From Haploplasma axanthum (GTDB lineage: Bacteria > Bacillota_I > Bacilli_A > Acholeplasmatales > Acholeplasmataceae): a stretch of 64,000 nucleotides of DNA. Of this stretch, positions 1-64,000 are shown in pieces (positions within the stretch are counted from its first letter, which is position 1; every line of letters begins with the position of its first letter). Below the pieces are notes generated by a model, which was given only the letters and a program-made list of their open reading frames with translations, was not told where the DNA came from and made no database searches. Location of the stretch: the NCBI RefSeq assembly GCF_900660745.1, contig NZ_LR215048.1, forward strand, positions 1,736,001-1,800,000. The letters run 5' to 3'. The position numbers and the translations under genes are program-made.

Positions 1-206
1 GAAATATAGTTACCAAACCCAACAAAACTTGGTGATTCTAATAAGTTAAAATATGTAAATGATAATAATATTCCCATGAATACTGGAATTGTGATAAATA
101 TCAAAAATGCAACTAAATATGGAAATATAAATAATTCACCAGTCGCTTCATCAGCAAATTTTTTACTCTTAAATTTTGATAAAATCTTATTCATAAACGC
201 TCTCAT
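1..206 (-). CDS. Sugar ABC transporter permease, MalF/UgpA type (partial, N-terminus only)
   Basis: Only the first 68 or so codons lie in the window; the gene runs off the left edge. The translation begins MRAFMNKILSKFKSKKF and reaches a membrane segment (FIFPYLVAFLIFITIPVFMG) followed by LLSFTYFNLLESPSFVGFGNY. That is the usual start of the first subunit of binding-protein-dependent sugar permeases. The ATG at 206 overlaps the TGA of the upstream 990-residue binding protein (ATGA), so translation is probably coupled. A second ATG at 194 is possible. It is expected to form the channel with a second permease outside the window. Confidence 0.85.
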   Translation of the reverse strand, partial: MRAFMNKILSKFKSKKFADEATGELFIFPYLVAFLIFITIPVFMGILLSFTYFNLLESPSFVGFGNYI

Positions 207-3175
207 GGTCTCACCCATTCATGTATAGTTTCTTTAGTTGGAAAACGGAAGTTTTTCAAAACTTCTCCTCGATTATTTATGAACTTAAATTCAATCATCT
301 TCTTTGTTATTTCTTTATCAATTAAAATAGCTGAATCTGAAATAGCAATACGTGTATTTTCACCATCATAAACAATTTTATTCCAAATATTTGATAATTC
401 TCTTTCCATCATATAACTTGCTGGAGTTTTAGGTGTATCAAAAATCCATTCCCATTGATCAAGGAATGCTTCTTTATGATTATCATCCCAAGTCATTTCC
501 TCAAAAGCAAGCACATTTGATGTATTCCACATATATTCTGAACCTAATGAAGTAATTAAGTTTTCAGCATAGTTAAGTTGAACATCTTTACTTGTCCACC
601 AGTCTAAGAATTTCCATCCTTCATCAACTTTGTCAGAATTTTTAAAGATCATACCTGATGTAGCTGATCCATCATATGTTCTATCAACAGTTCCATCTTC
701 TCTTAAAACACCAGGCATAGGAGCAATATCCCATAATCCTGCAATTTCAGGAGCTGCATGTAATAATTGAACATACATTCCAAAATCACCAATTCCAAGT
801 GGTAAATTCCCATATCTAAATTGATTATAAAAACTACCTACTTCAAGTGGTAAACTATAGATTGTATATAATTCTGTCATAAAATCAATTGCTTTAATTG
901 TATTTGAATCTGTCAAATTTGATTTTAAAATATCATCACTATATAATCTTCCACCAAACTGATTAATAAAAGGCATAGTCGTTAAATATGCTTTAAAAGC
1001 ACTACTTGTTGATAGTAAATTATAAAAGTTCAATCCATATCTTTGGATTTCCGGTAATAAATCAATTACATCTTGCCATGTATTTGGGATTTCAACTCCA
1101 ATATTATCTAAAATATCTTTACGATAAAATAATAATGAAAAGTTTTGTGTTTCTGGTAATCCATAAACTCCGTCTTGATAAATAAGTTGTGCAAATGCAC
1201 CCTCTTTAAATCTTTCTGCAACATCAAAAAATCCTGGCATCTCTCTTAAATCAACAAGCGCATTTCTAACTGCAAAATCATATGGTCTCCAACCTGCAAC
1301 ACCAAGTGCAACATCTGGTTGTGTATCTGACGATGTCGCTAATATTAATTTATCTTCATTTGGCATAATTGAAATTTTAACTTTTATTCCTGTATCTTTA
1401 GTAAAAGTATCATCAACCATTTGTTGCATCAAATTAACGTATTGTCTTGATCTATTTACCCATACTTCTAATTCATCATCTTCAGCTTTATCGTTATACT
1501 TTTTATCAAAGAACGATAAGAAGAAACGTCTAATTCCTACCCATATGTTGTTAAAGAAATTACCACCAGGTCCAGGAAGTTTAGAATCTTCACCATGAAC
1601 GAATATTTTATCCATACTTAAAGGTTGTTCCAAGATTATTGGTAATATTAATCCAAGTTTTTGTAAAACAGAATTATTACCAACACTCAAACGATTAATT
1701 TCCTTCGGTATTCGATTAGGATTTGCTGCAAAATAATCAAGTGTTTCAGCTGCTCTTAAAAGATTAACAGTAATCTCAGATGTTTTCTTAGTTTTATTAA
1801 TATTAACAAAATCTTCATATGCAACATATAAAAGGTTTGCATATCTTTCTAAATCTTCCTTAATATTTGGAATATTCTTTTCAATTTCCCAATCTCTATT
1901 AGGATCAACATTATTCCCTGTTAATTTCTTAATGTCTAATCCTAATTCATTAACATTTTTCATTACATAATCAATTGTTTCATAAATTTCTAATAATGGA
2001 GATGAATTAACTTCTAATGTTATTTCATTGATTCCTTTATTTAAATATACTTTTAACTCTTTACCCTCACTTGATTCTAAAGTTACATTTTTCCATTTAC
2101 TACTATAATCAAATGGTATTTCTTTCGCTTCTTCAAAAGGAACAAAACCATTAACATATAATGTTCTAAAAACTCTAGTATTTGATTTACCTTGTTTAGC
2201 TTTAACAGTAATATAATAAAAACCTGCTTCTAAAACATCAACATTATAAGTTAATGAATGACCGCTTGTATCATAAGCAGCACCATCAACCATGTTAAGT
2301 TTATTTTCCATTAAAGCAAATGGTGTAACTGTAGTTGCTCTATCTGTTCCATATCTTACTGATAAATCATTTTTGTATAATGGATTTTCTGCTTCAATAA
2401 CTTGTAAAAACTCAGTTATTGTTTGTTGTCCTTGATATTTATTCAAATATTCATCATAAGTTAGTAATTGCTTTTTACCATATACATATATTTGTCCTAA
2501 ATAGAATTCACCTCTTAGTCGCTTAACTTTAATAGTATTATCACCACTTAAAAGATGGAATTTTAACGCTTCTTTTTGAACTCTTTGTGTATCTCTAATT
2601 TCAGTATGAACCCACATCTCTTCAATCTTTGCATTTGGCATAATATCATTACCATATCTATCAACATTAAATGTATTAGAAGCTACCCAATTGCTTTTTA
2701 ATGCTAATTGTCCTGCTTCAAAATATTGAACACTATCATTTACGTAAACAGCTATTTCCATATCACGAATTGTTTTATTAACTGAAAAATAATCAAGTGC
2801 TAAAGTATATAGCCCTTCTTCTTCAACATTAATATTAATAGTTATTTCATCAGCATTAGAAAAATCAAAAATATGACTTGTATTATCTTTATCCAAATCA
2901 TACTTTGTTATGAATTCATCATACTTCTTATTATCACTTAATAACTCACCAGTAGTGTAGTTAAAATTAAGCGGAGAGATGACCTCGCTATAATCAAAGT
3001 CATCTCTCAATTTTTCTTCACGCCATTTATTTAAAGTTGAGGTATAGTCTGAATCGCTACTATTTACATTTTTAACATTTGTTTCTCTATCAACTGTTCT
3101 TGGTTCACTTTTCTTGCAACTAACAATTGTTAAAGATATTAATGTCATCATCACTATAGCTAAAATCTTTTTCAT
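203..3175 (-). CDS. Large sugar-binding lipoprotein with N-terminal carbohydrate-binding-like modules (990 aa)
   Basis: This is a solute-binding lipoprotein of a carbohydrate ABC transporter. Residues 1-20 form a lipoprotein signal ending in the lipobox LTIVSC. Two beta-rich stretches follow (about 100-240 and 255-395), containing phrases such as EEGLYTLALDYFSVN and EAGFYYITVKAKQG, which look like CBM6/35-type modules. A helical linker spans about 400-545. A family 1 extracellular binding domain covers about 560-960 (ELEVWVNRSRQYVNLMQQM, then a hinge region and DEGWKFLDWWTS). A normal binding protein is 400-500 aa, so this is a fusion of binding modules and receptor. It lies 27 bp downstream of a second binding protein and overlaps the permease start by 4 bp. 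SD GGTGAGGAA precedes the ATG at 3175. The sugar is unknown. Confidence 0.85.
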   Translation of the reverse strand: MKKILAIVMMTLISLTIVSCKKSEPRTVDRETNVKNVNSSDSDYTSTLNKWREEKLRDDFDYSEVISPLNFNYTTGELLSDNKKYDEFITKYDLDKDNTSHIFDFSNADEITININVEEEGLYTLALDYFSVNKTIRDMEIAVYVNDSVQYFEAGQLALKSNWVASNTFNVDRYGNDIMPNAKIEEMWVHTEIRDTQRVQKEALKFHLLSGDNTIKVKRLRGEFYLGQIYVYGKKQLLTYDEYLNKYQGQQTITEFLQVIEAENPLYKNDLSVRYGTDRATTVTPFALMENKLNMVDGAAYDTSGHSLTYNVDVLEAGFYYITVKAKQGKSNTRVFRTLYVNGFVPFEEAKEIPFDYSSKWKNVTLESSEGKELKVYLNKGINEITLEVNSSPLLEIYETIDYVMKNVNELGLDIKKLTGNNVDPNRDWEIEKNIPNIKEDLERYANLLYVAYEDFVNINKTKKTSEITVNLLRAAETLDYFAANPNRIPKEINRLSVGNNSVLQKLGLILPIILEQPLSMDKIFVHGEDSKLPGPGGNFFNNIWVGIRRFFLSFFDKKYNDKAEDDELEVWVNRSRQYVNLMQQMVDDTFTKDTGIKVKISIMPNEDKLILATSSDTQPDVALGVAGWRPYDFAVRNALVDLREMPGFFDVAERFKEGAFAQLIYQDGVYGLPETQNFSLLFYRKDILDNIGVEIPNTWQDVIDLLPEIQRYGLNFYNLLSTSSAFKAYLTTMPFINQFGGRLYSDDILKSNLTDSNTIKAIDFMTELYTIYSLPLEVGSFYNQFRYGNLPLGIGDFGMYVQLLHAAPEIAGLWDIAPMPGVLREDGTVDRTYDGSATSGMIFKNSDKVDEGWKFLDWWTSKDVQLNYAENLITSLGSEYMWNTSNVLAFEEMTWDDNHKEAFLDQWEWIFDTPKTPASYMMERELSNIWNKIVYDGENTRIAISDSAILIDKEITKKMIEFKFINNRGEVLKNFRFPTKETIHEWVRP

Positions 3176-3202
3176 TTCCTCACCTATTCTATTTTAAAAG
3201 TC

Positions 3203-4681
3203 TTATTTACCTTCTAATTTTGTCTTACCTTCTTCAAAGTATCTATTAATTAAATTATTTAAGTTTACAATAACATCTGATAAATTAACTTTACCATCTC
3301 TAATTTCATCTAAAACTTTAGCAATGTTTCTTTCTTCATCATATTTACCTTCCCATCTTGAAAGTGCATAATTCGGAACTGTTTTACCTAAACTTTCAAT
3401 AATAAATCCTTGATGACTAGTTACAATTTTCTTAAATTCTGTTAAAGTTGGATATAATTCAAAATATTTGTTAGTTAATTCTTCATCTTGAACAATTGGA
3501 GCAAAGTTAACCGCACCCGCTTCTGGATTTTGAGTTGCAATTTCTAAACGTTTTGTATAACCATCTTTACCAAAGCCCATCCATTTAGCGAATTTATATG
3601 CTAAATCTTTATTCTTAGTTCCATTACCAACACCAATATAGTCAATAACTACAGGAATCTTATGAACATTTGTTCCATCAACAGTTACAGATGGTGTTCC
3701 AATAAAATCAATATCTGCACCGAATAAACCTGGCATTGTTGTGTTTGGATCTTTAGTAGCTGCTAACCAGTTTCTTAAATTATAACTTGCTTCCCATTTA
3801 ATAGCTTGTTGTCCATTTTCAAACGCTGATCCTTCACCATAACGAGTTGCAGGATTCCAAAAATCATTTTGTGTTTGTTCAAAATATACACCAGTTGATT
3901 CTAAAACATAATCTCTATGATTAGTTGCACTTGTTCCGTAGTAACTTTGAGTAATTTGCATTGCAGTTCTAAATGCATCACTATCTAAGTGATATCCATC
4001 TGCATTATGAGTAAACCATCCTAAAGAATCATCATATTGAGCAGGTAACCATTGATAAATACTTCCAACACCATCAATACCAACAATACCATCTCCACCA
4101 CTTACTGGTGCTTTAGCAACTTTTTTAGCTGCACTCATTAAATCATCAAAAGTAATTCCATATTCAATATCTACTGCAGTTGGACTTTTTTCATTAATAA
4201 CTGTTCTATTAATAAAATATCCAAAGTAGAACATTGCTTGAGGTAATCCGTAAATTTTACCATTATATTTAGCTGATTCTCTAATATCAACTGGCATATT
4301 ATTAAAATCTTCATCAGCTGCTACTTGTTCTGTAACATCACTAATCCAAGAAAATTCAATAGCTTTTACATTGCTACTTACTTGGAAAACATCTGGCATT
4401 GCTCCTCTAGCAGCTTCAGCAGTAAAGAAAGCATCCCATTCTGTTGCTACTTCATTACCATTTTCATCAACCGTCATTGGTCTTTCAATGATATCAATTC
4501 TAACATTCGGATTAGCTTCTTCAAAAGCTTTAATCATTCTTCGCTCAATGTTATTTTGAGCTTCAGTACCTAAATTCCATGCTGCATATCTTAGTACTTC
4601 TCTATCATCTGGTTTTTTAGCACAAGATACTAAAACAAGCCCTAACATAAATACTAAAACTAAATAAAACGTTTTTTTCAT
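3203..4681 (-). CDS. Sugar ABC transporter substrate-binding lipoprotein (492 aa)
   Basis: First gene of the transporter operon. It has a lipoprotein signal (MKKTFYLVLVFMLGLVLVSC, Cys at residue 20), then a typical family 1 binding fold: VLRYAAWNLGTEAQ at the start, EEANPNVRIDIIERP, a hinge with KYNGKIYGLPQAMFYFGYF, and LAYKFAKWMGFGKDGY near the end. Length is normal for the family. SD AGAGGA stands a few bases before the ATG. Two LacI-type palindromes lie 26-100 bp upstream, so sugar-dependent repression is likely. Having two different binding proteins in one operon is unusual. They may present different oligosaccharides to one permease, or the 990-aa protein may be the main receptor. Confidence 0.88.
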   Translation of the reverse strand: MKKTFYLVLVFMLGLVLVSCAKKPDDREVLRYAAWNLGTEAQNNIERRMIKAFEEANPNVRIDIIERPMTVDENGNEVATEWDAFFTAEAARGAMPDVFQVSSNVKAIEFSWISDVTEQVAADEDFNNMPVDIRESAKYNGKIYGLPQAMFYFGYFINRTVINEKSPTAVDIEYGITFDDLMSAAKKVAKAPVSGGDGIVGIDGVGSIYQWLPAQYDDSLGWFTHNADGYHLDSDAFRTAMQITQSYYGTSATNHRDYVLESTGVYFEQTQNDFWNPATRYGEGSAFENGQQAIKWEASYNLRNWLAATKDPNTTMPGLFGADIDFIGTPSVTVDGTNVHKIPVVIDYIGVGNGTKNKDLAYKFAKWMGFGKDGYTKRLEIATQNPEAGAVNFAPIVQDEELTNKYFELYPTLTEFKKIVTSHQGFIIESLGKTVPNYALSRWEGKYDEERNIAKVLDEIRDGKVNLSDVIVNLNNLINRYFEEGKTKLEGK

Positions 4682-4706
4682 TTTTTCCTCTTCCTTTCAA
4701 CGTCTT

Positions 4707-4716
4707 GAAACGTTTC
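4707..4716. promoter_or_regulatory. LacI-family-type operator, proximal copy
   Basis: Perfect palindrome GAAACGTTTC in the context TTGAAACGTTTCGAAG, 26 bp upstream of the first binding-protein start codon. The central CG and TTTC arms are typical of LacI/GalR operators (CcpA cre sites are similar). The distance to the distal copy is 65 bp, close to six helical turns. Confidence 0.7.
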
Positions 4717-4770
4717 GAAGTTTTATTAAATCTTTAAGTTTTTCTTTCTCAAAGTACATTCTTCAATTTG

Positions 4771-4782
4771 CGAAACGTTTCG
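4771..4782. promoter_or_regulatory. LacI-family-type operator, distal copy
   Basis: Perfect 12-bp palindrome CGAAACGTTTCG in the context TTTGCGAAACGTTTCGAAA. It repeats the proximal site. The pair suggests cooperative binding or looping by one regulator that is not encoded in the window. Confidence 0.7.
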
Positions 4783-4931
4783 AAATTAAACTAAATAATA
4801 AATTATGTTGTTACACATAATCTCGTTTTCAAATTCTTTACAAACATATTATATTGTATTCGCTTACATTTTTCAAGTAAAAAAGAAAAGAAATTACAAT
4901 ATGAAAAAATATGTTTTTTATTCCTTAAAAC

Positions 4932-5153
4932 TTATTCAAGTTTAAAATTGTATTCCTCATTAAAAAGTTGTGACATTTCAAACTTCTTGAAACCTCTAAT
5001 AGTTTTTAATTGATTAAAATAACTTTTCTCTTGTTTCTTATCGCCATAAAAAACTAAATAATTAGCCTTTTTAGAAACATAAGCAATATTAACAGGCATT
5101 TTTTCAATGCGTTTTACTATCTCATTACCTTGAAAATATACAATAAACGCCAT
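4932..5153 (-). CDS. ylbG: YlbG family protein (UPF0298/DUF2129)
   Basis: Small basic protein whose sequence (MAFIVYFQGNEIVKRIEKM, then VNIAYVSKKANYLVFYGDK) follows the YlbG pattern of a short beta-strand, a basic helix and YVSK..NY.V.Y. Function is not established. It sits directly after ylbF, as in Bacillus and relatives. I choose the ATG at 5153, one base after the ylbF stop, giving 73 aa. A GTG at 5171 inside ylbF would add six residues that do not look conserved. Confidence 0.75.
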   Translation of the reverse strand: MAFIVYFQGNEIVKRIEKMPVNIAYVSKKANYLVFYGDKKQEKSYFNQLKTIRGFKKFEMSQLFNEEYNFKLE

Positions 5154-5154
5154 T

Positions 5155-5556
5155 CTATCTACAATTACCACTACAAGAACTTCCTCCTTTTTTAGTTATG
5201 AAACCAAACTTATTAAACACCGGAATGTTTTCACTGATGCTTGATGTAACTTTATTTAAAAACTCATTAATCTCTTCTTCAATTATTCGATCTAATTCAA
5301 AATATCTTTTTATATCATCAATTTCAAACAATTTTTTCTTTGCTTCTGAATACTTTTTAGTGACATCTTTAAAATCAGGATGATATCTTCCATATTCTAA
5401 TACAGCATCATATTCTTCTTTAATTTTATTTACTTTAATTAGATCATCATAATACTTATCATCAATCATTTTACTTAATGAAATATATTCTTGATAATAG
5501 TCTTTATTTTTAAATTCATCAACATAATCATATGCTAACAATAATAAATCTGTCAT
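5155..5556 (-). CDS. ylbF: YlbF/YmcA family protein with C-terminal cysteine cluster
   Basis: A 133-aa helical protein. The charged body (DDLIKVNKIKEEYDAVLEYG, DIKRYFELDRIIEEEINEFL) matches the YlbF/YmcA fold. In Bacillus these proteins join YaaT in an Fe-S-carrying complex that acts with RNase Y. The tail SSCSGNCR supplies two spaced cysteines, as expected for cluster ligands in YlbF. It overlaps the pseudouridine synthase stop by 4 bp upstream and abuts ylbG downstream, so the three genes form one unit. No YmcA or YaaT is visible here. Confidence 0.75.
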   Translation of the reverse strand: MTDLLLLAYDYVDEFKNKDYYQEYISLSKMIDDKYYDDLIKVNKIKEEYDAVLEYGRYHPDFKDVTKKYSEAKKKLFEIDDIKRYFELDRIIEEEINEFLNKVTSSISENIPVFNKFGFITKKGGSSCSGNCR

Positions 5557-6242
5557 AGTAATTCCTCTCTTTTAAAAATACGATATTCACCGATTTTTAA
5601 ATCACCTAATTCTAAATTACCAATTTTAACTCTTTTTAATCCAATAACAATATATCCGATTTTTTCGAACATACGCTTAACTTGATGAAACTTTCCTTCA
5701 TCAATAACAATTTTTATTTTACAGAAACCTAATCTAGAAATTGCAATTGCTTTTGCTAGATACTCATTTCCTTTTCCATCTTTAATTATAACACCTTTTT
5801 CTAACTCTGTAAAATCATTACAATCTTTATCTAAAAGAACTTCATATGTCTTTAGGATGTTAGAGTTAGGTGATGTGATTTCATGTGCAAATTCACCACT
5901 TGTTGTTAGAACTAATAAACCTTCAGTATCTAAATCAAGTCTTCCAGAAATCTTCAAATCATATCTGTTAAAAGGTTCGTCTATTAAATCAATCACTGTT
6001 TTATGTAAATTATCTTTATTAGCAGATAAGTACCCACTTGGTTTATTTAATACTAAATTAAGTTCTTCAAAATAAGGGATCACTTTCCCGTCAATTAAAA
6101 CAGAATCATTTTTTAAATCAATTTTAAAATCATTATTTTTAATAACTTCATTATTAACAATAACTTTTTTATCTTTAATCAATTTTTTTATTTCAGTTCG
6201 TGAGCCATATTTTAAATTACTTAAATACTTATCTATTCGCAT
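5553..6242 (-). CDS. Pseudouridine synthase, RsuA/RluB/E/F family
   Basis: Isomerises a uridine in rRNA to pseudouridine. An N-terminal S4 RNA-binding domain begins MRIDKYLSNLKYGSRTEIKK. The catalytic motif is KISGRLDLDTEGLLVLTTSG, with Asp in GRLDLDTEG, and the C-terminal KVIGLKRVKIG-type element is present (IGLKRVKIGNLELGDL). Length (229 aa from this start) is normal. I take the ATG at 6242 because the S4 domain starts there; upstream codons to 6272 add nothing recognisable. Whether it acts on 16S U516 (RsuA) or on 23S rRNA cannot be told from sequence alone. Confidence 0.88.
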   Translation of the reverse strand: MRIDKYLSNLKYGSRTEIKKLIKDKKVIVNNEVIKNNDFKIDLKNDSVLIDGKVIPYFEELNLVLNKPSGYLSANKDNLHKTVIDLIDEPFNRYDLKISGRLDLDTEGLLVLTTSGEFAHEITSPNSNILKTYEVLLDKDCNDFTELEKGVIIKDGKGNEYLAKAIAISRLGFCKIKIVIDEGKFHQVKRMFEKIGYIVIGLKRVKIGNLELGDLKIGEYRIFKREELL

Positions 6243-6259
6243 AAGTCTCTCCTTTATGC

Positions 6260-6265
6260 TATAAT
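6260..6265 (+). promoter_or_regulatory. -10 box for def
   Basis: TATAAT 19 bp before the def start codon, in the short divergent gap with the pseudouridine synthase gene. SD GAGGTG follows at 6273-6278. No clear -35 hexamer is visible. Confidence 0.5.
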
Positions 6266-6283
6266 ACCACATGAGGTGTTACT

Positions 6284-6856
6284 ATGATTTTAATGGATGA
6301 TATTATAAGAGAAGGACATCCAACTCTTACTAAAAAAGCAAAGGAAGTTACTCTTCCTCTATCAATTAATGATAAAAAAATATTAAAAGAAATGCTTGAG
6401 TTTGTCAAGAACTCACAAGATGATGAGATTGCTACTGAATATGATTTGAGACCAGGTGTTGGAATTGCTGCTCCACAAATAAACATCAGTAAAAGAATGT
6501 TTGTTATTTATGTTGAAGACTTCAATGGCATCTTATACGAATACGCATTAATAAACCCTGTTTTAACAGTTGTTAATAATAGTGAGATTTATGTACCAGG
6601 AGGCGAAGGTTGTCTAAGTGTTGACCGAGTTACAAAGGGTTTAACCCCTAGATATCAAGAGATTAACATTAAAGCTCTTCGTTATGATGTTGCTTCTGAC
6701 TTAGTTATTCCTATCGAATTAAATGTTTCAGGCTATGTTGCCATTGTTTTCCAACATGAATATGATCACATCGAAGGAATTATGTTTACTGATAAATTAT
6801 ATGATGAACTACCAAACGCAAAACCTGCTTTTGAAATTATTAGTCCCGAAGATTAA
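6284..6856 (+). CDS. def: Peptide deformylase
   Basis: Removes the formyl group from nascent N-terminal methionine, using a bound metal. All three family motifs are visible: GVGIAAPQ, EGCLS (Cys metal ligand) and QHEYDH (two His ligands and the catalytic Glu). The longer type II form with insertions, common in Bacillota, fits the 190 aa. SD GAGGTG with 5-bp spacing supports the ATG at 6284; ATG 6293 is an alternative. The 3' end overlaps the converging TIM-barrel gene by 17 bp. Confidence 0.95.
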   Translation: MILMDDIIREGHPTLTKKAKEVTLPLSINDKKILKEMLEFVKNSQDDEIATEYDLRPGVGIAAPQINISKRMFVIYVEDFNGILYEYALINPVLTVVNNSEIYVPGGEGCLSVDRVTKGLTPRYQEINIKALRYDVASDLVIPIELNVSGYVAIVFQHEYDHIEGIMFTDKLYDELPNAKPAFEIISPED

Positions 6857-7739
6857 AAACAATCTTTAAGGCTTTAACTTGATTCTCATAGATATCAAAG
6901 ATATCAACAATTCTTTCTGGTTCATTAGGAAAAATTCTTAATGAATATCCTCTTAAATAATTATCTGAGTTATTTTTAGATTTAAAAAGTTTCTTAAACC
7001 AAGGAACTTTTTTTGTTGTTTGCATATCTAAAAATAAAGGGAAACTATCATCTAACACTATATAACCTTTATAATTATCACGATTCATTCTTTTAAACAA
7101 ATCAATAATCTTAACTTTACCATATCCTAAGAGTTCAGGATTCGATTTAGAATCTGTATCTGCAGCAATGAAAAATTGAAAATATTCTTTTAATAAGCGA
7201 TATGCTGTTGTTGGCGATTCACCATTTTTAATAGTTTGTGCTGGATTAAAAATTAATGATAAATCTTTTTTGCGATATTTTTTTAATATATAAACTAAGA
7301 CATTTGTTTTTTCTTTTTCAGGATAAATTAACAATGTTTTAGCGCTTTTCTTTGCTAGATCAATTATCGGTGTTAATTGTTTTTCAACTGAATCAAACTC
7401 ATCAAGAACATTCTTAAAATTGGGTAGACGGTACAAGATATAATTAACTTTCAATTTATTTGCTTGATTAATTGCTTGTTCATACTCGAAAAGAACTTTT
7501 TCATAAGCATCAACATCATATAAATCATACGATTCTATTTTAGGATCGATAATCATAATATCTTTTTTGCTTAATTTTAATTCTCTCGATATTTCTTTTA
7601 TCTCACTATCTTCCAATATAGAGATATTTTTGTCTTCATAAGTACGAAAAATTAAATGATCAACATGAAGTTTATTAGCCGTTTCAATTTGTTCTTTAAT
7701 TGTTGTTCCATCAAAATCACAATATCCAATTATTCTCAT
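6840..7739 (-). CDS. Sugar-phosphate isomerase/epimerase-like TIM-barrel protein
   Basis: A 299-aa protein with a TIM-barrel pattern of the xylose isomerase-like / AP endonuclease 2 superfamily: MRIIGYCDFDGTTIKEQIE at strand 1, IMIIDPKIESYD, NYILYRLPNFKNV, LIYPEKEKTN, LIFNPAQTI, FFIAADTDSK and GYIVLDDSFPLFL at the barrel ends. The acidic and histidine metal ligands of true isomerases are only partly evident, so the activity is unknown. It is the last gene of a unit with thiI and a SpoU methyltransferase (4-bp overlap with the latter). Confidence 0.6.
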   Translation of the reverse strand: MRIIGYCDFDGTTIKEQIETANKLHVDHLIFRTYEDKNISILEDSEIKEISRELKLSKKDIMIIDPKIESYDLYDVDAYEKVLFEYEQAINQANKLKVNYILYRLPNFKNVLDEFDSVEKQLTPIIDLAKKSAKTLLIYPEKEKTNVLVYILKKYRKKDLSLIFNPAQTIKNGESPTTAYRLLKEYFQFFIAADTDSKSNPELLGYGKVKIIDLFKRMNRDNYKGYIVLDDSFPLFLDMQTTKKVPWFKKLFKSKNNSDNYLRGYSLRIFPNEPERIVDIFDIYENQVKALKIVFNLRD

Positions 7740-8434
7740 ATTTTACTCCATTCATACATTAGTATTGACCCTGCAATAGCAACGTTCAAACTTTCAACAT
7801 TTTCAGTTTTAATTGTTAGTTTATAATCTGCTAAACCTTGCATTTGGTCCGTTACTCCTTGTCCTTCATTTCCTAAGACAAGTACACAATTATCTAATAA
7901 CTTACCCTTATTAGTTCCTCTTACATCTGTAGTATAAATCACATATCCTAATTCTTTTAATTCATTTATTTTCTTATAGACATCAACTCTTTTAATATCT
8001 AAATGAAAGATTGCTCCTTTTGATGCTCTAATCGTTTTCTCATTGTAACAATCAGCACATTTATTTGATAATAAAACTGTTCTAAACCCAAATGCTGAAG
8101 CACTTCTTAATAATGCTCCAACATTATCAGGATCTTGAACATCCTCTAATACTAATATTTTATCACTTTTAAAATCTTTATCAACTTTTTCACAAACAGC
8201 TAAAATATCATATGGTGTTTCTGTAAAGTTTAATTCTTTCATTATATTATCGGTAATTAAAATTCCTTCTTTATTTTCATTAGAGGTATAAATATTTAAA
8301 ACTTTACCATTATTTAATGCTTCCGAAACTAAATGATCACCAAAAACCAAGAACTTATTTTCAGCATCTCGGTATTTTTTTTGTTTTAACTTTTTTAAAT
8401 ATTTAATTGTTTCATTATCTTTAGATATAATCAT
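7736..8434 (-). CDS. TrmH/SpoU-family RNA 2'-O-ribose methyltransferase
   Basis: SAM-dependent knotted (SPOUT) methyltransferase. It has a short N-terminal substrate-binding region (NKFLVFGDHLVSEALNNGKV), then motif 1 LEDVQDPDNVGALLRSASAFG, motif 2 VLVLGNEGQGV and motif 3 ESLNVAIAGSILMYEW. Length 232 aa is typical. The target base (23S rRNA or tRNA) cannot be assigned. It overlaps thiI upstream and the TIM-barrel gene downstream by 4 bp each, so all three are co-translated. Confidence 0.9.
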   Translation of the reverse strand: MIISKDNETIKYLKKLKQKKYRDAENKFLVFGDHLVSEALNNGKVLNIYTSNENKEGILITDNIMKELNFTETPYDILAVCEKVDKDFKSDKILVLEDVQDPDNVGALLRSASAFGFRTVLLSNKCADCYNEKTIRASKGAIFHLDIKRVDVYKKINELKELGYVIYTTDVRGTNKGKLLDNCVLVLGNEGQGVTDQMQGLADYKLTIKTENVESLNVAIAGSILMYEWSKI

Positions 8435-9675
8435 TTTTCATTCTCCATATTTTCATATGCTTCTAAAAATGTAAAACCATACATACTAAAATCTCTAACA
8501 CTATTTTTTGAAACGACAATTGTTTTTATATTCTTCATTGTTTCATCAATAAATAAATTATAATCGAATTTTGATTCTTCAAACTCAGCTTTTTCAATAG
8601 TTGGACTAATCACAGGATTCTTAGGTACATAAATCGAACAACAATCATTGAATGGTTTAATTGATATTTTAAATGTATCAATTCTTTCAGCAATATCCAT
8701 AATCTCTTTTTTATCATAAGTAATTACAGGTCTTAAAACTGGAATATTAGTTACATTTTCAACCACTTTAATACTACTTAAAGTTTGTGAAGCAACTTGT
8801 CCAACAGATTCACCGTTTACCAAAACTTTAATACTTCTTTCATTAGCAAATCTCTCAGCAATTCGATACATCATTCTTCTCATTATTGTAATTACATACG
8901 ACTCTGAAACATTATTTAACAATTGTTCATGTAATTTCATAAATGGAACAACATGTAACTTAATTTTTTCATTTGGAAGAAAAACTGCTAATTTGGTTGC
9001 TAAATCATGGACTTTATTAACAGACTCAAGTGGTGTTAACGGACTGGATTCAAAATGAAGAAGTTCAATTTCAATTCCTTGCTTAATAGCTAGAAAAGCT
9101 GATACAGGACTATCGATTCCACCACTCATCATTAATAAGCCTCTACCTGCTATAGTCGCCGGAAAGCCACCAAGAGCAAGTTTGCTTGTTAAATATAGAT
9201 ATGCTCCCTCTGTTCTAATATTAATATTTAAAACAACTTCGGGATTTTTAACATCAACAAGTAATTTCTTATCACTTTCTTTTAAAATAAGTGGAGCAAC
9301 AGCTCTTGTAAAATCATTACTTAAATATTCGAATGATTTATCACTTCTCTTTGTTTCTACTTTAAACGTATACTCTTTATCATTATTAAGTTCTATATTT
9401 AATACTTCAATCGCTTTTTTAACAATCGATTCAATATTTTTATCTGCATCATAGACAACACTATATGAATGAATACCAGGTATTTGCATAATTCGTTTCT
9501 CTATTTCGCTTTTTAATTCTTCATTAAATTCTAAATATAATCGATCATGTCTTTTATCAACAATTACATCTAAATCACTAAATTTTTTACTCACATGTTT
9601 ATTAAGGCTATTTATAAAGATCTTCTTGTTTTTACCTTTAAGCATTAAATCGCCAAATCTTACTAATAATTTCAT
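8431..9675 (-). CDS. thiI: tRNA 4-thiouridine synthetase ThiI (no rhodanese domain)
   Basis: Makes s4U8 in tRNA. N-terminal ferredoxin-like and THUMP domains (about 1-165) precede a PP-loop adenylation domain with LLMMSGGIDSPVSAFLAIKQ. DCCSIYVPKNP near residue 345 carries the conserved cysteine. The 414-aa length shows that the C-terminal rhodanese domain of enteric ThiI is absent, as usual in Bacillota, where a dedicated cysteine desulfurase supplies sulfur. It is first in a three-gene unit, transcribed away from rpsD. Confidence 0.93.
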   Translation of the reverse strand: MKLLVRFGDLMLKGKNKKIFINSLNKHVSKKFSDLDVIVDKRHDRLYLEFNEELKSEIEKRIMQIPGIHSYSVVYDADKNIESIVKKAIEVLNIELNNDKEYTFKVETKRSDKSFEYLSNDFTRAVAPLILKESDKKLLVDVKNPEVVLNINIRTEGAYLYLTSKLALGGFPATIAGRGLLMMSGGIDSPVSAFLAIKQGIEIELLHFESSPLTPLESVNKVHDLATKLAVFLPNEKIKLHVVPFMKLHEQLLNNVSESYVITIMRRMMYRIAERFANERSIKVLVNGESVGQVASQTLSSIKVVENVTNIPVLRPVITYDKKEIMDIAERIDTFKISIKPFNDCCSIYVPKNPVISPTIEKAEFEESKFDYNLFIDETMKNIKTIVVSKNSVRDFSMYGFTFLEAYENMENEK

Positions 9676-9734
9676 TCTATCACCATAAATATTTTATCAT
9701 ATATTATAATAATATAAACAATTTGTATTTATAA

Positions 9735-9763
9735 TTGACATTTATTGCAATATAAGGTAAAAT
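9735..9763 (+). promoter_or_regulatory. rpsD promoter
   Basis: TTGACA (9735-9740), 17-bp spacer, TAAAAT (9758-9763). This is the best housekeeping promoter in the window. Transcription should start near 9770, leaving a leader of about 160 nt before rpsD. Confidence 0.8.
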
Positions 9764-9769
9764 AAACAA

Positions 9770-9917
9770 TGCAGGTAAAAAAGCAGGCCTTTGAAAATAC
9801 TTCCAATATCCCTACTTTATAAGAAGCCCTTAGTAACCTTTACTGCTTTAAGGTGAACAGAATATCGGGATTAAGAATATTTAAAGATAAGGTAACTTTT
9901 TACCCCAAATATATAAC
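9770..9917 (+). ncRNA. Structured 5' leader of rpsD, probable S4 autoregulatory element
   Basis: The untranslated leader between promoter and SD contains complementary segments: ATCCC near 9810 can pair with GGGAT near 9868, and GGTAA/TTACC forms a hairpin just before the SD. In Bacillus, S4 represses its own synthesis by binding such a leader. The position and GC-richer composition fit, but I could not align it to a published model, so the assignment is an inference. Confidence 0.5.
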
Positions 9918-9932
9918 AAGGAGGAAAAAGTT

Positions 9933-10532
9933 ATGTCAAGATTTACAGGTTCAACTTGGAAAGTTTCAAGACGTTTAGGATTTTCAATTTCAGAAACAGG
10001 AAAAGAATTAAAGAAGCGTCCATACGCTCCAGGTCAACACGGTAAAAGACGTTCTAAACCAAGTGACTATGGTCTACAATTAGCTGAAAAACAAAAGGTT
10101 CGTTTTACATATGGAGTTTCTGAAAAACAATTCCATAAAACATTCCTTGAAGCTCGTCAGTTAACTGGAGTTCATGGTGAGAATTTCTTAAAATTATTAG
10201 AATCTCGTTTAGACAACGTTGTATACCGTTTAGGATTAGCTAAAACTAGATCACAAGCTCGTCAATTAGTTAACCATGGTCATATTTTAGTTGATGGAAA
10301 AAAAGTAGATATTCCATCATATAGATTACAACCAGGACAAACTATTGCATTAAAAGAAAAATCACAAAGCTTAAAGATTGTTGTTGAAGCATTAGAATCA
10401 CAATTCAATCCAGTTGATTACGTTAACTATGACAAAGACAAGAAATCTGGAACATTCGTAAGATACCCAGAAAGAAATGAATTCTTATCAGAAGTTAATG
10501 AACAATTAATCGTAGAATTCTACAACAGATAA
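9933..10532 (+). CDS. rpsD: 30S ribosomal protein S4
   Basis: Primary rRNA-binding protein of the small subunit. The sequence is unmistakable: [50 protein letters not shown], then the S4 domain [19 protein letters not shown] and [20 protein letters not shown]. There are 199 aa, the usual length. SD AAGGAGG lies 7 bp before the ATG. It is transcribed alone from its own promoter with a leader and a terminator. Confidence 0.98.
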
Positions 10533-10539
10533 TAAATTA

Positions 10540-10569
10540 AAGTCAGGTTTAATAACTTGGCTTTTTTTA
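10540..10569 (+). terminator. rpsD terminator
   Basis: Stem AAGTCAGGTT / AACTTGGCTT (two G-U pairs) with loop TAAT-type, followed by a run of seven T. Confidence 0.85.
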
Positions 10570-10586
10570 TTTTTACTACTTAAAAT

Positions 10587-10612
10587 AAAAATCCAGGATT
10601 ATTTTCCCGGAT
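10587..10612 (-). terminator. msrA terminator (hairpin usable in both directions)
   Basis: Stem AATCCxGG / CCxGGATT overlapping the end of msrA, with A and T runs on the two sides. Confidence 0.6.
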
Positions 10613-11108
10613 TTTTTTCTTCTTCTTTTAATAACCCTAAATCAATATGACAATATCCTTTAGGATTCTTAGTTAAATAATCTTGATGATATTCTTCAGC
10701 TTCATAAAAATTTCTTAATTCTTCAACAGCAACAACAATCTTTCTATCAGACTTCGCCTGTAACTTATTAATATAATCAGCAACAATTTTTTTATCATCT
10801 AAATTACTATAATATATACCACTACGATATTGAATTCCAATATCATTTCCTTGTTTATTTAATGTGTATGGATTTACAATCCTAAAGAAATGATCTAGTA
10901 AGATATTAAGATTTGTTTTATTACCATCATATTTTATATATACAACCTCTGCATGTGTAGCAATTCCTGCACAAACATCTTCATATGTTGGATTTTTTGT
11001 ATTTCCATTTGCATATCCAGTCTTAGTTTCAATTACTCCTAATACATCTTTAAAATATGCATCAACGCCCCAAAAGCAGCCACCTGCAAATACTATTTCT
11101 TTTTCCAT
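10599..11108 (-). CDS. msrA: Peptide methionine-S-sulfoxide reductase MsrA
   Basis: Repairs methionine S-sulfoxide in proteins. The catalytic motif is GGCFWGVDAYF near the N-terminus, followed by the family signatures GYANG, NPTYEDVCAG, THAEVV, DIGIQYRSGIYY and EEYHQDYLTKNPKGYCHI. Length 169 aa is normal. SD AGGAGG precedes the ATG. No MsrB domain is fused and none lies nearby. Confidence 0.95.
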   Translation of the reverse strand: MEKEIVFAGGCFWGVDAYFKDVLGVIETKTGYANGNTKNPTYEDVCAGIATHAEVVYIKYDGNKTNLNILLDHFFRIVNPYTLNKQGNDIGIQYRSGIYYSNLDDKKIVADYINKLQAKSDRKIVVAVEELRNFYEAEEYHQDYLTKNPKGYCHIDLGLLKEEEKNPGK

Positions 11109-11214
11109 AACAAAACCTCCTATTCTTCTACATTATATCACTTTGTTAATTAGATTCAAAAGTAAATATCCTAATATTAACATATCTATTTGTTATAATT
11201 TATATGGTGATAAA

Positions 11215-11532
11215 ATGATATACATGAGTAATGAAAAACAAATTGAAGATATAATATCTAAAAACAAAAACCTTATTTTAATCTTTGTAAAAGGAACTAA
11301 CTGTGGTGTTTGTCATGCAGTAGAAAATAGAATTAATAGTACTTTTCAAAATCTATACCCTACTCTTGATATACATTATCTTGAAATAGATAATAGCCCT
11401 ATGTTTAGAGGTCAACATTTAATTTTTACAATTCCAACTTTACTATTATTCTATGAGAATGTTGAAATCCATCGTGAATCAAGAATTATTGATTTTCATA
11501 GACTAAACAAAATGATTAAGAGACTAATATAA
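11215..11532 (+). CDS. Thioredoxin-like protein (CGVC)
   Basis: A 105-aa thioredoxin fold: KNLILIFVKGTNCGVCHAVE has the beta-strand and active-site CxxC (CGVC), and TIPTLLLFYENVEIHRES has the cis-Pro (TIP) and following strand. I start at the ATG at 11215 because GGTGA lies 4 bp upstream and TATAAT at 11194-11199. Codons further upstream overlap this promoter. Function beyond disulfide or thiol chemistry is unknown. Confidence 0.8.
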   Translation: MIYMSNEKQIEDIISKNKNLILIFVKGTNCGVCHAVENRINSTFQNLYPTLDIHYLEIDNSPMFRGQHLIFTIPTLLLFYENVEIHRESRIIDFHRLNKMIKRLI

Positions 11533-11567
11533 AACAACTACTAATAATATCACTAGTAGTTGTTTTT
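11533..11567 (+). terminator. Terminator of the thioredoxin-like gene
   Basis: Stem AACAACTACTA / TAGTAGTTGTT followed by TTTTT. Confidence 0.85.
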
Positions 11568-11597
11568 ACTTATAGAGCTATTAATATTTTAACAAGA

Positions 11598-11792
11598 CTA
11601 TTCTTCATCATTATCATCTTTTTCCTTAATATACTTTAATATAATAATAGGAATCTCTATCATAATAATAAATAGTAATGTTCCAAAATAAAGTGGATAT
11701 CCAACTCTTTCTTCAACATATCCAGAAATAAGTATGAATACTATTATTGTTATTATATTAAATGCTAATATTTTTTGAACAAAGCTTTTCAT
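11598..11792 (-). CDS. Small two-helix membrane protein
   Basis: A 64-aa protein with two hydrophobic segments (IITIIVFILISGY and GTLLFIIMIEIPIIIL) and a charged C-terminus KEKDDNDEE. No family recognised. A reasonable SD-like AGGTACG stands upstream of the ATG. It stands alone between convergent neighbours. Confidence 0.55.
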   Translation of the reverse strand: MKSFVQKILAFNIITIIVFILISGYVEERVGYPLYFGTLLFIIMIEIPIIILKYIKEKDDNDEE

Positions 11793-11889
11793 TTTAACAC
11801 GTACCTTTCATTTTTAACACTATCAAAATAAATATAAAATACTACTTGCATTAAATAATTATGATAGACTTTTTTAATTTGTATTTATT

Positions 11890-13320
11890 TTATCTTGAAT
11901 AAGAAACGAACCTAATATCTCCCACTGAAATTCTCCCCTTATTTTTGTCGCCTTTCGGATCAGCTGTATTTGTTATTATTCTTATCTGTTTACTTCCTTC
12001 AAGAATTATAAGTTCAAACCTTTTAGGATTTTGTCTATCAGTTGGAACTACATTTTTTTCATCCATAATATCTAATAATTGAATCCAGTTCCCATTTTTA
12101 TCCCTATATTGAATATATGCGGAATCAGTGGATGAAATCTTCTCAAATGAACTCCAAAATGCTAGTTCAATATCAACTTCATGTATTTCCTGATTAAAAT
12201 AAAACTCAATATATGCTTCTCCAGCACCTTTTCTATTTGGTGATAAATTAACATATTGCTCCTCTATATAGCCTGTTCTTAACCTTTTTGTTGAAAAATT
12301 CCAATTTCTTATATTATGTGTTTGTTCAATTTGATAAAAAAAATATTGTGGTTGAAAATTATACTCATTTGGACTTAAATCAAGAATTTCTGTTTTTATA
12401 AAATTCTTATACCCTCTCAAGGTCATTGGTGTTGCTGCCATTTTTTCAGTATTAGCTCCAGAAGAAATTCCAACACCAATACTCTTATAACTTATACTTA
12501 AACTAGGTTTTATAATATTAAAATTATGTATATATGTAGGCAATACCGCTGTAGTGTCTGATGCCGTTATGTAGTGATGTCCAATCACTTTTTTTGTTTC
12601 ATATATATTCTGACTAACAGTTTTTTTACTCAATGAGAATTTAAAATCAACACCATAAGCAAATCCATTTGCAAAGTCAGGTATTATCTCATCTTCTCTC
12701 ATTTGTGATCCTAAGTACTTACGAACTGCTATACCTTTCGGCTTTATTCCATCGTAAACTGAAGCATTATCCCCATGTTGAATAACTAATGCATCTTCCA
12801 TTTGTTGTACAAATTTTTTGTTTAGTTCTACCTCAACTTCAATATGATATACAACTCCACCATCAAAATATCCAAGGTCATATGCCTTAGTTGTAAATGT
12901 AACATATCCTCTTGGATGAACAAATGTTTCTTGATTAAATAAATCCTCCGAATATGTTGCAAGATTACCCTCTAAATCAAATCCCATACCTTCAGGTGCT
13001 ATTTGCTCAAATTGATCATAATGAACATTTTCACGCTGCACATGTACACTGTTAGATTTAAATGCTTCTTCTTCATTTATTCCATATTCTAAAAAAAGAT
13101 TTTGTGAATCAGACTCACTGTTTATTCTACTAATTCCAAAAGTATTATATGAACTATCTTTTGTCCAAACAAACTTAATAATATCATCAGAATTTTCTTC
13201 ATAAACTACAACATCTAAATTATCTTTTTCTTCTGCATAAATCTTAGTAAAAAACATGCCATTAAATAAAAATAAACTTAAAATAAAAACGATTATTCTT
13301 TTAATTTCAATCTCCCCCAT
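11890..13320 (-). CDS. Secreted protein of unknown function (about 470 aa)
   Basis: A hydrophobic signal peptide (IIVFILSLFLFNGMFF, cleavage likely after KIYA) is followed by a long beta-rich extracellular region with no recognised domain. It is rich in aromatic strands (YVTFTTKAYDLGYFDGG, YIEFYFNQEIHEVDIELAFW) and ends GRISVGDIRFVSYSR. There is no anchor motif or lipobox, so it is probably released or surface-associated. The start is uncertain. The ATG at 13320 has a weak ribosome site, while a strong GGGGGAG stands six bases before an in-frame ATT (ATT AAA AGA), which would give the neater signal peptide (I/M)KRIIVFI. Confidence 0.65.
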   Translation of the reverse strand: MGEIEIKRIIVFILSLFLFNGMFFTKIYAEEKDNLDVVVYEENSDDIIKFVWTKDSSYNTFGISRINSESDSQNLFLEYGINEEEAFKSNSVHVQRENVHYDQFEQIAPEGMGFDLEGNLATYSEDLFNQETFVHPRGYVTFTTKAYDLGYFDGGVVYHIEVEVELNKKFVQQMEDALVIQHGDNASVYDGIKPKGIAVRKYLGSQMREDEIIPDFANGFAYGVDFKFSLSKKTVSQNIYETKKVIGHHYITASDTTAVLPTYIHNFNIIKPSLSISYKSIGVGISSGANTEKMAATPMTLRGYKNFIKTEILDLSPNEYNFQPQYFFYQIEQTHNIRNWNFSTKRLRTGYIEEQYVNLSPNRKGAGEAYIEFYFNQEIHEVDIELAFWSSFEKISSTDSAYIQYRDKNGNWIQLLDIMDEKNVVPTDRQNPKRFELIILEGSKQIRIITNTADPKGDKNKGRISVGDIRFVSYSR

Positions 13321-13630
13321 TTCATTTTGACATCTTTATTTCACTATGAATTATATCAAAACAACTTTTGAATGTCAAATTCATTTATATAAATTAAAAA
13401 ATATAAATATATAAACAAAATTAAATTAAATCTTTTTTATATAAAAAAAGGAAGAATCTAAAGTCTAAATCTTCCTTTTTATTACATAGAACACTAAATT
13501 AAATAAGTTTTTGATTAATTATTTCAAATACATTTAAAGTATCCATCAAAACATTTTTATCAATACTCACATATTCTTGATTACTTAGATTATTATAATT
13601 GACTCAGATATTTTATTTATACTCTATTTA
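13321..13630. other. Intergenic region with terminator and a short degenerate open stretch
   Basis: About 310 bases without a clear gene. A terminator lies at 13445-13480. On the minus strand, 13500-13600 reads as a short open stretch ending NVFEIINQKLI with a stop just upstream and no good start or SD. It may be the tail of a decayed gene. Nothing else is seen. Confidence 0.4.
13445..13480 (-). terminator. Hairpin terminator downstream of the RlmI-like gene
   Basis: Stem AAAAAGGAAGA / TCTTCCTTTTT with A and T flanks, able to work in both directions. Confidence 0.75.
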
Positions 13631-14809
13631 TTATAAACTTTTTATTCTTACAATTAATATTTTTAAATAGAAAGATTCATCAGAACCAAGGAGTGCAGGA
13701 TGATCTTTACTTTGCGTTCTAAATTCAATCATTTGTGCTACTTTTTTAGCATCACTTGCAGCATCCATAACCATTTCCATAAATAATGCTGGATTCATAA
13801 AATAAGAACATGAACAAGTAATTAAATAGCCATCTTCATTAATTAATTTCATGGCGTTTAAATTAATATCTTTATATCCTTGATAAGCTTTTTTTGTATC
13901 ATCATTCTTTTTAGCAAATGCTGGTGGATCTAAGATAATTGTATCAAATTTCTTACCTTCAGTTTGATATTCTCTTAAAAGTGAAAAAACATCTTTCGTC
14001 ACTGTTTCAACTTTATAGTTATTTAATGTAGCATTTTCTTTTATTTGATTTGTTGCATGTTCTGATATATCAACACATGTAACATTTTTAGCACCAAATG
14101 ATAGAGCATGTAATCCAAATCCACCTATATTTGAAAAACAATCTAAAACATCTTTATTTTTTACATATGGTTTTATAGCATTATAGTTATCTTGTTGATC
14201 TAAAAATGTTCCAGTTTTTTGGCCATTTTTAACATCAACATACATATCTAAATGATTTTCTTTAATCAAAACTCGATCTGGAACTTCACCATATATCGTT
14301 CCCTTAAATAATTCTAATCCTTCTTTTTTTCTAACTGGTGCATCACTTCTTTCATATATTCCTTTTGGATTAAATATTTCCACTAATATTTCTATTAGCA
14401 TTTCTTTAATCAAATCAATGCCATATGAAAGTATTTGAACAACCAAATATTCATCATATTTATCAATGATAAATCCTGGAACACCATCAGATTCACCAAA
14501 AAGCACACGATAACTATTTGAATATCCTAAATCTACTCTTGATTTATTAGATCTATAAATTAGTTCATAAAAAAAATTCTTATCAATAACTTGATTTTCA
14601 TTTCTCGTTAATAATCTAACAAAGATCTTTGAAGTTGTATTTAAAAATCCTTTTCCAATAAATTCACCTTTTGATGAATAAACATAAGCAATATCTCCAC
14701 TTTTAATCTTACCTTCAAATCTATCTATTTCATTACCAAATACCCATGAATGTCCTTTTAATAAACGTTCTTCTTCTTTTTTCTTTAAATATATTTTACA
14801 AATTTCCAT
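13631..14809 (-). CDS. RlmI-type class I rRNA (cytosine-C5) methyltransferase
   Basis: SAM-dependent methyltransferase with an N-terminal PUA domain (about 1-75: KGHSWVFGNEIDRFEGKIKS, GEFIGKGFLNTTSKIFVRLL). The family motif NGQKTGTFLDQQDNY, SAM site DCFSNIGGFGLHALSFGAKN, catalytic-region ILDPPAFAK and the CSCSYFM cysteine motif near residue 335 follow. 392 aa is the normal RlmI/YwbD length. In E. coli the target is 23S C1962; here this is by family only. SD AAGGAAAA before the ATG. Confidence 0.9.
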   Translation of the reverse strand: MEICKIYLKKKEEERLLKGHSWVFGNEIDRFEGKIKSGDIAYVYSSKGEFIGKGFLNTTSKIFVRLLTRNENQVIDKNFFYELIYRSNKSRVDLGYSNSYRVLFGESDGVPGFIIDKYDEYLVVQILSYGIDLIKEMLIEILVEIFNPKGIYERSDAPVRKKEGLELFKGTIYGEVPDRVLIKENHLDMYVDVKNGQKTGTFLDQQDNYNAIKPYVKNKDVLDCFSNIGGFGLHALSFGAKNVTCVDISEHATNQIKENATLNNYKVETVTKDVFSLLREYQTEGKKFDTIILDPPAFAKKNDDTKKAYQGYKDINLNAMKLINEDGYLITCSCSYFMNPALFMEMVMDAASDAKKVAQMIEFRTQSKDHPALLGSDESFYLKILIVRIKSL

Positions 14810-14869
14810 ATCAATTTTCCTTCCGTACTCATACCTATTATATCAAAAAAGTAATCTATTAACTAACTT

Positions 14870-14898
14870 AAAAAAGAACAAGTTTTTACACTTGTTCT
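14870..14898 (-). terminator. Terminator downstream of the 234-aa unknown gene
   Basis: Stem AGAACAAGT / ACTTGTTCT; on the minus strand it is followed by TTTTTT. Confidence 0.8.
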
Positions 14899-14921
14899 CT
14901 TACTTTCTTAAACTAAAACTC

Positions 14922-15626
14922 TTATATCAATATAAAATTATGTTCTTTATAAAAAATATCAAAGACAATATTCTCACAAACCGAAAGAGTTATAATAATT
15001 GTTTCCATATTTTTTTGACTAACTTTAATGTAATCACAAGTAATCACATTGTTATTATTGATTCTTTTTTTGAAACAATTAACATTTTCAAGATTAAAAC
15101 TTTGTCTTCTTAATACATCACTAAATTTATTAATAATCATTTTAACATCATTATTATTTTTAGAATCTACAAAGATAAATGAAACACACTTTTTGACTCT
15201 TAACTGTTCTTCAAACATTGTAGCTACATTAAAATTATCTTCACTTGTAACAATAAAATAAATAGCTGAATCCGAATTCTGAAGTTCATCAAGCATTCTT
15301 ATTATATGATAGTTCCCATCAAAATAAATTGAGTCCATATCTTCCTGATAAACATCAAGTATATAATCTACCTTCAAATCACTTTTATTAATAAGACTAT
15401 CAGCCACACCACACAGATTAATTAGAACTGAATAATTCTTATTTTCTTTAACAAAATATTTCTTAAAAATCGAATCTTCTAAACAATTAAATATGTTCTT
15501 CATGCACATATTTAAACTTTGAAAATCATGATTTTTAAAGAACAGTTTAAAATCCCTTTGAACTAATTTATATAGTTCATAATCGTCAAATTCTAATGAT
15601 ACATACTTTAAACTATCACTCATCAT
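14922..15626 (-). CDS. Hypothetical protein (234 aa)
   Basis: Soluble protein with no recognised domain. It starts MMSDSLKYVSLEFDDYELYK and has several predicted strand-helix alternations (YSVLINLCGVADSLIN, AIYFIVTSEDNFNVATMFEE, CVSFIFVDSKNNNDV) that resemble a nucleotide-binding or Rossmann-like layout. No P-loop or other catalytic motif is visible. SD AAAGGAGG lies 11 bp before the ATG. It follows the photolyase by about 65 bp in the same direction and could be the last gene of that unit. Confidence 0.6.
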   Translation of the reverse strand: MMSDSLKYVSLEFDDYELYKLVQRDFKLFFKNHDFQSLNMCMKNIFNCLEDSIFKKYFVKENKNYSVLINLCGVADSLINKSDLKVDYILDVYQEDMDSIYFDGNYHIIRMLDELQNSDSAIYFIVTSEDNFNVATMFEEQLRVKKCVSFIFVDSKNNNDVKMIINKFSDVLRRQSFNLENVNCFKKRINNNNVITCDYIKVSQKNMETIIITLSVCENIVFDIFYKEHNFILI

Positions 15627-15691
15627 CCCCTATGTTCCTCCTTTAATATTTAAATTAAATTCTCAAAACATAACTATTTATTCAAGTAAAA

Positions 15692-17083
15692 TTATTCTAA
15701 GATGCTATAGTTATTCAAAACAGTTTCTACATACTTATCTATTTTAAACTTTCTTTTTAAACCGTCAGCATTCATATATCTTAAAGTTCCAAAAATATTT
15801 CTTTCTTTCCATGGCCTATCATGTCTACCAAAGCACCAAGCGATATTCATATATGAATTAGCATCTCTTCCATCAAGAAAATATTTATTATTCAAATAAA
15901 CAATTCTTTCATACGCCAATTTCATACTACTTGACCATTCCATAATTTTCTTAGCCCAATACATTCTCATATAATTAGCCATAAAACCTGTAACTCTCAT
16001 TTCAGTCATAGCAGCATTAAAATATTCATCATGAGTTTTTGAATATTCTAATTCTTCAAGATTATAGTCTATAAGTCTTTTATCATTCTTATGTTTGTCT
16101 ATTGTTTCATACGCCCAAGGCAAAGTCATTTTCTCATACAAATCATAATCTTTTTCATAAGTAACAAAATTATATGCTAGTTCTCTTCTAACAACTAACT
16201 GTTCAATAAACATATCGTAATTTGCATAATTTGTTTCATATTTAAAAACATATTCTTTTAGCCTTTCAATAATATCTAAAACTGATATTTGACCAAAGTG
16301 AAGATAAATTGACATATATGATTGAATATTTAATGAAGGATCACTACGCTTTTCATATTCTTTTAATTGATTATTAAAGAAAAGATTTAAATGTTTAATT
16401 GCCTCACTATATCCACCTTTAAAAAAACCGTTTAATTTTACCGAATGATCTAGTTTTAATAAGTCTAATTCTTCATGAAATCTATCAAAATTAAAATCTG
16501 ATTTAATCCTTAACTTAGCTTTATTATTAATCTCTTTTAATCCATTGAAATCAAAATAATCATTCATTTTCTTTAAAAGGTGTGGTCTAATTGCATATGC
16601 AGCATAAGCTGTTTTTTCATATGCTTCTTTAACTGGAACTATTAAATCCGACTCAATCATAATTAAATTAGTTTCTAAATTACCTTTACAGTAATCATAG
16701 ACTTCTCTTCTCCACTTTAATTGCGGCTTTAAATACCCATAATCCATTACAATTGTATCAGCATCTAACAGTAGTGGTTTTAATGCTTCAAAAGGTTCTC
16801 CCTTTTTTATAACGAAGCTAATTCCCATTTCATTCAATTCGTTAGAAACCTCTTTAATACCTTGTAGCATAAATTCATAATGTCTTCTATTCGCGCCTAA
16901 ATATCCATCTGTAAGAGTAAAACAAACAAGTAATGGTAAGTTCTTTTGATTACTAATGTTTATTGCCTCTAAAAGGGCGTGATTATAGGAAACTCTCATT
17001 GATTGCTGCATCCAATATAAAACATATTTACTATCTCTTTTTTGGTTAGTGGACAATAATTCTTTTCTTCTTTTTTTATTCAT
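15692..17083 (-). CDS. Class II deoxyribodipyrimidine photolyase
   Basis: Light-driven repair of cyclobutane pyrimidine dimers with FAD. The class II pattern is clear: KYVLYWMQQSMRVSYNHAL at the start, LPLLVCFTLTDGYLGANRRH, TIVMDYGYLKPQLKWRREV, and the FAD-domain signatures FMANYMRMYWAKKIMEWS, NNKYFLDGRDANSYMNIAWC and HDRPWKERNIFGTLRYMN. I choose the ATG at 17083, which overlaps the preceding gene's stop as ATGAATAA (463 aa). An upstream ATG at 17119 would give 475 aa. It closes the carotenoid operon, which makes sense as a light-damage unit. Confidence 0.92.
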   Translation of the reverse strand: MNKKRRKELLSTNQKRDSKYVLYWMQQSMRVSYNHALLEAINISNQKNLPLLVCFTLTDGYLGANRRHYEFMLQGIKEVSNELNEMGISFVIKKGEPFEALKPLLLDADTIVMDYGYLKPQLKWRREVYDYCKGNLETNLIMIESDLIVPVKEAYEKTAYAAYAIRPHLLKKMNDYFDFNGLKEINNKAKLRIKSDFNFDRFHEELDLLKLDHSVKLNGFFKGGYSEAIKHLNLFFNNQLKEYEKRSDPSLNIQSYMSIYLHFGQISVLDIIERLKEYVFKYETNYANYDMFIEQLVVRRELAYNFVTYEKDYDLYEKMTLPWAYETIDKHKNDKRLIDYNLEELEYSKTHDEYFNAAMTEMRVTGFMANYMRMYWAKKIMEWSSSMKLAYERIVYLNNKYFLDGRDANSYMNIAWCFGRHDRPWKERNIFGTLRYMNADGLKRKFKIDKYVETVLNNYSILE

Positions 17084-17549
17084 CTTTTGAATAATACCCT
17101 GTTTTTCTAACGTTCTCATATGTTACTGCATATACAGTTCCACAAAAGATAGTTACAGCAAATGTTTCAATTCCAGTTTTTAAAAAACCCTCGCCAAGTT
17201 CTGAAATATTTCTTGTTTGACTATAATCTAATCCTTTATAATCAATTTGATTTCTAGATAACAACAAGCCTATAAGGATAACTAAAACACTTAATATCAT
17301 CAAAACCGATGTTATAGGTACAAGGTATTTATAATGTTTTTTATGCCCTATTATTTTTACAATATGAATACTATTACTTATAATAAAATATACTATTAAA
17401 CCATATAAAAGAACATATTCAATATATGTATAAAATCTTATATCACTAATTAATTTATATTCATAGTTATCTAATAGTATACTTAGAATTAAACCAATAA
17501 TTCCAAGAACTATAAACAGATTAAACCAAAAACTTCTTTTAAAAATCAT
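17076..17549 (-). CDS. Four-helix membrane protein of unknown function
   Basis: 157 aa with four hydrophobic segments (FNLFIVLGIIGLILSILL, YVLLYGLIVYFIISN, LVPITSVLMILSVLVILIG, FAVTIFCGTVYAVTY). No family recognised. SD GGGGGAG precedes the ATG. It is wedged between the DUF92 gene (20-bp gap) and the photolyase (8-bp overlap), so it belongs to the carotenoid/photolyase operon. Confidence 0.7.
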   Translation of the reverse strand: MIFKRSFWFNLFIVLGIIGLILSILLDNYEYKLISDIRFYTYIEYVLLYGLIVYFIISNSIHIVKIIGHKKHYKYLVPITSVLMILSVLVILIGLLLSRNQIDYKGLDYSQTRNISELGEGFLKTGIETFAVTIFCGTVYAVTYENVRKTGYYSKDE

Positions 17550-17569
17550 TTGTATCTCCCCCTATAATT

Positions 17570-18352
17570 TTATCTAATAACAATAAACCCAAAAATAATT
17601 GCGACTATTGTTGTGCTTAAGAAATTAACAACATCATTATTAATAAAGAAAAAACCTGATACTAACAAATAAGAATTTCCTTTAACCCTTTTCTCTGTTT
17701 TAGTATTTGTTTCCTTATTTAAAAACTTCCCTTGTAGTAAGACTCCCATATAACTATCAACTATACTTCCTAAAAATCCTCCAAATATCAAGATAATTAG
17801 ATAAATTAAATATTGATTGCTATATTTAAACTCTATGATCATTAAACCTAAGAATGCAATACCTATAAAAAAACTTCCTATAAGTGATGCAATAGTTCCA
17901 ACTAAACTAATCCCTCCAGATTCACCTTTTGAAATTAGCTTAAAATTGATAATTGAAACAACATTACCTTTTGATAATTTACCAATCTCAGATGCCCAGG
18001 TATCAGATGTTGATGCAGCAATTGCAACTGCAGCAACTACTAAAAACGAATGATTTTTAGTAAAGTAATAACCTATACAAAAAACTAATGCAGGAAGTGA
18101 ATTTACAATAACTTGAATATAATTTCTTCCCCTCTTCTCATGATCATTTGTCTCATCTTTTTTAAACTTTGTAATGATACTTGATGATATAAAAAATAAC
18201 ATTAAAAGCGTAAAAACAATATATGTTCCAAAGAAATATATTAGTGTCCCCATAATTACAGCCATTACTAATCCGGACAAATCTAATGATTTTTTACGAT
18301 ATGCGACTAAAGATATAATTGTACTTAATAAAAAACCAATAAAAATTTCCAT
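17570..18352 (-). CDS. DUF92/VTE6-like membrane protein, possible prenyl-phosphate kinase
   Basis: Integral membrane protein (260 aa, about seven helices). It has the DUF92 signatures SDTWASEIGKLSKGN, GESGGISLVGTIASLIGSFF and a GGFLGSIVDSYMGVLLQ stretch. The plant member VTE6 phosphorylates phytyl phosphate to phytyl diphosphate. The neighbouring gene resembles VTE5, which does the first phosphorylation, so the pair could salvage a free prenol into a diphosphate. That fits the prenyl-using CrtM/CrtN genes next door. The substrate is inferred from context only. Confidence 0.75.
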   Translation of the reverse strand: MEIFIGFLLSTIISLVAYRKKSLDLSGLVMAVIMGTLIYFFGTYIVFTLLMLFFISSSIITKFKKDETNDHEKRGRNYIQVIVNSLPALVFCIGYYFTKNHSFLVVAAVAIAASTSDTWASEIGKLSKGNVVSIINFKLISKGESGGISLVGTIASLIGSFFIGIAFLGLMIIEFKYSNQYLIYLIILIFGGFLGSIVDSYMGVLLQGKFLNKETNTKTEKRVKGNSYLLVSGFFFINNDVVNFLSTTIVAIIFGFIVIR

Positions 18353-18367
18353 TGGAATTCCTCCTCT

Positions 18368-19027
18368 TTAAATAATTGCTATTAATATATTTAAACAGAT
18401 ACTAACAATAATTGGAACTGATAGATTATCTAGTCCAAAAGGCGTGATAAGTTCAACAAGCATCCCAACTGATGCAGCAACAATTGATAAGACAATAGCA
18501 ACATCAACACTTAAATTCATAAATGCCATTAACATTACTAACGAAACAATAAATGAAACGATAAACATTGTTGCACTTCCCATTAATGTCTTATTATTTA
18601 ATAGTTTTATTTTACCATATTTTTTTCCAATGATTGCTGCAATTCCATCACCATAACCTAACACTAAAATCCCTATTCCAGCAAGAATTGGATCCATAAA
18701 CGTAAATGAGAATATAACAAGAATTAATAACGCAATTGGGAAATAAACTGTTCCCAAATTATTATCTTCTTTTCTTTCCATTGATTTAAAAATATTTTTC
18801 TTATATGATAAATAGTTTAAAACAATAAAAATGATTGGTGGAATAATTGCATAGTACATATTATTAAACATAAAAATAACAAAAAACCACCAGTTAGATA
18901 CTCCTATATGAACAAGTTTTCTTGTTCCTTCTTCCCCAATTATTTGTTTTTTTTGAAGAATTGTTGATGCTCCAATTATTAAAAACACAAAAACAAATGA
19001 TAAGATAACCCCTAATATATTATTCAT
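18368..19027 (-). CDS. Phytol/dolichol kinase-like protein (VTE5/SEC59 family)
   Basis: Membrane protein (219 aa, six or seven helices) of the CTP-dependent prenol kinase / CDP-diglyceride synthase superfamily. Key motifs are TRKLVHIGVSNWW, LGYGDGIAAIIGKKYGK, KTLMGSATMF and LVELITPFGLDNLSVPI, in the same order as in plant VTE5. The ATG overlaps the crtM stop as ATGAATAA, and 15 bp separate it from the DUF92 gene. It probably phosphorylates a long-chain isoprenoid alcohol; which one is unknown. Confidence 0.8.
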   Translation of the reverse strand: MNNILGVILSFVFVFLIIGASTILQKKQIIGEEGTRKLVHIGVSNWWFFVIFMFNNMYYAIIPPIIFIVLNYLSYKKNIFKSMERKEDNNLGTVYFPIALLILVIFSFTFMDPILAGIGILVLGYGDGIAAIIGKKYGKIKLLNNKTLMGSATMFIVSFIVSLVMLMAFMNLSVDVAIVLSIVAASVGMLVELITPFGLDNLSVPIIVSICLNILIAII

Positions 19028-19880
19028 ACTCTTTCTTTACCTCTTCCAATAGAATGATTTTATCTTTTTTTGAAACAAAATTTCTTTTAGTTAAAACATC
19101 GTATTCACTATCTTTACACGCTTTAATTATTCCCCTATAAAATTTAAGTGCTATAAGTAATGGTATTCTAGAGTCTTTAGGAAATAAATATAATTTCTCT
19201 TTTGCTTTATCGTAATATTGATAAGCTATATTTGCAATATAATCAAAAAGGTTTTTAAACTCTTCTGTTATTTGCTTATTTTTTATTGTGTCCAAATCAA
19301 CATTAAATTGATTTAAAATTTCTGTTGGTAAGTAAACTCTTTTATTATCATAATCTTCACCAACATCTCTTAATATATTTGTAAGTTGCATTGCAACACC
19401 AAGTTCAAAAGAAATCTCTTTCAACAATTTATATTCTTTTGAATCAGTTAATACATAAACAAGCATTTCACCAACACTTGATGCCACTTTTGTACAATAA
19501 TTGATTAGTTCATCAAGTGTTTTATACTCTTTAAAATCAAAATCCATTTTTTGACCTTCAATCATATCAAAATATGGTTTAAAATCAAAATTGCTCGGAT
19601 ATAACTTTTTTCTAACATCCGATAATGCTCTAAAGATATAATTATTAGCAACGTTATGTGTCACAAAATTTGCAAGTTCCTTATACAGTTCAATTAAACC
19701 TTCAAAATTGTTAGCCTCATCTATTATATCATCAGCATATCTACAATACGCATATATTGCATAAACCGCATTTCTTCTTGATTCATCTTTTAACATACTA
19801 AACGCTTTATAAAAGGTTTTTGATGACTTTTTAATAACCATTTCACACTTCTTATAATCTAACATTAATCCTTTATTCAT
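19020..19880 (-). CDS. Squalene/phytoene synthase (CrtM/CrtB type)
   Basis: Head-to-head condensation of two prenyl diphosphates, the first committed step to carotenoids. Both Asp-rich motifs are seen: YCRYADDIIDEA and QLTNILRDVGEDYDNKRVYLP. Other hallmarks are KTFYKAFSMLK and the helix VASSVGEMLVYVLTD. Length is standard (286 aa). I start at 19880 because AAAGGA lies about 8 bp upstream; ATG 19889 is the alternative. The gene overlaps crtN. C15 (dehydrosqualene) versus C20 (phytoene) substrate cannot be decided by eye. Confidence 0.9.
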   Translation of the reverse strand: MNKGLMLDYKKCEMVIKKSSKTFYKAFSMLKDESRRNAVYAIYAYCRYADDIIDEANNFEGLIELYKELANFVTHNVANNYIFRALSDVRKKLYPSNFDFKPYFDMIEGQKMDFDFKEYKTLDELINYCTKVASSVGEMLVYVLTDSKEYKLLKEISFELGVAMQLTNILRDVGEDYDNKRVYLPTEILNQFNVDLDTIKNKQITEEFKNLFDYIANIAYQYYDKAKEKLYLFPKDSRIPLLIALKFYRGIIKACKDSEYDVLTKRNFVSKKDKIILLEEVKKEYE

Positions 19881-21357
19881 TTTTATCATCCTTTAATATT
19901 TCATTTACGGCTAGTTTAGACGATGTTAAAACAATTGGAACACCTGCTCCTGGATGATTACTGCTTCCTGTGAAATAAAGATTATTAACATATTTTGATT
20001 TAACTTGTGGTCTAAAGTAATTACTTTGTAATAATGTTGGTCTTAGACCAAAAGTTGCACCAAATTTTAAATTGAATTTTTCTTCAAAATCATGTGGTGT
20101 AAATATCTTCATTACTTCAATATCATTTTTAACATTTTCAAAACCTTCTTTTTTACTTAGTATATCTAAGATAAAATCAGCATACTCTTCCTTTTTATCC
20201 CATTTGTTTTTTGTATGATGTAGATTTGGAACCGGTACTAAAATGTAAAGAACTTCTTTATCAGCTGGAGCAAGACTTTCATCTAATTGTGTTGGTGAAT
20301 AAACATAGAATGATGGATCATCTGGAATATTATCCATAAATAAATCATCCACATTCTTTTTAAAATTCGAAGTGAAATATATCGTGTGAAGACTTGTTTG
20401 ATATTTCTTTTTCATTCCTAAATAAATCATGAATGATGATGATGAATATGTCATCTTATCAATTTTTTTAGGAATATACTTTTTCTTATATTTATTATCT
20501 CTTATCAAATTATCCATTGCATATGGGAAATCAGCATTTGATAAAACAATATCTGCTTCAATCATCTCATCATTTACAATAATTCCTTTTGCTACTTTAT
20601 TCTCAATTACTATTTCTTCAACATTTTGATTTAATTTTATTGTTCCACCAAGCTCTAAAAATCTTTTTTCCATTGCTTTAGCCATTTGATACATACCACC
20701 CTTAATATACCAAACACCATACAATAGCTCAATCATTGGAATGATAGTATATATTGATGGCCCCGTAAATGGTGAGACTCCAATATATAAAGTTTGAAAA
20801 GCTAGTGATTGTTTTAATTTCTCACTTTCTACAAATTTACCAATTGAATCATATGCATTGCTAAATGTTTTTAATTTCAATGCTTGTCGCATTGTTCCCA
20901 AATTATAAAAATCACTTGGTTTTCTAAATGATCTTTCAATGAAATATTTTTTAGCAACTAAATAACGCTTATAGACATCTGCTAAATATGCTAAATATCC
21001 CTGAGCATCTTTTTCACTAAACATTTCATTATCTTCAGTCATTTTAACTAAATCATTTGTAGCGTGTAGAATAGTTCCATCTGGAAACTCTAACTTAAAC
21101 ATTGGATCTAAGCGAACCATCCTAATATAGTTATTAGGATTAACTCCTGTATATATAAAAAGTTCTTCGTAGATATCTTTCATCATTACAATCGTTGGTC
21201 CAACATCAAATTTAAAACCTTCAATGTCTAATTGATACATTCTCCCGCCTATTTTTTTGTTTTTTTCATATATAGTTACATCATAACCTTTATGTTGTAA
21301 TCTAACCGCCGCTGCAAGTCCTGCAGTTCCCGCCCCAATAACAACTACTTTCTTCAT
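19873..21357 (-). CDS. Phytoene/dehydrosqualene desaturase (CrtN/CrtI family)
   Basis: FAD-dependent desaturase of carotenoid synthesis. The N-terminal dinucleotide fold is MKKVVVIGAGTAGLAAAVRL followed by YEKNKKIGGRM. The C-terminal family motif is YFTGSSNHPGAGVPIVLTSS. Other signatures are GGMYQMAKAMEKRFLELGG and VLSNADFPYAM. I begin at the ATG at 21357, with AAAGGGGAAG upstream; this places the FAD motif at residue 7. It is the first gene of a six-gene operon (crtN, crtM, VTE5-like, VTE6-like, membrane protein, photolyase). Confidence 0.92.
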   Translation of the reverse strand: MKKVVVIGAGTAGLAAAVRLQHKGYDVTIYEKNKKIGGRMYQLDIEGFKFDVGPTIVMMKDIYEELFIYTGVNPNNYIRMVRLDPMFKLEFPDGTILHATNDLVKMTEDNEMFSEKDAQGYLAYLADVYKRYLVAKKYFIERSFRKPSDFYNLGTMRQALKLKTFSNAYDSIGKFVESEKLKQSLAFQTLYIGVSPFTGPSIYTIIPMIELLYGVWYIKGGMYQMAKAMEKRFLELGGTIKLNQNVEEIVIENKVAKGIIVNDEMIEADIVLSNADFPYAMDNLIRDNKYKKKYIPKKIDKMTYSSSSFMIYLGMKKKYQTSLHTIYFTSNFKKNVDDLFMDNIPDDPSFYVYSPTQLDESLAPADKEVLYILVPVPNLHHTKNKWDKKEEYADFILDILSKKEGFENVKNDIEVMKIFTPHDFEEKFNLKFGATFGLRPTLLQSNYFRPQVKSKYVNNLYFTGSSNHPGAGVPIVLTSSKLAVNEILKDDKNE

Positions 21358-21461
21358 TAATACTTCCCCTTTCAAACACCTCAATCTATTTTAATTATAC
21401 TTTAATTCTTTAGAGTTACTGTTAAAATGTTCTAAACGACACTCTTATTGTTCCAAACAAC

Positions 21462-21492
21462 AAAAAAGTCAACCTGAATTTCAAGTTGACTT
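21462..21492 (-). terminator. Terminator between the TetR unit and crtN
   Basis: Stem AAGTCAAC / GTTGACTT immediately after the 140-aa membrane gene, with TTTTTT on the minus strand. It separates that unit from the carotenoid operon, which must have its own promoter in 21385-21460. Confidence 0.85.
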
Positions 21493-21496
21493 GAGC

Positions 21497-21919
21497 CTAC
21501 ATCAAGAAATATGCAATAAATGGACTACTAAATATCACTATATATACAATACTTATCCAAGGTTGGTAGTTAATATAAAACTCTTTTGCTGTAAGTGACC
21601 ACGGATGTTTAATAACAATCCAGCCAAAATAATCAAATACAACTGCAACACCACCCCATATTAATGAAGTAAATATAACATTTGAAATTGTTACTTCATC
21701 TAGACCACTAAAATATATCCAAGCAAAAATTGGAAATATAATTATATTATATATAGCGTGATACGGTTTAGTTTTCTCATATCCCTCACCCATTGAATTC
21801 TCATCCATAGGTTTCATCTTTAAGACAAAAATATTAAATGTTGTATGTAACATTCCAATACATGTAACTACTATATATGCAGTCCAAAACCACAACATTG
21901 ATGAACCAAATTTTTCCAT
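21497..21919 (-). CDS. Four-helix membrane protein paired with TetR regulator
   Basis: 140 aa, with hydrophobic segments MLWFWTAYIVVTCIGML, YNIIIFPIFAWIYFSG, VIFTSLIWGGVAVVFDYFG and WISIVYIVIFSSPFIAY. No family recognised with certainty. It starts 13 bp after the TetR gene and is followed by a terminator, so it is the likely target of that repressor together with the regulator itself. No transporter signature is present. Confidence 0.65.
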   Translation of the reverse strand: MEKFGSSMLWFWTAYIVVTCIGMLHTTFNIFVLKMKPMDENSMGEGYEKTKPYHAIYNIIIFPIFAWIYFSGLDEVTISNVIFTSLIWGGVAVVFDYFGWIVIKHPWSLTAKEFYINYQPWISIVYIVIFSSPFIAYFLM

Positions 21920-21932
21920 TTTTTTCTCCTCT

Positions 21933-22517
21933 TTACTTAATTATAAATGCAGTAATCATATCAACACTAGGTAAAACATAATTCTCATTTACCAATTGAG
22001 CATTTGCAACACCTTGAATAGTTGTAAATAAATGTGTAGCCATTGCTAAAGCATTTCCACTTCTAAATACACCACTTTTTTGACCTTCTTCTAAAACCTT
22101 CGATAGTTGAACATACAGATTACTAAATTTTTCCATTATGAAATCTCTATTATCGATTGAATCATTTAAAAAAGCTAATGACATCAATGATAATAATCTC
22201 GCTGTTTTAAAACTTTCAGTCATTGAATTTAACATTCCTGAAACTAATTCTAAAACAACAATTTTAGGATCTTTGATATACTCAATCATTTGTGGTAAAA
22301 AGTCCATCGAACTGGTTGCTTCAAAAACTAGTTCTTCAAATAAATCTTTCTTTGATTTATAGTATCTATACATTAATCCCGTACTTATATTTGCAGATTT
22401 TGCAATATCTTGTATACTTACTTGTGTAAATCCTTTTGTAGAAAACAGCAATAAACCTGCATCTTTAATTTTACTTTTTGCTTCCTCTCGCATGTTTTCA
22501 AAACGTTGTTCTTGCAT
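21933..22517 (-). CDS. TetR-family transcriptional regulator
   Basis: N-terminal HTH (KIKDAGLLLFSTKGFTQVSI, QDIAKSANISTGLMYRYYKS) typical of TetR, then an all-helical ligand domain. I start at the ATG at 22517 (194 aa) because AGGAGGGA lies just upstream. The upstream codons to 22544 overlap a perfect palindrome that is the probable operator. It is co-transcribed with the four-helix membrane protein and probably autoregulated. The ligand is unknown. Confidence 0.88.
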   Translation of the reverse strand: MQEQRFENMREEAKSKIKDAGLLLFSTKGFTQVSIQDIAKSANISTGLMYRYYKSKKDLFEELVFEATSSMDFLPQMIEYIKDPKIVVLELVSGMLNSMTESFKTARLLSLMSLAFLNDSIDNRDFIMEKFSNLYVQLSKVLEEGQKSGVFRSGNALAMATHLFTTIQGVANAQLVNENYVLPSVDMITAFIIK

Positions 22518-22527
22518 ATTCCCTCCT

Positions 22528-22545
22528 AATGAATAATTATTCATT
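22528..22545. promoter_or_regulatory. Probable TetR operator
   Basis: Perfect 18-bp palindrome AATGAATAATTATTCATT directly upstream of the SD of the TetR gene, where a bound repressor would block transcription. Confidence 0.7.
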
Positions 22546-22562
22546 CATTATTTTAATATAAA

Positions 22563-22610
22563 AAAAGTGTTTTGTCAATATAAATTCTAAACTTATATTA
22601 AAACACTTTT
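22563..22610. terminator. Bidirectional terminator
   Basis: Stem AAAAGTGTTTT / AAAACACTTTT between the Eis-like gene end and the TetR promoter region. Confidence 0.7.
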
Positions 22611-22615
22611 AAATT

Positions 22616-23827
22616 CTAAAAATAATCTGAAAAATAAGGAGCTTGTTGTTCTATAGCATCTTCTAACATATCTATTGTTTCATCACTTGCATTGATTCTT
22701 CTTATTTGTTTTAAGTACTCAGGACGTTTATATCCTAAAAGCATCGTAGTAAGGGATCCAATATCTATACTATCTTCAACCTTCTTTTGAACTCTATTTA
22801 TTTCTCCTTTTCCATCTTTCGAAATAAATAATTCAAAAGTGCCAGAATTCCATTCAAGTAATGGATCAGATAAATTAAATATCCATTTTCTATCATGTGT
22901 ATCTGCTTTAAATGGATATTGTTTTATAAAACCAACAACATCGACAATTCTCCCCATAAAATATGGTGAGATACTCTCTTTAATATCTGCATCTTCTAAT
23001 AAAAATGATAGTAGTTCATCAGTATAAGTATCCCCTTTAACTTTACTTATCATTGAAAAATGTGCACTTACAAAATTCCATAGAGCAGTTCTCGCATCTT
23101 CATTTAAAAAATGCATCTCTTTAATATAAAATATTTCCTCATCTATATAATATATTAAAGCTCCTTCTAACTTTTCTTTCTCACTATAATAAACAGCAGC
23201 CATAATATCTGGTCTATCCCATCTAAAATATTCACTCCATGCGATATCATCTCTTAATAAGGCCCCATGCGTTTTCATAGCGAATATTAAATAAGCTTCT
23301 TTTACCTCATCACCTTCAGGATCAACTCTAACAACATCGCCTGATACCTTATGATATTTAGGTAATTGATAGTCACTAATTTCATAACTAATTTTATTAC
23401 TTATTAATTCCCATCCTTTTTTTCTATAGTAAGGAATTGAATATGGAAAGAGATATGCAATAGTTTGGTCCTTTTCTTTCATTTCAACCAAAGATTGATA
23501 GATCAGTTTCTGCATTAAACCTTTATTTGCATATTCCGGAAAAGTTCCAACACCAGTTACCCCAGCCATTTTAAACGTTTTTCCATAAATTCTAACATTG
23601 AAATCATAAACTGCTATTTGTGAAACCAACTTATCTTGATCAAACCATCCAATAACATTAGCTTTTTCAAGTGCAGGGGATTTATCTTTAATTATTTCTG
23701 CTTCTTCCCAACCAGTTTGAGTTAAATCTCGATTAGTAACTTGAAATACATAACGCAATAATTCGTTATATTGATCTAAATCTTCAATTGTAACTTTTTT
23801 CATTTTTAATGAATGTCTAATTGCCAT
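22616..23827 (-). CDS. Eis-like GNAT N-acetyltransferase
   Basis: 403 aa with the three-part Eis layout. The first GNAT domain (about 1-155) has the acetyl-CoA loop VTGVGTFPEYANKGLMQKLI. The second, GNAT-like half has EEIFYIKEMHFLNEDARTAL. The sterol-carrier-like C-terminal domain (about 300-400) has WIFNLSDPLLEWNSGTFEL. Eis enzymes acetylate amines of proteins or aminoglycosides; the substrate here is unknown. SD AAAGGAGA before the ATG. It stands alone. Confidence 0.82.
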   Translation of the reverse strand: MAIRHSLKMKKVTIEDLDQYNELLRYVFQVTNRDLTQTGWEEAEIIKDKSPALEKANVIGWFDQDKLVSQIAVYDFNVRIYGKTFKMAGVTGVGTFPEYANKGLMQKLIYQSLVEMKEKDQTIAYLFPYSIPYYRKKGWELISNKISYEISDYQLPKYHKVSGDVVRVDPEGDEVKEAYLIFAMKTHGALLRDDIAWSEYFRWDRPDIMAAVYYSEKEKLEGALIYYIDEEIFYIKEMHFLNEDARTALWNFVSAHFSMISKVKGDTYTDELLSFLLEDADIKESISPYFMGRIVDVVGFIKQYPFKADTHDRKWIFNLSDPLLEWNSGTFELFISKDGKGEINRVQKKVEDSIDIGSLTTMLLGYKRPEYLKQIRRINASDETIDMLEDAIEQQAPYFSDYF

Positions 23828-23876
23828 GCTATCTCTCCTTTTAATCTTTAAGTTTAGTATTTAATGACTTTTGTTG

Positions 23877-24485
23877 TTAAATTATTTTCACTTCTTTACC
23901 TGAAACAACAATAACTTCTTTATTACTTATTGGTTGTAAATTTAATTCACTAGCATATGTCTTCAATATTTTCTCAACTGCATTCTTGAAAGGAAAATTT
24001 CCTTGATGTGGAACAGTATAAAACTCTACTAAAGCTAAACCTTTTAAATCACTTAATTCAGGCGCTTTCTTTATTGTATCCATTAGTTTAATGTACTCAA
24101 TATTTGGTGATGTAATAATTGACCCTGCCGATTCACCAATATATAATTTACCTTTTTCAACTTCTTGTTTAATCATTTCAAATGCATTAGATTTTTTTAA
24201 CTCTTGTAATAAATAAAACGTATTACCACCTGATATATATATAATATCATTTTCCAAAATTTTTCTTTCTATTTCGCTATTATCTGCTTTTGAAACATCA
24301 AGTAAATCTACAATCATACCTAATTTTTCAATTGATTTAATTCCTGATTTAATATTTACATTAAATTTTTCAACATTTCCTGCTGTCGGAATAAATGTTA
24401 CTCTTTTTCCTGTTAAATCACCTGTAAATTCATATAATTTTTCATGTACATCTTTAAAAGATGAAGTTAAAAACAATTTTTTCAC
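23877..24485 (-). CDS. Peptidase E-like / class I glutamine amidotransferase-like serine hydrolase (S51)
   Basis: 202 aa with the S51 pattern: KRVTFIPTAGNVEK, NDIIYISGGNTFYLLQELK and the nucleophile elbow YIGESAGSIITSPN (Ser in GESAGS). VPHQGNFPF carries the His. True PepE cleaves Asp-X dipeptides; related proteins act on other substrates. The start is a GTG at 24485 with GAGGAG upstream, located in the end of the preceding small gene. Confidence 0.82.
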   Translation of the reverse strand: MKKLFLTSSFKDVHEKLYEFTGDLTGKRVTFIPTAGNVEKFNVNIKSGIKSIEKLGMIVDLLDVSKADNSEIERKILENDIIYISGGNTFYLLQELKKSNAFEMIKQEVEKGKLYIGESAGSIITSPNIEYIKLMDTIKKAPELSDLKGLALVEFYTVPHQGNFPFKNAVEKILKTYASELNLQPISNKEVIVVSGKEVKII

Positions 24486-24488
24486 AGC

Positions 24489-24665
24489 TTATTTCTCCTC
24501 ATTATTTTTTTTATAAAACCATATCATAAATATTATTGCTACAACAATACTTACTATATTACATATAATAGCGATCACATTATTTTCTATTTTTCTTACT
24601 ATTAAAAGATTTATGTTTAATATTACTAATGGTACTATAAATAGAATATATCTTTTAGTTGTCAT
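24489..24665 (-). CDS. Small two-helix membrane protein (58 aa)
   Basis: A short gene beginning MTTKRYILFIVPLVILNINL with a second hydrophobic segment (IICNIVSIVVAIIFMIWFY) and ending KKNNEEK. Its last codons supply the GAGGAG ribosome site of the PepE-like gene 3 bp downstream, which supports a two-gene unit. No family recognised. Confidence 0.5.
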   Translation of the reverse strand: MTTKRYILFIVPLVILNINLLIVRKIENNVIAIICNIVSIVVAIIFMIWFYKKNNEEK

Positions 24666-24762
24666 GTTTATCCTCGTCTTATATTTTTTATAGTTTTATT
24701 ATATCATTTTCAATTAAAATATTTATAAGTTATAATATAAATATAAAAATTGGGGTGATACG

Positions 24763-26532
24763 ATGCAAAGTAAAATAAATATTTTCAACGTTATTAAAGA
24801 CAGTTTAAAATTAATAAAAAAGAATTTTTGGGGATATATTATAACAATAATAGGAATTGAAGCACTTGCTTTATTTGTAATGAATGAATTTGGTAAAAGA
24901 GTTTTTAATATTGCTTTACTAACTGCAAATGTCGGTGGAATAACAAACAAAAATTTTACTGTTATTTTTAAAAATCCAATAACAATTTTTCTATTACTTA
25001 CAATCATTGTTATCTCAGCAATCTTTGTTGTTCTTCAAATAACAATAACTAATTATTATGCAAGTAGAGATTATAGTAAAGAAAAAACAAATATCAAAAC
25101 ACCATTTAAAGCATTGAAAAAAATTAAACCCGCACATCTCTTAGTTTTAATCATCTATATTTTTTTAATAATGCCTAACGGAAATTTAGGAGTAGCATCA
25201 GGTTTAACTGCCAAAATCCATCTTCCTCGTTTTATTGTTGATTCTATCTTTGAAAACACATTTTATACTATAGTCTATATTAGTGGTATTATACTCTCTT
25301 TCTATTTAAACCTCCGATTCTTTTATACATTTGCAATTTTTACTAATGAAGATTTATCATTCATTGAATCTATGAAAAAAAGCTGGCAATTAACTAAACA
25401 AAACTTGCTTAAAATACTACTTTTAGTATTAATAATTACTTTGTTGTCATTATTATTCATATTGTTAAGTTATGGAATCAATTATGGTTTATATTCTATA
25501 TTAAGTAGTCTTTTCCCAAAACATAGCAACATCATAAGATCAACTTTACAAGAGTTATTTGTTTTTACATATGTTATAATCTTATCTGCATCAACAATTT
25601 TTTTAATCCAAATAACTGTTGTAAGTTATCACCAAATTGAAGCTAAAAACATAATTTTTACTTCTTCAAATTTTGTAACACCTATTAAAAAGATGGTAAC
25701 AATAAGTTTATCACTGCTAATATTTTTAAGCTTAACAATCATTATTCATAACAATCAAAAGAATCCTAATCTTTCTGGTGAAATTATGATTGTATCTCAT
25801 CGAGGTGAATCAGTATACGCGATTGAGAATACTTTGGATTCATTAAGAATTGCAAATACTCATAATCCTTCCTATGTTGAAATCGATATTCAACAAACAA
25901 AGGATAATGAAATAGTTGTTTTTCACGATTCAACGCTTAGAAGACTTGCGAATAGAGCTAACACAATAAAATCACTTACTTTAGCAGAACTAAAAAACAT
26001 AACACTAAGACACAACGGTTATGAATCAAAAATTGCATCTTTTGATGAATATTTATCATTAGCTAAAGAATTAAATCAACCTTTACTAATTGAGATTAAA
26101 ACTACAAACCAAGATAGTATTACATTTATGAATGATATAATAACTAAAATCGAAGCACTCGATATGATGGAAATGGTGATTTTTCAATCACTTGACTTAA
26201 ACTTTATCATAAAATTTAAAGAACAATATCCAAATATCACAACAGGTTATATAATCGGATTTACTCTTGGTTCACTAGAAAACTATAATGTTAATTTCTT
26301 CTCAATTGAATCATCATCAATAACAGCCAGAATATTATCAGATATTGAAAGATATAATAAATCTCTTTTTATTTGGACGGTAAACGATCGAGCAAGAATG
26401 CAAACTTACATTCAATCAAATATTGCAGGTATTATTACCGATTATCCTGGAATGGCCAATACTATAAAAAAAGAGTTCGAACGTAATCATTTTAATCGTG
26501 TTTTTTGGAGATTAGATTTCAAGTTCTACTAA
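24763..26532 (+). CDS. Membrane-anchored glycerophosphodiester phosphodiesterase
   Basis: 589 aa. Residues 1-335 carry six or seven membrane helices of the type found in GDPD membrane-domain proteins (WGYIITIIGIEALALFVMN, LLILLLLVLIITLLSLLF-like stretch). The C-terminal catalytic barrel starts at IMIVSHRGESVYAIENT, the classic HRG...N motif, then SYVEIDIQQTKDNEIVVFHD (Glu, Asp, His of the active site), LLIEIKTT and a final FIWTVNDRARMQTY. It hydrolyses glycerophosphodiesters to glycerol-3-phosphate plus alcohol, probably outside the membrane. It is transcribed alone and ends at a strong terminator. Confidence 0.9.
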   Translation: MQSKINIFNVIKDSLKLIKKNFWGYIITIIGIEALALFVMNEFGKRVFNIALLTANVGGITNKNFTVIFKNPITIFLLLTIIVISAIFVVLQITITNYYASRDYSKEKTNIKTPFKALKKIKPAHLLVLIIYIFLIMPNGNLGVASGLTAKIHLPRFIVDSIFENTFYTIVYISGIILSFYLNLRFFYTFAIFTNEDLSFIESMKKSWQLTKQNLLKILLLVLIITLLSLLFILLSYGINYGLYSILSSLFPKHSNIIRSTLQELFVFTYVIILSASTIFLIQITVVSYHQIEAKNIIFTSSNFVTPIKKMVTISLSLLIFLSLTIIIHNNQKNPNLSGEIMIVSHRGESVYAIENTLDSLRIANTHNPSYVEIDIQQTKDNEIVVFHDSTLRRLANRANTIKSLTLAELKNITLRHNGYESKIASFDEYLSLAKELNQPLLIEIKTTNQDSITFMNDIITKIEALDMMEMVIFQSLDLNFIIKFKEQYPNITTGYIIGFTLGSLENYNVNFFSIESSSITARILSDIERYNKSLFIWTVNDRARMQTYIQSNIAGIITDYPGMANTIKKEFERNHFNRVFWRLDFKFY

Positions 26533-26537
26533 TATTT

Positions 26538-26606
26538 AAAAAATATACCTCATACATAAGGCACTGATAAAACCAGTATTCTAAATGTATAAGGTATATT
26601 TTATTT
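26538..26606. terminator. Long bidirectional terminator after the GDPD gene
   Basis: Outer stem AAAATATACC / GGTATATTTT, then ATACAT/ATGTAT, with an inner hairpin ACTG-ATAAAAC-CAGT. It serves the GDPD gene and probably the converging nucleoside phosphorylase gene. Confidence 0.8.
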
Positions 26607-26655
26607 TAATCTCATTAACTTTAAAACTATTATTTTTTAAAAAAGATATCACTAC

Positions 26656-27414
26656 TTATGATAGTTTACTTGCTAAAAGCCTTGCTACTAAAAAATAATT
26701 TACTCTGGAATCAATATCCAAGGAACCAAGAATTCTCTTATCCCAATTTGATGAATCAAGATTATCAGCAGCATATACGAAAGGATAAAAATTAACACCT
26801 CTTAATTTTGCAAATGCAGCAACTGCACTTATTTCCATTTCTACAACAATACACCCTTGTTTTTTTCTTTCCAAAAAGATTTCCATTGTTTCTCTATAAA
26901 AAGCATCCGTTGTCCATGTGTATCCTTTAACATAACTAATACCCGCAGCAGCGAAAATATTAGATATTTTATCATGTTCATATATATCAACAAAATCACT
27001 TGCTGGCATATAATGATAACTTGTTCCTTCATCACGATATGCTTTTGTCGGAATAACAATTTTTCCTGAAGTTATCGCTTTATCTAAAACACCACAAGCT
27101 CCATATAAGACAACATTTTTAATATCAAATGTATATACTATTTCTTCTAAAATACCTACTGTTATAGGTGCTCCTATTGGAGAAAAGTAAAAGATAATAT
27201 CTTCAAAACCAACTACTTCATACACTGGAAATTTACCACTTGAAGATCCTATTTCAATATTTGGTAATTCATTAATCAAGTTCATTTCAATTAATTTTGT
27301 TTTTACTTTTGCTTGAAATGTAATAATAATTGTTTTAAAACTTTTAGGATATTTTGTTGCCACATCACTAACCTTTAAGATTTCATTTGAATCTCTATAA
27401 CTACTTGTAATCAT
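26656..27414 (-). CDS. Nucleoside phosphorylase (PNP/UDP family)
   Basis: 252 aa. Family signatures are GKFPVYEVVGFEDIIFYFSP, NVVLYGACGVLDKAI (phosphate and ribose region) and CIVVEMEISAVAAFAKLRGV (the ME motif binding ribose). It cleaves a nucleoside with phosphate to base and ribose-1-phosphate. Uridine versus purine preference cannot be assigned; the sequence looks closest to uridine-phosphorylase-like enzymes. SD CGGAGGATAA before the ATG. Confidence 0.85.
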   Translation of the reverse strand: MITSSYRDSNEILKVSDVATKYPKSFKTIIITFQAKVKTKLIEMNLINELPNIEIGSSSGKFPVYEVVGFEDIIFYFSPIGAPITVGILEEIVYTFDIKNVVLYGACGVLDKAITSGKIVIPTKAYRDEGTSYHYMPASDFVDIYEHDKISNIFAAAGISYVKGYTWTTDAFYRETMEIFLERKKQGCIVVEMEISAVAAFAKLRGVNFYPFVYAADNLDSSNWDKRILGSLDIDSRVNYFLVARLLASKLS

Positions 27415-27466
27415 ACTTATCCTCCGAAAATATATTATGTAATTCTAACACATCATCTTTTTATTG

Positions 27467-27925
27467 TCAATTTTGTTTTTCTAAGTTATTATTAATTCTA
27501 TTTAAATAAGGAATAAGCTTATTTAAATCATTTTTTTGATTTTTTATATTTAATTCAAAAACTATTTTCACTCCTTCATTATTAATGAAATTTAATTTAT
27601 AATCATTGCCTATTGTTACTTTTTTAATGTTAACACTTATTAGATCATTATATTTAATCATAATCGGCTTTTCAGCAACTTTTATTCCATTTCTTCTAAT
27701 TCTTTGCAATTTTAACCCTTTATTAGAAATAATAACCATATATTTCTTTTTACCAAAAACATTTAGAATGCCTTTTAGTTGTATCCAAAAATTTGTAAAA
27801 ATAAATATAGATGCTTTTGAAACTAATTTAGTATTAATAACATCTAATTCACCATATAATAATCCATCAAATAACTCATTGTTGTTACTCTTGTATGTGT
27901 CTTTAATTTTGTCTATTCTTGACAT
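27467..27925 (-). CDS. Hypothetical protein, possible PH-like domain
   Basis: 152-aa soluble protein with alternating strands (YMVIISNKGLKLQRIRRN, MIKYNDLISVNIKKVTIG, YKLNFINNEGVKIVFEL) and a C-terminal helix. This arrangement resembles bacterial PH-domain proteins, but no specific motif confirms it. It overlaps the XRE regulator gene by 23 bp and has SD AAAGGAGA inside it, so the two are co-expressed. Confidence 0.6.
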   Translation of the reverse strand: MSRIDKIKDTYKSNNNELFDGLLYGELDVINTKLVSKASIFIFTNFWIQLKGILNVFGKKKYMVIISNKGLKLQRIRRNGIKVAEKPIMIKYNDLISVNIKKVTIGNDYKLNFINNEGVKIVFELNIKNQKNDLNKLIPYLNRINNNLEKQN

Positions 27926-28574
27926 ATCTGATAATCTCCTTTACTCTTGTTGCTACTATTATAATTGTTATGATTAATGCAATAACACTCCCTAATATTG
28001 TTAATCGTTCAATCATATTCTTTGGGGCGAAAACATATGTACAAACTTTTAAAAAACTAATAAATCCAAAAACAATATTACCCGCAATAATATTTTTATT
28101 TACATCATAATAAATAAAATAATAATCTGTTAAAGATTTTTTTCTATTATGATAAGCATTTGTATAATAATTCAAAATTTTCATAATTATAAAAAATCCA
28201 AAGTTTAAAACTAATATACCTAATGATATATTCCTTAGTAAATTATTAAGTATTGTGGGTATATCAGATAAAACAAATACTATAATAAATACTAAATCAA
28301 TTATTAAACTGCATCCCAAATACTTTTTCTTATCTTCATTAAATTTACTAATCAATACTTTTGAATCACCTGTTGATTTAAGTAATTCATCAATTGTAAT
28401 ATTAAGAAGCTTTGAAATACTATCAAGCATATAAATCTCTGGTAAACCTCTTTTTGTTTCCCATTTAGATATTGTTTTTCTTGATACATATAAGATATTT
28501 GCTAATTCCTCTTGTGTAAGATTATTTGTTTTCCTATATTCTTTTAATCTCTCTGCAAACAATTCAGTATTCAT
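27903..28574 (-). CDS. XRE-family regulator with membrane-spanning C-terminus
   Basis: The N-terminal HTH_3 domain (residues 5-60: RLKEYRKTNNLTQEELANIL, YVSRKTISKWETKRGLPEIY) is followed by about four hydrophobic segments (SLIIDLVFIIVFVLSDI, LGILVLNFGFFIIMKIL, IIAGNIVFGFISFL, ILGSVIALIITIIIVAT). Such membrane-tethered XRE proteins are thought to link a signal at the membrane to DNA binding. SD AAGGAGG precedes the ATG. A promoter-like TTGACA-18-TAAACT lies just upstream on the minus strand. It adjoins the IS91-like element. Confidence 0.8.
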   Translation of the reverse strand: MNTELFAERLKEYRKTNNLTQEELANILYVSRKTISKWETKRGLPEIYMLDSISKLLNITIDELLKSTGDSKVLISKFNEDKKKYLGCSLIIDLVFIIVFVLSDIPTILNNLLRNISLGILVLNFGFFIIMKILNYYTNAYHNRKKSLTDYYFIYYDVNKNIIAGNIVFGFISFLKVCTYVFAPKNMIERLTILGSVIALIITIIIVATRVKEIIRYVKNRQN

Positions 28575-28741
28575 ATAATCATCCTCCTTGATTTAAGTTT
28601 AAATTAATTCATTCCTTAATGTCAATAAATTTTTGGCTACTTAACGTAGCATACATATTAATATCAATTTTATGACGTCTAGAACAAAAGCGAAAATAAA
28701 TTTTCGCCTAATGTACTCTTTGAACACTTTTAATATATAAT

Positions 28742-30061
28742 ATGTATATGACAAAGACTGACTACATACTTAATACTTATACTGAAAGTTTAATGATTGC
28801 TAAATCTATAAGTAATAGAGTTTATCAAAATGAATTTAATAGACTTTTTAATTTGAAACATATTAGAGATAAATTTGATAATAAAATTACTATCAAAGAT
28901 ATCTTTTTAAATTGTTGGGATAAATTTAAATCTAATAATATAGATAAACTACGTTCTTCAGTTATTAAAAATGTCGAAGACATAATTTTCTGCAAGGACT
29001 ATCGAAAGGGATATATTGCTTTTAGCTGTAAACGTTGTGATAATTTCACTTTTACAGCTTTTTCTTGTAACTCTAGGTTTTGTTCTACTTGTGGTAAAAA
29101 ATATCGTGACTTTCGTTCAATAGAGATTCAGTCTAAACTTATTAATGTTTCTCATAGGCATTTTGTTTTTACTGTTGCTGAAGAACTACGTATTTATTTC
29201 TTTAAATATCGTGATATGCAAAACTTACTTTTTGATGCTGTTAATGATACTCTTACTAATACTTCTATCACTTCTAAAAAAGAAATTGCTAATAACTATA
29301 AATTAGGTTTTGTTTCTTTCTTACATACTTTTGGTAGAGATTTAAAACCTAATCCACATATTCATGCTTTAGTTGCTGAGGCCAAAGTTAGTTCTTCTGG
29401 TAATGTGAAAAAATATCATTATTTTCATTTTGAACAGTTAAGAAAATATTTTATGTTCTCTTTATTAAACCTAATGTCTAACTACTTAAATGAATCTCAT
29501 CCTAGCGAACTAAAAGCTTTCAACATTCTAAAATACTATTTAATTAAGACTTACTCTAAAGGGTTTTATATCTATGCTCCTCCTAATAACTCTAAACTTA
29601 CTACCATTAAAGATATTGCTAATTACATTGCTAGATATGGCTCTCATCCTGCTATTAGTGAATCTAGGATTGTTTCTATTGATTATGCTAGTAACACTAT
29701 TACCTGGAAGTTTAATCCTCATGAAGATGATGGTCTAACTAGTGATGATCCTAATTATCAAGGTACTAAGTTTATTACCGAATCTATTGATGCTTTTATC
29801 ATCAAACTTATCAGACATATTCCTGATAAGCATTTTCATCTTATTAGATATTTTGGTTTTTATGCTAATAAATCTAAAACTATTCCTAAAATACCCAAAA
29901 TATTATGGATTAATAGAATTCGTATGTTAAAATCTATGTTGAAATATACTGTATTACTTTATAATACTTTTAAGTTCGATCCACACATTTGTAAGTGTGG
30001 ATCCAAAATGACTTTTGATTATTCATTGTCTTATTTCCCTATGAAAGGTTGTGTTTTTTAG
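28742..30061 (+). CDS. IS91-family transposase (zinc-binding + HUH)
   Basis: 439 aa. The N-terminal zinc-binding region has CKRCDNFTFTAFSCNSRFCS and CGKKYRDFRS. The HUH metal-binding motif lies in LKPNPHIHALVAEAK, and the catalytic tyrosine helix is probably ANYIARYGSHPA. A second Cys pair is near the C-terminus (HICKCGSKM). The order is that of IS91/IS801/IS1294 transposases, which move by single-strand rolling circle. The start is not certain, as no good SD precedes the first ATG at 28742. Confidence 0.85.
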   Translation: MYMTKTDYILNTYTESLMIAKSISNRVYQNEFNRLFNLKHIRDKFDNKITIKDIFLNCWDKFKSNNIDKLRSSVIKNVEDIIFCKDYRKGYIAFSCKRCDNFTFTAFSCNSRFCSTCGKKYRDFRSIEIQSKLINVSHRHFVFTVAEELRIYFFKYRDMQNLLFDAVNDTLTNTSITSKKEIANNYKLGFVSFLHTFGRDLKPNPHIHALVAEAKVSSSGNVKKYHYFHFEQLRKYFMFSLLNLMSNYLNESHPSELKAFNILKYYLIKTYSKGFYIYAPPNNSKLTTIKDIANYIARYGSHPAISESRIVSIDYASNTITWKFNPHEDDGLTSDDPNYQGTKFITESIDAFIIKLIRHIPDKHFHLIRYFGFYANKSKTIPKIPKILWINRIRMLKSMLKYTVLLYNTFKFDPHICKCGSKMTFDYSLSYFPMKGCVF

Positions 30062-30387
30062 TGCCTAAATATTATTCTATTAAAAAGTTTGAAATTAGTG
30101 ATGATAATCTCAAATCAAAATATCAAGATTATTTACGCGAAGTGTTATTAGGTAATCTTCCTGCTCCTGCTTTGTCTTATGAAAAGTTCATTGATTTTGA
30201 ACCTATGTTTGAAGAGGTTATCATGAAATGTCTTGAATGTAAGTTCCAAGAAACTATTGAACATTCTCATATGTTATTTTCTATGTCTATAACTGGTACT
30301 CCTTTTCCTATTGAAACATGTCCTGTTTGTGGTATGACTGCTTTTATGCCTCTTGATATTTATCGCAAAATTAAAGGCTATAAGTAA
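30061..30387 (+). CDS. Second protein of the IS91-like element (Cys-rich, 108 aa)
   Basis: The gene starts with a GTG sharing its G with the TAG of the transposase gene (TAGTG), so translation is probably coupled. The product has two Cys pairs, MKCLECKFQE and ETCPVCGMTAFMP, suggesting a zinc-binding protein. Codon use (many ATTs, CCTs) matches the transposase and not the neighbours, so it belongs to the element. Not recognised from other IS91 elements; role unknown. Confidence 0.6.
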   Translation: MPKYYSIKKFEISDDNLKSKYQDYLREVLLGNLPAPALSYEKFIDFEPMFEEVIMKCLECKFQETIEHSHMLFSMSITGTPFPIETCPVCGMTAFMPLDIYRKIKGYK

Positions 30388-30410
30388 TAAATTATTTTAG
30401 TACTTTATTG

Positions 30411-30430
30411 AACCTTGTTTAAGGTTTTTT
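30411..30430 (+). terminator. Terminator / 3' hairpin of the IS91-like element
   Basis: AACCTT-GTTT-AAGGTT followed by TTTT. It may double as the subterminal hairpin of the element end. Confidence 0.6.
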
Positions 30431-30498
30431 TCTGTTTATATTTATGTTTTTTTTAACTAACCCTGTTTTTGAATGATAAAATAGAATTTACTATATAA

Positions 30499-30543
30499 CA
30501 AAAAAATCCAATGAAAGATACTGTAATAATCTTCCATTGGATA
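30499..30543 (-). terminator. Terminator of the MccF/LdcA-like gene
   Basis: Stem ATCCAATG(a)AAGAT / ATCTTCCATTGGAT; TTTTTTT follows on the minus strand. Confidence 0.85.
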
Positions 30544-30566
30544 TCAAGTTTTTTATACTCACTATA

Positions 30567-31637
30567 TTATTTTTCAAACATAGTTTCATTTATAAATATT
30601 TTTTTATCTTTAAAATCTATCTTCATTTTTATTCCATATGGGATTATTGTTTTTGGATGAGCATGTCCAAAATTTAAGTTAAAAACAATTGGAACCATAT
30701 ACTCACTTGTTATATCCAAAATAATATCTTTATATTCATTGTAATAAACTTCATCTTGTGGTTTACCTACTATAACTGCTGAAACATTTTTAAAAATATC
30801 CTTCTTTTTTAATTCATTAAGCATTTCTCGATAGTGTTTTGGATTATGTTTTTCCTCACTAGTTTCTAGAAATAATATTTTATTCTTCCAATCACTTGGA
30901 AAAAGACTATATCTTTCAATAATTTCTTTTTCTTCTTTATATCTTTCACTCACAATAGCATCATATAAACTTTCCAAGCATCCACCTAACAATATACCTT
31001 CAACACTATTTTTTCCTCTAAAAAATTCGAATCCACGTTTTTCAGCATGTGATATTCTACTAGTTCCTAAAACTAAATTCGAAAAGTCACTTCTTTCTTC
31101 GTACCATAGACTACTAGATTTAATTTCATTTTGTTGTTCATTAACAAAGAATCTCATAAAACTTTCTTTAGTATATGGTAACATTTCACTGTCTAATTCT
31201 GCTAAATCAACTAAAAAATTTGGTCCATAATAACTAACCATTCCAAGTTTATAAAACATTAAATGATTTATTGTTGTATCTGAATATCCAGTAAAAACTT
31301 TAGGATTTGATTTTACTTTTTCGATAAAGCTTTTATCTTCCATTAAGTATGGTAAAGTTCTAAAAGTATCATCCCCACCAATTACGCATATAATACCTTT
31401 TATTTCATCATTAAAAAATGCATCTTTTAAATCCTGTGCTCTATCTTGAGGATTATTTTTAATGTGTTCTAATCCTTTTAATGAATTAGGCATAAATACA
31501 GGAATAAGTCCAAAACTTTTTAATCTTTCAATTCCTAGATTAAGTTGATGACTTGTAAACTTTTCTCCAAGAATTCCACTAGATAAACTCACAATAGCAA
31601 CTTTATCACCTTTATTTAATTTTTTAGGTTTTATCAT
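30567..31637 (-). CDS. S66 serine peptidase (LD-carboxypeptidase / MccF type)
   Basis: 356 aa from the ATG at 31637. It has the S66 pattern: GDKVAIVSLSSGILGEKF, IICVIGGDDTFRTLPYL, nucleophile Ser in VFTGYSDTTINHLMF, Glu in LLGGCLESLYDAI and His in FNLNFGHAHPKTIIPYGIK. The family includes murein LD-carboxypeptidases and MccF, which cleaves microcin C. In a wall-poor or wall-less lineage an MccF-like detoxifying role is plausible. The upstream ATG at 31655 has no clear SD. Confidence 0.85.
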   Translation of the reverse strand: MIKPKKLNKGDKVAIVSLSSGILGEKFTSHQLNLGIERLKSFGLIPVFMPNSLKGLEHIKNNPQDRAQDLKDAFFNDEIKGIICVIGGDDTFRTLPYLMEDKSFIEKVKSNPKVFTGYSDTTINHLMFYKLGMVSYYGPNFLVDLAELDSEMLPYTKESFMRFFVNEQQNEIKSSSLWYEERSDFSNLVLGTSRISHAEKRGFEFFRGKNSVEGILLGGCLESLYDAIVSERYKEEKEIIERYSLFPSDWKNKILFLETSEEKHNPKHYREMLNELKKKDIFKNVSAVIVGKPQDEVYYNEYKDIILDITSEYMVPIVFNLNFGHAHPKTIIPYGIKMKIDFKDKKIFINETMFEK

Positions 31638-31679
31638 ATAATTCACGCTTTCCAAAGATTAAAATATAGATTTATAATC

Positions 31680-32600
31680 TTATTCTCCTTCAATTTCATA
31701 TACATATCCATTTTTGCCTTGATTTTTAGCCTTATAAAGCAATTTATCAGCTTTATCAACTAAATTTTTACGTTGAAGTGCTCTTACTACACCAATTGAA
31801 ATAGTTACTTTAATCTCTTCATCACTAAATATTTTTTTCATTATTTCATCTAATATTTTTTGAAGTAATTCTTTAATCCTTATTTCATCCATAAAAATTA
31901 ATCCTAAAAACTCATCTCCACCTATTCTATAGAAATGATTATATTCAGTTTCATATTTTTTCAATACACTTGCCAATTCAATTAAAACTTGATCACCAAT
32001 TTTATGACCGTATGTATCATTTATTTTCTTAAGATTATCAACATCTAAATAAATGACATGAAGATTTTCATTTGTATATCTTATATTATAATGATAATCA
32101 AAAGTATATTTATTATATAAGCCTGTTAGAGGATCAATATGTGAGTTATACCATGCAATTTCTTCATTTGACATACTTTTACTAATTTCAGAAAAAACAC
32201 AATAATTTATTTTAGAATTTTTAGATACTGGTCTTTGATATGCATTTATCCAATATCTTTTATTGTTAACTAAAATTGGAAAAACAATTTTATGTGCTTT
32301 ATTATTTTCTAAAAAGAAATCTTTTAATTGTTTAAATGCCTCTTTTTTCCCTAAGACTCTTGCATAATCATTATTAAAATCAAAATAATTTAAAAGCTCA
32401 CTCAACATTATTTTATTCTTATTTTCAAGTCCTAATATTTCTAAATTTCCCAACATTACAGTAAATTCAATATCATCTTCAACATTAATAGAAAAAAGGA
32501 AAACGCGTTCTTTACTATCTAATATTAAGTCATCTAGAATATTCAAACCAAACTCATTCTTTAATCTCTCTTGTGCTTTTAAAAAGTATTCATTTTTCAT
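31680..32600 (-). CDS. GGDEF-domain protein (diguanylate cyclase)
   Basis: About 306 aa. The N-terminal half (1-145) looks like a PAS-type sensor (KIVFPILVNNKRYWINAYQR). The C-terminal GGDEF domain runs from DPLTGLYNKYTFDYHYNIR to KADKLLYKAKNQGKNGYVYE, with the active loop FYRIGGDEFLGL intact, so c-di-GMP synthesis is likely. No inhibitory RxxD precedes the loop. There is no membrane segment. I prefer ATG 32600 over 32612 because MKNEYF begins the conserved helix. Confidence 0.85.
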   Translation of the reverse strand: MKNEYFLKAQERLKNEFGLNILDDLILDSKERVFLFSINVEDDIEFTVMLGNLEILGLENKNKIMLSELLNYFDFNNDYARVLGKKEAFKQLKDFFLENNKAHKIVFPILVNNKRYWINAYQRPVSKNSKINYCVFSEISKSMSNEEIAWYNSHIDPLTGLYNKYTFDYHYNIRYTNENLHVIYLDVDNLKKINDTYGHKIGDQVLIELASVLKKYETEYNHFYRIGGDEFLGLIFMDEIRIKELLQKILDEIMKKIFSDEEIKVTISIGVVRALQRKNLVDKADKLLYKAKNQGKNGYVYEIEGE

Positions 32601-32717
32601 CACTAACACCACCTACTTGAGTTTATCTATATTATACTATTTTTCGTACAAATAAAACTATTATGATTAATATGTTTTATTTTATCATTTTTTTCATATT
32701 TATAAACAAAGAAAAAT

Positions 32718-32743
32718 ACTTTGGATTTTTAATAATCCAAAGT
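32718..32743 (-). terminator. Terminator of the HAD hydrolase gene
   Basis: Stem ACTTTGGAT / ATCCAAAGT, followed by ATTTTTC on the minus strand. Confidence 0.8.
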
Positions 32744-32870
32744 ACACAATCAATATTAACTATTTATTTTATTCTACCATTTAAACTATAATCAAATTTT
32801 GAGTTTCAACAAATCTTTTTTATACTAGAAGAGTATATCATCTGTTTAGAAATTTTCGATATTCTTATAT

Positions 32871-33593
32871 TTACTTAAGATTACTTAAAACATCGGAAAC
32901 AGAATTTGTTTGATTTTTTGCAAATGAGATTGCATCAACAACACCACTTTTAATCCCATAACTATCATATCTTTTAAACATAGGAATATCATTATAATCA
33001 TCACCAATAACATGGATACCCCCATTAAATCCTATTAGTTTTGTCAATCTATCCACACCATGTCCTTTATGAATCCCTGACATTCCAATTGCAACATACT
33101 GATTATTTGGATATGCAGTAATTCCATCATCCCCTAGTTCAGCATTAATCTGCGCCGCTAGTTTAAATGCACTTTCAGGATTATATGTGTCAACATAGTA
33201 TCCTCTAACTTGATTAACATCAACATCTAACTTATTAATATTTTGCTCACCAATTATTCTTGCTTGATCAATACCATTAGAAAGCATATATTCTTTAACA
33301 TTGTGCTTACTTAAAATATCTTGAATAAGATGAACTGTCCTAGAATCAAGTTCATGTGAATACATTACTTCAATTTTTTGATTGGTTGCTATTGCACCAT
33401 TTACACCAATAATATAATCAAAAGGTACTTGGTATTTTTTTAATTCCGTAAGAACTGAATTAATTGGTCTTCCAGTACAAATTGAAAATATATTCCCATT
33501 TTTTCTAAACTCTTTAATTGCTTCAATATCACTTTTTTTAACTTCATTATTTATTAATAATGTACCATCAAAATCACTTGCAACAAAATGCAT
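32871..33593 (-). CDS. HAD-superfamily phosphatase, Cof type
   Basis: 240 aa. Motif I ASDFDGTLLINNE, motif II ICTGRP, Lys region GIHKGHGVDRL and motif IV VIGDDYNDIPMF are all present with a C2 cap, as in Cof/YidA sugar-phosphate phosphatases. The substrate is unknown. SD AGGAGG with 7-bp spacing supports the start. Confidence 0.88.
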   Translation of the reverse strand: MHFVASDFDGTLLINNEVKKSDIEAIKEFRKNGNIFSICTGRPINSVLTELKKYQVPFDYIIGVNGAIATNQKIEVMYSHELDSRTVHLIQDILSKHNVKEYMLSNGIDQARIIGEQNINKLDVDVNQVRGYYVDTYNPESAFKLAAQINAELGDDGITAYPNNQYVAIGMSGIHKGHGVDRLTKLIGFNGGIHVIGDDYNDIPMFKRYDSYGIKSGVVDAISFAKNQTNSVSDVLSNLK

Positions 33594-33794
33594 AAAAATA
33601 CCTCCTAAAATAAAGCTATTAACTTTATGCTTTAATTTATAATAACATTTAACTTATATAGTTTCAATATTTAGTATCTTTATAACCAATATATCCATCG
33701 TTATATTCAATTAATTTACAATATGCTATTTATTATTTGATAAATATTTGTTTTTTATGTAAAATCATATATATAAAAGAAAAAGGAGATTCAT

Positions 33795-34316
33795 ATGGCT
33801 TATATTAATGATAAAAATCCAACTGTTACACTAACAGTTAAAGACTTTGGTGACATTAAAATTCAATTGTTTCCAGAAGTCGCACCAAACACAGTAGCAA
33901 ACTTTATATCTTACGTTAAAGATAATTATTACAATGGATTAATCTTCCATAGAATTATTAAAGGATTTATGATTCAAGGTGGTTGGGGTGCATCTAAGAA
34001 TGATCCAATAAAGGGTGAATTTAATCAAAACGGATTTAAAAATCCATTATTACATACACGCGGTGTAATATCGATGGCGAGAACCCAAAATCCAAATTCT
34101 GCAACTTCTCAATTTTTTATTATGCATAAAGATAGTCCTCATCTTGATGGAGGTTATGCTGGTTTTGGACAAGTTATTGAAGGGATTGATGTTGTTGATA
34201 AAATCGCATCAGTAAGAACAGATTTTCAAGATAAACCATTAGATGATGTGATTATCGAATCGATCAATCTAGATTTAAAAGATTATAAAGAAATCCCTGT
34301 AGAATATATTAAATAA
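33795..34316 (+). CDS. Cyclophilin-type peptidyl-prolyl isomerase
   Basis: 173-aa cytoplasmic cyclophilin: VANFISYVKDNYYNGLIFHR, IKGFMIQGG, GVISMARTQNPNSATSQFF and DGGYAGFGQVIEGIDVVDKI cover the catalytic Arg, Phe, Gln and loops of the family. There is no signal peptide. SD AAGGAG precedes the ATG. It has its own terminator. Confidence 0.95.
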   Translation: MAYINDKNPTVTLTVKDFGDIKIQLFPEVAPNTVANFISYVKDNYYNGLIFHRIIKGFMIQGGWGASKNDPIKGEFNQNGFKNPLLHTRGVISMARTQNPNSATSQFFIMHKDSPHLDGGYAGFGQVIEGIDVVDKIASVRTDFQDKPLDDVIIESINLDLKDYKEIPVEYIK

Positions 34317-34327
34317 GTATAAAGACA

Positions 34328-34359
34328 AAGGTAATCCTAGCGGACTACCTTATTTTTTT
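34328..34359 (+). terminator. Cyclophilin terminator
   Basis: Stem AAGGTA-TCC / GGA-TACCTT followed by a run of seven T. Confidence 0.8.
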
Positions 34360-37069
34360 CAATTTCATCAACTGCACTTTGATAATTTTGTTTAGCACTT
34401 TCATTCAACCAGTAATTTGCTTTGTCTTGATTTTCTTTAACACCAAATCCGTCACGATAACATTTATATAATTGATATTCAGCACTTGCATATCCTTGTT
34501 TTGCTGATTTTTCATACCACATAAATGCAATTTTAGAATCAACTTCCACAAATTTACCATAAGCATAACATAATGCCAAATTATACTCTGCTACACTATA
34601 TCCTAAGTATGCTGCTTCTTTATACCATTTAAAAGCCACTTCTAAGTTAATATCTACTCCATATCCTAATTCATAAAATAAACCAACATTATTAATTGCC
34701 ATTGAATTCTTATAATCAGCAGCTTTTTCATAATAACTTAAAGCTGCTTTATAGTCTTGTTCAACTCCAATACCATGCTCATATAATCTCCCTAAATTAT
34801 AAAGAGCGCTTGAATTACCATTTTTAGCAGATTCATTGAACCAATAAAATGCTTTTTCATCATCAATATCAATCGTTGTTCCATTTTCATAAAAATAGGC
34901 CAAATTACATTGAGCTATTGCATTACCATGTTCTGCTGCTTTTAAATACCATTTAACTGCTTCTTCTAAATTAACATCAACTCCAAGACCACATTCATAT
35001 ATATAACCAATATTATTCTCAGCACGTTCATTCTCATCTTTAGCTGCTTTGAGATACCAATTCATTGCTTTATGATAGTCTTTTTCCGTTCCTAATCCAT
35101 TTTCATAAAGATATGCAAGATTAGCTTGTGCGCTTGAATTTCCTTGAATCGCTGATTTTTCGTAAAACTCAAAGGCCTTTTGATAATCTTTTTCAACACC
35201 TTCTCCAAGTTCATACTTAAGTCCTAAATTTAATTGTGATTTTGAGTATCCTTGTTCTGCAGCAGACTTATACCAATAAACTGCTTTTTCATAATCTATT
35301 GATACTCCATTACCTTTATCGTACATATAAGCTAAGTTATGTTGTCCAACTTCGTCGCCACGTTCTGCAGCAATTTCATAGTAATAAAGGGCTTTTTCAT
35401 AATCAGTATCTACTCCAAGTCCACTATCATACATATATCCTAAACTAACAGTTGCAGATGTATATTTTTGCTCATGAGCTTTTAAGTACCAATTGATTGC
35501 TTCTTCATAGTTTGCTTCTGTACCTTTTCCATAGGCGTATAATTGACCAAGATTATGTTGTGCAGTAGCATATCCGCCTTGTGCGGCTTTTTCGTACCAA
35601 TAGAGAGCTTTCTCATAATCAATATATCCCATTTTTCCATGTTCATATATAACACCTAAATTTGATTGAGCAATTATAAATCCATTATTTGCGGCTTTTT
35701 CATAATATTCAAGACCTTTTTCAATATTTGGTTCACCATATTGACCCATCTCATAAATATATCCTAAATTATTTTGAGCTCTCGCATTTTCTTGTTTACT
35801 AGCCTCTTCATACCAATAAACAGCTTTTTCAATACTCTTTTCTGTGCCAACACCTTCAGCATATAGATATGCTAGATTTGTTGCTGCAATAGAATCATTT
35901 AGCATTGCCGCTTTTTCATAATAATCAAGAGCCATTTTTAAATTTTTTTTATATCCAATACCTTCTTCATAGAAATAACCTAATGTTAAAAATGCTTTTG
36001 GAAAATTATTATCTTTAGCTTTTTCATACCATTTAATTGCTTCTTGTAAATCTTCATTAACAAAAACTCCATATCTATAACATTCTGCTAGACTATACAT
36101 TGATGCAGGATATCCTAATTCAGCTGCTTCCTTGTATATTTCAAATGCAGCTTCTAGATTAGTTTCTGTCCCATATCCATACTCATAAAAAAATGCTAAA
36201 CTTTGCATTGCAGGTGCATAATTATTTTTAGCAGCTTCGTTATACCAATAATAAGCATTATCTAAACTTTCTTCAACTTCGATCCCATATTCATAGAAAT
36301 ATCCAAGTGAATATTGTGCATAACTATGACCTCTTTCAGCAGCAGTTTGATACCAAAATAATCCTTGGACTGCATCTTTTGTAGTTCCAATCCCATAAAA
36401 ATAATATCTCCCTAAATCTGCTTGAGCATTTAAATGTTTTTTATTTCCTGCTTTTAAAAACTGATTAAAAGCAGCACTATCGTTCACTTCTGTACCAAGT
36501 CCATTTTGATAGCATAATCCTAAATTATAGATTGTATTTGGTGTTTCAGATTTACTTGCTTCTTCATACCAATAAAATGCTAAATCATCATTTTTCTCAA
36601 TAAATATTCCTTCTCTATTAAAAAAAGCTAAAAATAATTGTGCACTATGTAAACCTTCTAGTGCAGCTTTTTCACACCAATTAAATGCTTCAACATAATC
36701 TTTTTCAATAGATCCTAGTCCTTCAAAATAGAAAACACTCAATAAATAAGCACTATAAGTATCATTAGTTGCTTCTTCTAATAATCCTTCAAAAGAAATA
36801 TAATAGTAATAATTCGCTTTTTCTAAATCTGCTTGTACACTAACACCCATTTCATTCATCCAGCCAATGTAATATCCTGCTTTAGGGTTTTGATCATTGT
36901 TATAACTCTTTTTAAAATATTCAATTGCTTTATTTAAATTCACTTCAATTCCATACCCTTCATAATACATTACTCCTAAATAAAGGTATGCTAAAGCATT
37001 ATTCATGTTTAATGCTAAACTTTCTAACTCCGCTATTTCTTTTTTTATATACAACTCATAAATATTCAT
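34337..37069 (-). CDS. Sel1-repeat (SLR) protein, about 24 tandem repeats
   Basis: 910 aa made almost entirely of 36-residue Sel1-like repeats such as AQHNLGQLYAYGKGTEANYE followed by EAINWYLKAHEQ. Each repeat is a two-helix hairpin, so the protein should form a long superhelical scaffold for protein binding. There is no signal peptide and no catalytic domain. The repeats vary enough in DNA sequence to be old, and the array is longer than in most SLR proteins. SD AAGGAA precedes the ATG. The 3' end overlaps the cyclophilin terminator. Confidence 0.92.
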   Translation of the reverse strand: MNIYELYIKKEIAELESLALNMNNALAYLYLGVMYYEGYGIEVNLNKAIEYFKKSYNNDQNPKAGYYIGWMNEMGVSVQADLEKANYYYYISFEGLLEEATNDTYSAYLLSVFYFEGLGSIEKDYVEAFNWCEKAALEGLHSAQLFLAFFNREGIFIEKNDDLAFYWYEEASKSETPNTIYNLGLCYQNGLGTEVNDSAAFNQFLKAGNKKHLNAQADLGRYYFYGIGTTKDAVQGLFWYQTAAERGHSYAQYSLGYFYEYGIEVEESLDNAYYWYNEAAKNNYAPAMQSLAFFYEYGYGTETNLEAAFEIYKEAAELGYPASMYSLAECYRYGVFVNEDLQEAIKWYEKAKDNNFPKAFLTLGYFYEEGIGYKKNLKMALDYYEKAAMLNDSIAATNLAYLYAEGVGTEKSIEKAVYWYEEASKQENARAQNNLGYIYEMGQYGEPNIEKGLEYYEKAANNGFIIAQSNLGVIYEHGKMGYIDYEKALYWYEKAAQGGYATAQHNLGQLYAYGKGTEANYEEAINWYLKAHEQKYTSATVSLGYMYDSGLGVDTDYEKALYYYEIAAERGDEVGQHNLAYMYDKGNGVSIDYEKAVYWYKSAAEQGYSKSQLNLGLKYELGEGVEKDYQKAFEFYEKSAIQGNSSAQANLAYLYENGLGTEKDYHKAMNWYLKAAKDENERAENNIGYIYECGLGVDVNLEEAVKWYLKAAEHGNAIAQCNLAYFYENGTTIDIDDEKAFYWFNESAKNGNSSALYNLGRLYEHGIGVEQDYKAALSYYEKAADYKNSMAINNVGLFYELGYGVDINLEVAFKWYKEAAYLGYSVAEYNLALCYAYGKFVEVDSKIAFMWYEKSAKQGYASAEYQLYKCYRDGFGVKENQDKANYWLNESAKQNYQSAVDEIEKNKVVR

Positions 37070-37090
37070 AATAAATTCCTTCCAATAAAG

Positions 37091-37123
37091 AAAAATACAA
37101 CAAGAAACTATATATCTTGTTGC
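37091..37123 (-). terminator. Hairpin upstream of the Sel1 gene / downstream of the DUF1697 gene
   Basis: Stem CAACAAGA / TCTTGTTG with A/T flanks, probably ending transcripts from 37219. Confidence 0.65.
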
Positions 37124-37218
37124 ATTTTGTTTCTAATAAATAAATTATATCATATATATCATTGACATTAATCTTCATATTAGTCTCATCTAGTTATTCT
37201 TCTTCCAAGAGATTGTTT

Positions 37219-37764
37219 TTACTTTTTATGAACCTCAAGAATCTTTTTAGCTGTATTAATAGTTCTTATTGTTACTAAATTATTGACTTTACTGCTTGCA
37301 AATTTTGAAAGAACTGTTTTTTGAAATGCTGATAATTTGGCACGCCAATAAAAAACATTTTTATAGACATACATACTTTCATGTTCTGTTACCTTAGATT
37401 TTAAGGCTTCAAATATTTCTTCCGTAGAAGTTGGCGGAATAACAAAAATAATCGTATCATAATAATCTTTATCTATTTCTTGTAATTCTAATGGTATATT
37501 ATCTATTACATCAATAAGATTATCAATTTCAATAATTAAAACAGTAATATCAAGATTAAACTCTTTTTTAATAATTTCCTCGGAGGCTCTTTTTATGCTT
37601 TCAATATCTTTTTCATCACTTGAAAAAATAACATTGCCACTATTAATATATGTTTTAACATTAATATACCCAAATTTTTCAAATGCTTCTTTAAGTTCTT
37701 TCATTGGAACTTTATTCTTTCCACCAACATTAACCGCTCTAAGTAATGCTACATATGTTTTCAT
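37219..37764 (-). CDS. DUF1697 family protein
   Basis: 181 aa. MKTYVALLRAVNVGGKNKVP, MKELKEAFEKFGYINVKTYI and NSGNVIFSS are the DUF1697 signature. Function is unknown in general. SD AAAGGTGG precedes the ATG. Confidence 0.85.
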   Translation of the reverse strand: MKTYVALLRAVNVGGKNKVPMKELKEAFEKFGYINVKTYINSGNVIFSSDEKDIESIKRASEEIIKKEFNLDITVLIIEIDNLIDVIDNIPLELQEIDKDYYDTIIFVIPPTSTEEIFEALKSKVTEHESMYVYKNVFYWRAKLSAFQKTVLSKFASSKVNNLVTIRTINTAKKILEVHKK

Positions 37765-37856
37765 ATTAATCCACCTTTTTTTATTTATCTATAATAAATT
37801 TCCTATTTAAACTGTACCTTTTTTATAAGAGATCCACTTAATATATTATATTTTAC

Positions 37857-38567
37857 TTATTTTCTATATTCAATATTTGCTTTCCTTGCTTGTTCTGTTA
37901 ACTTTCTTGTTGGTATAAAAAACTTTTCACCATCTTTAATAAAATTCGTTCCACATTGCCTAAAGTTAAAGTTCACATTATGTTTCATACATTGTTTTCT
38001 AATATCTAAAACCCAATCAAAATCTAATGGTCTAGCATTTATGTCTGATTCTCCCCCAACGACAACAAGTTCAATATCTTTCAAATATGGTTCGATATTA
38101 ATACGTTCAATTAATGGTTGGCAAACAATATTTTTATGTTTTATTGGTAATCTGTTTAATATACTTAACTTTTTATCAACATTCTTTTGGTTTTCAACAG
38201 ATACTCCAACAACTAAATTATCATATCCATCATTCCAATCATCTGGTAATATATTTTCAAATCTATCAATTCTTTTTGTTAAAAAAAGAAAAATTAAATC
38301 ACTTCTTTCTTTTATCATTTTATAACATTCTAGTCGCCATTCATCTGCTTCTTCAATTAAAAAATCGGAACTAAAACAAAGATACACAATTGATCCACTC
38401 TTAATCTTGTATTCACCATTTTTATTTTTTTCAATTGGTTTATAAAAATCTTTCGTTTTAACAATTAGATTTGTATCAGTATTTCTTTTATAATCACCTT
38501 TATGAATATAACAAAACTTACAACCATCACTAACTCGATGGCAACCTCTCCAAGGATTCCAAAGCAT
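37857..38567 (-). CDS. DUF5131 (phage Gp37/Gp68-like) family protein
   Basis: 236 aa beginning MLWNPWRGCHRVSDGCKFCY, whose cysteines resemble a radical-SAM-like metal site. It continues IVYLCFSSDFLIEEADEWRL, IFLFLTKRIDRF, NLVVGVSVENQ and LVVVGGESDINARPLDFDWV, all typical of DUF5131 proteins found in phages and bacteria. Biochemical role not known. It is followed upstream on the same strand by the CDP-alcohol transferase gene. Confidence 0.8.
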   Translation of the reverse strand: MLWNPWRGCHRVSDGCKFCYIHKGDYKRNTDTNLIVKTKDFYKPIEKNKNGEYKIKSGSIVYLCFSSDFLIEEADEWRLECYKMIKERSDLIFLFLTKRIDRFENILPDDWNDGYDNLVVGVSVENQKNVDKKLSILNRLPIKHKNIVCQPLIERINIEPYLKDIELVVVGGESDINARPLDFDWVLDIRKQCMKHNVNFNFRQCGTNFIKDGEKFFIPTRKLTEQARKANIEYRK

Positions 38568-38571
38568 TATC

Positions 38572-39114
38572 TCACCTATCCTTATCTATGAAAAAACTTT
38601 TTCTATTAATATTAAAATCATTATACTTAATAGAAATCATTAATTCTTCAAGTATTACTAACGATGCAAAAACTAGTACAAAGAAATAATAAATATCATT
38701 AACAAAATTGGTTATTACTGGAATTAAAAAAATTAGAAAGCCTAAAGCTTTATTTCCAATTGTATGAACAATAAACATTTTTTTATATTTGAAATAATTA
38801 ATAAAAATAACAATAAGCTTAATAACAAATAAAACTATTAAAATCGTTATATATCCTAATACTAATTCATTTTTATTAACACTTATCCAGATAATTGTTA
38901 TTGAGAATAAAAAGAAATCAGAAAAACTATCAAGTTGTGCACCAAGTATAGTTTCTTGTTTTAGTTTTCTAGCTAAAAAACCATCAACAACATCACTTAA
39001 CCCAGCAAGAATATAAAAAATAAAAAAATGATTACTTCTAATGAAAAATATGCTAACAGCTACCAATATTATTCGTATTAATGTAACAATATTTGGAATA
39101 TTGATTTTTTTCAT
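38572..39114 (-). CDS. CDP-alcohol phosphatidyltransferase family protein (RBS split by an IS110 element)
   Basis: 180-aa membrane enzyme with the full family motif DVVDGFLARKLKQETILGAQ then LDSFSD, and about five helices. The product could be a phosphatidylglycerophosphate synthase or a related enzyme; the substrate is unclear. The start codon ATG at 39114 lies five bases from the left end of an IS110 element. Joining the DNA across the element restores AAGGTGA-GTTT-ATG, so the native Shine-Dalgarno now sits on the far side. Inside the element no good ribosome site stands before the ATG, so expression is probably reduced. Confidence 0.85.
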   Translation of the reverse strand: MKKINIPNIVTLIRIILVAVSIFFIRSNHFFIFYILAGLSDVVDGFLARKLKQETILGAQLDSFSDFFLFSITIIWISVNKNELVLGYITILIVLFVIKLIVIFINYFKYKKMFIVHTIGNKALGFLIFLIPVITNFVNDIYYFFVLVFASLVILEELMISIKYNDFNINRKSFFIDKDR

Positions 39115-39203
39115 AAACTCATGTAATAATTAAATTGTATTAGGTTAGTTAGAATACAACTTAATTATTTACTCCCTTCTTTCTAATTTAATATAATATA
39201 AAT

Positions 39204-39332
39204 GTACTGTGGATTTGTTACATATTTATACAGCATTGACTGTTTGAAGGTGACGCTTACCACGGTCTTTATTTTAATCAGCAATAGTTAGTTAGCGCTT
39301 TGACGCTTTTTACATGATTATGAGATAAAGAC
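39204..39332 (+). ncRNA. Putative IS110 bridge RNA A
   Basis: A TATAAT at 39192-39197 would start an RNA here. Target loop: stem ACTGTGG/CCACGGT (39206-39212/39260-39266) around hairpin CAG-CATTGA-CTG. Donor loop: stem GTCTTTAT/ATAAAGAC (39265-39272/39325-39332) around AGCG-CTTTGA-CGCT. Guides: TGAAGGTGAC (39245-39254) is complementary to 40662-40671 across the right junction (10/10). AATAGTTAGT (39283-39292) equals the right end at 40654-40663 (10/10). TTACATGA (39310-39317) is complementary to the left end at 39119-39126 (8/8). The left target guide (39225-39233) agrees with 39110-39118 at 6 of 9. Confidence 0.82.
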
Positions 39333-39380
39333 TTGCTGGACTTAACACAGTACCAAAAATTTAATTGGAGGTGTGTACTT

Positions 39381-40538
39381 ATGATCTACATTGGAATAGA
39401 TATCTCTAAGTACAAGCACGACTGTTTCATCGCCACTGAAACAAGTGTGTCGTTTTCTTTTGAAAACAATTCATCAGGCTTTAAGGAGTTATTAGAACAC
39501 TTTAAACCATTTAACAAAAGTGAAATGATAATAGGCCTTGAAGCTACAGGTCATTACGGAGATAACTTAAAATCATTTCTTTCTTCCCATGGATTTTCAT
39601 TCATGGAAATTAACCCTCTCTTAGTCAAGAAGTTTAGCGACTCTAAATCACTAAGAAAGTTAAAAACAGATAAGAAAGACGCAAAATTAATCTCTGAGTA
39701 TATGATGACTGTAGACTACAAAGCCTATCATCATCAATCTTATCATATAAGTGCCTTAAAATCACTAACACGTGAACGTTCAAAACTTATTTCATTTAGG
39801 ACTGCTCAATACAACATGATAACCAAAACACTTGATATTATTTTCCCTGAGTTTAATCCTTTTATGAAGGAACAAGGCTATTCAGATACTTCTTTATATA
39901 TCTTAAGCTATTTTAAGTCTCCAGATAAAATAGCCAAGATGACTGATCTTCACTATGATAAAATTAGAAAAAAATCAATGGGTAAGTTTTCTTATCCTAA
40001 GTTTATGAAACTTAAGGAATTAGCAAAAGAAACAATTGGTACTAGCCAAGACTATCATTTAGATAGACTTAGTACTTCGATATCTTACGTTGAGAAACTT
40101 AATACAGATATCAAAGTGATTGAATCTAGGATTACCGAATTAATGAAGAAATATCCTACATACTTTGGAAGTATTAAAGGTATTGGAATACTTACCGAAG
40201 CAATTATTCTAGCTGAATACGGTAATATTTCTCTTTATGATAGTCCTTCTCAGATGGTGTCATATGCTGGATTAGATTCAACAATTAAACAATCTGGAAC
40301 CATGTCTACTACCGGTAAACTAGTTAAACGTGGCAGCAAATATTTACGATCCGCCTTAATCAATATAACTTTGATATTGATGGTTAACAACCCCTTATTT
40401 TATGCTTATTATCATAAGAAGAAACAAGAAGGTAAACACCATAGGGTAGCGCAAGTAAATCTAGCAAAGAAACTTATTCGAGTTATACATCACTTAGAAA
40501 CAACTAAAACATATTTTGATTCGAGTCTTCTAAAATAA
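39381..40538 (+). CDS. IS110-family transposase A
   Basis: 385 aa from the ATG at 39381, which has GGAGGTG upstream; upstream codons to 39333 lie in the RNA leader. The RuvC-like DEDD domain has MIYIGIDISKYKHDCF (Asp), MIIGLEATGHYG (Glu) and KTDKKDAKLISEY (two Asp). A coiled middle follows, then the Transposase_20 domain with IKGIGILTEAIILAEYG and YAGLDSTIKQSG, whose Ser is the candidate nucleophile. It is the recombinase that would work with bridge RNA A. Confidence 0.93.
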   Translation: MIYIGIDISKYKHDCFIATETSVSFSFENNSSGFKELLEHFKPFNKSEMIIGLEATGHYGDNLKSFLSSHGFSFMEINPLLVKKFSDSKSLRKLKTDKKDAKLISEYMMTVDYKAYHHQSYHISALKSLTRERSKLISFRTAQYNMITKTLDIIFPEFNPFMKEQGYSDTSLYILSYFKSPDKIAKMTDLHYDKIRKKSMGKFSYPKFMKLKELAKETIGTSQDYHLDRLSTSISYVEKLNTDIKVIESRITELMKKYPTYFGSIKGIGILTEAIILAEYGNISLYDSPSQMVSYAGLDSTIKQSGTMSTTGKLVKRGSKYLRSALINITLILMVNNPLFYAYYHKKKQEGKHHRVAQVNLAKKLIRVIHHLETTKTYFDSSLLK

Positions 40539-40662
40539 CTCTTTACTTAAACTGTGGCGGTTAAGTAAAAGTCATCTGTAATAACTAGTAAAACCTCATT
40601 TCTAAGCAAATAGAGGTCTTTTCGTGTTTTCTTTAAAATAACACTTGACTTTTAATAGTTAG

Positions 40663-40720
40663 TCACCTTCATTCTTAATTTGAAAAAGAAATCACCTTCA
40701 TTCTTAATTTGAAAAAGAAA
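40663..40720. repeat. 29-bp tandem direct repeat (two copies)
   Basis: TCACCTTCATTC... occurs at 40663-40691 and again at 40692-40720, identical over 29 bp. The first copy begins exactly at the right core dinucleotide of IS110 element A. On the minus strand each copy contains the Shine-Dalgarno-like AAGGTGA that once served the phosphatidyltransferase gene. Confidence 0.9.
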
Positions 40721-40755
40721 TCAATACTAATAAATTGACTTCTTACTTTACATCT

Positions 40756-42090
40756 TTATTTTTTATCTAATTCTAAAACTTGTAAAACTCTCATTTGTTC
40801 ATTAATGTTCTCATCAATTAAATACTGTTCAAAAACAATCGTATTTTTAAGTTTATATTCTTTATGTTTAGAATACTTATTAAGTAAGTATTCCCAAGAA
40901 TTATTCAAATCCTTAAACAAAACAACTTGTCTTACAACTAATCCTCCTAGTATTTTACCTTTAAGTGGATTACCTTTAACCTTAATACTATCTGGAGTTA
41001 CAATACATAATTGAAATACAAAATCATCATTTTGTTCTTTTCTAAAGTCATATCTTCCAAAAATATAAATTGGTTCACTAGGTTTTGTTAAGTCAATATT
41101 ATGATCACTTAACCACTTCATACTATATTTTCTTCCTTCATCAATAGCATTACTACCTTTAAAATCATAAATACTTACATCAAATATTTTTGAATTTCTA
41201 ATCTCATCAGTATTTACATTTGTATTTTTATAATCAATCGACATATATAAATCGATATTTCCAATATGATCTAACATCTCATCAAAACCATGATGTTCTT
41301 CTAGCCATTGTCTTTCTGATAATTGAAATTTACTATTTTGAAGCCAAGATCCAAATCTTTGCCAGGTTTCTGCAATTTTTCCCCCGATATCCATTCTATC
41401 TTCTTTTTTAACTGTTACAAGTGCATACATGCCACCTTTAATTATTTTTATATCTAATGGATTAGCATTTTTTTTCACTTTTTCATTTAGTGTAAGACAA
41501 ACTTCATATCCATAAATACCACTATCATCTATTGGATTAGGATTGTTATATCCAAAGACTCTTAATCCCTCACTAACAATATCTAGTTTATTTTTTTTAA
41601 CCCATTCTTTAAATAATGCAAATGCACCATCTTCTGGGTTTTTACCATAATAATTAAACGTTACAACCTCAAAATCATTCATATGTTTTAAAATTTGGAT
41701 GTCTAATGCTTTTTCTTCTAATCTCATAAAATTCCTTTCAATTAAGTTAATTTTTTTAAACTTAAAGAAAGAGTATTGTTTCTTGTATTGAGATGGTAAA
41801 AACCCAGTTATTTTTTTAAATGCTCTACTAAAAGTATCTAAACTTTCATAATCATATAAAAAAGATAAATAAGTTGCTGTTTTTCCGGATTTTAAATGCA
41901 TAGCAGCCTCACTTATTCTTCTTAATCTGATATATTCTTTAACTGAATATCCAACGATTGATAAAAAGAATCTATATAGATTTGATTTTGACATTCCACT
42001 GCTTAAAGAAATTTCTTCAATATTTATTTTCTCTTCTAACTTGCCTTCTATCTTATCAATAGCGTTTTGTAGTATCTCATATATATTCAC
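40756..42090 (-). CDS. AraC-family regulator with GyrI-like effector-binding domain
   Basis: 444 aa. The N-terminal AraC HTH (about 10-105) has INIEEISLSSGMSKSNLYRF and YESLDTFSRAFKKITGFLPS. Two GyrI-like effector-binding stretches follow (KGGMYALVTVKKEDRMDIGG, WLEEHHGFDEMLDHIGNIDL; then YDFRKEQNDDFVFQLCIV). The start is a GTG at 42090 with AGAAGG upstream. Stand-alone GyrI-like genes and fragments at 42.2-46.7 kb suggest that this whole stretch came from one family-rich region. The effector is unknown. Confidence 0.85.
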   Translation of the reverse strand: MNIYEILQNAIDKIEGKLEEKINIEEISLSSGMSKSNLYRFFLSIVGYSVKEYIRLRRISEAAMHLKSGKTATYLSFLYDYESLDTFSRAFKKITGFLPSQYKKQYSFFKFKKINLIERNFMRLEEKALDIQILKHMNDFEVVTFNYYGKNPEDGAFALFKEWVKKNKLDIVSEGLRVFGYNNPNPIDDSGIYGYEVCLTLNEKVKKNANPLDIKIIKGGMYALVTVKKEDRMDIGGKIAETWQRFGSWLQNSKFQLSERQWLEEHHGFDEMLDHIGNIDLYMSIDYKNTNVNTDEIRNSKIFDVSIYDFKGSNAIDEGRKYSMKWLSDHNIDLTKPSEPIYIFGRYDFRKEQNDDFVFQLCIVTPDSIKVKGNPLKGKILGGLVVRQVVLFKDLNNSWEYLLNKYSKHKEYKLKNTIVFEQYLIDENINEQMRVLQVLELDKK

Positions 42091-42187
42091 AACAATAACC
42101 TTCTTTCTAATTCAATTTTAACTAATTTGAATAGAAAAAACTCGACATTTTTTCCAAAGATAATCATAAAATAAAAAATATTTTCAA

Positions 42188-42473
42188 CTATAAAAGTTTA
42201 ATTGGTAAAAAATATCCAAATCTATACACAAGGTTTTCTATATCTAAATTAACATACCCTATATTAGAATAATATTCCATCGAAAATCCATAACTGTAAT
42301 TTGGAATATATGACGTTTTCTTTAGATGTTCAAGTAAAAGATTATGTGCTCCACGTTCTAAATTAGGACTATCGCCCTCTATCCAAAGGATTGCAACTAA
42401 ACATTTTGGAATATTAATATAATCATAATGAGGTAAAATATCACTTTCAATTTTTCTATATATATTACTCCTT
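42188..42473 (-). pseudogene. C-terminal fragment of a GyrI-like effector-binding gene
   Basis: An open stretch without a start codon reads CLVAILWIEGDSPNLERGAH and later YSNIGYVNLDIENLVYRFGY, then a TAG. It is clearly homologous to the C-terminal half of the intact gene at 46164-46679 (CKMAILWIEGDTPNLERGAH). The N-terminal 80 or so residues are missing, and a stop lies just upstream in frame, so this is a truncated copy. Confidence 0.85.
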
Positions 42474-42649
42474 AAAATTTAAAATCTATTTTTTTAAACA
42501 TAGAATAATATCTTCCATCAAAAGGAATAAATTCTAAAACGCAAAAATCTGGATCTTTATGTTTTAATTCCGAGTTTGGATATGCACTTTTATATCCATC
42601 TTTCCAAAATTCTTTTTTAACATCTAAATCATTAACAATTTTCATAGTA
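42472..42649 (-). pseudogene. C-terminal half of a split pyridoxamine-5'-phosphate-oxidase-like gene
   Basis: Reads TMKIVNDLDVKKEFWKDGYK, DPDFCVLEFIPFDGRYYSMF, KKIDFKF and stops. This is the usual C-terminus of small PPOX-family proteins. Its N-terminal half lies on the other side of IS110 element B (44168-44416). Joined through a CC dinucleotide, the frame runs GCLLRGTMKIVND without a break. Confidence 0.85.
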
Positions 42650-42727
42650 CCTTGTATACTCTATTTATAATTATAGTATTCGGTGAGTATACATTCCTTC
42701 CGCATAATTTTGTACTATAATTTAACT

Positions 42728-42858
42728 AAGGCGCCGTGGATTTGTTTCATATAAATAACGCTTTGACGTTCATTAGAGGCTCTTACCACGGTTCCTATTT
42801 TTACTATCAATTAGTTAGTTAACGCTTCGACGTTTTATCACAAGGATATAGAAATAGG
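42728..42858 (+). ncRNA. Putative IS110 bridge RNA B
   Basis: TATAAT at 42716-42721 is upstream. Target loop: CCGTGG/CCACGG (42734-42739/42786-42791) around AACG-CTTTGA-CGTT. Donor loop: CCTATTT/AAATAGG (42794-42800/42852-42858) around AACG-CTTCGA-CGTT. Guides: TTAGAGG (42773-42779) pairs with CTCTAA at 44167-44172, and with a restored CCTCTAA. TAGTTAGT (42812-42819) equals the right end at 44159-44166 (8/8). ACAAGG (42840-42845) pairs with CCTTGT at 42650-42655 (6/6). The left target guide is not clear. Confidence 0.8.
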
Positions 42859-42902
42859 ATTCCCGTGCAAACTACGCGCCAAATAAATAGGAGGCGAGAT
42901 CT

Positions 42903-44069
42903 ATGTTCCATGTAGGAATAGATATCTCAAAATTTAAACACGACTGCTTTATAGCTACTAATGCAGGCGATACGGTTTTGTCATTTACATTTAATAATGA
43001 CCATGAAGGATTCCAAACTCTAAAAAAAGAGTTAGTAGCACTAGGTGATAAAACCCAAATAAAAATAGGGTTAGAATCAACTGGACACTACGGAATCAAT
43101 TTAAAATCATTTTTATCTAAGTTAGGATATACCTACTTAGAGTTCAATCCTCAATTAACGAATAAGTTTTCGAAGGCTACCTCGTTAAGAAAGACTAAAA
43201 CTGATAAAATTGACGCTAAATTAATATCAAGTATGTTAGGTCACTTTGATTACAAAACCCTACATACATCATTTTATCATGAAAATGATTTAAAAGAATT
43301 AGTTAGACTAAGAGAAAATTATCTTGAGTCTAGAAGCAGGGAGTTAGTAAGACTCACTAACATCCTTGATAAGGTATTCCCAGAATTTAAACCTTTTTTT
43401 AACAATATATTAGGTAAAACCCCTTTATATATCTTGAAAAAGTTTAAAACTAAGGAAAAGATTGCAAATCTTAATAATGACCATTATGATACTTTAAGGA
43501 AAATGTCAATGGGTAAACTTAGTTATCCTAGGTTTTCTAATCTAAGACATTTAGCTAAAGTATCGGTTGGTATATCTAGTAAAATCTATGAATCCTTGAT
43601 TCCCATGATTGTAGATAACTATTATCATTTAACAGAGCTTATAAACCAATTAGATGAACAAATAACAATTTTGTACAACGATACCGATTCCTTAATTCAC
43701 ACTATTCCAGGTATTGGAATAATCACTGCCGCTTCTATTTATGCAGAAATCGGTAATATCAATCGTTTCACTAATTCCGGACAAATAATAGCTTATGCTG
43801 GATTAGATGTTAGTGTTAGTCAATCAGGTACACAGGAACATCAGGGTAAAATTGTTAAACGAGGTTCTTCTTTACTTAGAAAGAAACTTTATAACTATGC
43901 TCTTTTAAGTTTAAGATTCATTCCACAATTTCATGACTACTATCATAACAAGAAAACATTAGGTAAACATCATAAAGTGGTTTTAACACATATTTGCAGA
44001 AAATTAATCCGCATTATTTTTCACATTCAAATTAATAAAACACCATTTGATTTAAATAAGATTAAGTAA
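42903..44069 (+). CDS. IS110-family transposase B
   Basis: 388 aa. DEDD domain: FHVGIDISKFKHDCFIATN, IKIGLESTGHYGINL, KTDKIDAKLIS. C-terminal domain: IPGIGIITAASIYAEIGNI, IAYAGLDVSVSQSGTQ, KRGSSLLRKKL. SD AGGAGGCGA precedes the ATG. It is related to element A's enzyme but clearly diverged, so the four elements are not recent copies of each other. Confidence 0.93.
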   Translation: MFHVGIDISKFKHDCFIATNAGDTVLSFTFNNDHEGFQTLKKELVALGDKTQIKIGLESTGHYGINLKSFLSKLGYTYLEFNPQLTNKFSKATSLRKTKTDKIDAKLISSMLGHFDYKTLHTSFYHENDLKELVRLRENYLESRSRELVRLTNILDKVFPEFKPFFNNILGKTPLYILKKFKTKEKIANLNNDHYDTLRKMSMGKLSYPRFSNLRHLAKVSVGISSKIYESLIPMIVDNYYHLTELINQLDEQITILYNDTDSLIHTIPGIGIITAASIYAEIGNINRFTNSGQIIAYAGLDVSVSQSGTQEHQGKIVKRGSSLLRKKLYNYALLSLRFIPQFHDYYHNKKTLGKHHKVVLTHICRKLIRIIFHIQINKTPFDLNKIK

Positions 44070-44167
44070 TTTGTAGCTAATTATTTATCTTTATATTCAC
44101 ACCTGAGCCTATTTATAGGTTTTTTTGTATTTTATTTATCATTTCATTTTACTTTCTATAGTTAGTC

Positions 44168-44416
44168 TCTAAGTAAACAACCTTTATAAAATAATGAATT
44201 ATAAAAATAAACTGATGTTTTACTATTATTTTCTACATTACTAACGTATTTTGAACTTGTGTTTGTAACAAAATATATCTTATTTACATTATCTCTTTTT
44301 ATTGCAGGCAAAACTGCTTTTGCAGTTGGATACCCATCCTCATCTATCGCACATAATATAAAGTTTTTGACTTTTTTATGTAATTTATTTACATCTATTA
44401 AAATTTCTTTTTTCAT
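44168..44416 (-). pseudogene. N-terminal half of a split pyridoxamine-5'-phosphate-oxidase-like gene
   Basis: MKKEILIDVNKLHKKVKNFI, DEDGYPTAKAVLPAIKRD and KIYFVTNTSSKYVSNVENNS form the flavin-binding half of a small PPOX-family protein, ending FYKGCLLR. The last codon and stop (D, TAA, to 44162) are supplied by IS110 element B. The remaining half is at 42472-42649. As it stands, the product is truncated to 84 aa and probably inactive. Confidence 0.85.
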
Positions 44417-44530
44417 ATTATTTCCCCTATTCGTTAATTTCTTATCAATTATTCTCCTTTATTACATTGTCAAACTTTTTCATTTTATTAATTTCTAGTT
44501 TATATTTCTTCAAAAATTACTAGATTATCA

Positions 44531-44758
44531 TTAATTAAACTTCTTAACAGGAATGATAACAATGTTGCAATTATAACAATAATAAGATATTGTTTTTTTA
44601 GTTTTCCACACAGGCATTTCAGATAAAGCAAAGCCATCTTTAGATGTACCAAAAACTGTTGAAGGCATTTTACCTCCTTTTTTAATCCATTGATTTCTCA
44701 TTCTACTTGCTGGGATGAAACCTTCTTCCATTTCTTTATTACAGTAAGGGCATTCCAT
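44531..44758 (-). CDS. Small zinc-ribbon protein (DUF6487-like)
   Basis: 75 aa with MECPYCNKEMEEGFIPASR at the start and ISYYCYNCNIVIIPVKKF at the end, giving a CxxC...CxxC zinc ribbon around a conserved middle (MPSTVFGTSKDGFAL). This is the pattern of short PF20097/DUF6487 proteins of unknown role. It stands alone. Confidence 0.75.
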   Translation of the reverse strand: MECPYCNKEMEEGFIPASRMRNQWIKKGGKMPSTVFGTSKDGFALSEMPVWKTKKTISYYCYNCNIVIIPVKKFN

Positions 44759-45343
44759 AAATTACTCACTCTCTTTCTTTTTATAAATTATTTTTAAAAT
44801 CATCTATAGTAATATCTTTATTCATTTCATAGTTTCCTTTATAATTATTATACATTTTTTTATAATTATGTCACTATTATTTATGTTGAATGATAACATT
44901 AGTTGAAGTTCATGCTTTTATATATGAATAACACATCCACATTGATTTAAATATCTTGATTGTTTGAAATACCCTACTTACTTGCAAACTTTATTCAAAT
45001 CCTTTGGCTAGTTTACTAATATTCAATTTTATTAATACCTCCTTATATACTCTACTAAATAGTAGTAAGTCTTTAATACTTGTTATTTGTTCTAGTATTA
45101 TTTTTGTCATAATATCATCAACCTTTCGTTAATAATTATTCTAACAAAAAAAGAGTTCCTTTAGTGCTAAGAATTGGGGATTCTTATTTGCACACTATTA
45201 GGTACTCTTATTTAACCATTTATAAAATTACTTAATTCTTGATTTTCCTTAACTTTTTTGTAGGCTAAAGTATTGATGTCAGTCTACTTAATGAGAATCA
45301 TATCATTTTATTTGATAAGTTTTTCTTTTTCATTATTATAATT
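44759..45343. other. Gene-poor region with probable decayed mobile-element remnant
   Basis: No confident gene in 585 bases. A small open stretch of 39 codons at 44991-45110 (minus; MTKIILEQITSIKDLLLFSR) has a weak SD. Immediately upstream of it is a 66-bp imperfect hairpin (about 45151-45216) with arms AAGAGTnCCT/AGGTACTCTT and an inner hairpin AAGAAT/ATTCTT. Together they look like the start of a lost insertion sequence. A shorter imperfect inverted repeat GTAGGCT/AGTCTAC lies at about 45262-45290. Confidence 0.4.
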
Positions 45344-45670
45344 TTATTGTAATGTTTCTATAAAAATCATTTTTAAAACTTTATAAGGTATAGGCTGATT
45401 AACAAAAATTTTCATCATACCTTTAGGTGTTATTTGATAATCATTTAATTCATCAATATGTAAAGAAATAGCTTTTGCTTCTATATTAATATAAGTTTTA
45501 AAAGGAATTAATCTAATAAAGTTCTTATCTTTATAATATGAAGGCAAACTTGCCCATAGGCGTTCTTCTATAAGTGGTTCAACCTCAAAAATAATATTTC
45601 TAACCGTTATAAACAATGATTTTAAATCATCATTGAATTTTTCTAATTTATACTCAACATCTTCAATCAT
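45344..45670 (-). CDS. DUF1801-like (YdhG) protein
   Basis: 108 aa. KSLFITVRNIIFEVEPLIEE, RLWASLPSYYKDKNFIRLIP and NDYQITPKGMMKIFVNQPIP follow the DUF1801/YdhG pattern, a small alpha/beta fold of unclear role (frataxin-like fold). It is the last gene of a unit with two GyrI-like genes. A decayed second copy lies at 46756-46836. Confidence 0.75.
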   Translation of the reverse strand: MIEDVEYKLEKFNDDLKSLFITVRNIIFEVEPLIEERLWASLPSYYKDKNFIRLIPFKTYINIEAKAISLHIDELNDYQITPKGMMKIFVNQPIPYKVLKMIFIETLQ

Positions 45671-45687
45671 ATTCTGTATTCCATTGA

Positions 45688-46167
45688 TTATGCTTTGTTC
45701 TTTATCTTCACAGGAATAAAACTTTCCATTTGTGCATTGTCAAGATTTTCTTTGATAAATGGAGGTGTAATGATATGTCCCATAGCATAGTGATTTTCTC
45801 TTTCATCAAGTTCTAAATAATCAGAAGACTTAATCCATTTGATTGCTTCTCCATATAATTCTTCGTTTCTTTTATTATCCCCATCATTATAAAAATAGGT
45901 CACATATAATCCACCATCAAAATCCATAACCGGAAATGATTTTGTATCAAGACCCTCAAATATTGCATACATCCAAACTAGTCCTTGTTGCTTTTTATCA
46001 TAATACAAATAATCCCTTGGTGAAAAATTATCTTGATTCTTAACAGTAATTTCAGAAAAATAGGCATTGAATTTTCCAAGTTTTCCTTCTGGATTAAAAT
46101 CAAAGGCTTGATCCACTCCTGAATGAACTGCTTTAAAAGCTGGTATACTAATTAATCTAAATTTCAT
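45688..46167 (-). CDS. GyrI-like small-molecule-binding protein
   Basis: 159 aa. FRLISIPAFKAVHSGVDQAF, YYDKKQQGLVWMYAIFEGLD and FPVMDFDGGLYVTYFYNDGD match stand-alone GyrI/AraC effector-binding domains. The ATG overlaps the preceding stop (ATGA) with SD AGAAGGAGA. No DNA-binding part is present, so it probably binds or sequesters a ligand. Confidence 0.75.
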   Translation of the reverse strand: MKFRLISIPAFKAVHSGVDQAFDFNPEGKLGKFNAYFSEITVKNQDNFSPRDYLYYDKKQQGLVWMYAIFEGLDTKSFPVMDFDGGLYVTYFYNDGDNKRNEELYGEAIKWIKSSDYLELDERENHYAMGHIITPPFIKENLDNAQMESFIPVKIKNKA

Positions 46168-46679
46168 ACATTTCTCCTTCTACATGGTAATAAATATCCA
46201 AATTTATATACCGGATTTTCTTTATTTAAATGCGTGTAGCCAATTGACGTATAATATTCCATTGAAAATGCTAGGCTGTAATCCTCAATGTAATCTGTTT
46301 TCTTTAAATATTTTAGTAAGTGATTATGAGCGCCACGTTCAAGATTTGGTGTATCGCCCTCTATCCAAAGGATTGCCATTTTGCACTTAGGTATATCAAT
46401 ATAGTCGAATCCTTCAGGAATATCACTATTTTCCAGAAGAAAAACTCCTGGCATTTCAATAAATGTTTTTGTTTCTAGATTAGAATTCCCCATCCATCCA
46501 ATACAATCTTCATTTGGTGATACTTTATTTTTTAAATTTTGTAATAAATCATTATCCCCATTATCAAGATAAGATTTCCAATGTTTCTTTGCATTTCCAC
46601 CAAACTTCACTGTTGTTTTTTTACCAACCATTCTCACAGCATTAAAATCCTTAATCTCTAATTGATAGCTTATACCCAT
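46164..46679 (-). CDS. GyrI-like effector-binding protein
   Basis: 171 aa: YQLEIKDFNAVRMVGKKTTV, GFDYIDIPKCKMAILWIEGD, NHLLKYLKKTDYIEDYSLAF and MEYYTSIGYTHLNKENPVYK, the stand-alone effector-binding fold of AraC-type regulators. It is first in a coupled three-gene unit (GyrI, GyrI, DUF1801). A truncated paralogue lies at 42188-42473. SD GAGAGGATG upstream. Confidence 0.8.
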   Translation of the reverse strand: MGISYQLEIKDFNAVRMVGKKTTVKFGGNAKKHWKSYLDNGDNDLLQNLKNKVSPNEDCIGWMGNSNLETKTFIEMPGVFLLENSDIPEGFDYIDIPKCKMAILWIEGDTPNLERGAHNHLLKYLKKTDYIEDYSLAFSMEYYTSIGYTHLNKENPVYKFGYLLPCRRRNV

Positions 46680-46755
46680 AATTCATCCTCTCTTAATTCA
46701 ATTTAACTTAAACGTCTATACGTTATCTCTAAAATTATCACTAAATATTTTTATA

Positions 46756-46836
46756 AATGTATCCTTGGTATTCTCTGATTAATATATATTTACAACATAC
46801 CTTTTGGCGTTATTATATATCCTTTTAGTAGATTTT
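46756..46836 (-). pseudogene. Decayed DUF1801 fragment
   Basis: Reads GYIITPKGML, a stop, then IYINQRIP. It aligns with the intact paralogue's YQITPKGMMKIFVNQPIP. It has an internal stop and no start. The rest of 46680-47004 shows nothing recognisable. Confidence 0.7.
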
Positions 46837-47058
46837 TATTTTTAATACTAGAATTCTCATACATCATTTCTCTTTTATAAGTTACTGGATTCTTTATTAA
46901 CATGATCACTAAAAGGGCTAAAATAATTGACTTACTTCTTATACCAATTTTTTCTGATATATTTCCACTAATTCTTATCTTTAAACAGACAGTTACAATA
47001 CTTTTGTAAATGTCAATACCAAACTAGGTCAATATATTGGTGCGAAACTAGGTCAGTA

Positions 47059-47799
47059 CTAATTACTTAACCACGCCTTAGTTTCTTTAATTCTATAAGA
47101 ATCACCTTTAATATTAATTACAGTTGCCTTATGAGCTAGTCTATCAACCATTGCTGCTGTTAATGTTGGATCACCAAATATTTCTTCCCACCTAGTAAAT
47201 GCTAGGTTAGTAGTAATAACTATTGATTTAGTTTCATTTCTCATTGAAAGTAAATTAAATAATAACTCACTACCTTCTTTATCAAAGCCAATATATCCCA
47301 GTTCATCTAATATGACTAAATCATATGTGATGAACCTTTTTTTATAATTAGTAAGTTGGTTTAGCGTCATTGATTCTTTTAATTCTGTTATTAGATTAGG
47401 CACTGTAATATATAATACATTTTTACCTTTCATATTAGCTGCGATACCTAGTCCAATCGCTGTATGAGTTTTACCAACACCAGGATTACCAACTAATATT
47501 ACATTTCTTCCTTCATCTAAAAACCGTAATGATTGAAGTTCTCTAATTTGATTAGAAACTTCAATAGGAAATGATTCTAACTTTAGATCATGTAAATACT
47601 TAAGGTGCGGATATTTAGCCATTCTAATCCTACGATTAATACCATTTGATTCTCTAGCCTTCACTTCACTAGTTAATACTAGATTTAAGAAGTCTTCGTA
47701 ACTTGCATTATTATCCATTGCTTCACTAATAATGCTTTGATAGTTATCTCTAATATTTGCTAGTTTTAAATTGTTTGCTAATTGCTCAATTGTCTTCAT
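47059..47799 (-). CDS. istB: IS21 transposition helper ATPase
   Basis: 246 aa AAA+ protein: Walker A ILVGNPGVGKTHTAIGLGI, Walker B YDLVILDELGYIGFDKEG, sensor VITTNLAFTRWEEIFGDP and DRLAHKATVINIKGDSYR. It loads onto target DNA and directs IstA. The start overlaps istA's stop by 4 bp. Confidence 0.95.
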   Translation of the reverse strand: MKTIEQLANNLKLANIRDNYQSIISEAMDNNASYEDFLNLVLTSEVKARESNGINRRIRMAKYPHLKYLHDLKLESFPIEVSNQIRELQSLRFLDEGRNVILVGNPGVGKTHTAIGLGIAANMKGKNVLYITVPNLITELKESMTLNQLTNYKKRFITYDLVILDELGYIGFDKEGSELLFNLLSMRNETKSIVITTNLAFTRWEEIFGDPTLTAAMVDRLAHKATVINIKGDSYRIKETKAWLSN

Positions 47800-49271
47800 T
47801 GAATATTTTCTCCCTGATTAAATAAATTTGATATTTGTGTTAGTTGGTTTGAACTAACCTCTTCAATACTAATTTCATTAGTTTTACTACACTTTATGTT
47901 TTTGCCATTATTGAGTTTTACTAATAACTCATTTAATTCATAAATATCATTTTCACTAATCAATTTAATGAAATCTTTGGGGTTTGTGGTAAAATATTTA
48001 TGAAATAACTCCTGATATATTTTTGGAGATTGTTTTAGAGCCAGTGAATTTGTTAGTGCACCAGGCTTTTTTAATAAAGTAGAAGTGTAGTGAAGAATAT
48101 TGATGGAATGTTCTTTATTACCTTCTATTTTTTTATGACTTGCTATTAGTTCGTGTTTTAAGTTGTAAACGTTGATATGTCCTATATAAACGTTAGAATA
48201 TACACTTTTACCAACATAAGAATCAGGAACTGAATAATAGTTAGATTCAATCATTATTATTGATTCATGATTTACTTTTGATTGTTCAAGTCTTCCTAGT
48301 TCATATCTTGTTTTTGGTAAGTTAATTAATTGAGTTTTTTCGTTTATTAATTTTATTTTATCTTGATTAAGTTTATTTATTTCACCAAATACATAATCTC
48401 TTAAACTTTTTAGTGAGTTAAATTTATAGCTGAATGTAAATAACTCTGTTCTAGCTATTTTTCCACTATTTTCTACATGTCCCTTTTCATTTCCGCTTCT
48501 TGGGTTCGTTGTCATAATTTTAAAACCATAATAGTTAGATAGTTTAATTAATTCTTCATTATAAATCTTAGAACCACCATAGACAAATCTACTTACGACA
48601 TTTCGCATATTATCAAAAACGATTTGTTTTGGTACTCCGCCTATTTCTTCAAAGAAGTGTACTAAACTATCAATGAATGTTTCAAACTTTTGATTTTCAT
48701 AATGTTTTACGAAAATATAATTACTGTATGGTAGTGTTACTGTTGCTTGATGCACTTTCTTTAACTTACCATCAATTATGACTTTAATTTCATGAAAATC
48801 ATATTCTGCCCTAAATCCTGGCTCATATTTTTGTTTTATAAATGTTTCCTTATTTCTATTCTTATAACGCTTATATTCTATTTGAATTGTTGTTATACCT
48901 ACATTAAATCCCTCTGATCTTAATTTCCTATGAAGAAGTGATGCTGTTACTTTTTGTTTGTTTAAACCTAGTATTAAATCTTTATCTTCATCTTGTTTTA
49001 GTAACTCATAAAATCTTTGTTTCAAATTACCACTAAATATCTTTCTAACACTTACACCTTTTCTTATAGGTGCACTTACTAACTCTTTTTGAAGTTTAAT
49101 TATTTGTTGTTTGTCTGTTTCATTTTCTATTAATTTTGTTAGTTTATTCATTTCTTTAACATACTTATTAACTGTATCTTTTGAAATGTTCAATTCTAGA
49201 GCTATTTTTCGATTTGACATACCGTTACGCTTTAATGATAATATATCGTTCTTCATGTATATTGATACCAT
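47796..49271 (-). CDS. istA: IS21 transposase
   Basis: 491 aa. The N-terminal HTH (LSLKRNGMSNRKIALELNIS) is followed by a DDE integrase core (EYDFHEIKVIIDGKLKKVHQ with first Asp; IVFDNMRNVVSRFV with second Asp; NEKGHVENSGKIAR with Glu) and a beta-rich C-terminal domain (MIESNYYSVPDSYVGKSV). The length is normal and no frameshift is seen. Confidence 0.94.
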   Translation of the reverse strand: MVSIYMKNDILSLKRNGMSNRKIALELNISKDTVNKYVKEMNKLTKLIENETDKQQIIKLQKELVSAPIRKGVSVRKIFSGNLKQRFYELLKQDEDKDLILGLNKQKVTASLLHRKLRSEGFNVGITTIQIEYKRYKNRNKETFIKQKYEPGFRAEYDFHEIKVIIDGKLKKVHQATVTLPYSNYIFVKHYENQKFETFIDSLVHFFEEIGGVPKQIVFDNMRNVVSRFVYGGSKIYNEELIKLSNYYGFKIMTTNPRSGNEKGHVENSGKIARTELFTFSYKFNSLKSLRDYVFGEINKLNQDKIKLINEKTQLINLPKTRYELGRLEQSKVNHESIIMIESNYYSVPDSYVGKSVYSNVYIGHINVYNLKHELIASHKKIEGNKEHSINILHYTSTLLKKPGALTNSLALKQSPKIYQELFHKYFTTNPKDFIKLISENDIYELNELLVKLNNGKNIKCSKTNEISIEEVSSNQLTQISNLFNQGENIQ

Positions 49272-49371
49272 TCTTTCTACCTCACATCATTTAATTTATA
49301 TGAGGTTATTATACTATGCGTGGGTATACTGACCTAATTTCGTACCAACATTATTTGTTTTATTGACCTAG

Positions 49372-49860
49372 TTATATATTAACAAATACAACTTTCTTTA
49401 TTTTATTAATGTCATCTGTGATAATCCAGTCATCCATATTTTTTTCACGATTATATTCAAATGGTTCAATTATCTCTATATGATCAATTGTAATCACACA
49501 TAAGAATTTTTTACCCACCCATCTTTCATATTGATGTTTAGCAAGATTTAATTGTGATGCATGAGCATCAACAAATTCTTTTGATTCATCTTCTGTCATT
49601 TTATTTGTTTCTAAAACTGTTTTAACTACTGCTTTATGCGTAACAAGTAAACTACCACCTGTTTCAACAAAATATAAAACATCACCAGATTTCACTCTAC
49701 CACCAAGTGGTGATTTTCTACCAGCAGCACCTCTAATAATTGATTGTTTTGTGCCTATTATTAGTTTTTCTAATTCTGTACCTTTCTTATCTAAATAAAC
49801 AAGATGTTCAGCTTTTCCCTCTATACCTTCATACTGTAGGCTATTCCATAGATACATCAA
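49372..49860 (-). CDS. PUA/ASCH-like domain protein, C-terminus rewritten by IS21
   Basis: 162 aa with a PUA-like fold pattern (GAAGRKSPLGGRVKSGDVLY, FVETGGSLLVTHKAVVKTVL, WVGKKFLCVITIDHIEIIEP). ASCH/EVE-type proteins bind RNA or modified nucleotides; the role here is unknown. The last residues (after NKIKKV) are encoded in the IS21 tip. Joining the DNA across the target duplication restores ...NKIKKVL and a TAA. The loss is trivial, so the protein is probably still functional. Confidence 0.7.
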   Translation of the reverse strand: MMYLWNSLQYEGIEGKAEHLVYLDKKGTELEKLIIGTKQSIIRGAAGRKSPLGGRVKSGDVLYFVETGGSLLVTHKAVVKTVLETNKMTEDESKEFVDAHASQLNLAKHQYERWVGKKFLCVITIDHIEIIEPFEYNREKNMDDWIITDDINKIKKVVFVNI

Positions 49861-49990
49861 TATATTGTGTATGTTATATCAAGTTATCCGTGCACACTAA
49901 TTATATTATGATTGTATCAATAATGTCTTTAAATCATTAATCTTTTATAGAATCTTTTAATGTCTTAAAGACACTCGATATAATGATGAA

Positions 49991-50138
49991 AATCGCTGTG
50001 TGTCTTTTACTCACTAATTTACGGCTTTGACTGTTTGTTCAATAATTAAGAGCACAGCTTTTTCTTTTAATCGTTAATCAGTAAAATAACGCTTTGACGT
50101 TTGATCTAAATGCCTAATTACGAATAGAATAGAAAGAG
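49991..50138 (+). ncRNA. Putative IS110 bridge RNA C
   Basis: TATAAT at 49979-49984. Target loop: GCTGTG/CACAGC (49995-50000/50053-50058) around ACGG-CTTTGA-CTGT. Donor loop: CTTTTTCT/AGAAAGAG (50058-50065/50131-50138, one G-U) around AACG-CTTTGA-CGTT. Guides: TCAATAATT (50039-50047) is complementary to 51440-51448 (9/9). AGTAAA (50080-50085) equals the right end at 51436-51441. TGATCTAAA (50102-50110) is complementary to the left end at 49928-49936 (8/9). CACTAATTT beside the hairpin resembles the left flank CAATAATGT. Confidence 0.8.
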
Positions 50139-50182
50139 TTTAGTGTTTCAGCGCTTTTAAAACTTAAGGGAGTGTGATTTTT

Positions 50183-51343
50183 ATGTATCACCTAGGCATA
50201 GACATTGCCAAATTTAAACATGATTTTTGTTTGATTGATGATGATGGAAATATCATTATTAAACCAACAACAATCACGAATACTAGAGAAGGGTTTAACG
50301 CATTGCTAGCTGCATTAAAACCCTATGACTCTAGTTCAATTCAAATAGGTTTTGAATCAACTGGTCACTACACTGAAAACCTAAAACAATTTTTGTTTGA
50401 AAACAACATTAGTTTTATGATTCTAAACCCAGTATTAGTTTCTAAGCGTAAGAGTTCTCAAACACTTAGAAGAACAAAGACAGATAAGATTGATTCTACT
50501 TACATCGCCATGTATATTAAAGAAACAACTTATAAGCCTTATTCATCTTTATTATATCATACAGGTGAACTCAAGCGTTTAACTCGTTTAAGAAAACAAT
50601 TAATCCAAAGACGTTCGAAATCCTTAGTACGCATAACAAACGTCTTAGATGTCGTATTTCCTGAATTTAAACCCTTTTTTAACAATCAATTAGGACCTAC
50701 GGCCATGTATGTTCTTGAAACCTATAGAACACCTGATAACATCTCTAAGTTAACGCTGCGTCAAATTAAACAGATTGAATCAATCGCTAAAAAGATTTTA
50801 GATACCAATCACATAACCAAATTAGTTTCTTTAGCAAAAAACACTGTTGGTTCTGCTTCTAATGTTAACAACATAGAGTTAGATATATGTATACAAGATC
50901 ACAATTTAATATCTAGACAAATCGAACAAGTTGAGCATGAAATCGAATTAATTATGGAAAAAATCCCTAACAATATCTCTTCCATTCCTGGTGTTGGTAA
51001 AGTAGCAACCGCTGGTATTATTTCAGAAATCGGTAGCTTTGAATTGTTTGATTCCTATGAAAAAATACTATCGTTTGCCGGTTTAGAACCTAGCACTAAA
51101 CAATCTGGAGCAATGGATTTAAATGGTCATATGGTTAAGCATGGTTCAGGTTACTTAAGATATTATTTAATGTATGCTGCACAAACAATTTTGATGCATA
51201 TTCCTGAGTATTATGAATACTATCAAAAGAAACGAAATGAGGGTAAAGCACATTGGGTTTCCATCTCACATGTCGCTAAAAAATTACTTAGAATGATGTA
51301 TCATTTAGAAACTAAAAATCTTAAATTTGAGCATCAAAGCTAG
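50183..51343 (+). CDS. IS110-family transposase C
   Basis: 386 aa from the ATG at 50183 (AAGGGAGTG upstream). DEDD domain: MYHLGIDIAKFKHDFCLIDD, IQIGFESTGHYTENL, KTDKIDSTYIAMY. C-terminal domain: IPGVGKVATAGIISEIGS, LSFAGLEPSTKQSGAM, KHGSGYLRYYL. Intact. Confidence 0.93.
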   Translation: MYHLGIDIAKFKHDFCLIDDDGNIIIKPTTITNTREGFNALLAALKPYDSSSIQIGFESTGHYTENLKQFLFENNISFMILNPVLVSKRKSSQTLRRTKTDKIDSTYIAMYIKETTYKPYSSLLYHTGELKRLTRLRKQLIQRRSKSLVRITNVLDVVFPEFKPFFNNQLGPTAMYVLETYRTPDNISKLTLRQIKQIESIAKKILDTNHITKLVSLAKNTVGSASNVNNIELDICIQDHNLISRQIEQVEHEIELIMEKIPNNISSIPGVGKVATAGIISEIGSFELFDSYEKILSFAGLEPSTKQSGAMDLNGHMVKHGSGYLRYYLMYAAQTILMHIPEYYEYYQKKRNEGKAHWVSISHVAKKLLRMMYHLETKNLKFEHQS

Positions 51344-51531
51344 CAAATATTGATGTGAAAATAAACCCATCTAGTAAAAAACCTCGAAATCGAGGTCTTT
51401 TACTGTTTATTTTATTAAAACACTTGACTCTTTATAGTAAATTATTGACCGGTAATTATATTTTAATTTATCAATTAAAACTTTAATAACTCCTTAAGTT
51501 TACTATGATAAAATCTAATGAAATTATTTAT

Positions 51532-52704
51532 TCAAATAACGAATCCCAATATTGCAGCTAAGAGCACAATTAGAGGAGCAGGCACTTTTTTACTTATTAA
51601 TAATAAAGCGCCAATAATGACCACCCCATATACAGCAAAGCCAACGGGTAGTTTTATAGTTTGATTAATCGCTGTCATTAAAATTAGACTTGCTGCTGTT
51701 ACACTAACACCTGACAAAAAATATCTAATCTTCTTAATTTTACGACTTTTTTTCCAAAGCGGAAAAATAAAGAAAACTAATAAAAGTCCAGGCAGAAAAA
51801 TACTAATCCCACCGATTAAACCGGCTAGAAATGCAAAATTAGAATTTGCAAATGATCTTGAGGAAATAAAGGCAGCAAAACTAAAAAGTGGTCCAGGTAC
51901 CGCTTGATCAATAGCGTATCCTGATAAAAAATCATTTAATGATATCAAGGATTGCGCTTGAACTAAATCTTGAATCATGAGTGGTATAACAATTTGTCCT
52001 CCACCAATCACGGAATAACCATATCGGTAAAATGATGTGAATAAAATAACTAGATTGCTATTAAACCAAATTCTAAGGCCTTCATTTAAAATCGCGATGC
52101 CAATTACAACTATTAAAATTAGCCATTTTGGCTTTAGTTTGTCGTCTATTATAGTTTGTTCTTTACGATGTGGCATTAAATAGATGCTCCCTCCTAAAAG
52201 AAGCATGATTGGAACGATCCACATCGAATATCCTACCAACAGTATGCCTAAGATAAGCATTAATGCATAGACTATCCAATCTTTAAGTTTCTTTAAAACC
52301 TTTTTCGATAATGAATACGCAGCATAAATGATAAAAGATACGGCAATTGCTGGTAAATAAGTCATGATGGGTCTCCATCCTTCATGACCACTGATAACAG
52401 TAAAGAAAACACCAATCAAACTCATAATGATAATTGCTGGAAACGCCCAGACAAGAAACGTTAAGATGGCTAAAACAGGTCCGCCAACATGATATCCAAT
52501 TGATGTAACAGTTTGGGTACTACTTGGTCCAGGAATAATCGCATATAATCCAATTTTTTCTGTTAGTTCTTCTTCCGTTATATACTTTCTTTTTTGAACC
52601 AGTAATGATGAGAAAATACCGTAATGTGCCTCAGGTCCACCATACGAACCAAGTGACGCAAGAAAAACATCCCATAAAAACACATGCCATTTAACCTTGC
52701 CCAT
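51532..52704 (-). CDS. Chromate transporter family protein (CHR, two-domain form)
   Basis: 390 aa from the ATG at 52704. There are about ten to twelve helices in two homologous halves, with LYAIIPGPSSTQTVTSIGYH and IDQAVPGPLFSFAAFISS as the repeated GPxxT/GPxF motifs and VGGPVLAILTFLVWAFPAII. CHR proteins export chromate. Here the gene directly follows arsC, where an arsenite exporter would normally stand, so its true substrate deserves testing. A GGAGACC within the arsC end serves as the ribosome site. Confidence 0.85.
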   Translation of the reverse strand: MGKVKWHVFLWDVFLASLGSYGGPEAHYGIFSSLLVQKRKYITEEELTEKIGLYAIIPGPSSTQTVTSIGYHVGGPVLAILTFLVWAFPAIIIMSLIGVFFTVISGHEGWRPIMTYLPAIAVSFIIYAAYSLSKKVLKKLKDWIVYALMLILGILLVGYSMWIVPIMLLLGGSIYLMPHRKEQTIIDDKLKPKWLILIVVIGIAILNEGLRIWFNSNLVILFTSFYRYGYSVIGGGQIVIPLMIQDLVQAQSLISLNDFLSGYAIDQAVPGPLFSFAAFISSRSFANSNFAFLAGLIGGISIFLPGLLLVFFIFPLWKKSRKIKKIRYFLSGVSVTAASLILMTAINQTIKLPVGFAVYGVVIIGALLLISKKVPAPLIVLLAAILGFVI

Positions 52705-52705
52705 T

Positions 52706-53104
52706 TTATTTAAGGTCTCCTGATTCAATTCTTTCTAATAACTGTGTAACCTTTTCTTTAATTAGGTCTCTTGTTAATCTAAATGCTTCAATTGATTTTC
52801 CTGAAGGATCATCTAATCCCCAATCTTCACGATGTTCATTAGGTATCCAAGGACATTCAGCACCACATCCCATAGTAATTAAAATATCTGGCACAGGGAT
52901 ATCACCAAGTTGTTTTGAATATTGCCCTTGAAGATCAATTCCTATTTCCTTCATCACTTCAACTGCAAGTGGTTTAATTTCATGATATTCTTCTGTTCCT
53001 GCTGAATATACATCGATAATTCCCTTACCTAATTTCCTGGCCCATCCTTCTGCCATTTGACTACGACACGAATTATGAACACAAACAAATGCAACTTTCT
53101 TCAT
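52706..53104 (-). CDS. arsC: Arsenate reductase (thioredoxin-coupled, LMW-PTP fold)
   Basis: 132 aa from the ATG at 53104. P-loop VAFVCVHNSCRSQMAEGWAR (CX5R) and the redox pair in ITMGCGAECPWIP give the three cysteines of Staphylococcus-type ArsC, and EDWGLDDPSGKS the catalytic Asp loop. It reduces arsenate to arsenite with thioredoxin. It lies between arsR and the chromate-transporter-like gene; no arsB or acr3 is in the window. Confidence 0.92.
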   Translation of the reverse strand: MKKVAFVCVHNSCRSQMAEGWARKLGKGIIDVYSAGTEEYHEIKPLAVEVMKEIGIDLQGQYSKQLGDIPVPDILITMGCGAECPWIPNEHREDWGLDDPSGKSIEAFRLTRDLIKEKVTQLLERIESGDLK

Positions 53105-53172
53105 ATATTCCTCCACTATTATTTTTCACATATTGCATGATTAAAAAAATCATGATTTGCCTTTGGCTTTAA

Positions 53173-53439
53173 TTAATATTTAAATTCTTCATAAAAAGCG
53201 TTTAGGAACTTGTAATTCAATTCGTAATAAACCCATGTTCCTTTTTTGCTTGCATGAATAATTTGGTTTTTTTCCAATAATTTTAAATGGTATGATAATG
53301 TTGGTTGTGTAATGCTAAATGATTCAAGTAAATGACATACACAACGTGCACCATAAGATAAAATATCAATGATTTCAATCCGAATTGGATCACCTAAAAC
53401 TTTATGGATTTGCGCCATTTCTTGATATTGTTTTCTCAT
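53173..53439 (-). CDS. ArsR-family metalloregulator
   Basis: 88 aa winged helix: HKVLGDPIRIEIIDILSYGA, then RCVCHLLESFSITQPTLSYH, LKLLEKNQIIHASKKGTWVY. The CVC pair in the recognition-helix region is the classic As(III)/Sb(III) site of ArsR. SD GAGGGAG precedes the ATG and an operator-like palindrome lies 16 bp upstream. Together with arsC and the CHR gene it forms an arsenic-type operon. Confidence 0.92.
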   Translation of the reverse strand: MRKQYQEMAQIHKVLGDPIRIEIIDILSYGARCVCHLLESFSITQPTLSYHLKLLEKNQIIHASKKGTWVYYELNYKFLNAFYEEFKY

Positions 53440-53454
53440 AATAAGACTCCCTCT

Positions 53455-53474
53455 ATATTGATAGTCATCTATAT
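53455..53474. promoter_or_regulatory. Probable ArsR operator
   Basis: ATATTGAT-AGTC-ATCTATAT, an inverted repeat with one mismatch just upstream of arsR, the size and place expected for an ArsR/SmtB binding site. Confidence 0.65.
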
Positions 53475-53545
53475 ATTATCATGATTTAAAAATTATTGAT
53501 ATTGTTGATTGTTCCTTTTCAAATTATTTACAATAATAGAACTAT

Positions 53546-53585
53546 AAAAAAATAAACATAGAATAATCTAATCTCTATGTTTATT
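53546..53585 (-). terminator. Terminator after the CopZ-like gene
   Basis: Stem AATAAACATAGA / TCTATGTTTATT with T-run on the minus strand. It separates the ATPase/CopZ unit from the ars unit. Confidence 0.8.
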
Positions 53586-53605
53586 AGAACACTTTTTTAA
53601 GGCTT

Positions 53606-53839
53606 TTAAAGATCCTTAACTTCGGTTTTTTTAACGCCATATCCTAAATTAGAAATGGCACTTTCAATGCTTTTAATAGAAACAGTTTCATCGTCATATT
53701 CGAGTTTTACTTTACTTGAATTAAACATAACGTTAACACTATCTTGATTAACACCATTTAAACCCTTAATAGCACGATTAATCTTTTGTAAACATGATGG
53801 ACATGTTAATGTTTCTAATTGAATTATCGCTTTTTTCAT
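53606..53839 (-). CDS. Heavy-metal-associated domain protein (CopZ-like metallochaperone)
   Basis: 77 aa HMA fold: AIIQLETLTCPSCLQKINRA (CxxC metal site), GVNQDSVNVMFNSSKVKLEY and ESAISNLGYGVKKTEV. It probably hands a soft metal to the neighbouring P-type ATPase. IS110 element D now lies 12 bp upstream of its ATG. The reconstructed empty site reads AAAGGAG-8-ATG with the ATPase stop overlapping the start (TAATG), so the native ribosome site and coupling have been broken. Confidence 0.88.
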   Translation of the reverse strand: MKKAIIQLETLTCPSCLQKINRAIKGLNGVNQDSVNVMFNSSKVKLEYDDETVSIKSIESAISNLGYGVKKTEVKDL

Positions 53840-53934
53840 TAGTTTTGCTCCTAATATATATATGTAGTCCTCATATATACATTAGATCTCCTTCTTTTAA
53901 GATTTTATAAAGCGGACTATATTATAATTAAATT

Positions 53935-54082
53935 ATGATGATATCACAGACTAGTTTTCTTAACTCCTTACAGCATCTATGACTGGTTGAGAAAGGATAT
54001 AGCTGTGACTTTAATTAAATATGGTTATGAGTTGGATACGGCATTTGACTGGTCATTTCCTATTAGGTTACATTCATTAAAG
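53935..54082 (+). ncRNA. Putative IS110 bridge RNA D
   Basis: TATAAT at 53923-53928. Target loop: TCACAG/CTGTGA (53944-53949/54003-54008) around CAG-CATCTATGA-CTG type hairpin. Donor loop: CTTTAAT/ATTAAAG (54009-54015/54076-54082) around CGG-CATTTGA-CTG. Guides: GAGAAAGGA (53989-53997) is complementary to CTTTCTC at 55429-55435 and to all nine bases of the reconstructed target TCCTTTCTC. CTCCTT (53964-53969) matches the left flank CTCCT (53848-53852). AGTTGG (54030-54035) equals the right end at 55423-55428. TATTAGG (54061-54067) is complementary to the left end CCTAATA (53850-53856). Confidence 0.82.
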
Positions 54083-54130
54083 CCCACAGTACTAAGCTTG
54101 TATATCAATCATAGAAAGGCAGGTTTTATT

Positions 54131-55312
54131 ATGATTTTAGTAGGTATTGATGTCGCCTCAATTAAAAATGACATCGTTATCACCAATCATTTAGGTGAAG
54201 TTTTTAATAAACATTTTACCATTGAAAATTCACGATTAGGATATAAAAAACTCCTTAGCGAAATTTCATTGGCTAAAGAGTTCTTCAAAGATTCTAATGT
54301 GCGTATAGGGCTTGAATCAACTGGACATTATAGTAGAAATATTCTACACTTTTTAATCCTCGAGGGATACAATGTTATGTTCATTAATCCATTATTAACC
54401 AATATGGACCGTAAGGCTTCTTCAGTTCGTAAAACGAAGACTGATTCTATTGATGCCAAGGCCATTTGTATGTTTCTTATTAGAAATCAAAATGATTTCA
54501 AACCCTATACATTATTATCATACCATATTGATGAACTAAAAATATTAGTTAGACAAAGAAAATCTTTAAAAAAACAATTAAATAAGACTTCCAATCAACT
54601 TAAAGCTTATATTGATCAAGCTTTCCCTGAGTACCATAAAATCTTTAAGAATACTCTTTCTAACGCTTCATTAACTCTTTTAGAGTCTTACGCTTCTCTA
54701 TCCGAGTTAAAACGTGTTAGAACTAACACTTTAACTGAACTTCTAAAGAAATCTTCAAAAGGTAGACATGGTCTAACTAAGGCTGAAGTGATTAAGGAAT
54801 TTGTTAAAGCATCTATTGGCATTGATAGCGAATCTCTTTCACTATCAATTAAACAATCTGTTCAAACAATTAAAAGTATTGAACTTCAAGTAAGTCAAAT
54901 TAATGATTTACTAGAACATCATCTCAACCAATCTAAAACAACACTTCTAACGATTCCTGGTATTGGTATTCAAACTGGTGCCATTATTTTAGCTGAGATT
55001 GGTGATATTAATCGTTTCAAGTCTGATGATGCCTTACTAGCTTTCGCTGGTCTTGACCCTTCTGTTTATCAATCTGGTAAGTATGAAGGCAGTTTTAAAA
55101 TCTCTAAGCGTGGCTCATCCATCCTTAGATGGGCTATATTTCAAGCTGCAAAAATAACTGTTATGCATGACCCTATTTTTAATGCTTATTTTCTAAAGAA
55201 AAAATCTCAAGGTAAGCATTATTTAACGATTATTGGTCACGTTACTAAAAAGTTACTTAGAGTCATTCGTTCTATTTTAAAGAACAATAGTGTTTATACT
55301 GTTTCTCATTAA
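54131..55312 (+). CDS. IS110-family transposase D
   Basis: 393 aa from the ATG at 54131 (AAAGGCAGG upstream). An open frame reaching back to 53987 overlaps the RNA leader and does not look like protein. DEDD domain: MILVGIDVASIKNDIVITNH, VRIGLESTGHYSRNI, KTDSIDAKAICMF. C-terminal: IPGIGIQTGAIILAEIGDI, LAFAGLDPSVYQSGKY, KRGSSILRWAI. It is the most distant of the four transposases. Confidence 0.93.
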   Translation: MILVGIDVASIKNDIVITNHLGEVFNKHFTIENSRLGYKKLLSEISLAKEFFKDSNVRIGLESTGHYSRNILHFLILEGYNVMFINPLLTNMDRKASSVRKTKTDSIDAKAICMFLIRNQNDFKPYTLLSYHIDELKILVRQRKSLKKQLNKTSNQLKAYIDQAFPEYHKIFKNTLSNASLTLLESYASLSELKRVRTNTLTELLKKSSKGRHGLTKAEVIKEFVKASIGIDSESLSLSIKQSVQTIKSIELQVSQINDLLEHHLNQSKTTLLTIPGIGIQTGAIILAEIGDINRFKSDDALLAFAGLDPSVYQSGKYEGSFKISKRGSSILRWAIFQAAKITVMHDPIFNAYFLKKKSQGKHYLTIIGHVTKKLLRVIRSILKNNSVYTVSH

Positions 55313-55413
55313 CCGTATTTAATTATCAAAGATCTAAATTCTGATGTTTCATAGACATCTTTTTTAGCATGTCACTATATCAATTCAACTATTTTTTATT
55401 AAATACTTGACTT

Positions 55414-57294
55414 TCATCTAATAGTTGGCTTTCTCTTATATTTTAGTAATCTCATTCCATTTAAAATCACAATTAGAATGCTTGCCTCATGAACCAACAT
55501 TCCTATTGACATATTCATCCATTCACTAAACAATAAACTGATGATTAACCATAAAACGACACCAATTGCTATCCCTATATTTTGTTTCATATTGCGAGCG
55601 GTTGCTTTGGCAAGTCCAAAAGCATGAGGTAATTTTGAAATATCCGAATTCATTAAAACAACATCGCCTGTTTCAATCGCAACATCGGTTCCGTTTCCCA
55701 TTGCAATCCCCACTTGAGCAGTTGCAAGTGAAGGACTGTCATTGATACCATCACCAACAAAAGCAACAATCTTATGCTCCCTTTGTAATTTTTTGATAAA
55801 TGCTTGTTTATCTTCTGGTAACATGTTGCCATATGCTTCAGTCATTCCTAATTCTTTGGAAACCAAACCAACAGTGCCCTGATTATCTCCTGATAAAATG
55901 ATGAGATTTTTAGCACCTTGCTTTCTTAACTGATCTAATTGTTTTTTAACATCCGGTCTAATTTGATCTTTAATACACATTAATAGTTCTAATTCATTAT
56001 CAACTGCTGTTAAAACAATCGAGTGTCCCTTTAATTCAAAATTCTTAATATCTTCTAACATCTTTTGATCAAGTTCGATATGTTCATCTATCATTAATTT
56101 CTGATTGCCTACAACAATTCTTATACCTTCAATATCGGCAATGATACCACCACCTTTAACAACTTCGTTTTTTAAAACACGATAATTCGTTGCAGGTTCT
56201 CCAATATAATCTAAAATTGCTTTAGCAAGTGGATGAAGCGATTCTTTTTCAATACTGTATAAGTAACCTAGTGTTTTTTTTAAATCAGCTCCATAATATT
56301 CAACACTTGAAACGACAGGTTTTCCAATAGTTAGTGTCCCTGTTTTATCAAATACAATTGTATCTATTTTACTAAAATCATGGATAACTTCACTCCCCTT
56401 TAATAAGATACCTTGTTTTGCACCATTACCAATACCGGCAACATTTGAAACTGGAACGCCAATCACTAAGGCACCAGGACATCCTAGCACTAAAATCGTT
56501 ATGGCCAGTTCAATATCTTGCCAAATAAGATAAACAATGATCGCTAAAACTAACACGAGTGGCGTATAAAAAGTTGAAAATTTATCAATGAAGCGTTCTG
56601 CTTCTGATTTAGAATCTTGCGCCGATTCAACCAGTTCAATAATTTTACCGAAGGTCGTATCTTCCCCTACTTTTTCAGCAATAATGTGTAATGTTCCATT
56701 TTCTAAAATGGTCCCAGCAAAGACATGATCGCTTTGCTTTTTATTAACTGGAACACTTTCACCCGTAATGCTTGCTTCATCGATTGATCCTTCTCCTTCA
56801 ATAACTTTACCATCAACTGGTACTTTTGATCCCGTTTTCACCTGTAAGAAATCACCAACTTCGACCAAATTAATGCTTACTTCTTGATACATGCCATCAC
56901 TCATTTTTTTAAGTGCTGTTTCTGGTGCCATTTCAGTTAATTCTTTGATTGCACTTCGTGTTTTATTAAGTGTCTTTTTCTCCAAATAACTTCCAAATAA
57001 GAACAGAAACGTAACAATCGCAGACTCTTCATAGTTCTTAATCACAAAAGCACCAATCACTGCGATTGTAACCAAAACATCAATACTAATAACTTTCACT
57101 CTGATCGATTGATAAGCTTGTATTGCGATTGGAATGATACCTATAATAGATGCAATCATTAATGCAATTTGAGATAATTTTTCAAGCCCAAGTAGATAAT
57201 GACCGCTAAAAGCAATAACAATTAAGAATAAACTTAAAAATGCGATTTGATTTTTATAATTAAGAATTGTTTTTTGTATGTTCATTTTACTCAT
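55414..57294 (-). CDS. P1B-type heavy-metal ATPase with CPG membrane motif (C-terminus altered by IS110 D)
   Basis: About 626 aa from the ATG at 57294 (AGAGGTGA upstream). Transmembrane motif TILVLGCPGALVIGVPV (CPG), phosphorylation loop IDTIVFDKTGTLTIGKP, actuator GEGSIDEASITGESVPV, HP in ESLHPLAKAI, and GDGINDSPSLATAQVG. There is no N-terminal HMA domain; a separate CopZ-like protein is next. CPG replaces the usual CPC/SPC, so metal choice is open. The last residues PTIR come from the IS110 element; before insertion it would have ended KYKRKEQN with the stop overlapping copZ's ATG. Fnr-type control is suggested upstream. Confidence 0.88.
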   Translation of the reverse strand: MSKMNIQKTILNYKNQIAFLSLFLIVIAFSGHYLLGLEKLSQIALMIASIIGIIPIAIQAYQSIRVKVISIDVLVTIAVIGAFVIKNYEESAIVTFLFLFGSYLEKKTLNKTRSAIKELTEMAPETALKKMSDGMYQEVSINLVEVGDFLQVKTGSKVPVDGKVIEGEGSIDEASITGESVPVNKKQSDHVFAGTILENGTLHIIAEKVGEDTTFGKIIELVESAQDSKSEAERFIDKFSTFYTPLVLVLAIIVYLIWQDIELAITILVLGCPGALVIGVPVSNVAGIGNGAKQGILLKGSEVIHDFSKIDTIVFDKTGTLTIGKPVVSSVEYYGADLKKTLGYLYSIEKESLHPLAKAILDYIGEPATNYRVLKNEVVKGGGIIADIEGIRIVVGNQKLMIDEHIELDQKMLEDIKNFELKGHSIVLTAVDNELELLMCIKDQIRPDVKKQLDQLRKQGAKNLIILSGDNQGTVGLVSKELGMTEAYGNMLPEDKQAFIKKLQREHKIVAFVGDGINDSPSLATAQVGIAMGNGTDVAIETGDVVLMNSDISKLPHAFGLAKATARNMKQNIGIAIGVVLWLIISLLFSEWMNMSIGMLVHEASILIVILNGMRLLKYKRKPTIR

Positions 57295-57321
57295 TTCACC
57301 TCTTTTCCCTTTTCTACCCTT

Positions 57322-57327
57322 ATTATA
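57322..57327 (-). promoter_or_regulatory. -10 box of the CPG-type ATPase gene
   Basis: TATAAT on the minus strand with a predicted start near 57315. The -35 position is only T-rich, as expected for an activator-dependent promoter. Confidence 0.65.
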
Positions 57328-57344
57328 GCAACTCAAAACACAAA

Positions 57345-57368
57345 AAAAATTGACCTAGGTCAATTTTT
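57345..57368. promoter_or_regulatory. Crp/Fnr-type operator (perfect palindrome), centred near -41.5
   Basis: A perfect 24-bp palindrome with core TTGACCTAGGTCAA flanked by A5 and T5. Its centre (between 57356 and 57357) is about 41.5 bp upstream of the predicted start, the classic class II activator position. The adjacent Crp/Fnr protein has an ETLSR recognition helix of the Fnr kind, which prefers TTGA half-sites. The hairpin could also act as a terminator for the regulator gene. Confidence 0.75.
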
Positions 57369-57392
57369 CAAATCTAAATTATTATTTTTTTA

Positions 57393-58067
57393 TTATTCGT
57401 TTGCAAATCTTTTTAAATTATCATGATTAATAATTTTTATCGTTCTTTGTCCTTCTAATTCAATTAAATTGCTTTTTTTAAGTTCCGCTAGATTTCTACT
57501 TAAAGTTTCACTACTCATTCCCAGTATTGAAGCCCAATCAGACTTTGAAAAAGGAAGTGTAAAGATATGATTACCCTTACTTAGTTTTAGTATTGAAGCA
57601 ACAATTCTTTTTTCTGACAAATCTAAATTGTAACTTTCGATTTTATTGTCACTTTCTGATAACCGCGTTGAAAGTTCACTTAGCATTCTAATCCCAATTT
57701 GGGGTTTATCCATAATGTACTCTTTTAACTTACTACCTTCTAACATGCAAACTGCGCTATCTTCTAAAGATACTGCAAAGTTGTTAGCTTTTATATTTGT
57801 AAAAAGTAATTCCTCACCTAAAAAATCCCCTGGATTTAATATCCTTATAACCTGTTCATTACCGTCATCATTATATCTAGCAATTTTTATTTTGCCTTGA
57901 TGAACAACATATAAAGCAGCGCCTGTATCACCCATATGATATAAAAAATCCCCTTTTAAAAGCCTTTTGACACGTATCAAATTACTTATATCTGCTTGTT
58001 CATTTTCATTTAAGTGATTAAAGATCGGCACTTTAAACAAACAAGATTTTTCATGTTTTGATAACAC
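57393..58067 (-). CDS. Crp/Fnr-family transcriptional regulator
   Basis: 224 aa. The cyclic-nucleotide-binding-like barrel (about 15-130: KGDFLYHMGDTGAALYVVHQ, VIRILNPGDFLGEELLF) is followed by the HTH with FSKSDWASILGMSSETLSRN. The ETLSR motif matches Fnr-type DNA recognition. There is only one N-terminal Cys (Cys9) and one later Cys, so a 4Fe-4S cluster of the Fnr kind is unlikely; a heme, thiol or other signal is possible. It lies between a Fur-family gene (26-bp gap) and the ATPase it probably activates. Confidence 0.88.
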   Translation of the reverse strand: MLSKHEKSCLFKVPIFNHLNENEQADISNLIRVKRLLKGDFLYHMGDTGAALYVVHQGKIKIARYNDDGNEQVIRILNPGDFLGEELLFTNIKANNFAVSLEDSAVCMLEGSKLKEYIMDKPQIGIRMLSELSTRLSESDNKIESYNLDLSEKRIVASILKLSKGNHIFTLPFSKSDWASILGMSSETLSRNLAELKKSNLIELEGQRTIKIINHDNLKRFANE

Positions 58068-58092
58068 TATTTACCTCCTAGGTTAACTAAGA

Positions 58093-58473
58093 TCATTTAT
58101 GATCTTTCTTATCATTTAAAACACCTTCAAAAATAATCGAATGCGATTCAACTTTCCCGCCGAATATTTTTTCAACTAATCTATCTAATTCTTCTTGATA
58201 CTCAATATTAAGATCATATATTTTCTTAGTTTCTTTATCGTAAAAGTGGTAATGTTCACTTTTATTCTTATCATAAATGTACCCTAATTCCGGATGTCTC
58301 ACACGATTAATATATCCCGCAGTAAAAAGGGCATTTAAATTTCTATATATCGTTGCTATCCCAATTTTTAAGTTTTGGTTTTTTAATTCAATAAGTATTT
58401 CTTCTGCCGTCATATGTCCATCTGAAGATAAAATTAAATCATATATTTGTTGACCTTGTTTGGTTATTTTCAT
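58093..58473 (-). CDS. Fur-family metalloregulator
   Basis: 126 aa from the ATG at 58473. Winged helix: MTAEEILIELKNQNLKIGIA, TIYRNLNALFTAGYINRVRH. Metal region: YDKNKSEHYHFYDKETKKIY gives the HYHF His ligands, and the tail has the SHSIIFEGV that supplies another His. The C-terminal Cys pairs of the structural zinc site are absent. Fur, PerR or Zur type cannot be told apart. It follows the SPC-type ATPase gene by 41 bp. Confidence 0.88.
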   Translation of the reverse strand: MKITKQGQQIYDLILSSDGHMTAEEILIELKNQNLKIGIATIYRNLNALFTAGYINRVRHPELGYIYDKNKSEHYHFYDKETKKIYDLNIEYQEELDRLVEKIFGGKVESHSIIFEGVLNDKKDHK

Positions 58474-58513
58474 CATATCACCCACTTATATTATATACCA
58501 AAACATCATTATT

Positions 58514-60340
58514 TTACTGCTTTTTAATTGATAACATTCTAAGGCCATTTAAAATGACTAAAATTGTACTACCTTCGTGAAACACCACACCAAGAGGAAG
58601 TTTGACGATACCAAAAATATTCATAAAAATTAAGGCTATAATAACTGTAATTGAAAATATAATATTTTGTGTGTAAATACTTTTGGCTTTTTTTGATAAT
58701 TTAATGATTTCGGGTATTTTTTCTATGTTATTATTCATTAAAACGATATCAGCGGTTTCTAACGCCACATCGCTTCCAGAACCCATGGCGATACCGACAT
58801 CAGCTACTGTAAGCGACGGCCCATCATTAATGCCATCACCAATCATTGCTACCATCCCATTTGTTTTTGCTTTTCTAATCTCTTTAACCTTATCTTCAGG
58901 CAAACAGTTGGCAATCACGCGGTCAATGCCTATATTTTTTGCGATGCTATTTGCATTAAATTGATTATCTCCTGTTAACATGATTGTTTCTATATATATA
59001 CCTTGCATCTTTTTAATCGTACTACCTACATTTTCTCTAATTTTATCACTAAATGAAATAATACCAATCAACGCATCGTTTAGAGTGATTTCAGATGTTG
59101 TATAACCTTTTTCCTGCTGCTCTTTAATCCGGATGTCATTAAAGTTTGTTTTACCCACAAAGTATTCTTGATTATCAATAACAGATGCCATACCTCGACC
59201 TTTTTGTTCAATGGTTTTGAGTTCCATGTTTTTAATTAATATCTTATCTTCCAAATAAGCAACAATAGATTTTGCAAGTGGATGATTGGATTGCTTTTCG
59301 ATATGATATATATATGATAATATTTGGTCTTTATTTGGGGCATACAAATCTATTGAAATAACGTTAGGATAACCGGCAGTAATTGTGCCTGTTTTGTCAA
59401 AAAAAATTGTTTTAACATTGGACAGTTTTTGGATGGCATTAGCACCTTTAATTAGAACACCTTCTTTCGTTGCTCTACTCATTGTTGAAAGCATCACCGG
59501 TGAAACTGAGGCAACTAAAGCACAAGGGCTTGCCACAACAAGCAAAACAATCCCTTTATAAAACGATGTATTAAAATCCCAAATCTTAAAAAACGGTGGT
59601 AAGAACATCATTAAGACGGCGGCTATTAAAATGACATACACATAATATTTTTCAAATTTTTCGATACCAATTTCTGTTTTTGTTTGTTCACTTTGAGCCT
59701 TTTGTATAAAATCAATAATTTTTTGCATTGAAGAGTCTTTTGCTGAGGAACTGACCTTAACATAAATGGCCGAAGCTTGATTAATTGTTCCTGAAAGAAC
59801 CGTGCTATTTATTTCTTTAGCTACTGGCATATATTCCCCAGTAATCATTGACTCATCAATGACCGTTGAACCTTTAACAATGATACCATCTGCTGGAACT
59901 TGCTGACCGACTTTTACTAACACGATATCGCTAATGATTAAGTCATTGATATTCACAATCATTTCTCTATCATCTTGAATTTTAATCGCTGTTTCCGGAA
60001 TTAACTTCATGAGAGACTCTAATGCATCACTTGATTTATTAAGGACATATTCTTCTAACACACCACTTAAAGCAAATATAAATATTAATACTGAGCCTTC
60101 TTGATAATTACCAATAAAAAACGCAGCTAAAGCAGACAATATCATGAGAAATTCGACATTTAATGATTTTTCTTCAATTGTTTTTTTAACGCCTTCAACA
60201 GCTTTTGATCTTCCACCTATGATAAAAGCTAAACTCCAAAAAATAATTTCAATAATTTCATCTTTTACAAAATAAGCAATAGCCATGAATACAACAGAAA
60301 TAATGAGACTCATCAAATCAATTTTTAATTTTCTTTTCAT
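58514..60340 (-). CDS. P1B-4-type metal ATPase (SPC motif), PfeT/ZosA-like
   Basis: 608 aa. Membrane motif VLLVVASPCALVASVSPV (SPC, the P1B-4 type exporting Fe(II), Co or Zn), phosphorylation loop VKTIFFDKTGTITAGYP, actuator GSTVIDESMITGEYMPV, HP in KQSNHPLAKSI and GDGINDGPSLTVADVG. There is no metal-binding N-domain. A Fur-like box overlaps the promoter region and a Fur-family gene follows, so iron or peroxide-linked efflux, as for PfeT in Bacillus, is the best guess. Confidence 0.88.
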   Translation of the reverse strand: MKRKLKIDLMSLIISVVFMAIAYFVKDEIIEIIFWSLAFIIGGRSKAVEGVKKTIEEKSLNVEFLMILSALAAFFIGNYQEGSVLIFIFALSGVLEEYVLNKSSDALESLMKLIPETAIKIQDDREMIVNINDLIISDIVLVKVGQQVPADGIIVKGSTVIDESMITGEYMPVAKEINSTVLSGTINQASAIYVKVSSSAKDSSMQKIIDFIQKAQSEQTKTEIGIEKFEKYYVYVILIAAVLMMFLPPFFKIWDFNTSFYKGIVLLVVASPCALVASVSPVMLSTMSRATKEGVLIKGANAIQKLSNVKTIFFDKTGTITAGYPNVISIDLYAPNKDQILSYIYHIEKQSNHPLAKSIVAYLEDKILIKNMELKTIEQKGRGMASVIDNQEYFVGKTNFNDIRIKEQQEKGYTTSEITLNDALIGIISFSDKIRENVGSTIKKMQGIYIETIMLTGDNQFNANSIAKNIGIDRVIANCLPEDKVKEIRKAKTNGMVAMIGDGINDGPSLTVADVGIAMGSGSDVALETADIVLMNNNIEKIPEIIKLSKKAKSIYTQNIIFSITVIIALIFMNIFGIVKLPLGVVFHEGSTILVILNGLRMLSIKKQ

Positions 60341-60356
60341 AACGCATCTCCATATA

Positions 60357-60377
60357 TGATAATAATAACGATTATCA
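60357..60377. promoter_or_regulatory. Fur-like box upstream of the SPC-type ATPase
   Basis: TGATAAT-AATAACG-ATTATCA, 17 bp upstream of the ATG. Read on the minus strand it also contains a 7-1-7 site (TGATAAT-C-GTTATTA), the usual Fur/PerR pattern. Confidence 0.7.
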
Positions 60378-60450
60378 CTATTATATTATAAAGGTAATAA
60401 TTTGTAAAGTCGATTGATTTCATAAATAATATTTTTGTGGTTATCTTATG

Positions 60451-60487
60451 ATAATGTCTTAATAGTTATCTTTCAATAATGTCCTAA
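60451..60487. repeat. Short direct repeat near the IS3-type remnant
   Basis: ATAATGTCTTAA (60451-60462) and ATAATGTCCTAA (60476-60487), 25 bp apart, just before the promoter region of the transposase-like gene. Possibly binding sites at the end of an insertion sequence. Confidence 0.5.
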
Positions 60488-60528
60488 AGTATATAGAATG
60501 GTAAGTACACATCAAGGAGGTACTTACT

Positions 60529-61146
60529 ATGAGGAAGGTAGAGTTAAAAGCAATGGAACAAATGAAGTATGAAATAATAAAGAACTTAGTAACTAATAAT
60601 GGTAATAAGTTAAACGCAGCAAATGTAGCTGAAAATGTTTTAGCAAGAGATTTTATGGCAACAAAACCTAACGAAAAGTGGTTAAGTGACATTACTGAAT
60701 TTAAAGCAACTAATGGTAGGAAATTATATCTATGTGCAATTATGGATTTATTTTATAATTCAGTAGTAGCTTATACATTAAGCACTACTGCAAATAATGA
60801 GCAATTATATAAAACATTTAAGAAAGCTTTAAAACTAAATCCAGGTGCAAGCCCATTATTTCACAGTGATAGAGGTTATCAATATACAAGTATTCAATTT
60901 AAAAAAATGTTAGAAGAGCAAGGTATAACCCATAGTATGTCTAGAGTTGGTAAGTGTATAGATAATGGACCTATTGAAAATCTTTGGGGAATAATAAAAA
61001 CAGAAATGTTTTACATTAATAAGTTTAATAATACAATTGAGATAGAAAAAGCAGTTAACGATTATATTGAGTTTTACAATAATATGAGACTGCAAAGCAA
61101 ATTAAAAAGCCAAACTCCTATGGAATATAGGAATCTGGCTATCTAA
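60529..61146 (+). pseudogene. IS3-type transposase catalytic domain fused to a foreign N-terminus (probable remnant)
   Basis: 205 aa with an intact-looking rve core: NEKWLSDITEFKATNGRKLY (first Asp), FHSDRGYQYTSIQFKKML (second Asp) and IDNGPIENLWGIIKTEMF (Glu). The usual HTH_21 N-terminal part of IS3 OrfB is absent. Instead the first 30 or so residues (EQMKYEIIKNLVTNNGNKLN) look like the start of the HTH of IS1202/ISNCY-type transposases. SD AAGGAGG and the upstream direct repeats would belong to that second element. No OrfA or clean ends are seen, so this is read as a chimeric remnant. Confidence 0.65.
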
Positions 61147-61199
61147 TTTTTATAATATTTAACCTGTCTACTTGACAAGTATCAGTTCAATCTCTTTAT

Positions 61200-62156
61200 T
61201 CATTTATTTTTAATAAATTCCTTTACTTCAATATAGTTTGGAATTGAAACAATTCCCCCATATTTTGTAGTAACTAAAGCTGCAGTGGCATTACTAATAG
61301 TTAGTATTTCTTCTGCATTAGTTTTATCAATTATTAATTTTCTTTTATTTAATTCTGATAAAAATGTTCCAATAAATGCATCTCCTGCACCTGTTGTATC
61401 TACTGGGATTACTTTAAATGATTTAGCTTCATAAACTTCATCGGTTCCGTTTAAATAGATTCTTGAACCTTCTTTACCTAATGTTAAGATTACATATTTA
61501 ACATTTCCAACAAATAAAGCTTTAATTGCTTTATTTTGATCTTTAATACCTGTAATGAATTCTAATTCATCATCAGATACTTTAATTAAATCACTTAATG
61601 GAATAAAGTCATTAATTACACTACGGTATTTTTCTAAATCATTCCAAAGTGATATTCTAAGATTTGGGTCAAAACTAATAAAACCATTAGTCTCTCTCAC
61701 ATAGTTAATTGCTGCAAAGTGGGCATCTTTAATTGGATAGTCATCTAATGATACTGAGCAAAAGTGAAAGATTGAACCTTCTAGTAATTCTTTTGGTAAA
61801 TCTTGGATTTTATAAAGTTGATCAGCCCCTGGATTTCTATAAAAGACAAAATCTCTTTCACCATTTTTAGCAAGTGTTACAAATGCAAGGGAAGTATTAG
61901 CTTCACTTGTTTTTAATATGTAGTTTGTATTTAGTCCTTGGTTATTTAATTCATCAATTAAAAATTCTCCAAAACTATCATTACCTACTTGACCTACAAA
62001 GTATGAATCACTACCATTTTTATAAGCAGCAACACTAACGTTTGCTGGTGCACCACCAGCATGTTTAGTAAAGTTATTAACTTCTTTTAATCTTGTTTCC
62101 TTTTCGTGTGGAATAAAATCAATTAGAAGTTCTCCAAAACTAACGATTTTTTTCAT
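61200..62156 (-). CDS. Fructokinase (PfkB/ribokinase family)
   Basis: 318 aa. KKIVSFGELLIDFIPHEKET, HAGGAPANVSVAAYKNGSDS, GRD-like RDFVFYRNPGADQLY and the catalytic PVDTTGAGDAFIGTFLSEL (anion hole and base Asp) match bacterial fructokinases. It phosphorylates fructose released by the GH32 enzymes encoded just upstream. SD AGGTGA precedes the ATG; 8 bp separate it from the lipoprotein gene. Confidence 0.9.
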   Translation of the reverse strand: MKKIVSFGELLIDFIPHEKETRLKEVNNFTKHAGGAPANVSVAAYKNGSDSYFVGQVGNDSFGEFLIDELNNQGLNTNYILKTSEANTSLAFVTLAKNGERDFVFYRNPGADQLYKIQDLPKELLEGSIFHFCSVSLDDYPIKDAHFAAINYVRETNGFISFDPNLRISLWNDLEKYRSVINDFIPLSDLIKVSDDELEFITGIKDQNKAIKALFVGNVKYVILTLGKEGSRIYLNGTDEVYEAKSFKVIPVDTTGAGDAFIGTFLSELNKRKLIIDKTNAEEILTISNATAALVTTKYGGIVSIPNYIEVKEFIKNK

Positions 62157-62164
62157 GTAATCAC

Positions 62165-63673
62165 CTACTTATATAATTTTAAATTACTAATTTCAAGTTT
62201 ACTATTTTGACTATAAAAACCAAAGTTAGTATCGCTTACTCTAAACATTCTTCCTGTTAAAGCAACTTGATTTTCAATATATAAAGTTACAATACTTCCT
62301 GCTGCTTCTAATCTTTCTTCAAAAAGAATCGTAAAGTTTACTTGATCCTTTGTTAAAAACAAATCATTATTTGTGTAATTATATGTATCATTACCAATTA
62401 CACTACCACGGTTAAATGACATTAACTTCTCTTTTACATTTAAATCATAGCGATAACCTGAATTTAAGCCATCAGTATCAAATAATATACCAAATTTATC
62501 ATCTAATGAATCAATATTAATTGTTCCTGTTATTTTATTTATACCTGTTAAATCATCAAAAATAACATATTCATAATCGTTACCACCAAACTTGATTTTA
62601 TCTTTATCAAATTTAGTATTCGTTTTTGTTACTGTTAATTTTTGATTGTTACTAATTTTTTTATCTAACTGGCTAATGATATCAACATATAATTCGCCAC
62701 TTGCTTTTTGTTTTAACTCATGAGCAATAAAGTTTCCACCCCAACCAAATTCTACTGGACGGTTAAAGTCACTAGATACCCAACCCATTAATAACATTTG
62801 TGAATCACTTGCTGCAATCTTACCTGCATAAAGTCCTGTTCCATCAAATACGTTTAGTGTTGGTTTAATAAATTCACCATCAATATCTTTTGAGTAAAGA
62901 TAATGTGTGGCTCTTACGGGCCACTGATCACTAAATGTTAAGTACCAAGTACCATTATGAAATAATAATGTTGGACATTCAAGATTTGAACTTACATCTA
63001 ATGTTCCATTAACTTCATTATTTAAGAAAAAGATTCCATCATCTTCTTTCTCCCAGTTAACTAAATCTTTTGAAGTTAAGTATCCGATTGCTCCTTTATT
63101 TAAATATCTTGTTGTAAATAGCATATAGTATACTTCTTTTTCAGGAATATAAACAACATGTGGATCTCTAAAATCATTAGAATCAAAGTTATATTTTGGA
63201 TCTTTTGGATTAATTTCAAAGTTTTCATCTTTAACCCAAGTTTCCATATTATCACTACTTACAGATACTCTAATAGTTTCTTTCGGATTTAATCTTCCAT
63301 TATGTGCTGTATAAAACGCATAATATTTACCATCTTTTTCAATTACCGAACCTGTACCTAATGCAAGTTCTTGATTAGTTGTATCATGGACTACAGGAAT
63401 TACTTCCCCGTGGTCTTTAAACTCATAAAAGTTTTTCGTTGAAAATCTGTACCAAGGATGAAATCCTGGGTTTGGTACACTATCGTGAAGATAGAAGAAA
63501 TTCCAATCTTCACCATCATAAAATGGCATAACGTCACCAATATTACCATCTTTGTGATTAATAAAAAGTTCCATATTACTCTGATCAACATCGATATATT
63601 CTTCCTTCTTACATGAAGCAAGAATGATACTTGTAATAATTATTAAAATACTTAAGATTATTTTTCTATTCAT
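62165..63673 (-). CDS. GH32 beta-fructosidase lipoprotein
   Basis: 502 aa with a lipoprotein signal (LIIITSIILASC, Cys at 21), so it acts on the outer face of the membrane. The five-blade catalytic domain starts NIGDVMPFYDGEDWNFFYLH (nucleophile Asp region), contains the stabiliser motif FRDPHVVYIPEKEVY (RDP) and acid/base LECPTLLFHNGTWYL (EC). A C-terminal beta-sandwich ends with FRVSDTNFGFYSQNSKLEIS. It should hydrolyse sucrose, inulin or levan outside the cell. The start overlaps the previous gene's stop. Confidence 0.88.
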   Translation of the reverse strand: MNRKIILSILIIITSIILASCKKEEYIDVDQSNMELFINHKDGNIGDVMPFYDGEDWNFFYLHDSVPNPGFHPWYRFSTKNFYEFKDHGEVIPVVHDTTNQELALGTGSVIEKDGKYYAFYTAHNGRLNPKETIRVSVSSDNMETWVKDENFEINPKDPKYNFDSNDFRDPHVVYIPEKEVYYMLFTTRYLNKGAIGYLTSKDLVNWEKEDDGIFFLNNEVNGTLDVSSNLECPTLLFHNGTWYLTFSDQWPVRATHYLYSKDIDGEFIKPTLNVFDGTGLYAGKIAASDSQMLLMGWVSSDFNRPVEFGWGGNFIAHELKQKASGELYVDIISQLDKKISNNQKLTVTKTNTKFDKDKIKFGGNDYEYVIFDDLTGINKITGTINIDSLDDKFGILFDTDGLNSGYRYDLNVKEKLMSFNRGSVIGNDTYNYTNNDLFLTKDQVNFTILFEERLEAAGSIVTLYIENQVALTGRMFRVSDTNFGFYSQNSKLEISNLKLYK

Positions 63674-64000
63674 TTCTCTCCCACACTTTAATGTCGATGT
63701 TTTCTCTTTCCTTATTTAGTTTAACATTAATTGTCTCTTCATCAAAATAAACTAATGTTGTTATTGTTTTATCTACATTTTTCACAAATAATTCAATAGA
63801 TGATACATCCATATAAATTTCTATTTCTACATTATCTAAATTATCTACTTCAACATATCTCTTTTCAAGTGGATATAATTTTGTAGTATCTGTATCTAAT
63901 GTAACAAAGTCTTTGTTTATTGTTACTGTAAAGTAGTCATCTTCACTACCAAATTTAATAACACTTTCTTCTTTAGTATCTGCATTAATAATCGCTTTAA
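63666..64000 (-). CDS. Second GH32 enzyme (partial, C-terminal beta-sandwich)
   Basis: Only the last 110 codons are in the window. The reading frame has EIEIYMDVSSIELFVKNVDK and ends INVKLNKERENIDIKVWERN, the characteristic D.SSIE.FV end of the GH32 C-terminal domain. Its TAG overlaps the ATG of the GH32 lipoprotein gene by 8 bp, so both are in one operon with the fructokinase. It is probably a sucrose-6-phosphate hydrolase or levanase; the catalytic half is beyond the edge. Confidence 0.85.
   Translation of the reverse strand, partial: KAIINADTKEESVIKFGSEDDYFTVTINKDFVTLDTDTTKLYPLEKRYVEVDNLDNVEIEIYMDVSSIELFVKNVDKTITTLVYFDEETINVKLNKERENIDIKVWERNE

Follow-up and report, generated by a model that had tools for sequence, protein, structure and literature searches.

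A predicted class II Crp/Fnr-activated promoter of a CPG-type metal ATPase in Haploplasma axanthum and its recurrence with a two-cysteine regulator

Two-cysteine regulators, FNR-type promoters and P1B pumps

P1B-type ATPases are sorted into metal subgroups by a membrane motif, the described ones being CPC, SPC, CPH and TPC. Gram-positive bacteria are known to have FNR-like proteins with two cysteines, and the way in which these proteins sense has been called controversial (PMC5039431). These Flp proteins (FLP of L. casei, FlpA and FlpB of L. lactis, FlpS of S. suis) share the Crp/Fnr architecture, with two cysteines replacing the FNR set (PMC5039431). In the case of FlpS, the loss of the protein brings a response of a Dps-like gene, although the reported role is that of an activator of arginine deiminase genes and not of a metal pump. 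The L. casei FLP is said to work as a disulfide switch, as Gostick and colleagues proposed in 1998, and a link with zinc was reportedly made for L. lactis Flp by Scott in 2000.

A promoter with the FNR dyad at −41.5 (FF-41.5) is a standard class II FNR promoter (PMC4505428), and in E. coli such promoters show TTGA/TCAA arms recognised by a protein with an ETxSR helix and a [4Fe-4S] cluster held by four cysteines. A similar operator, wyTTGACnnnnGTCAArw, was predicted for HcpR1, the nitrogen-oxide regulator of anaerobes, which has S/P-E as specificity residues (PMC1274295). The locus of Haploplasma axanthum described here shares the −41.5 dyad, the arms and the helix with the E. coli promoters, but its regulator has two cysteines instead of four. 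Likewise, its palindrome core conforms to the HcpR1-type operator TTGACnnnnGTCAA, but the gene that follows encodes a metal ATPase and not hcp or frdX, whose regulation is not found at this locus. The pump belongs with ZntA, CopA and the P1B-4 types to the heavy-metal P-type ATPases, and differs from them in forming a group with CPG and HE[A/L/F]S motifs, as against CPC, or SPC with HEGST. The putative kinship of the regulator with Flp is drawn from the published description of the two cysteines. On P1B ATPases of the CPG type and on metal ATPases under Crp/Fnr control, a literature search returned nothing relevant, which is weak evidence of novelty given that most subscription papers were outside its reach. 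What is new here is the conservation of the site, the one-to-one pairing of regulator and pump, the invariance of the two cysteines and the group of CPG pumps.

A palindrome at −41.5 between regulator and pump

The window, that is, the whole stretch of 64,000 nucleotides analysed, has as its longest perfect palindrome the 24-bp AAAAATTGACCTAGGTCAATTTTT (57345-57368, identical on both strands), which we predict to be the operator of a Crp/Fnr-type regulator; palindromes of at least 24 bp are expected 0.03 times, and the runner-up measures 18 bp. Its core, TTGACCTAGGTCAA (57350-57363), lies 22 nt from a −10 hexamer, TATAAT, on the minus strand (57327-57322). Since the transcription start, placed from this hexamer, would fall 7 nt past it at about 57315, the centre of the palindrome comes to −41.5. 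A scan with the sigma-70 consensus lists no −35/−10 pair at the ATPase promoter, and TATAAT has no −35 box before it. In this regard, the original prediction of a perfect 24-bp palindrome centred at −41.5 of a promoter lacking the −35 box described the sequence correctly, and the three elements of class II anatomy (dyad at −41.5, −10 box, no −35 box) are all present, with the start site deduced from the hexamer. A Shine-Dalgarno sequence, GAGGTG (57303-57298, minus strand), precedes the ATG start codon at 57294; the listed ATPase reading frame begins at a TTG at 57336, within the promoter.

The genes flanking the site lie on the minus strand, in the order SPC-type P1B ATPase, Fur/PerR-like gene, Crp/Fnr regulator, palindrome and CPG-motif P1B ATPase. 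The last one (55414-57294; TIGR01525, 3.8e-169) has CPG and HEAS membrane motifs and belongs to the P1B-type heavy-metal ATPases by its E1-E2 ATPase domain, its DKTGT core and a match above the curated cut-off of the heavy-metal ATPase profile. Its closest solved relatives are ZntA and CopA, and its CPG/HEAS combination matches no described metal subgroup (CPC, SPC, CPH, TPC), so that a metal is not assignable from the motif. The stop codon of the regulator ends at 57393, 29 bp ahead of the palindrome core. Upstream of the regulator, the Fur/PerR-like protein (58093-58485; PF01475, 3.1e-19) contains no cysteine at all and hence has no CxxC structural zinc site of the kind common in its family. 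The first gene of the cluster encodes a second P1B ATPase with SPC and HEGST motifs (58514-60340; TIGR01525; closest solved relative 7qbz), for which no class II site of the TTGAYN4RTCAA kind was found. A 7-bp inverted repeat with a 7-bp spacer (TGATAAT-AATAACG-ATTATCA, 60357-60377), a candidate Fur/PerR-type operator, adjoins the TTTACA-17-TATAAT promoter of this SPC ATPase/Fur-like/Crp-Fnr cluster.

On the other side of the pump, a CopZ-like HMA metal-binding protein with the motif LETLTCPSC is encoded on the minus strand (53606-53839). Genes of this kind come directly after the site at two other loci (L077, L078), in the same operon as the ATPase, and here an IS110-like transposase gene (53987-55312) stands between the two; the insertion may have severed the HMA gene from the promoter. 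Further along, genes for an ArsR-type regulator, an arsenate-reductase-like protein and a chromate transporter follow in a row (51532-53439), forming a metal-resistance island that adjoins the ATPases.

The regulator (57393-58067, minus strand) is a member of the Crp/Fnr superfamily, with the cNMP-binding-type domain (PF00027) and the Crp-type helix-turn-helix (PF13545) both over their gathering scores. Its structure model has a mean pLDDT of 91 and a fold matching CRP, DNR and FNR, with DNR giving the best TM-score among the top matches (0.66). Cys9 and Cys107 are its only cysteines, so it is no FNR proper with four cysteines and a [4Fe-4S] cluster; Cys107 aligns with C122 of FNR, and Cys9 lies within the N-terminal cysteine region of FNR. 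Both are invariant in all 40 full-length homologues, and are also present in three more from plasmids, as befits the two-cysteine feature of the Gram-positive Flp proteins. The description of the protein as cluster-less was accordingly right about the absence of the FNR cysteine set, but it passed over these two residues, which likely form a metal or redox switch. Many homologues, above all those encoded on plasmids, have His- or Cys-rich N-termini just before Cys9 (for example MAHHHHHSHVDC in L174), a feature that hints at metal as the signal; many chromosomal homologues lack it. The Fnr-type ETLSR part of the recognition helix (SSETLSR), noted from the start, is nearly invariant among the homologues. 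Serine and glutamate at the two specificity positions of this helix correlate with a TTGAC half-site (Rodionov et al., PMC1274295), and under this rule ETLSR fits the half-site of the palindrome. Apart from the regulator, a single cNMP-domain protein was found in the genome, and its recognition helix has RSALSR instead, which leaves the neighbouring regulator as the best candidate to bind the palindrome.

Conservation of the site with pump and regulator

The closest orthologues of the regulator (54-67% identity) all have TTGACN4GTCAA right after the regulator gene, with the −10 hexamer exactly 22 nt away. A genome-collection scan found only two relatives. A pattern search in 395 genomes of the class revealed the same arrangement ahead of more CPG ATPase operons that lack the regulator as a neighbour (L051, L062, L063, L074), so that the site stays with the ATPase even there. 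Searching for the ATPase protein locates loci independently of the site pattern, and in this way TTGAYN4RTCAA with TANNNT at 22 nt was found at 37 of 37 CPG ATPase loci, a count that comprises our own window, a locus with only part of the ATPase that still shows the site (L112) and one in which the site falls slightly within the stop-to-stop frame, beyond the first search range (L111). When plasmid copies are included, 40 of 44 distinct CPG ATPases meet the strict pattern directly, compared with about 0.01 of 44 expected from shuffled upstream regions. The four others are L111, where the site is present as just described; L126, a broken ATPase copy, upstream of which lies coding sequence of the ATPase itself; L176, from an actinomycete, which has the site with one mismatch; and L178, from a haloarchaeon, with no site upstream of its CPG ATPase. 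Nor does L122, an ATPase of the CPC type from the same genus, have a site. In the arms TTGA/TCAA does not change, the adjoining position takes C or T, and the centre is variable; TANNNT lies at 22 nt from 43 of 45 palindromes, with every other spacing between 12 and 35 occurring at most 10 times.

Regulator and pump are also distributed together. Among 150 related genomes the regulator (E ≤ 1e-15) occurs in 23, and the CPG ATPase in those same 23, leaving out of the count a 24th ATPase match devoid of the CPG motif (G116). The regulator is likewise found in 14 of 15 further genomes that have the ATPase, the exception being a genome 91% complete; as the compared genomes are related, these co-occurrences are not independent of one another. 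With 37 of 37 loci and the pairing in 23 of 150 genomes, the comparison strongly supports the claim of a class II Crp/Fnr-activated promoter.

On plasmids the module is frequent, with 370 records matched by the regulator and 460 by the ATPase, and with near equal counts of both in Enterococcus, Leuconostoc, Listeria, Ligilactobacillus, Weissella and Staphylococcus. Plasmids of Leuconostoc, Enterococcus, Listeria and Carnobacterium keep the order dps, regulator, HMA and ATPase, and each of these four genes is preceded by a separate class II site, always with the 22-nt gap. Four such sites fall within about 2.5 kb in L104, L106, L171 and L175, from plasmids of lactic acid bacteria, Enterococcus, Listeria and Carnobacterium, and sites of the same kind occur on plasmids of Lactococcus, Lactiplantibacillus and Staphylococcus. 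As read from its sites, the four-site arrangement would constitute a compact multi-promoter regulon that includes autoregulation. The site before dps recalls the Dps-like gene that responds to the loss of FlpS. Several relatives have small RIC/ScdA-like genes, always placed after the class II site and ahead of the CPG ATPase; their products of about 95 residues (L024:1238-1525, L025:863-1168, L038, L051) match only part of the iron-sulfur repair family, and no RIC partner was matched in the H. axanthum genome. The partner genes (RIC/ScdA-like, HMA, dps) vary, and their common themes are metal and oxidative damage, which do not fix the signal.

In H. axanthum itself, a search for the palindrome had been expected to give the regulon of the protein, an expectation that the genome did not bear out. 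The exact core has a single copy in 1.88 Mb, and TTGAYN4RTCAA-N22-TANNNT without mismatch occurs once, ahead of the CPG ATPase. A wider regulon was rejected, as one-mismatch matches (30/29 against 17/25 in the control) are hardly above background. The bare TTGAYN4RTCAA is found 35 times against 17 in the control, mostly as TTGAT types with no −10 hexamer at 22 nt.

A putative metal switch and competing readings

Site, spacing, pump and two-cysteine activator recur jointly in dozens of bacteria and on many plasmids, and on this comparative ground they very probably make up a real and widespread genetic switch. Promoter anatomy, the fixed 22-nt spacing and the joint conservation of site, pump and regulator all support the class II reading, to which we give a probability of about 0.88: the palindrome would be the operator of a class II Crp/Fnr promoter, through which the adjoining Flp-type regulator turns on the CPG P1B ATPase. 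A dimer of this protein would bind TTGACCTAGGTCAA at −41.5, beside RNA polymerase, and substitute for the missing −35 contact, so switching on the pump. More weakly, Cys9 and Cys107 may detect the signal, through metal binding or a thiol/disulfide change, and the pump may export a transition metal. Binding and activation by the neighbouring regulator are what we infer from these sequences.

The position of the palindrome, 29 bp past the regulator stop codon, allows a different use of it. As RNA it would form an 11-bp hairpin followed by U8 toward the regulator transcript (57342-57374, minus strand; fold z −3.4), a weak terminator as a possible second use, with only two G-C pairs in the stem. 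T-runs of at least 7 do associate with the end of a same-strand gene no more than 60 bp upstream (7/8 versus 13/41, p 0.005, ignoring ancestry). As the main function, with a merely incidental distance to TATAAT, termination is nevertheless rejected in view of the 22-nt gap kept in 43 of 45 cases and of the sites without a T-run, which are the majority, many of them also without an upstream gene; moreover, the TTGA/TCAA arms never vary, whereas terminator stems may change with compensation. We regard that reading as very improbable. A combination of both uses, in which the regulator mRNA would end at its own operator, deserves more credit and seems to us quite possible, if still on the doubtful side. 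It would accommodate the hairpin and the T-run together with the conserved class II geometry, and five relatives retain T8-T9 at the sites adjoining the regulator, as does L051, where the site follows another gene. T-rich spacers are however also seen in plasmid promoters with no gene just upstream, the stem is weak and the sites are related by descent.

A regulator of the HcpR/DNR kind, sensing NO or heme and placing the ATPase in a nitrosative-stress response, is an unlikely reading, even though HcpR1 sites have the form TTGACN4GTCAA (PMC1274295), a RIC/ScdA-like gene intervenes between site and ATPase in several relatives, and DNR heads the top structure matches. For HcpR itself the motif agrees but the target does not, as the only exact class II site of the genome precedes the ATPase: no hcp-type target is seen, RIC is unmatched in the genome, neither HcpR nor DNR is described as having two invariant cysteines, and the plasmid partners are dps and HMA. 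It is still harder to credit that the site is under the control of another protein, for instance the Fur-like neighbour, or that the Crp/Fnr protein represses from it. Proteins of this superfamily can repress too and the Fur-like gene is close by, but a −41.5 site without a −35 box has the architecture of activation, Fur-type boxes differ, a Fur-like inverted repeat sits elsewhere (60357-60377), and regulator and ATPase co-occur perfectly in 23 of 150 genomes.

Returning to activation by the two-cysteine regulator, we tentatively suggest, as a broader idea that is rather improbable as a whole, that this Crp/Fnr protein responds directly to a metal, or to thiol stress linked with metal, and is reserved for the so far unclassified CPG pumps, in a module extending from Acholeplasma-like bacteria to Lactobacillales, Staphylococcus, Clostridia and an actinomycete plasmid, with an operator that in some species also ends the transcript of the regulator. 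The one-to-one tie between regulator and pump, together with the single exact operator in the genome, makes the sensed signal approachable through the inducer of the pump. Moreover, since Gram-positive bacteria from food and clinical sources carry the module on hundreds of plasmids, many metal pumps whose annotation gives no function gain a likely regulator and operator.
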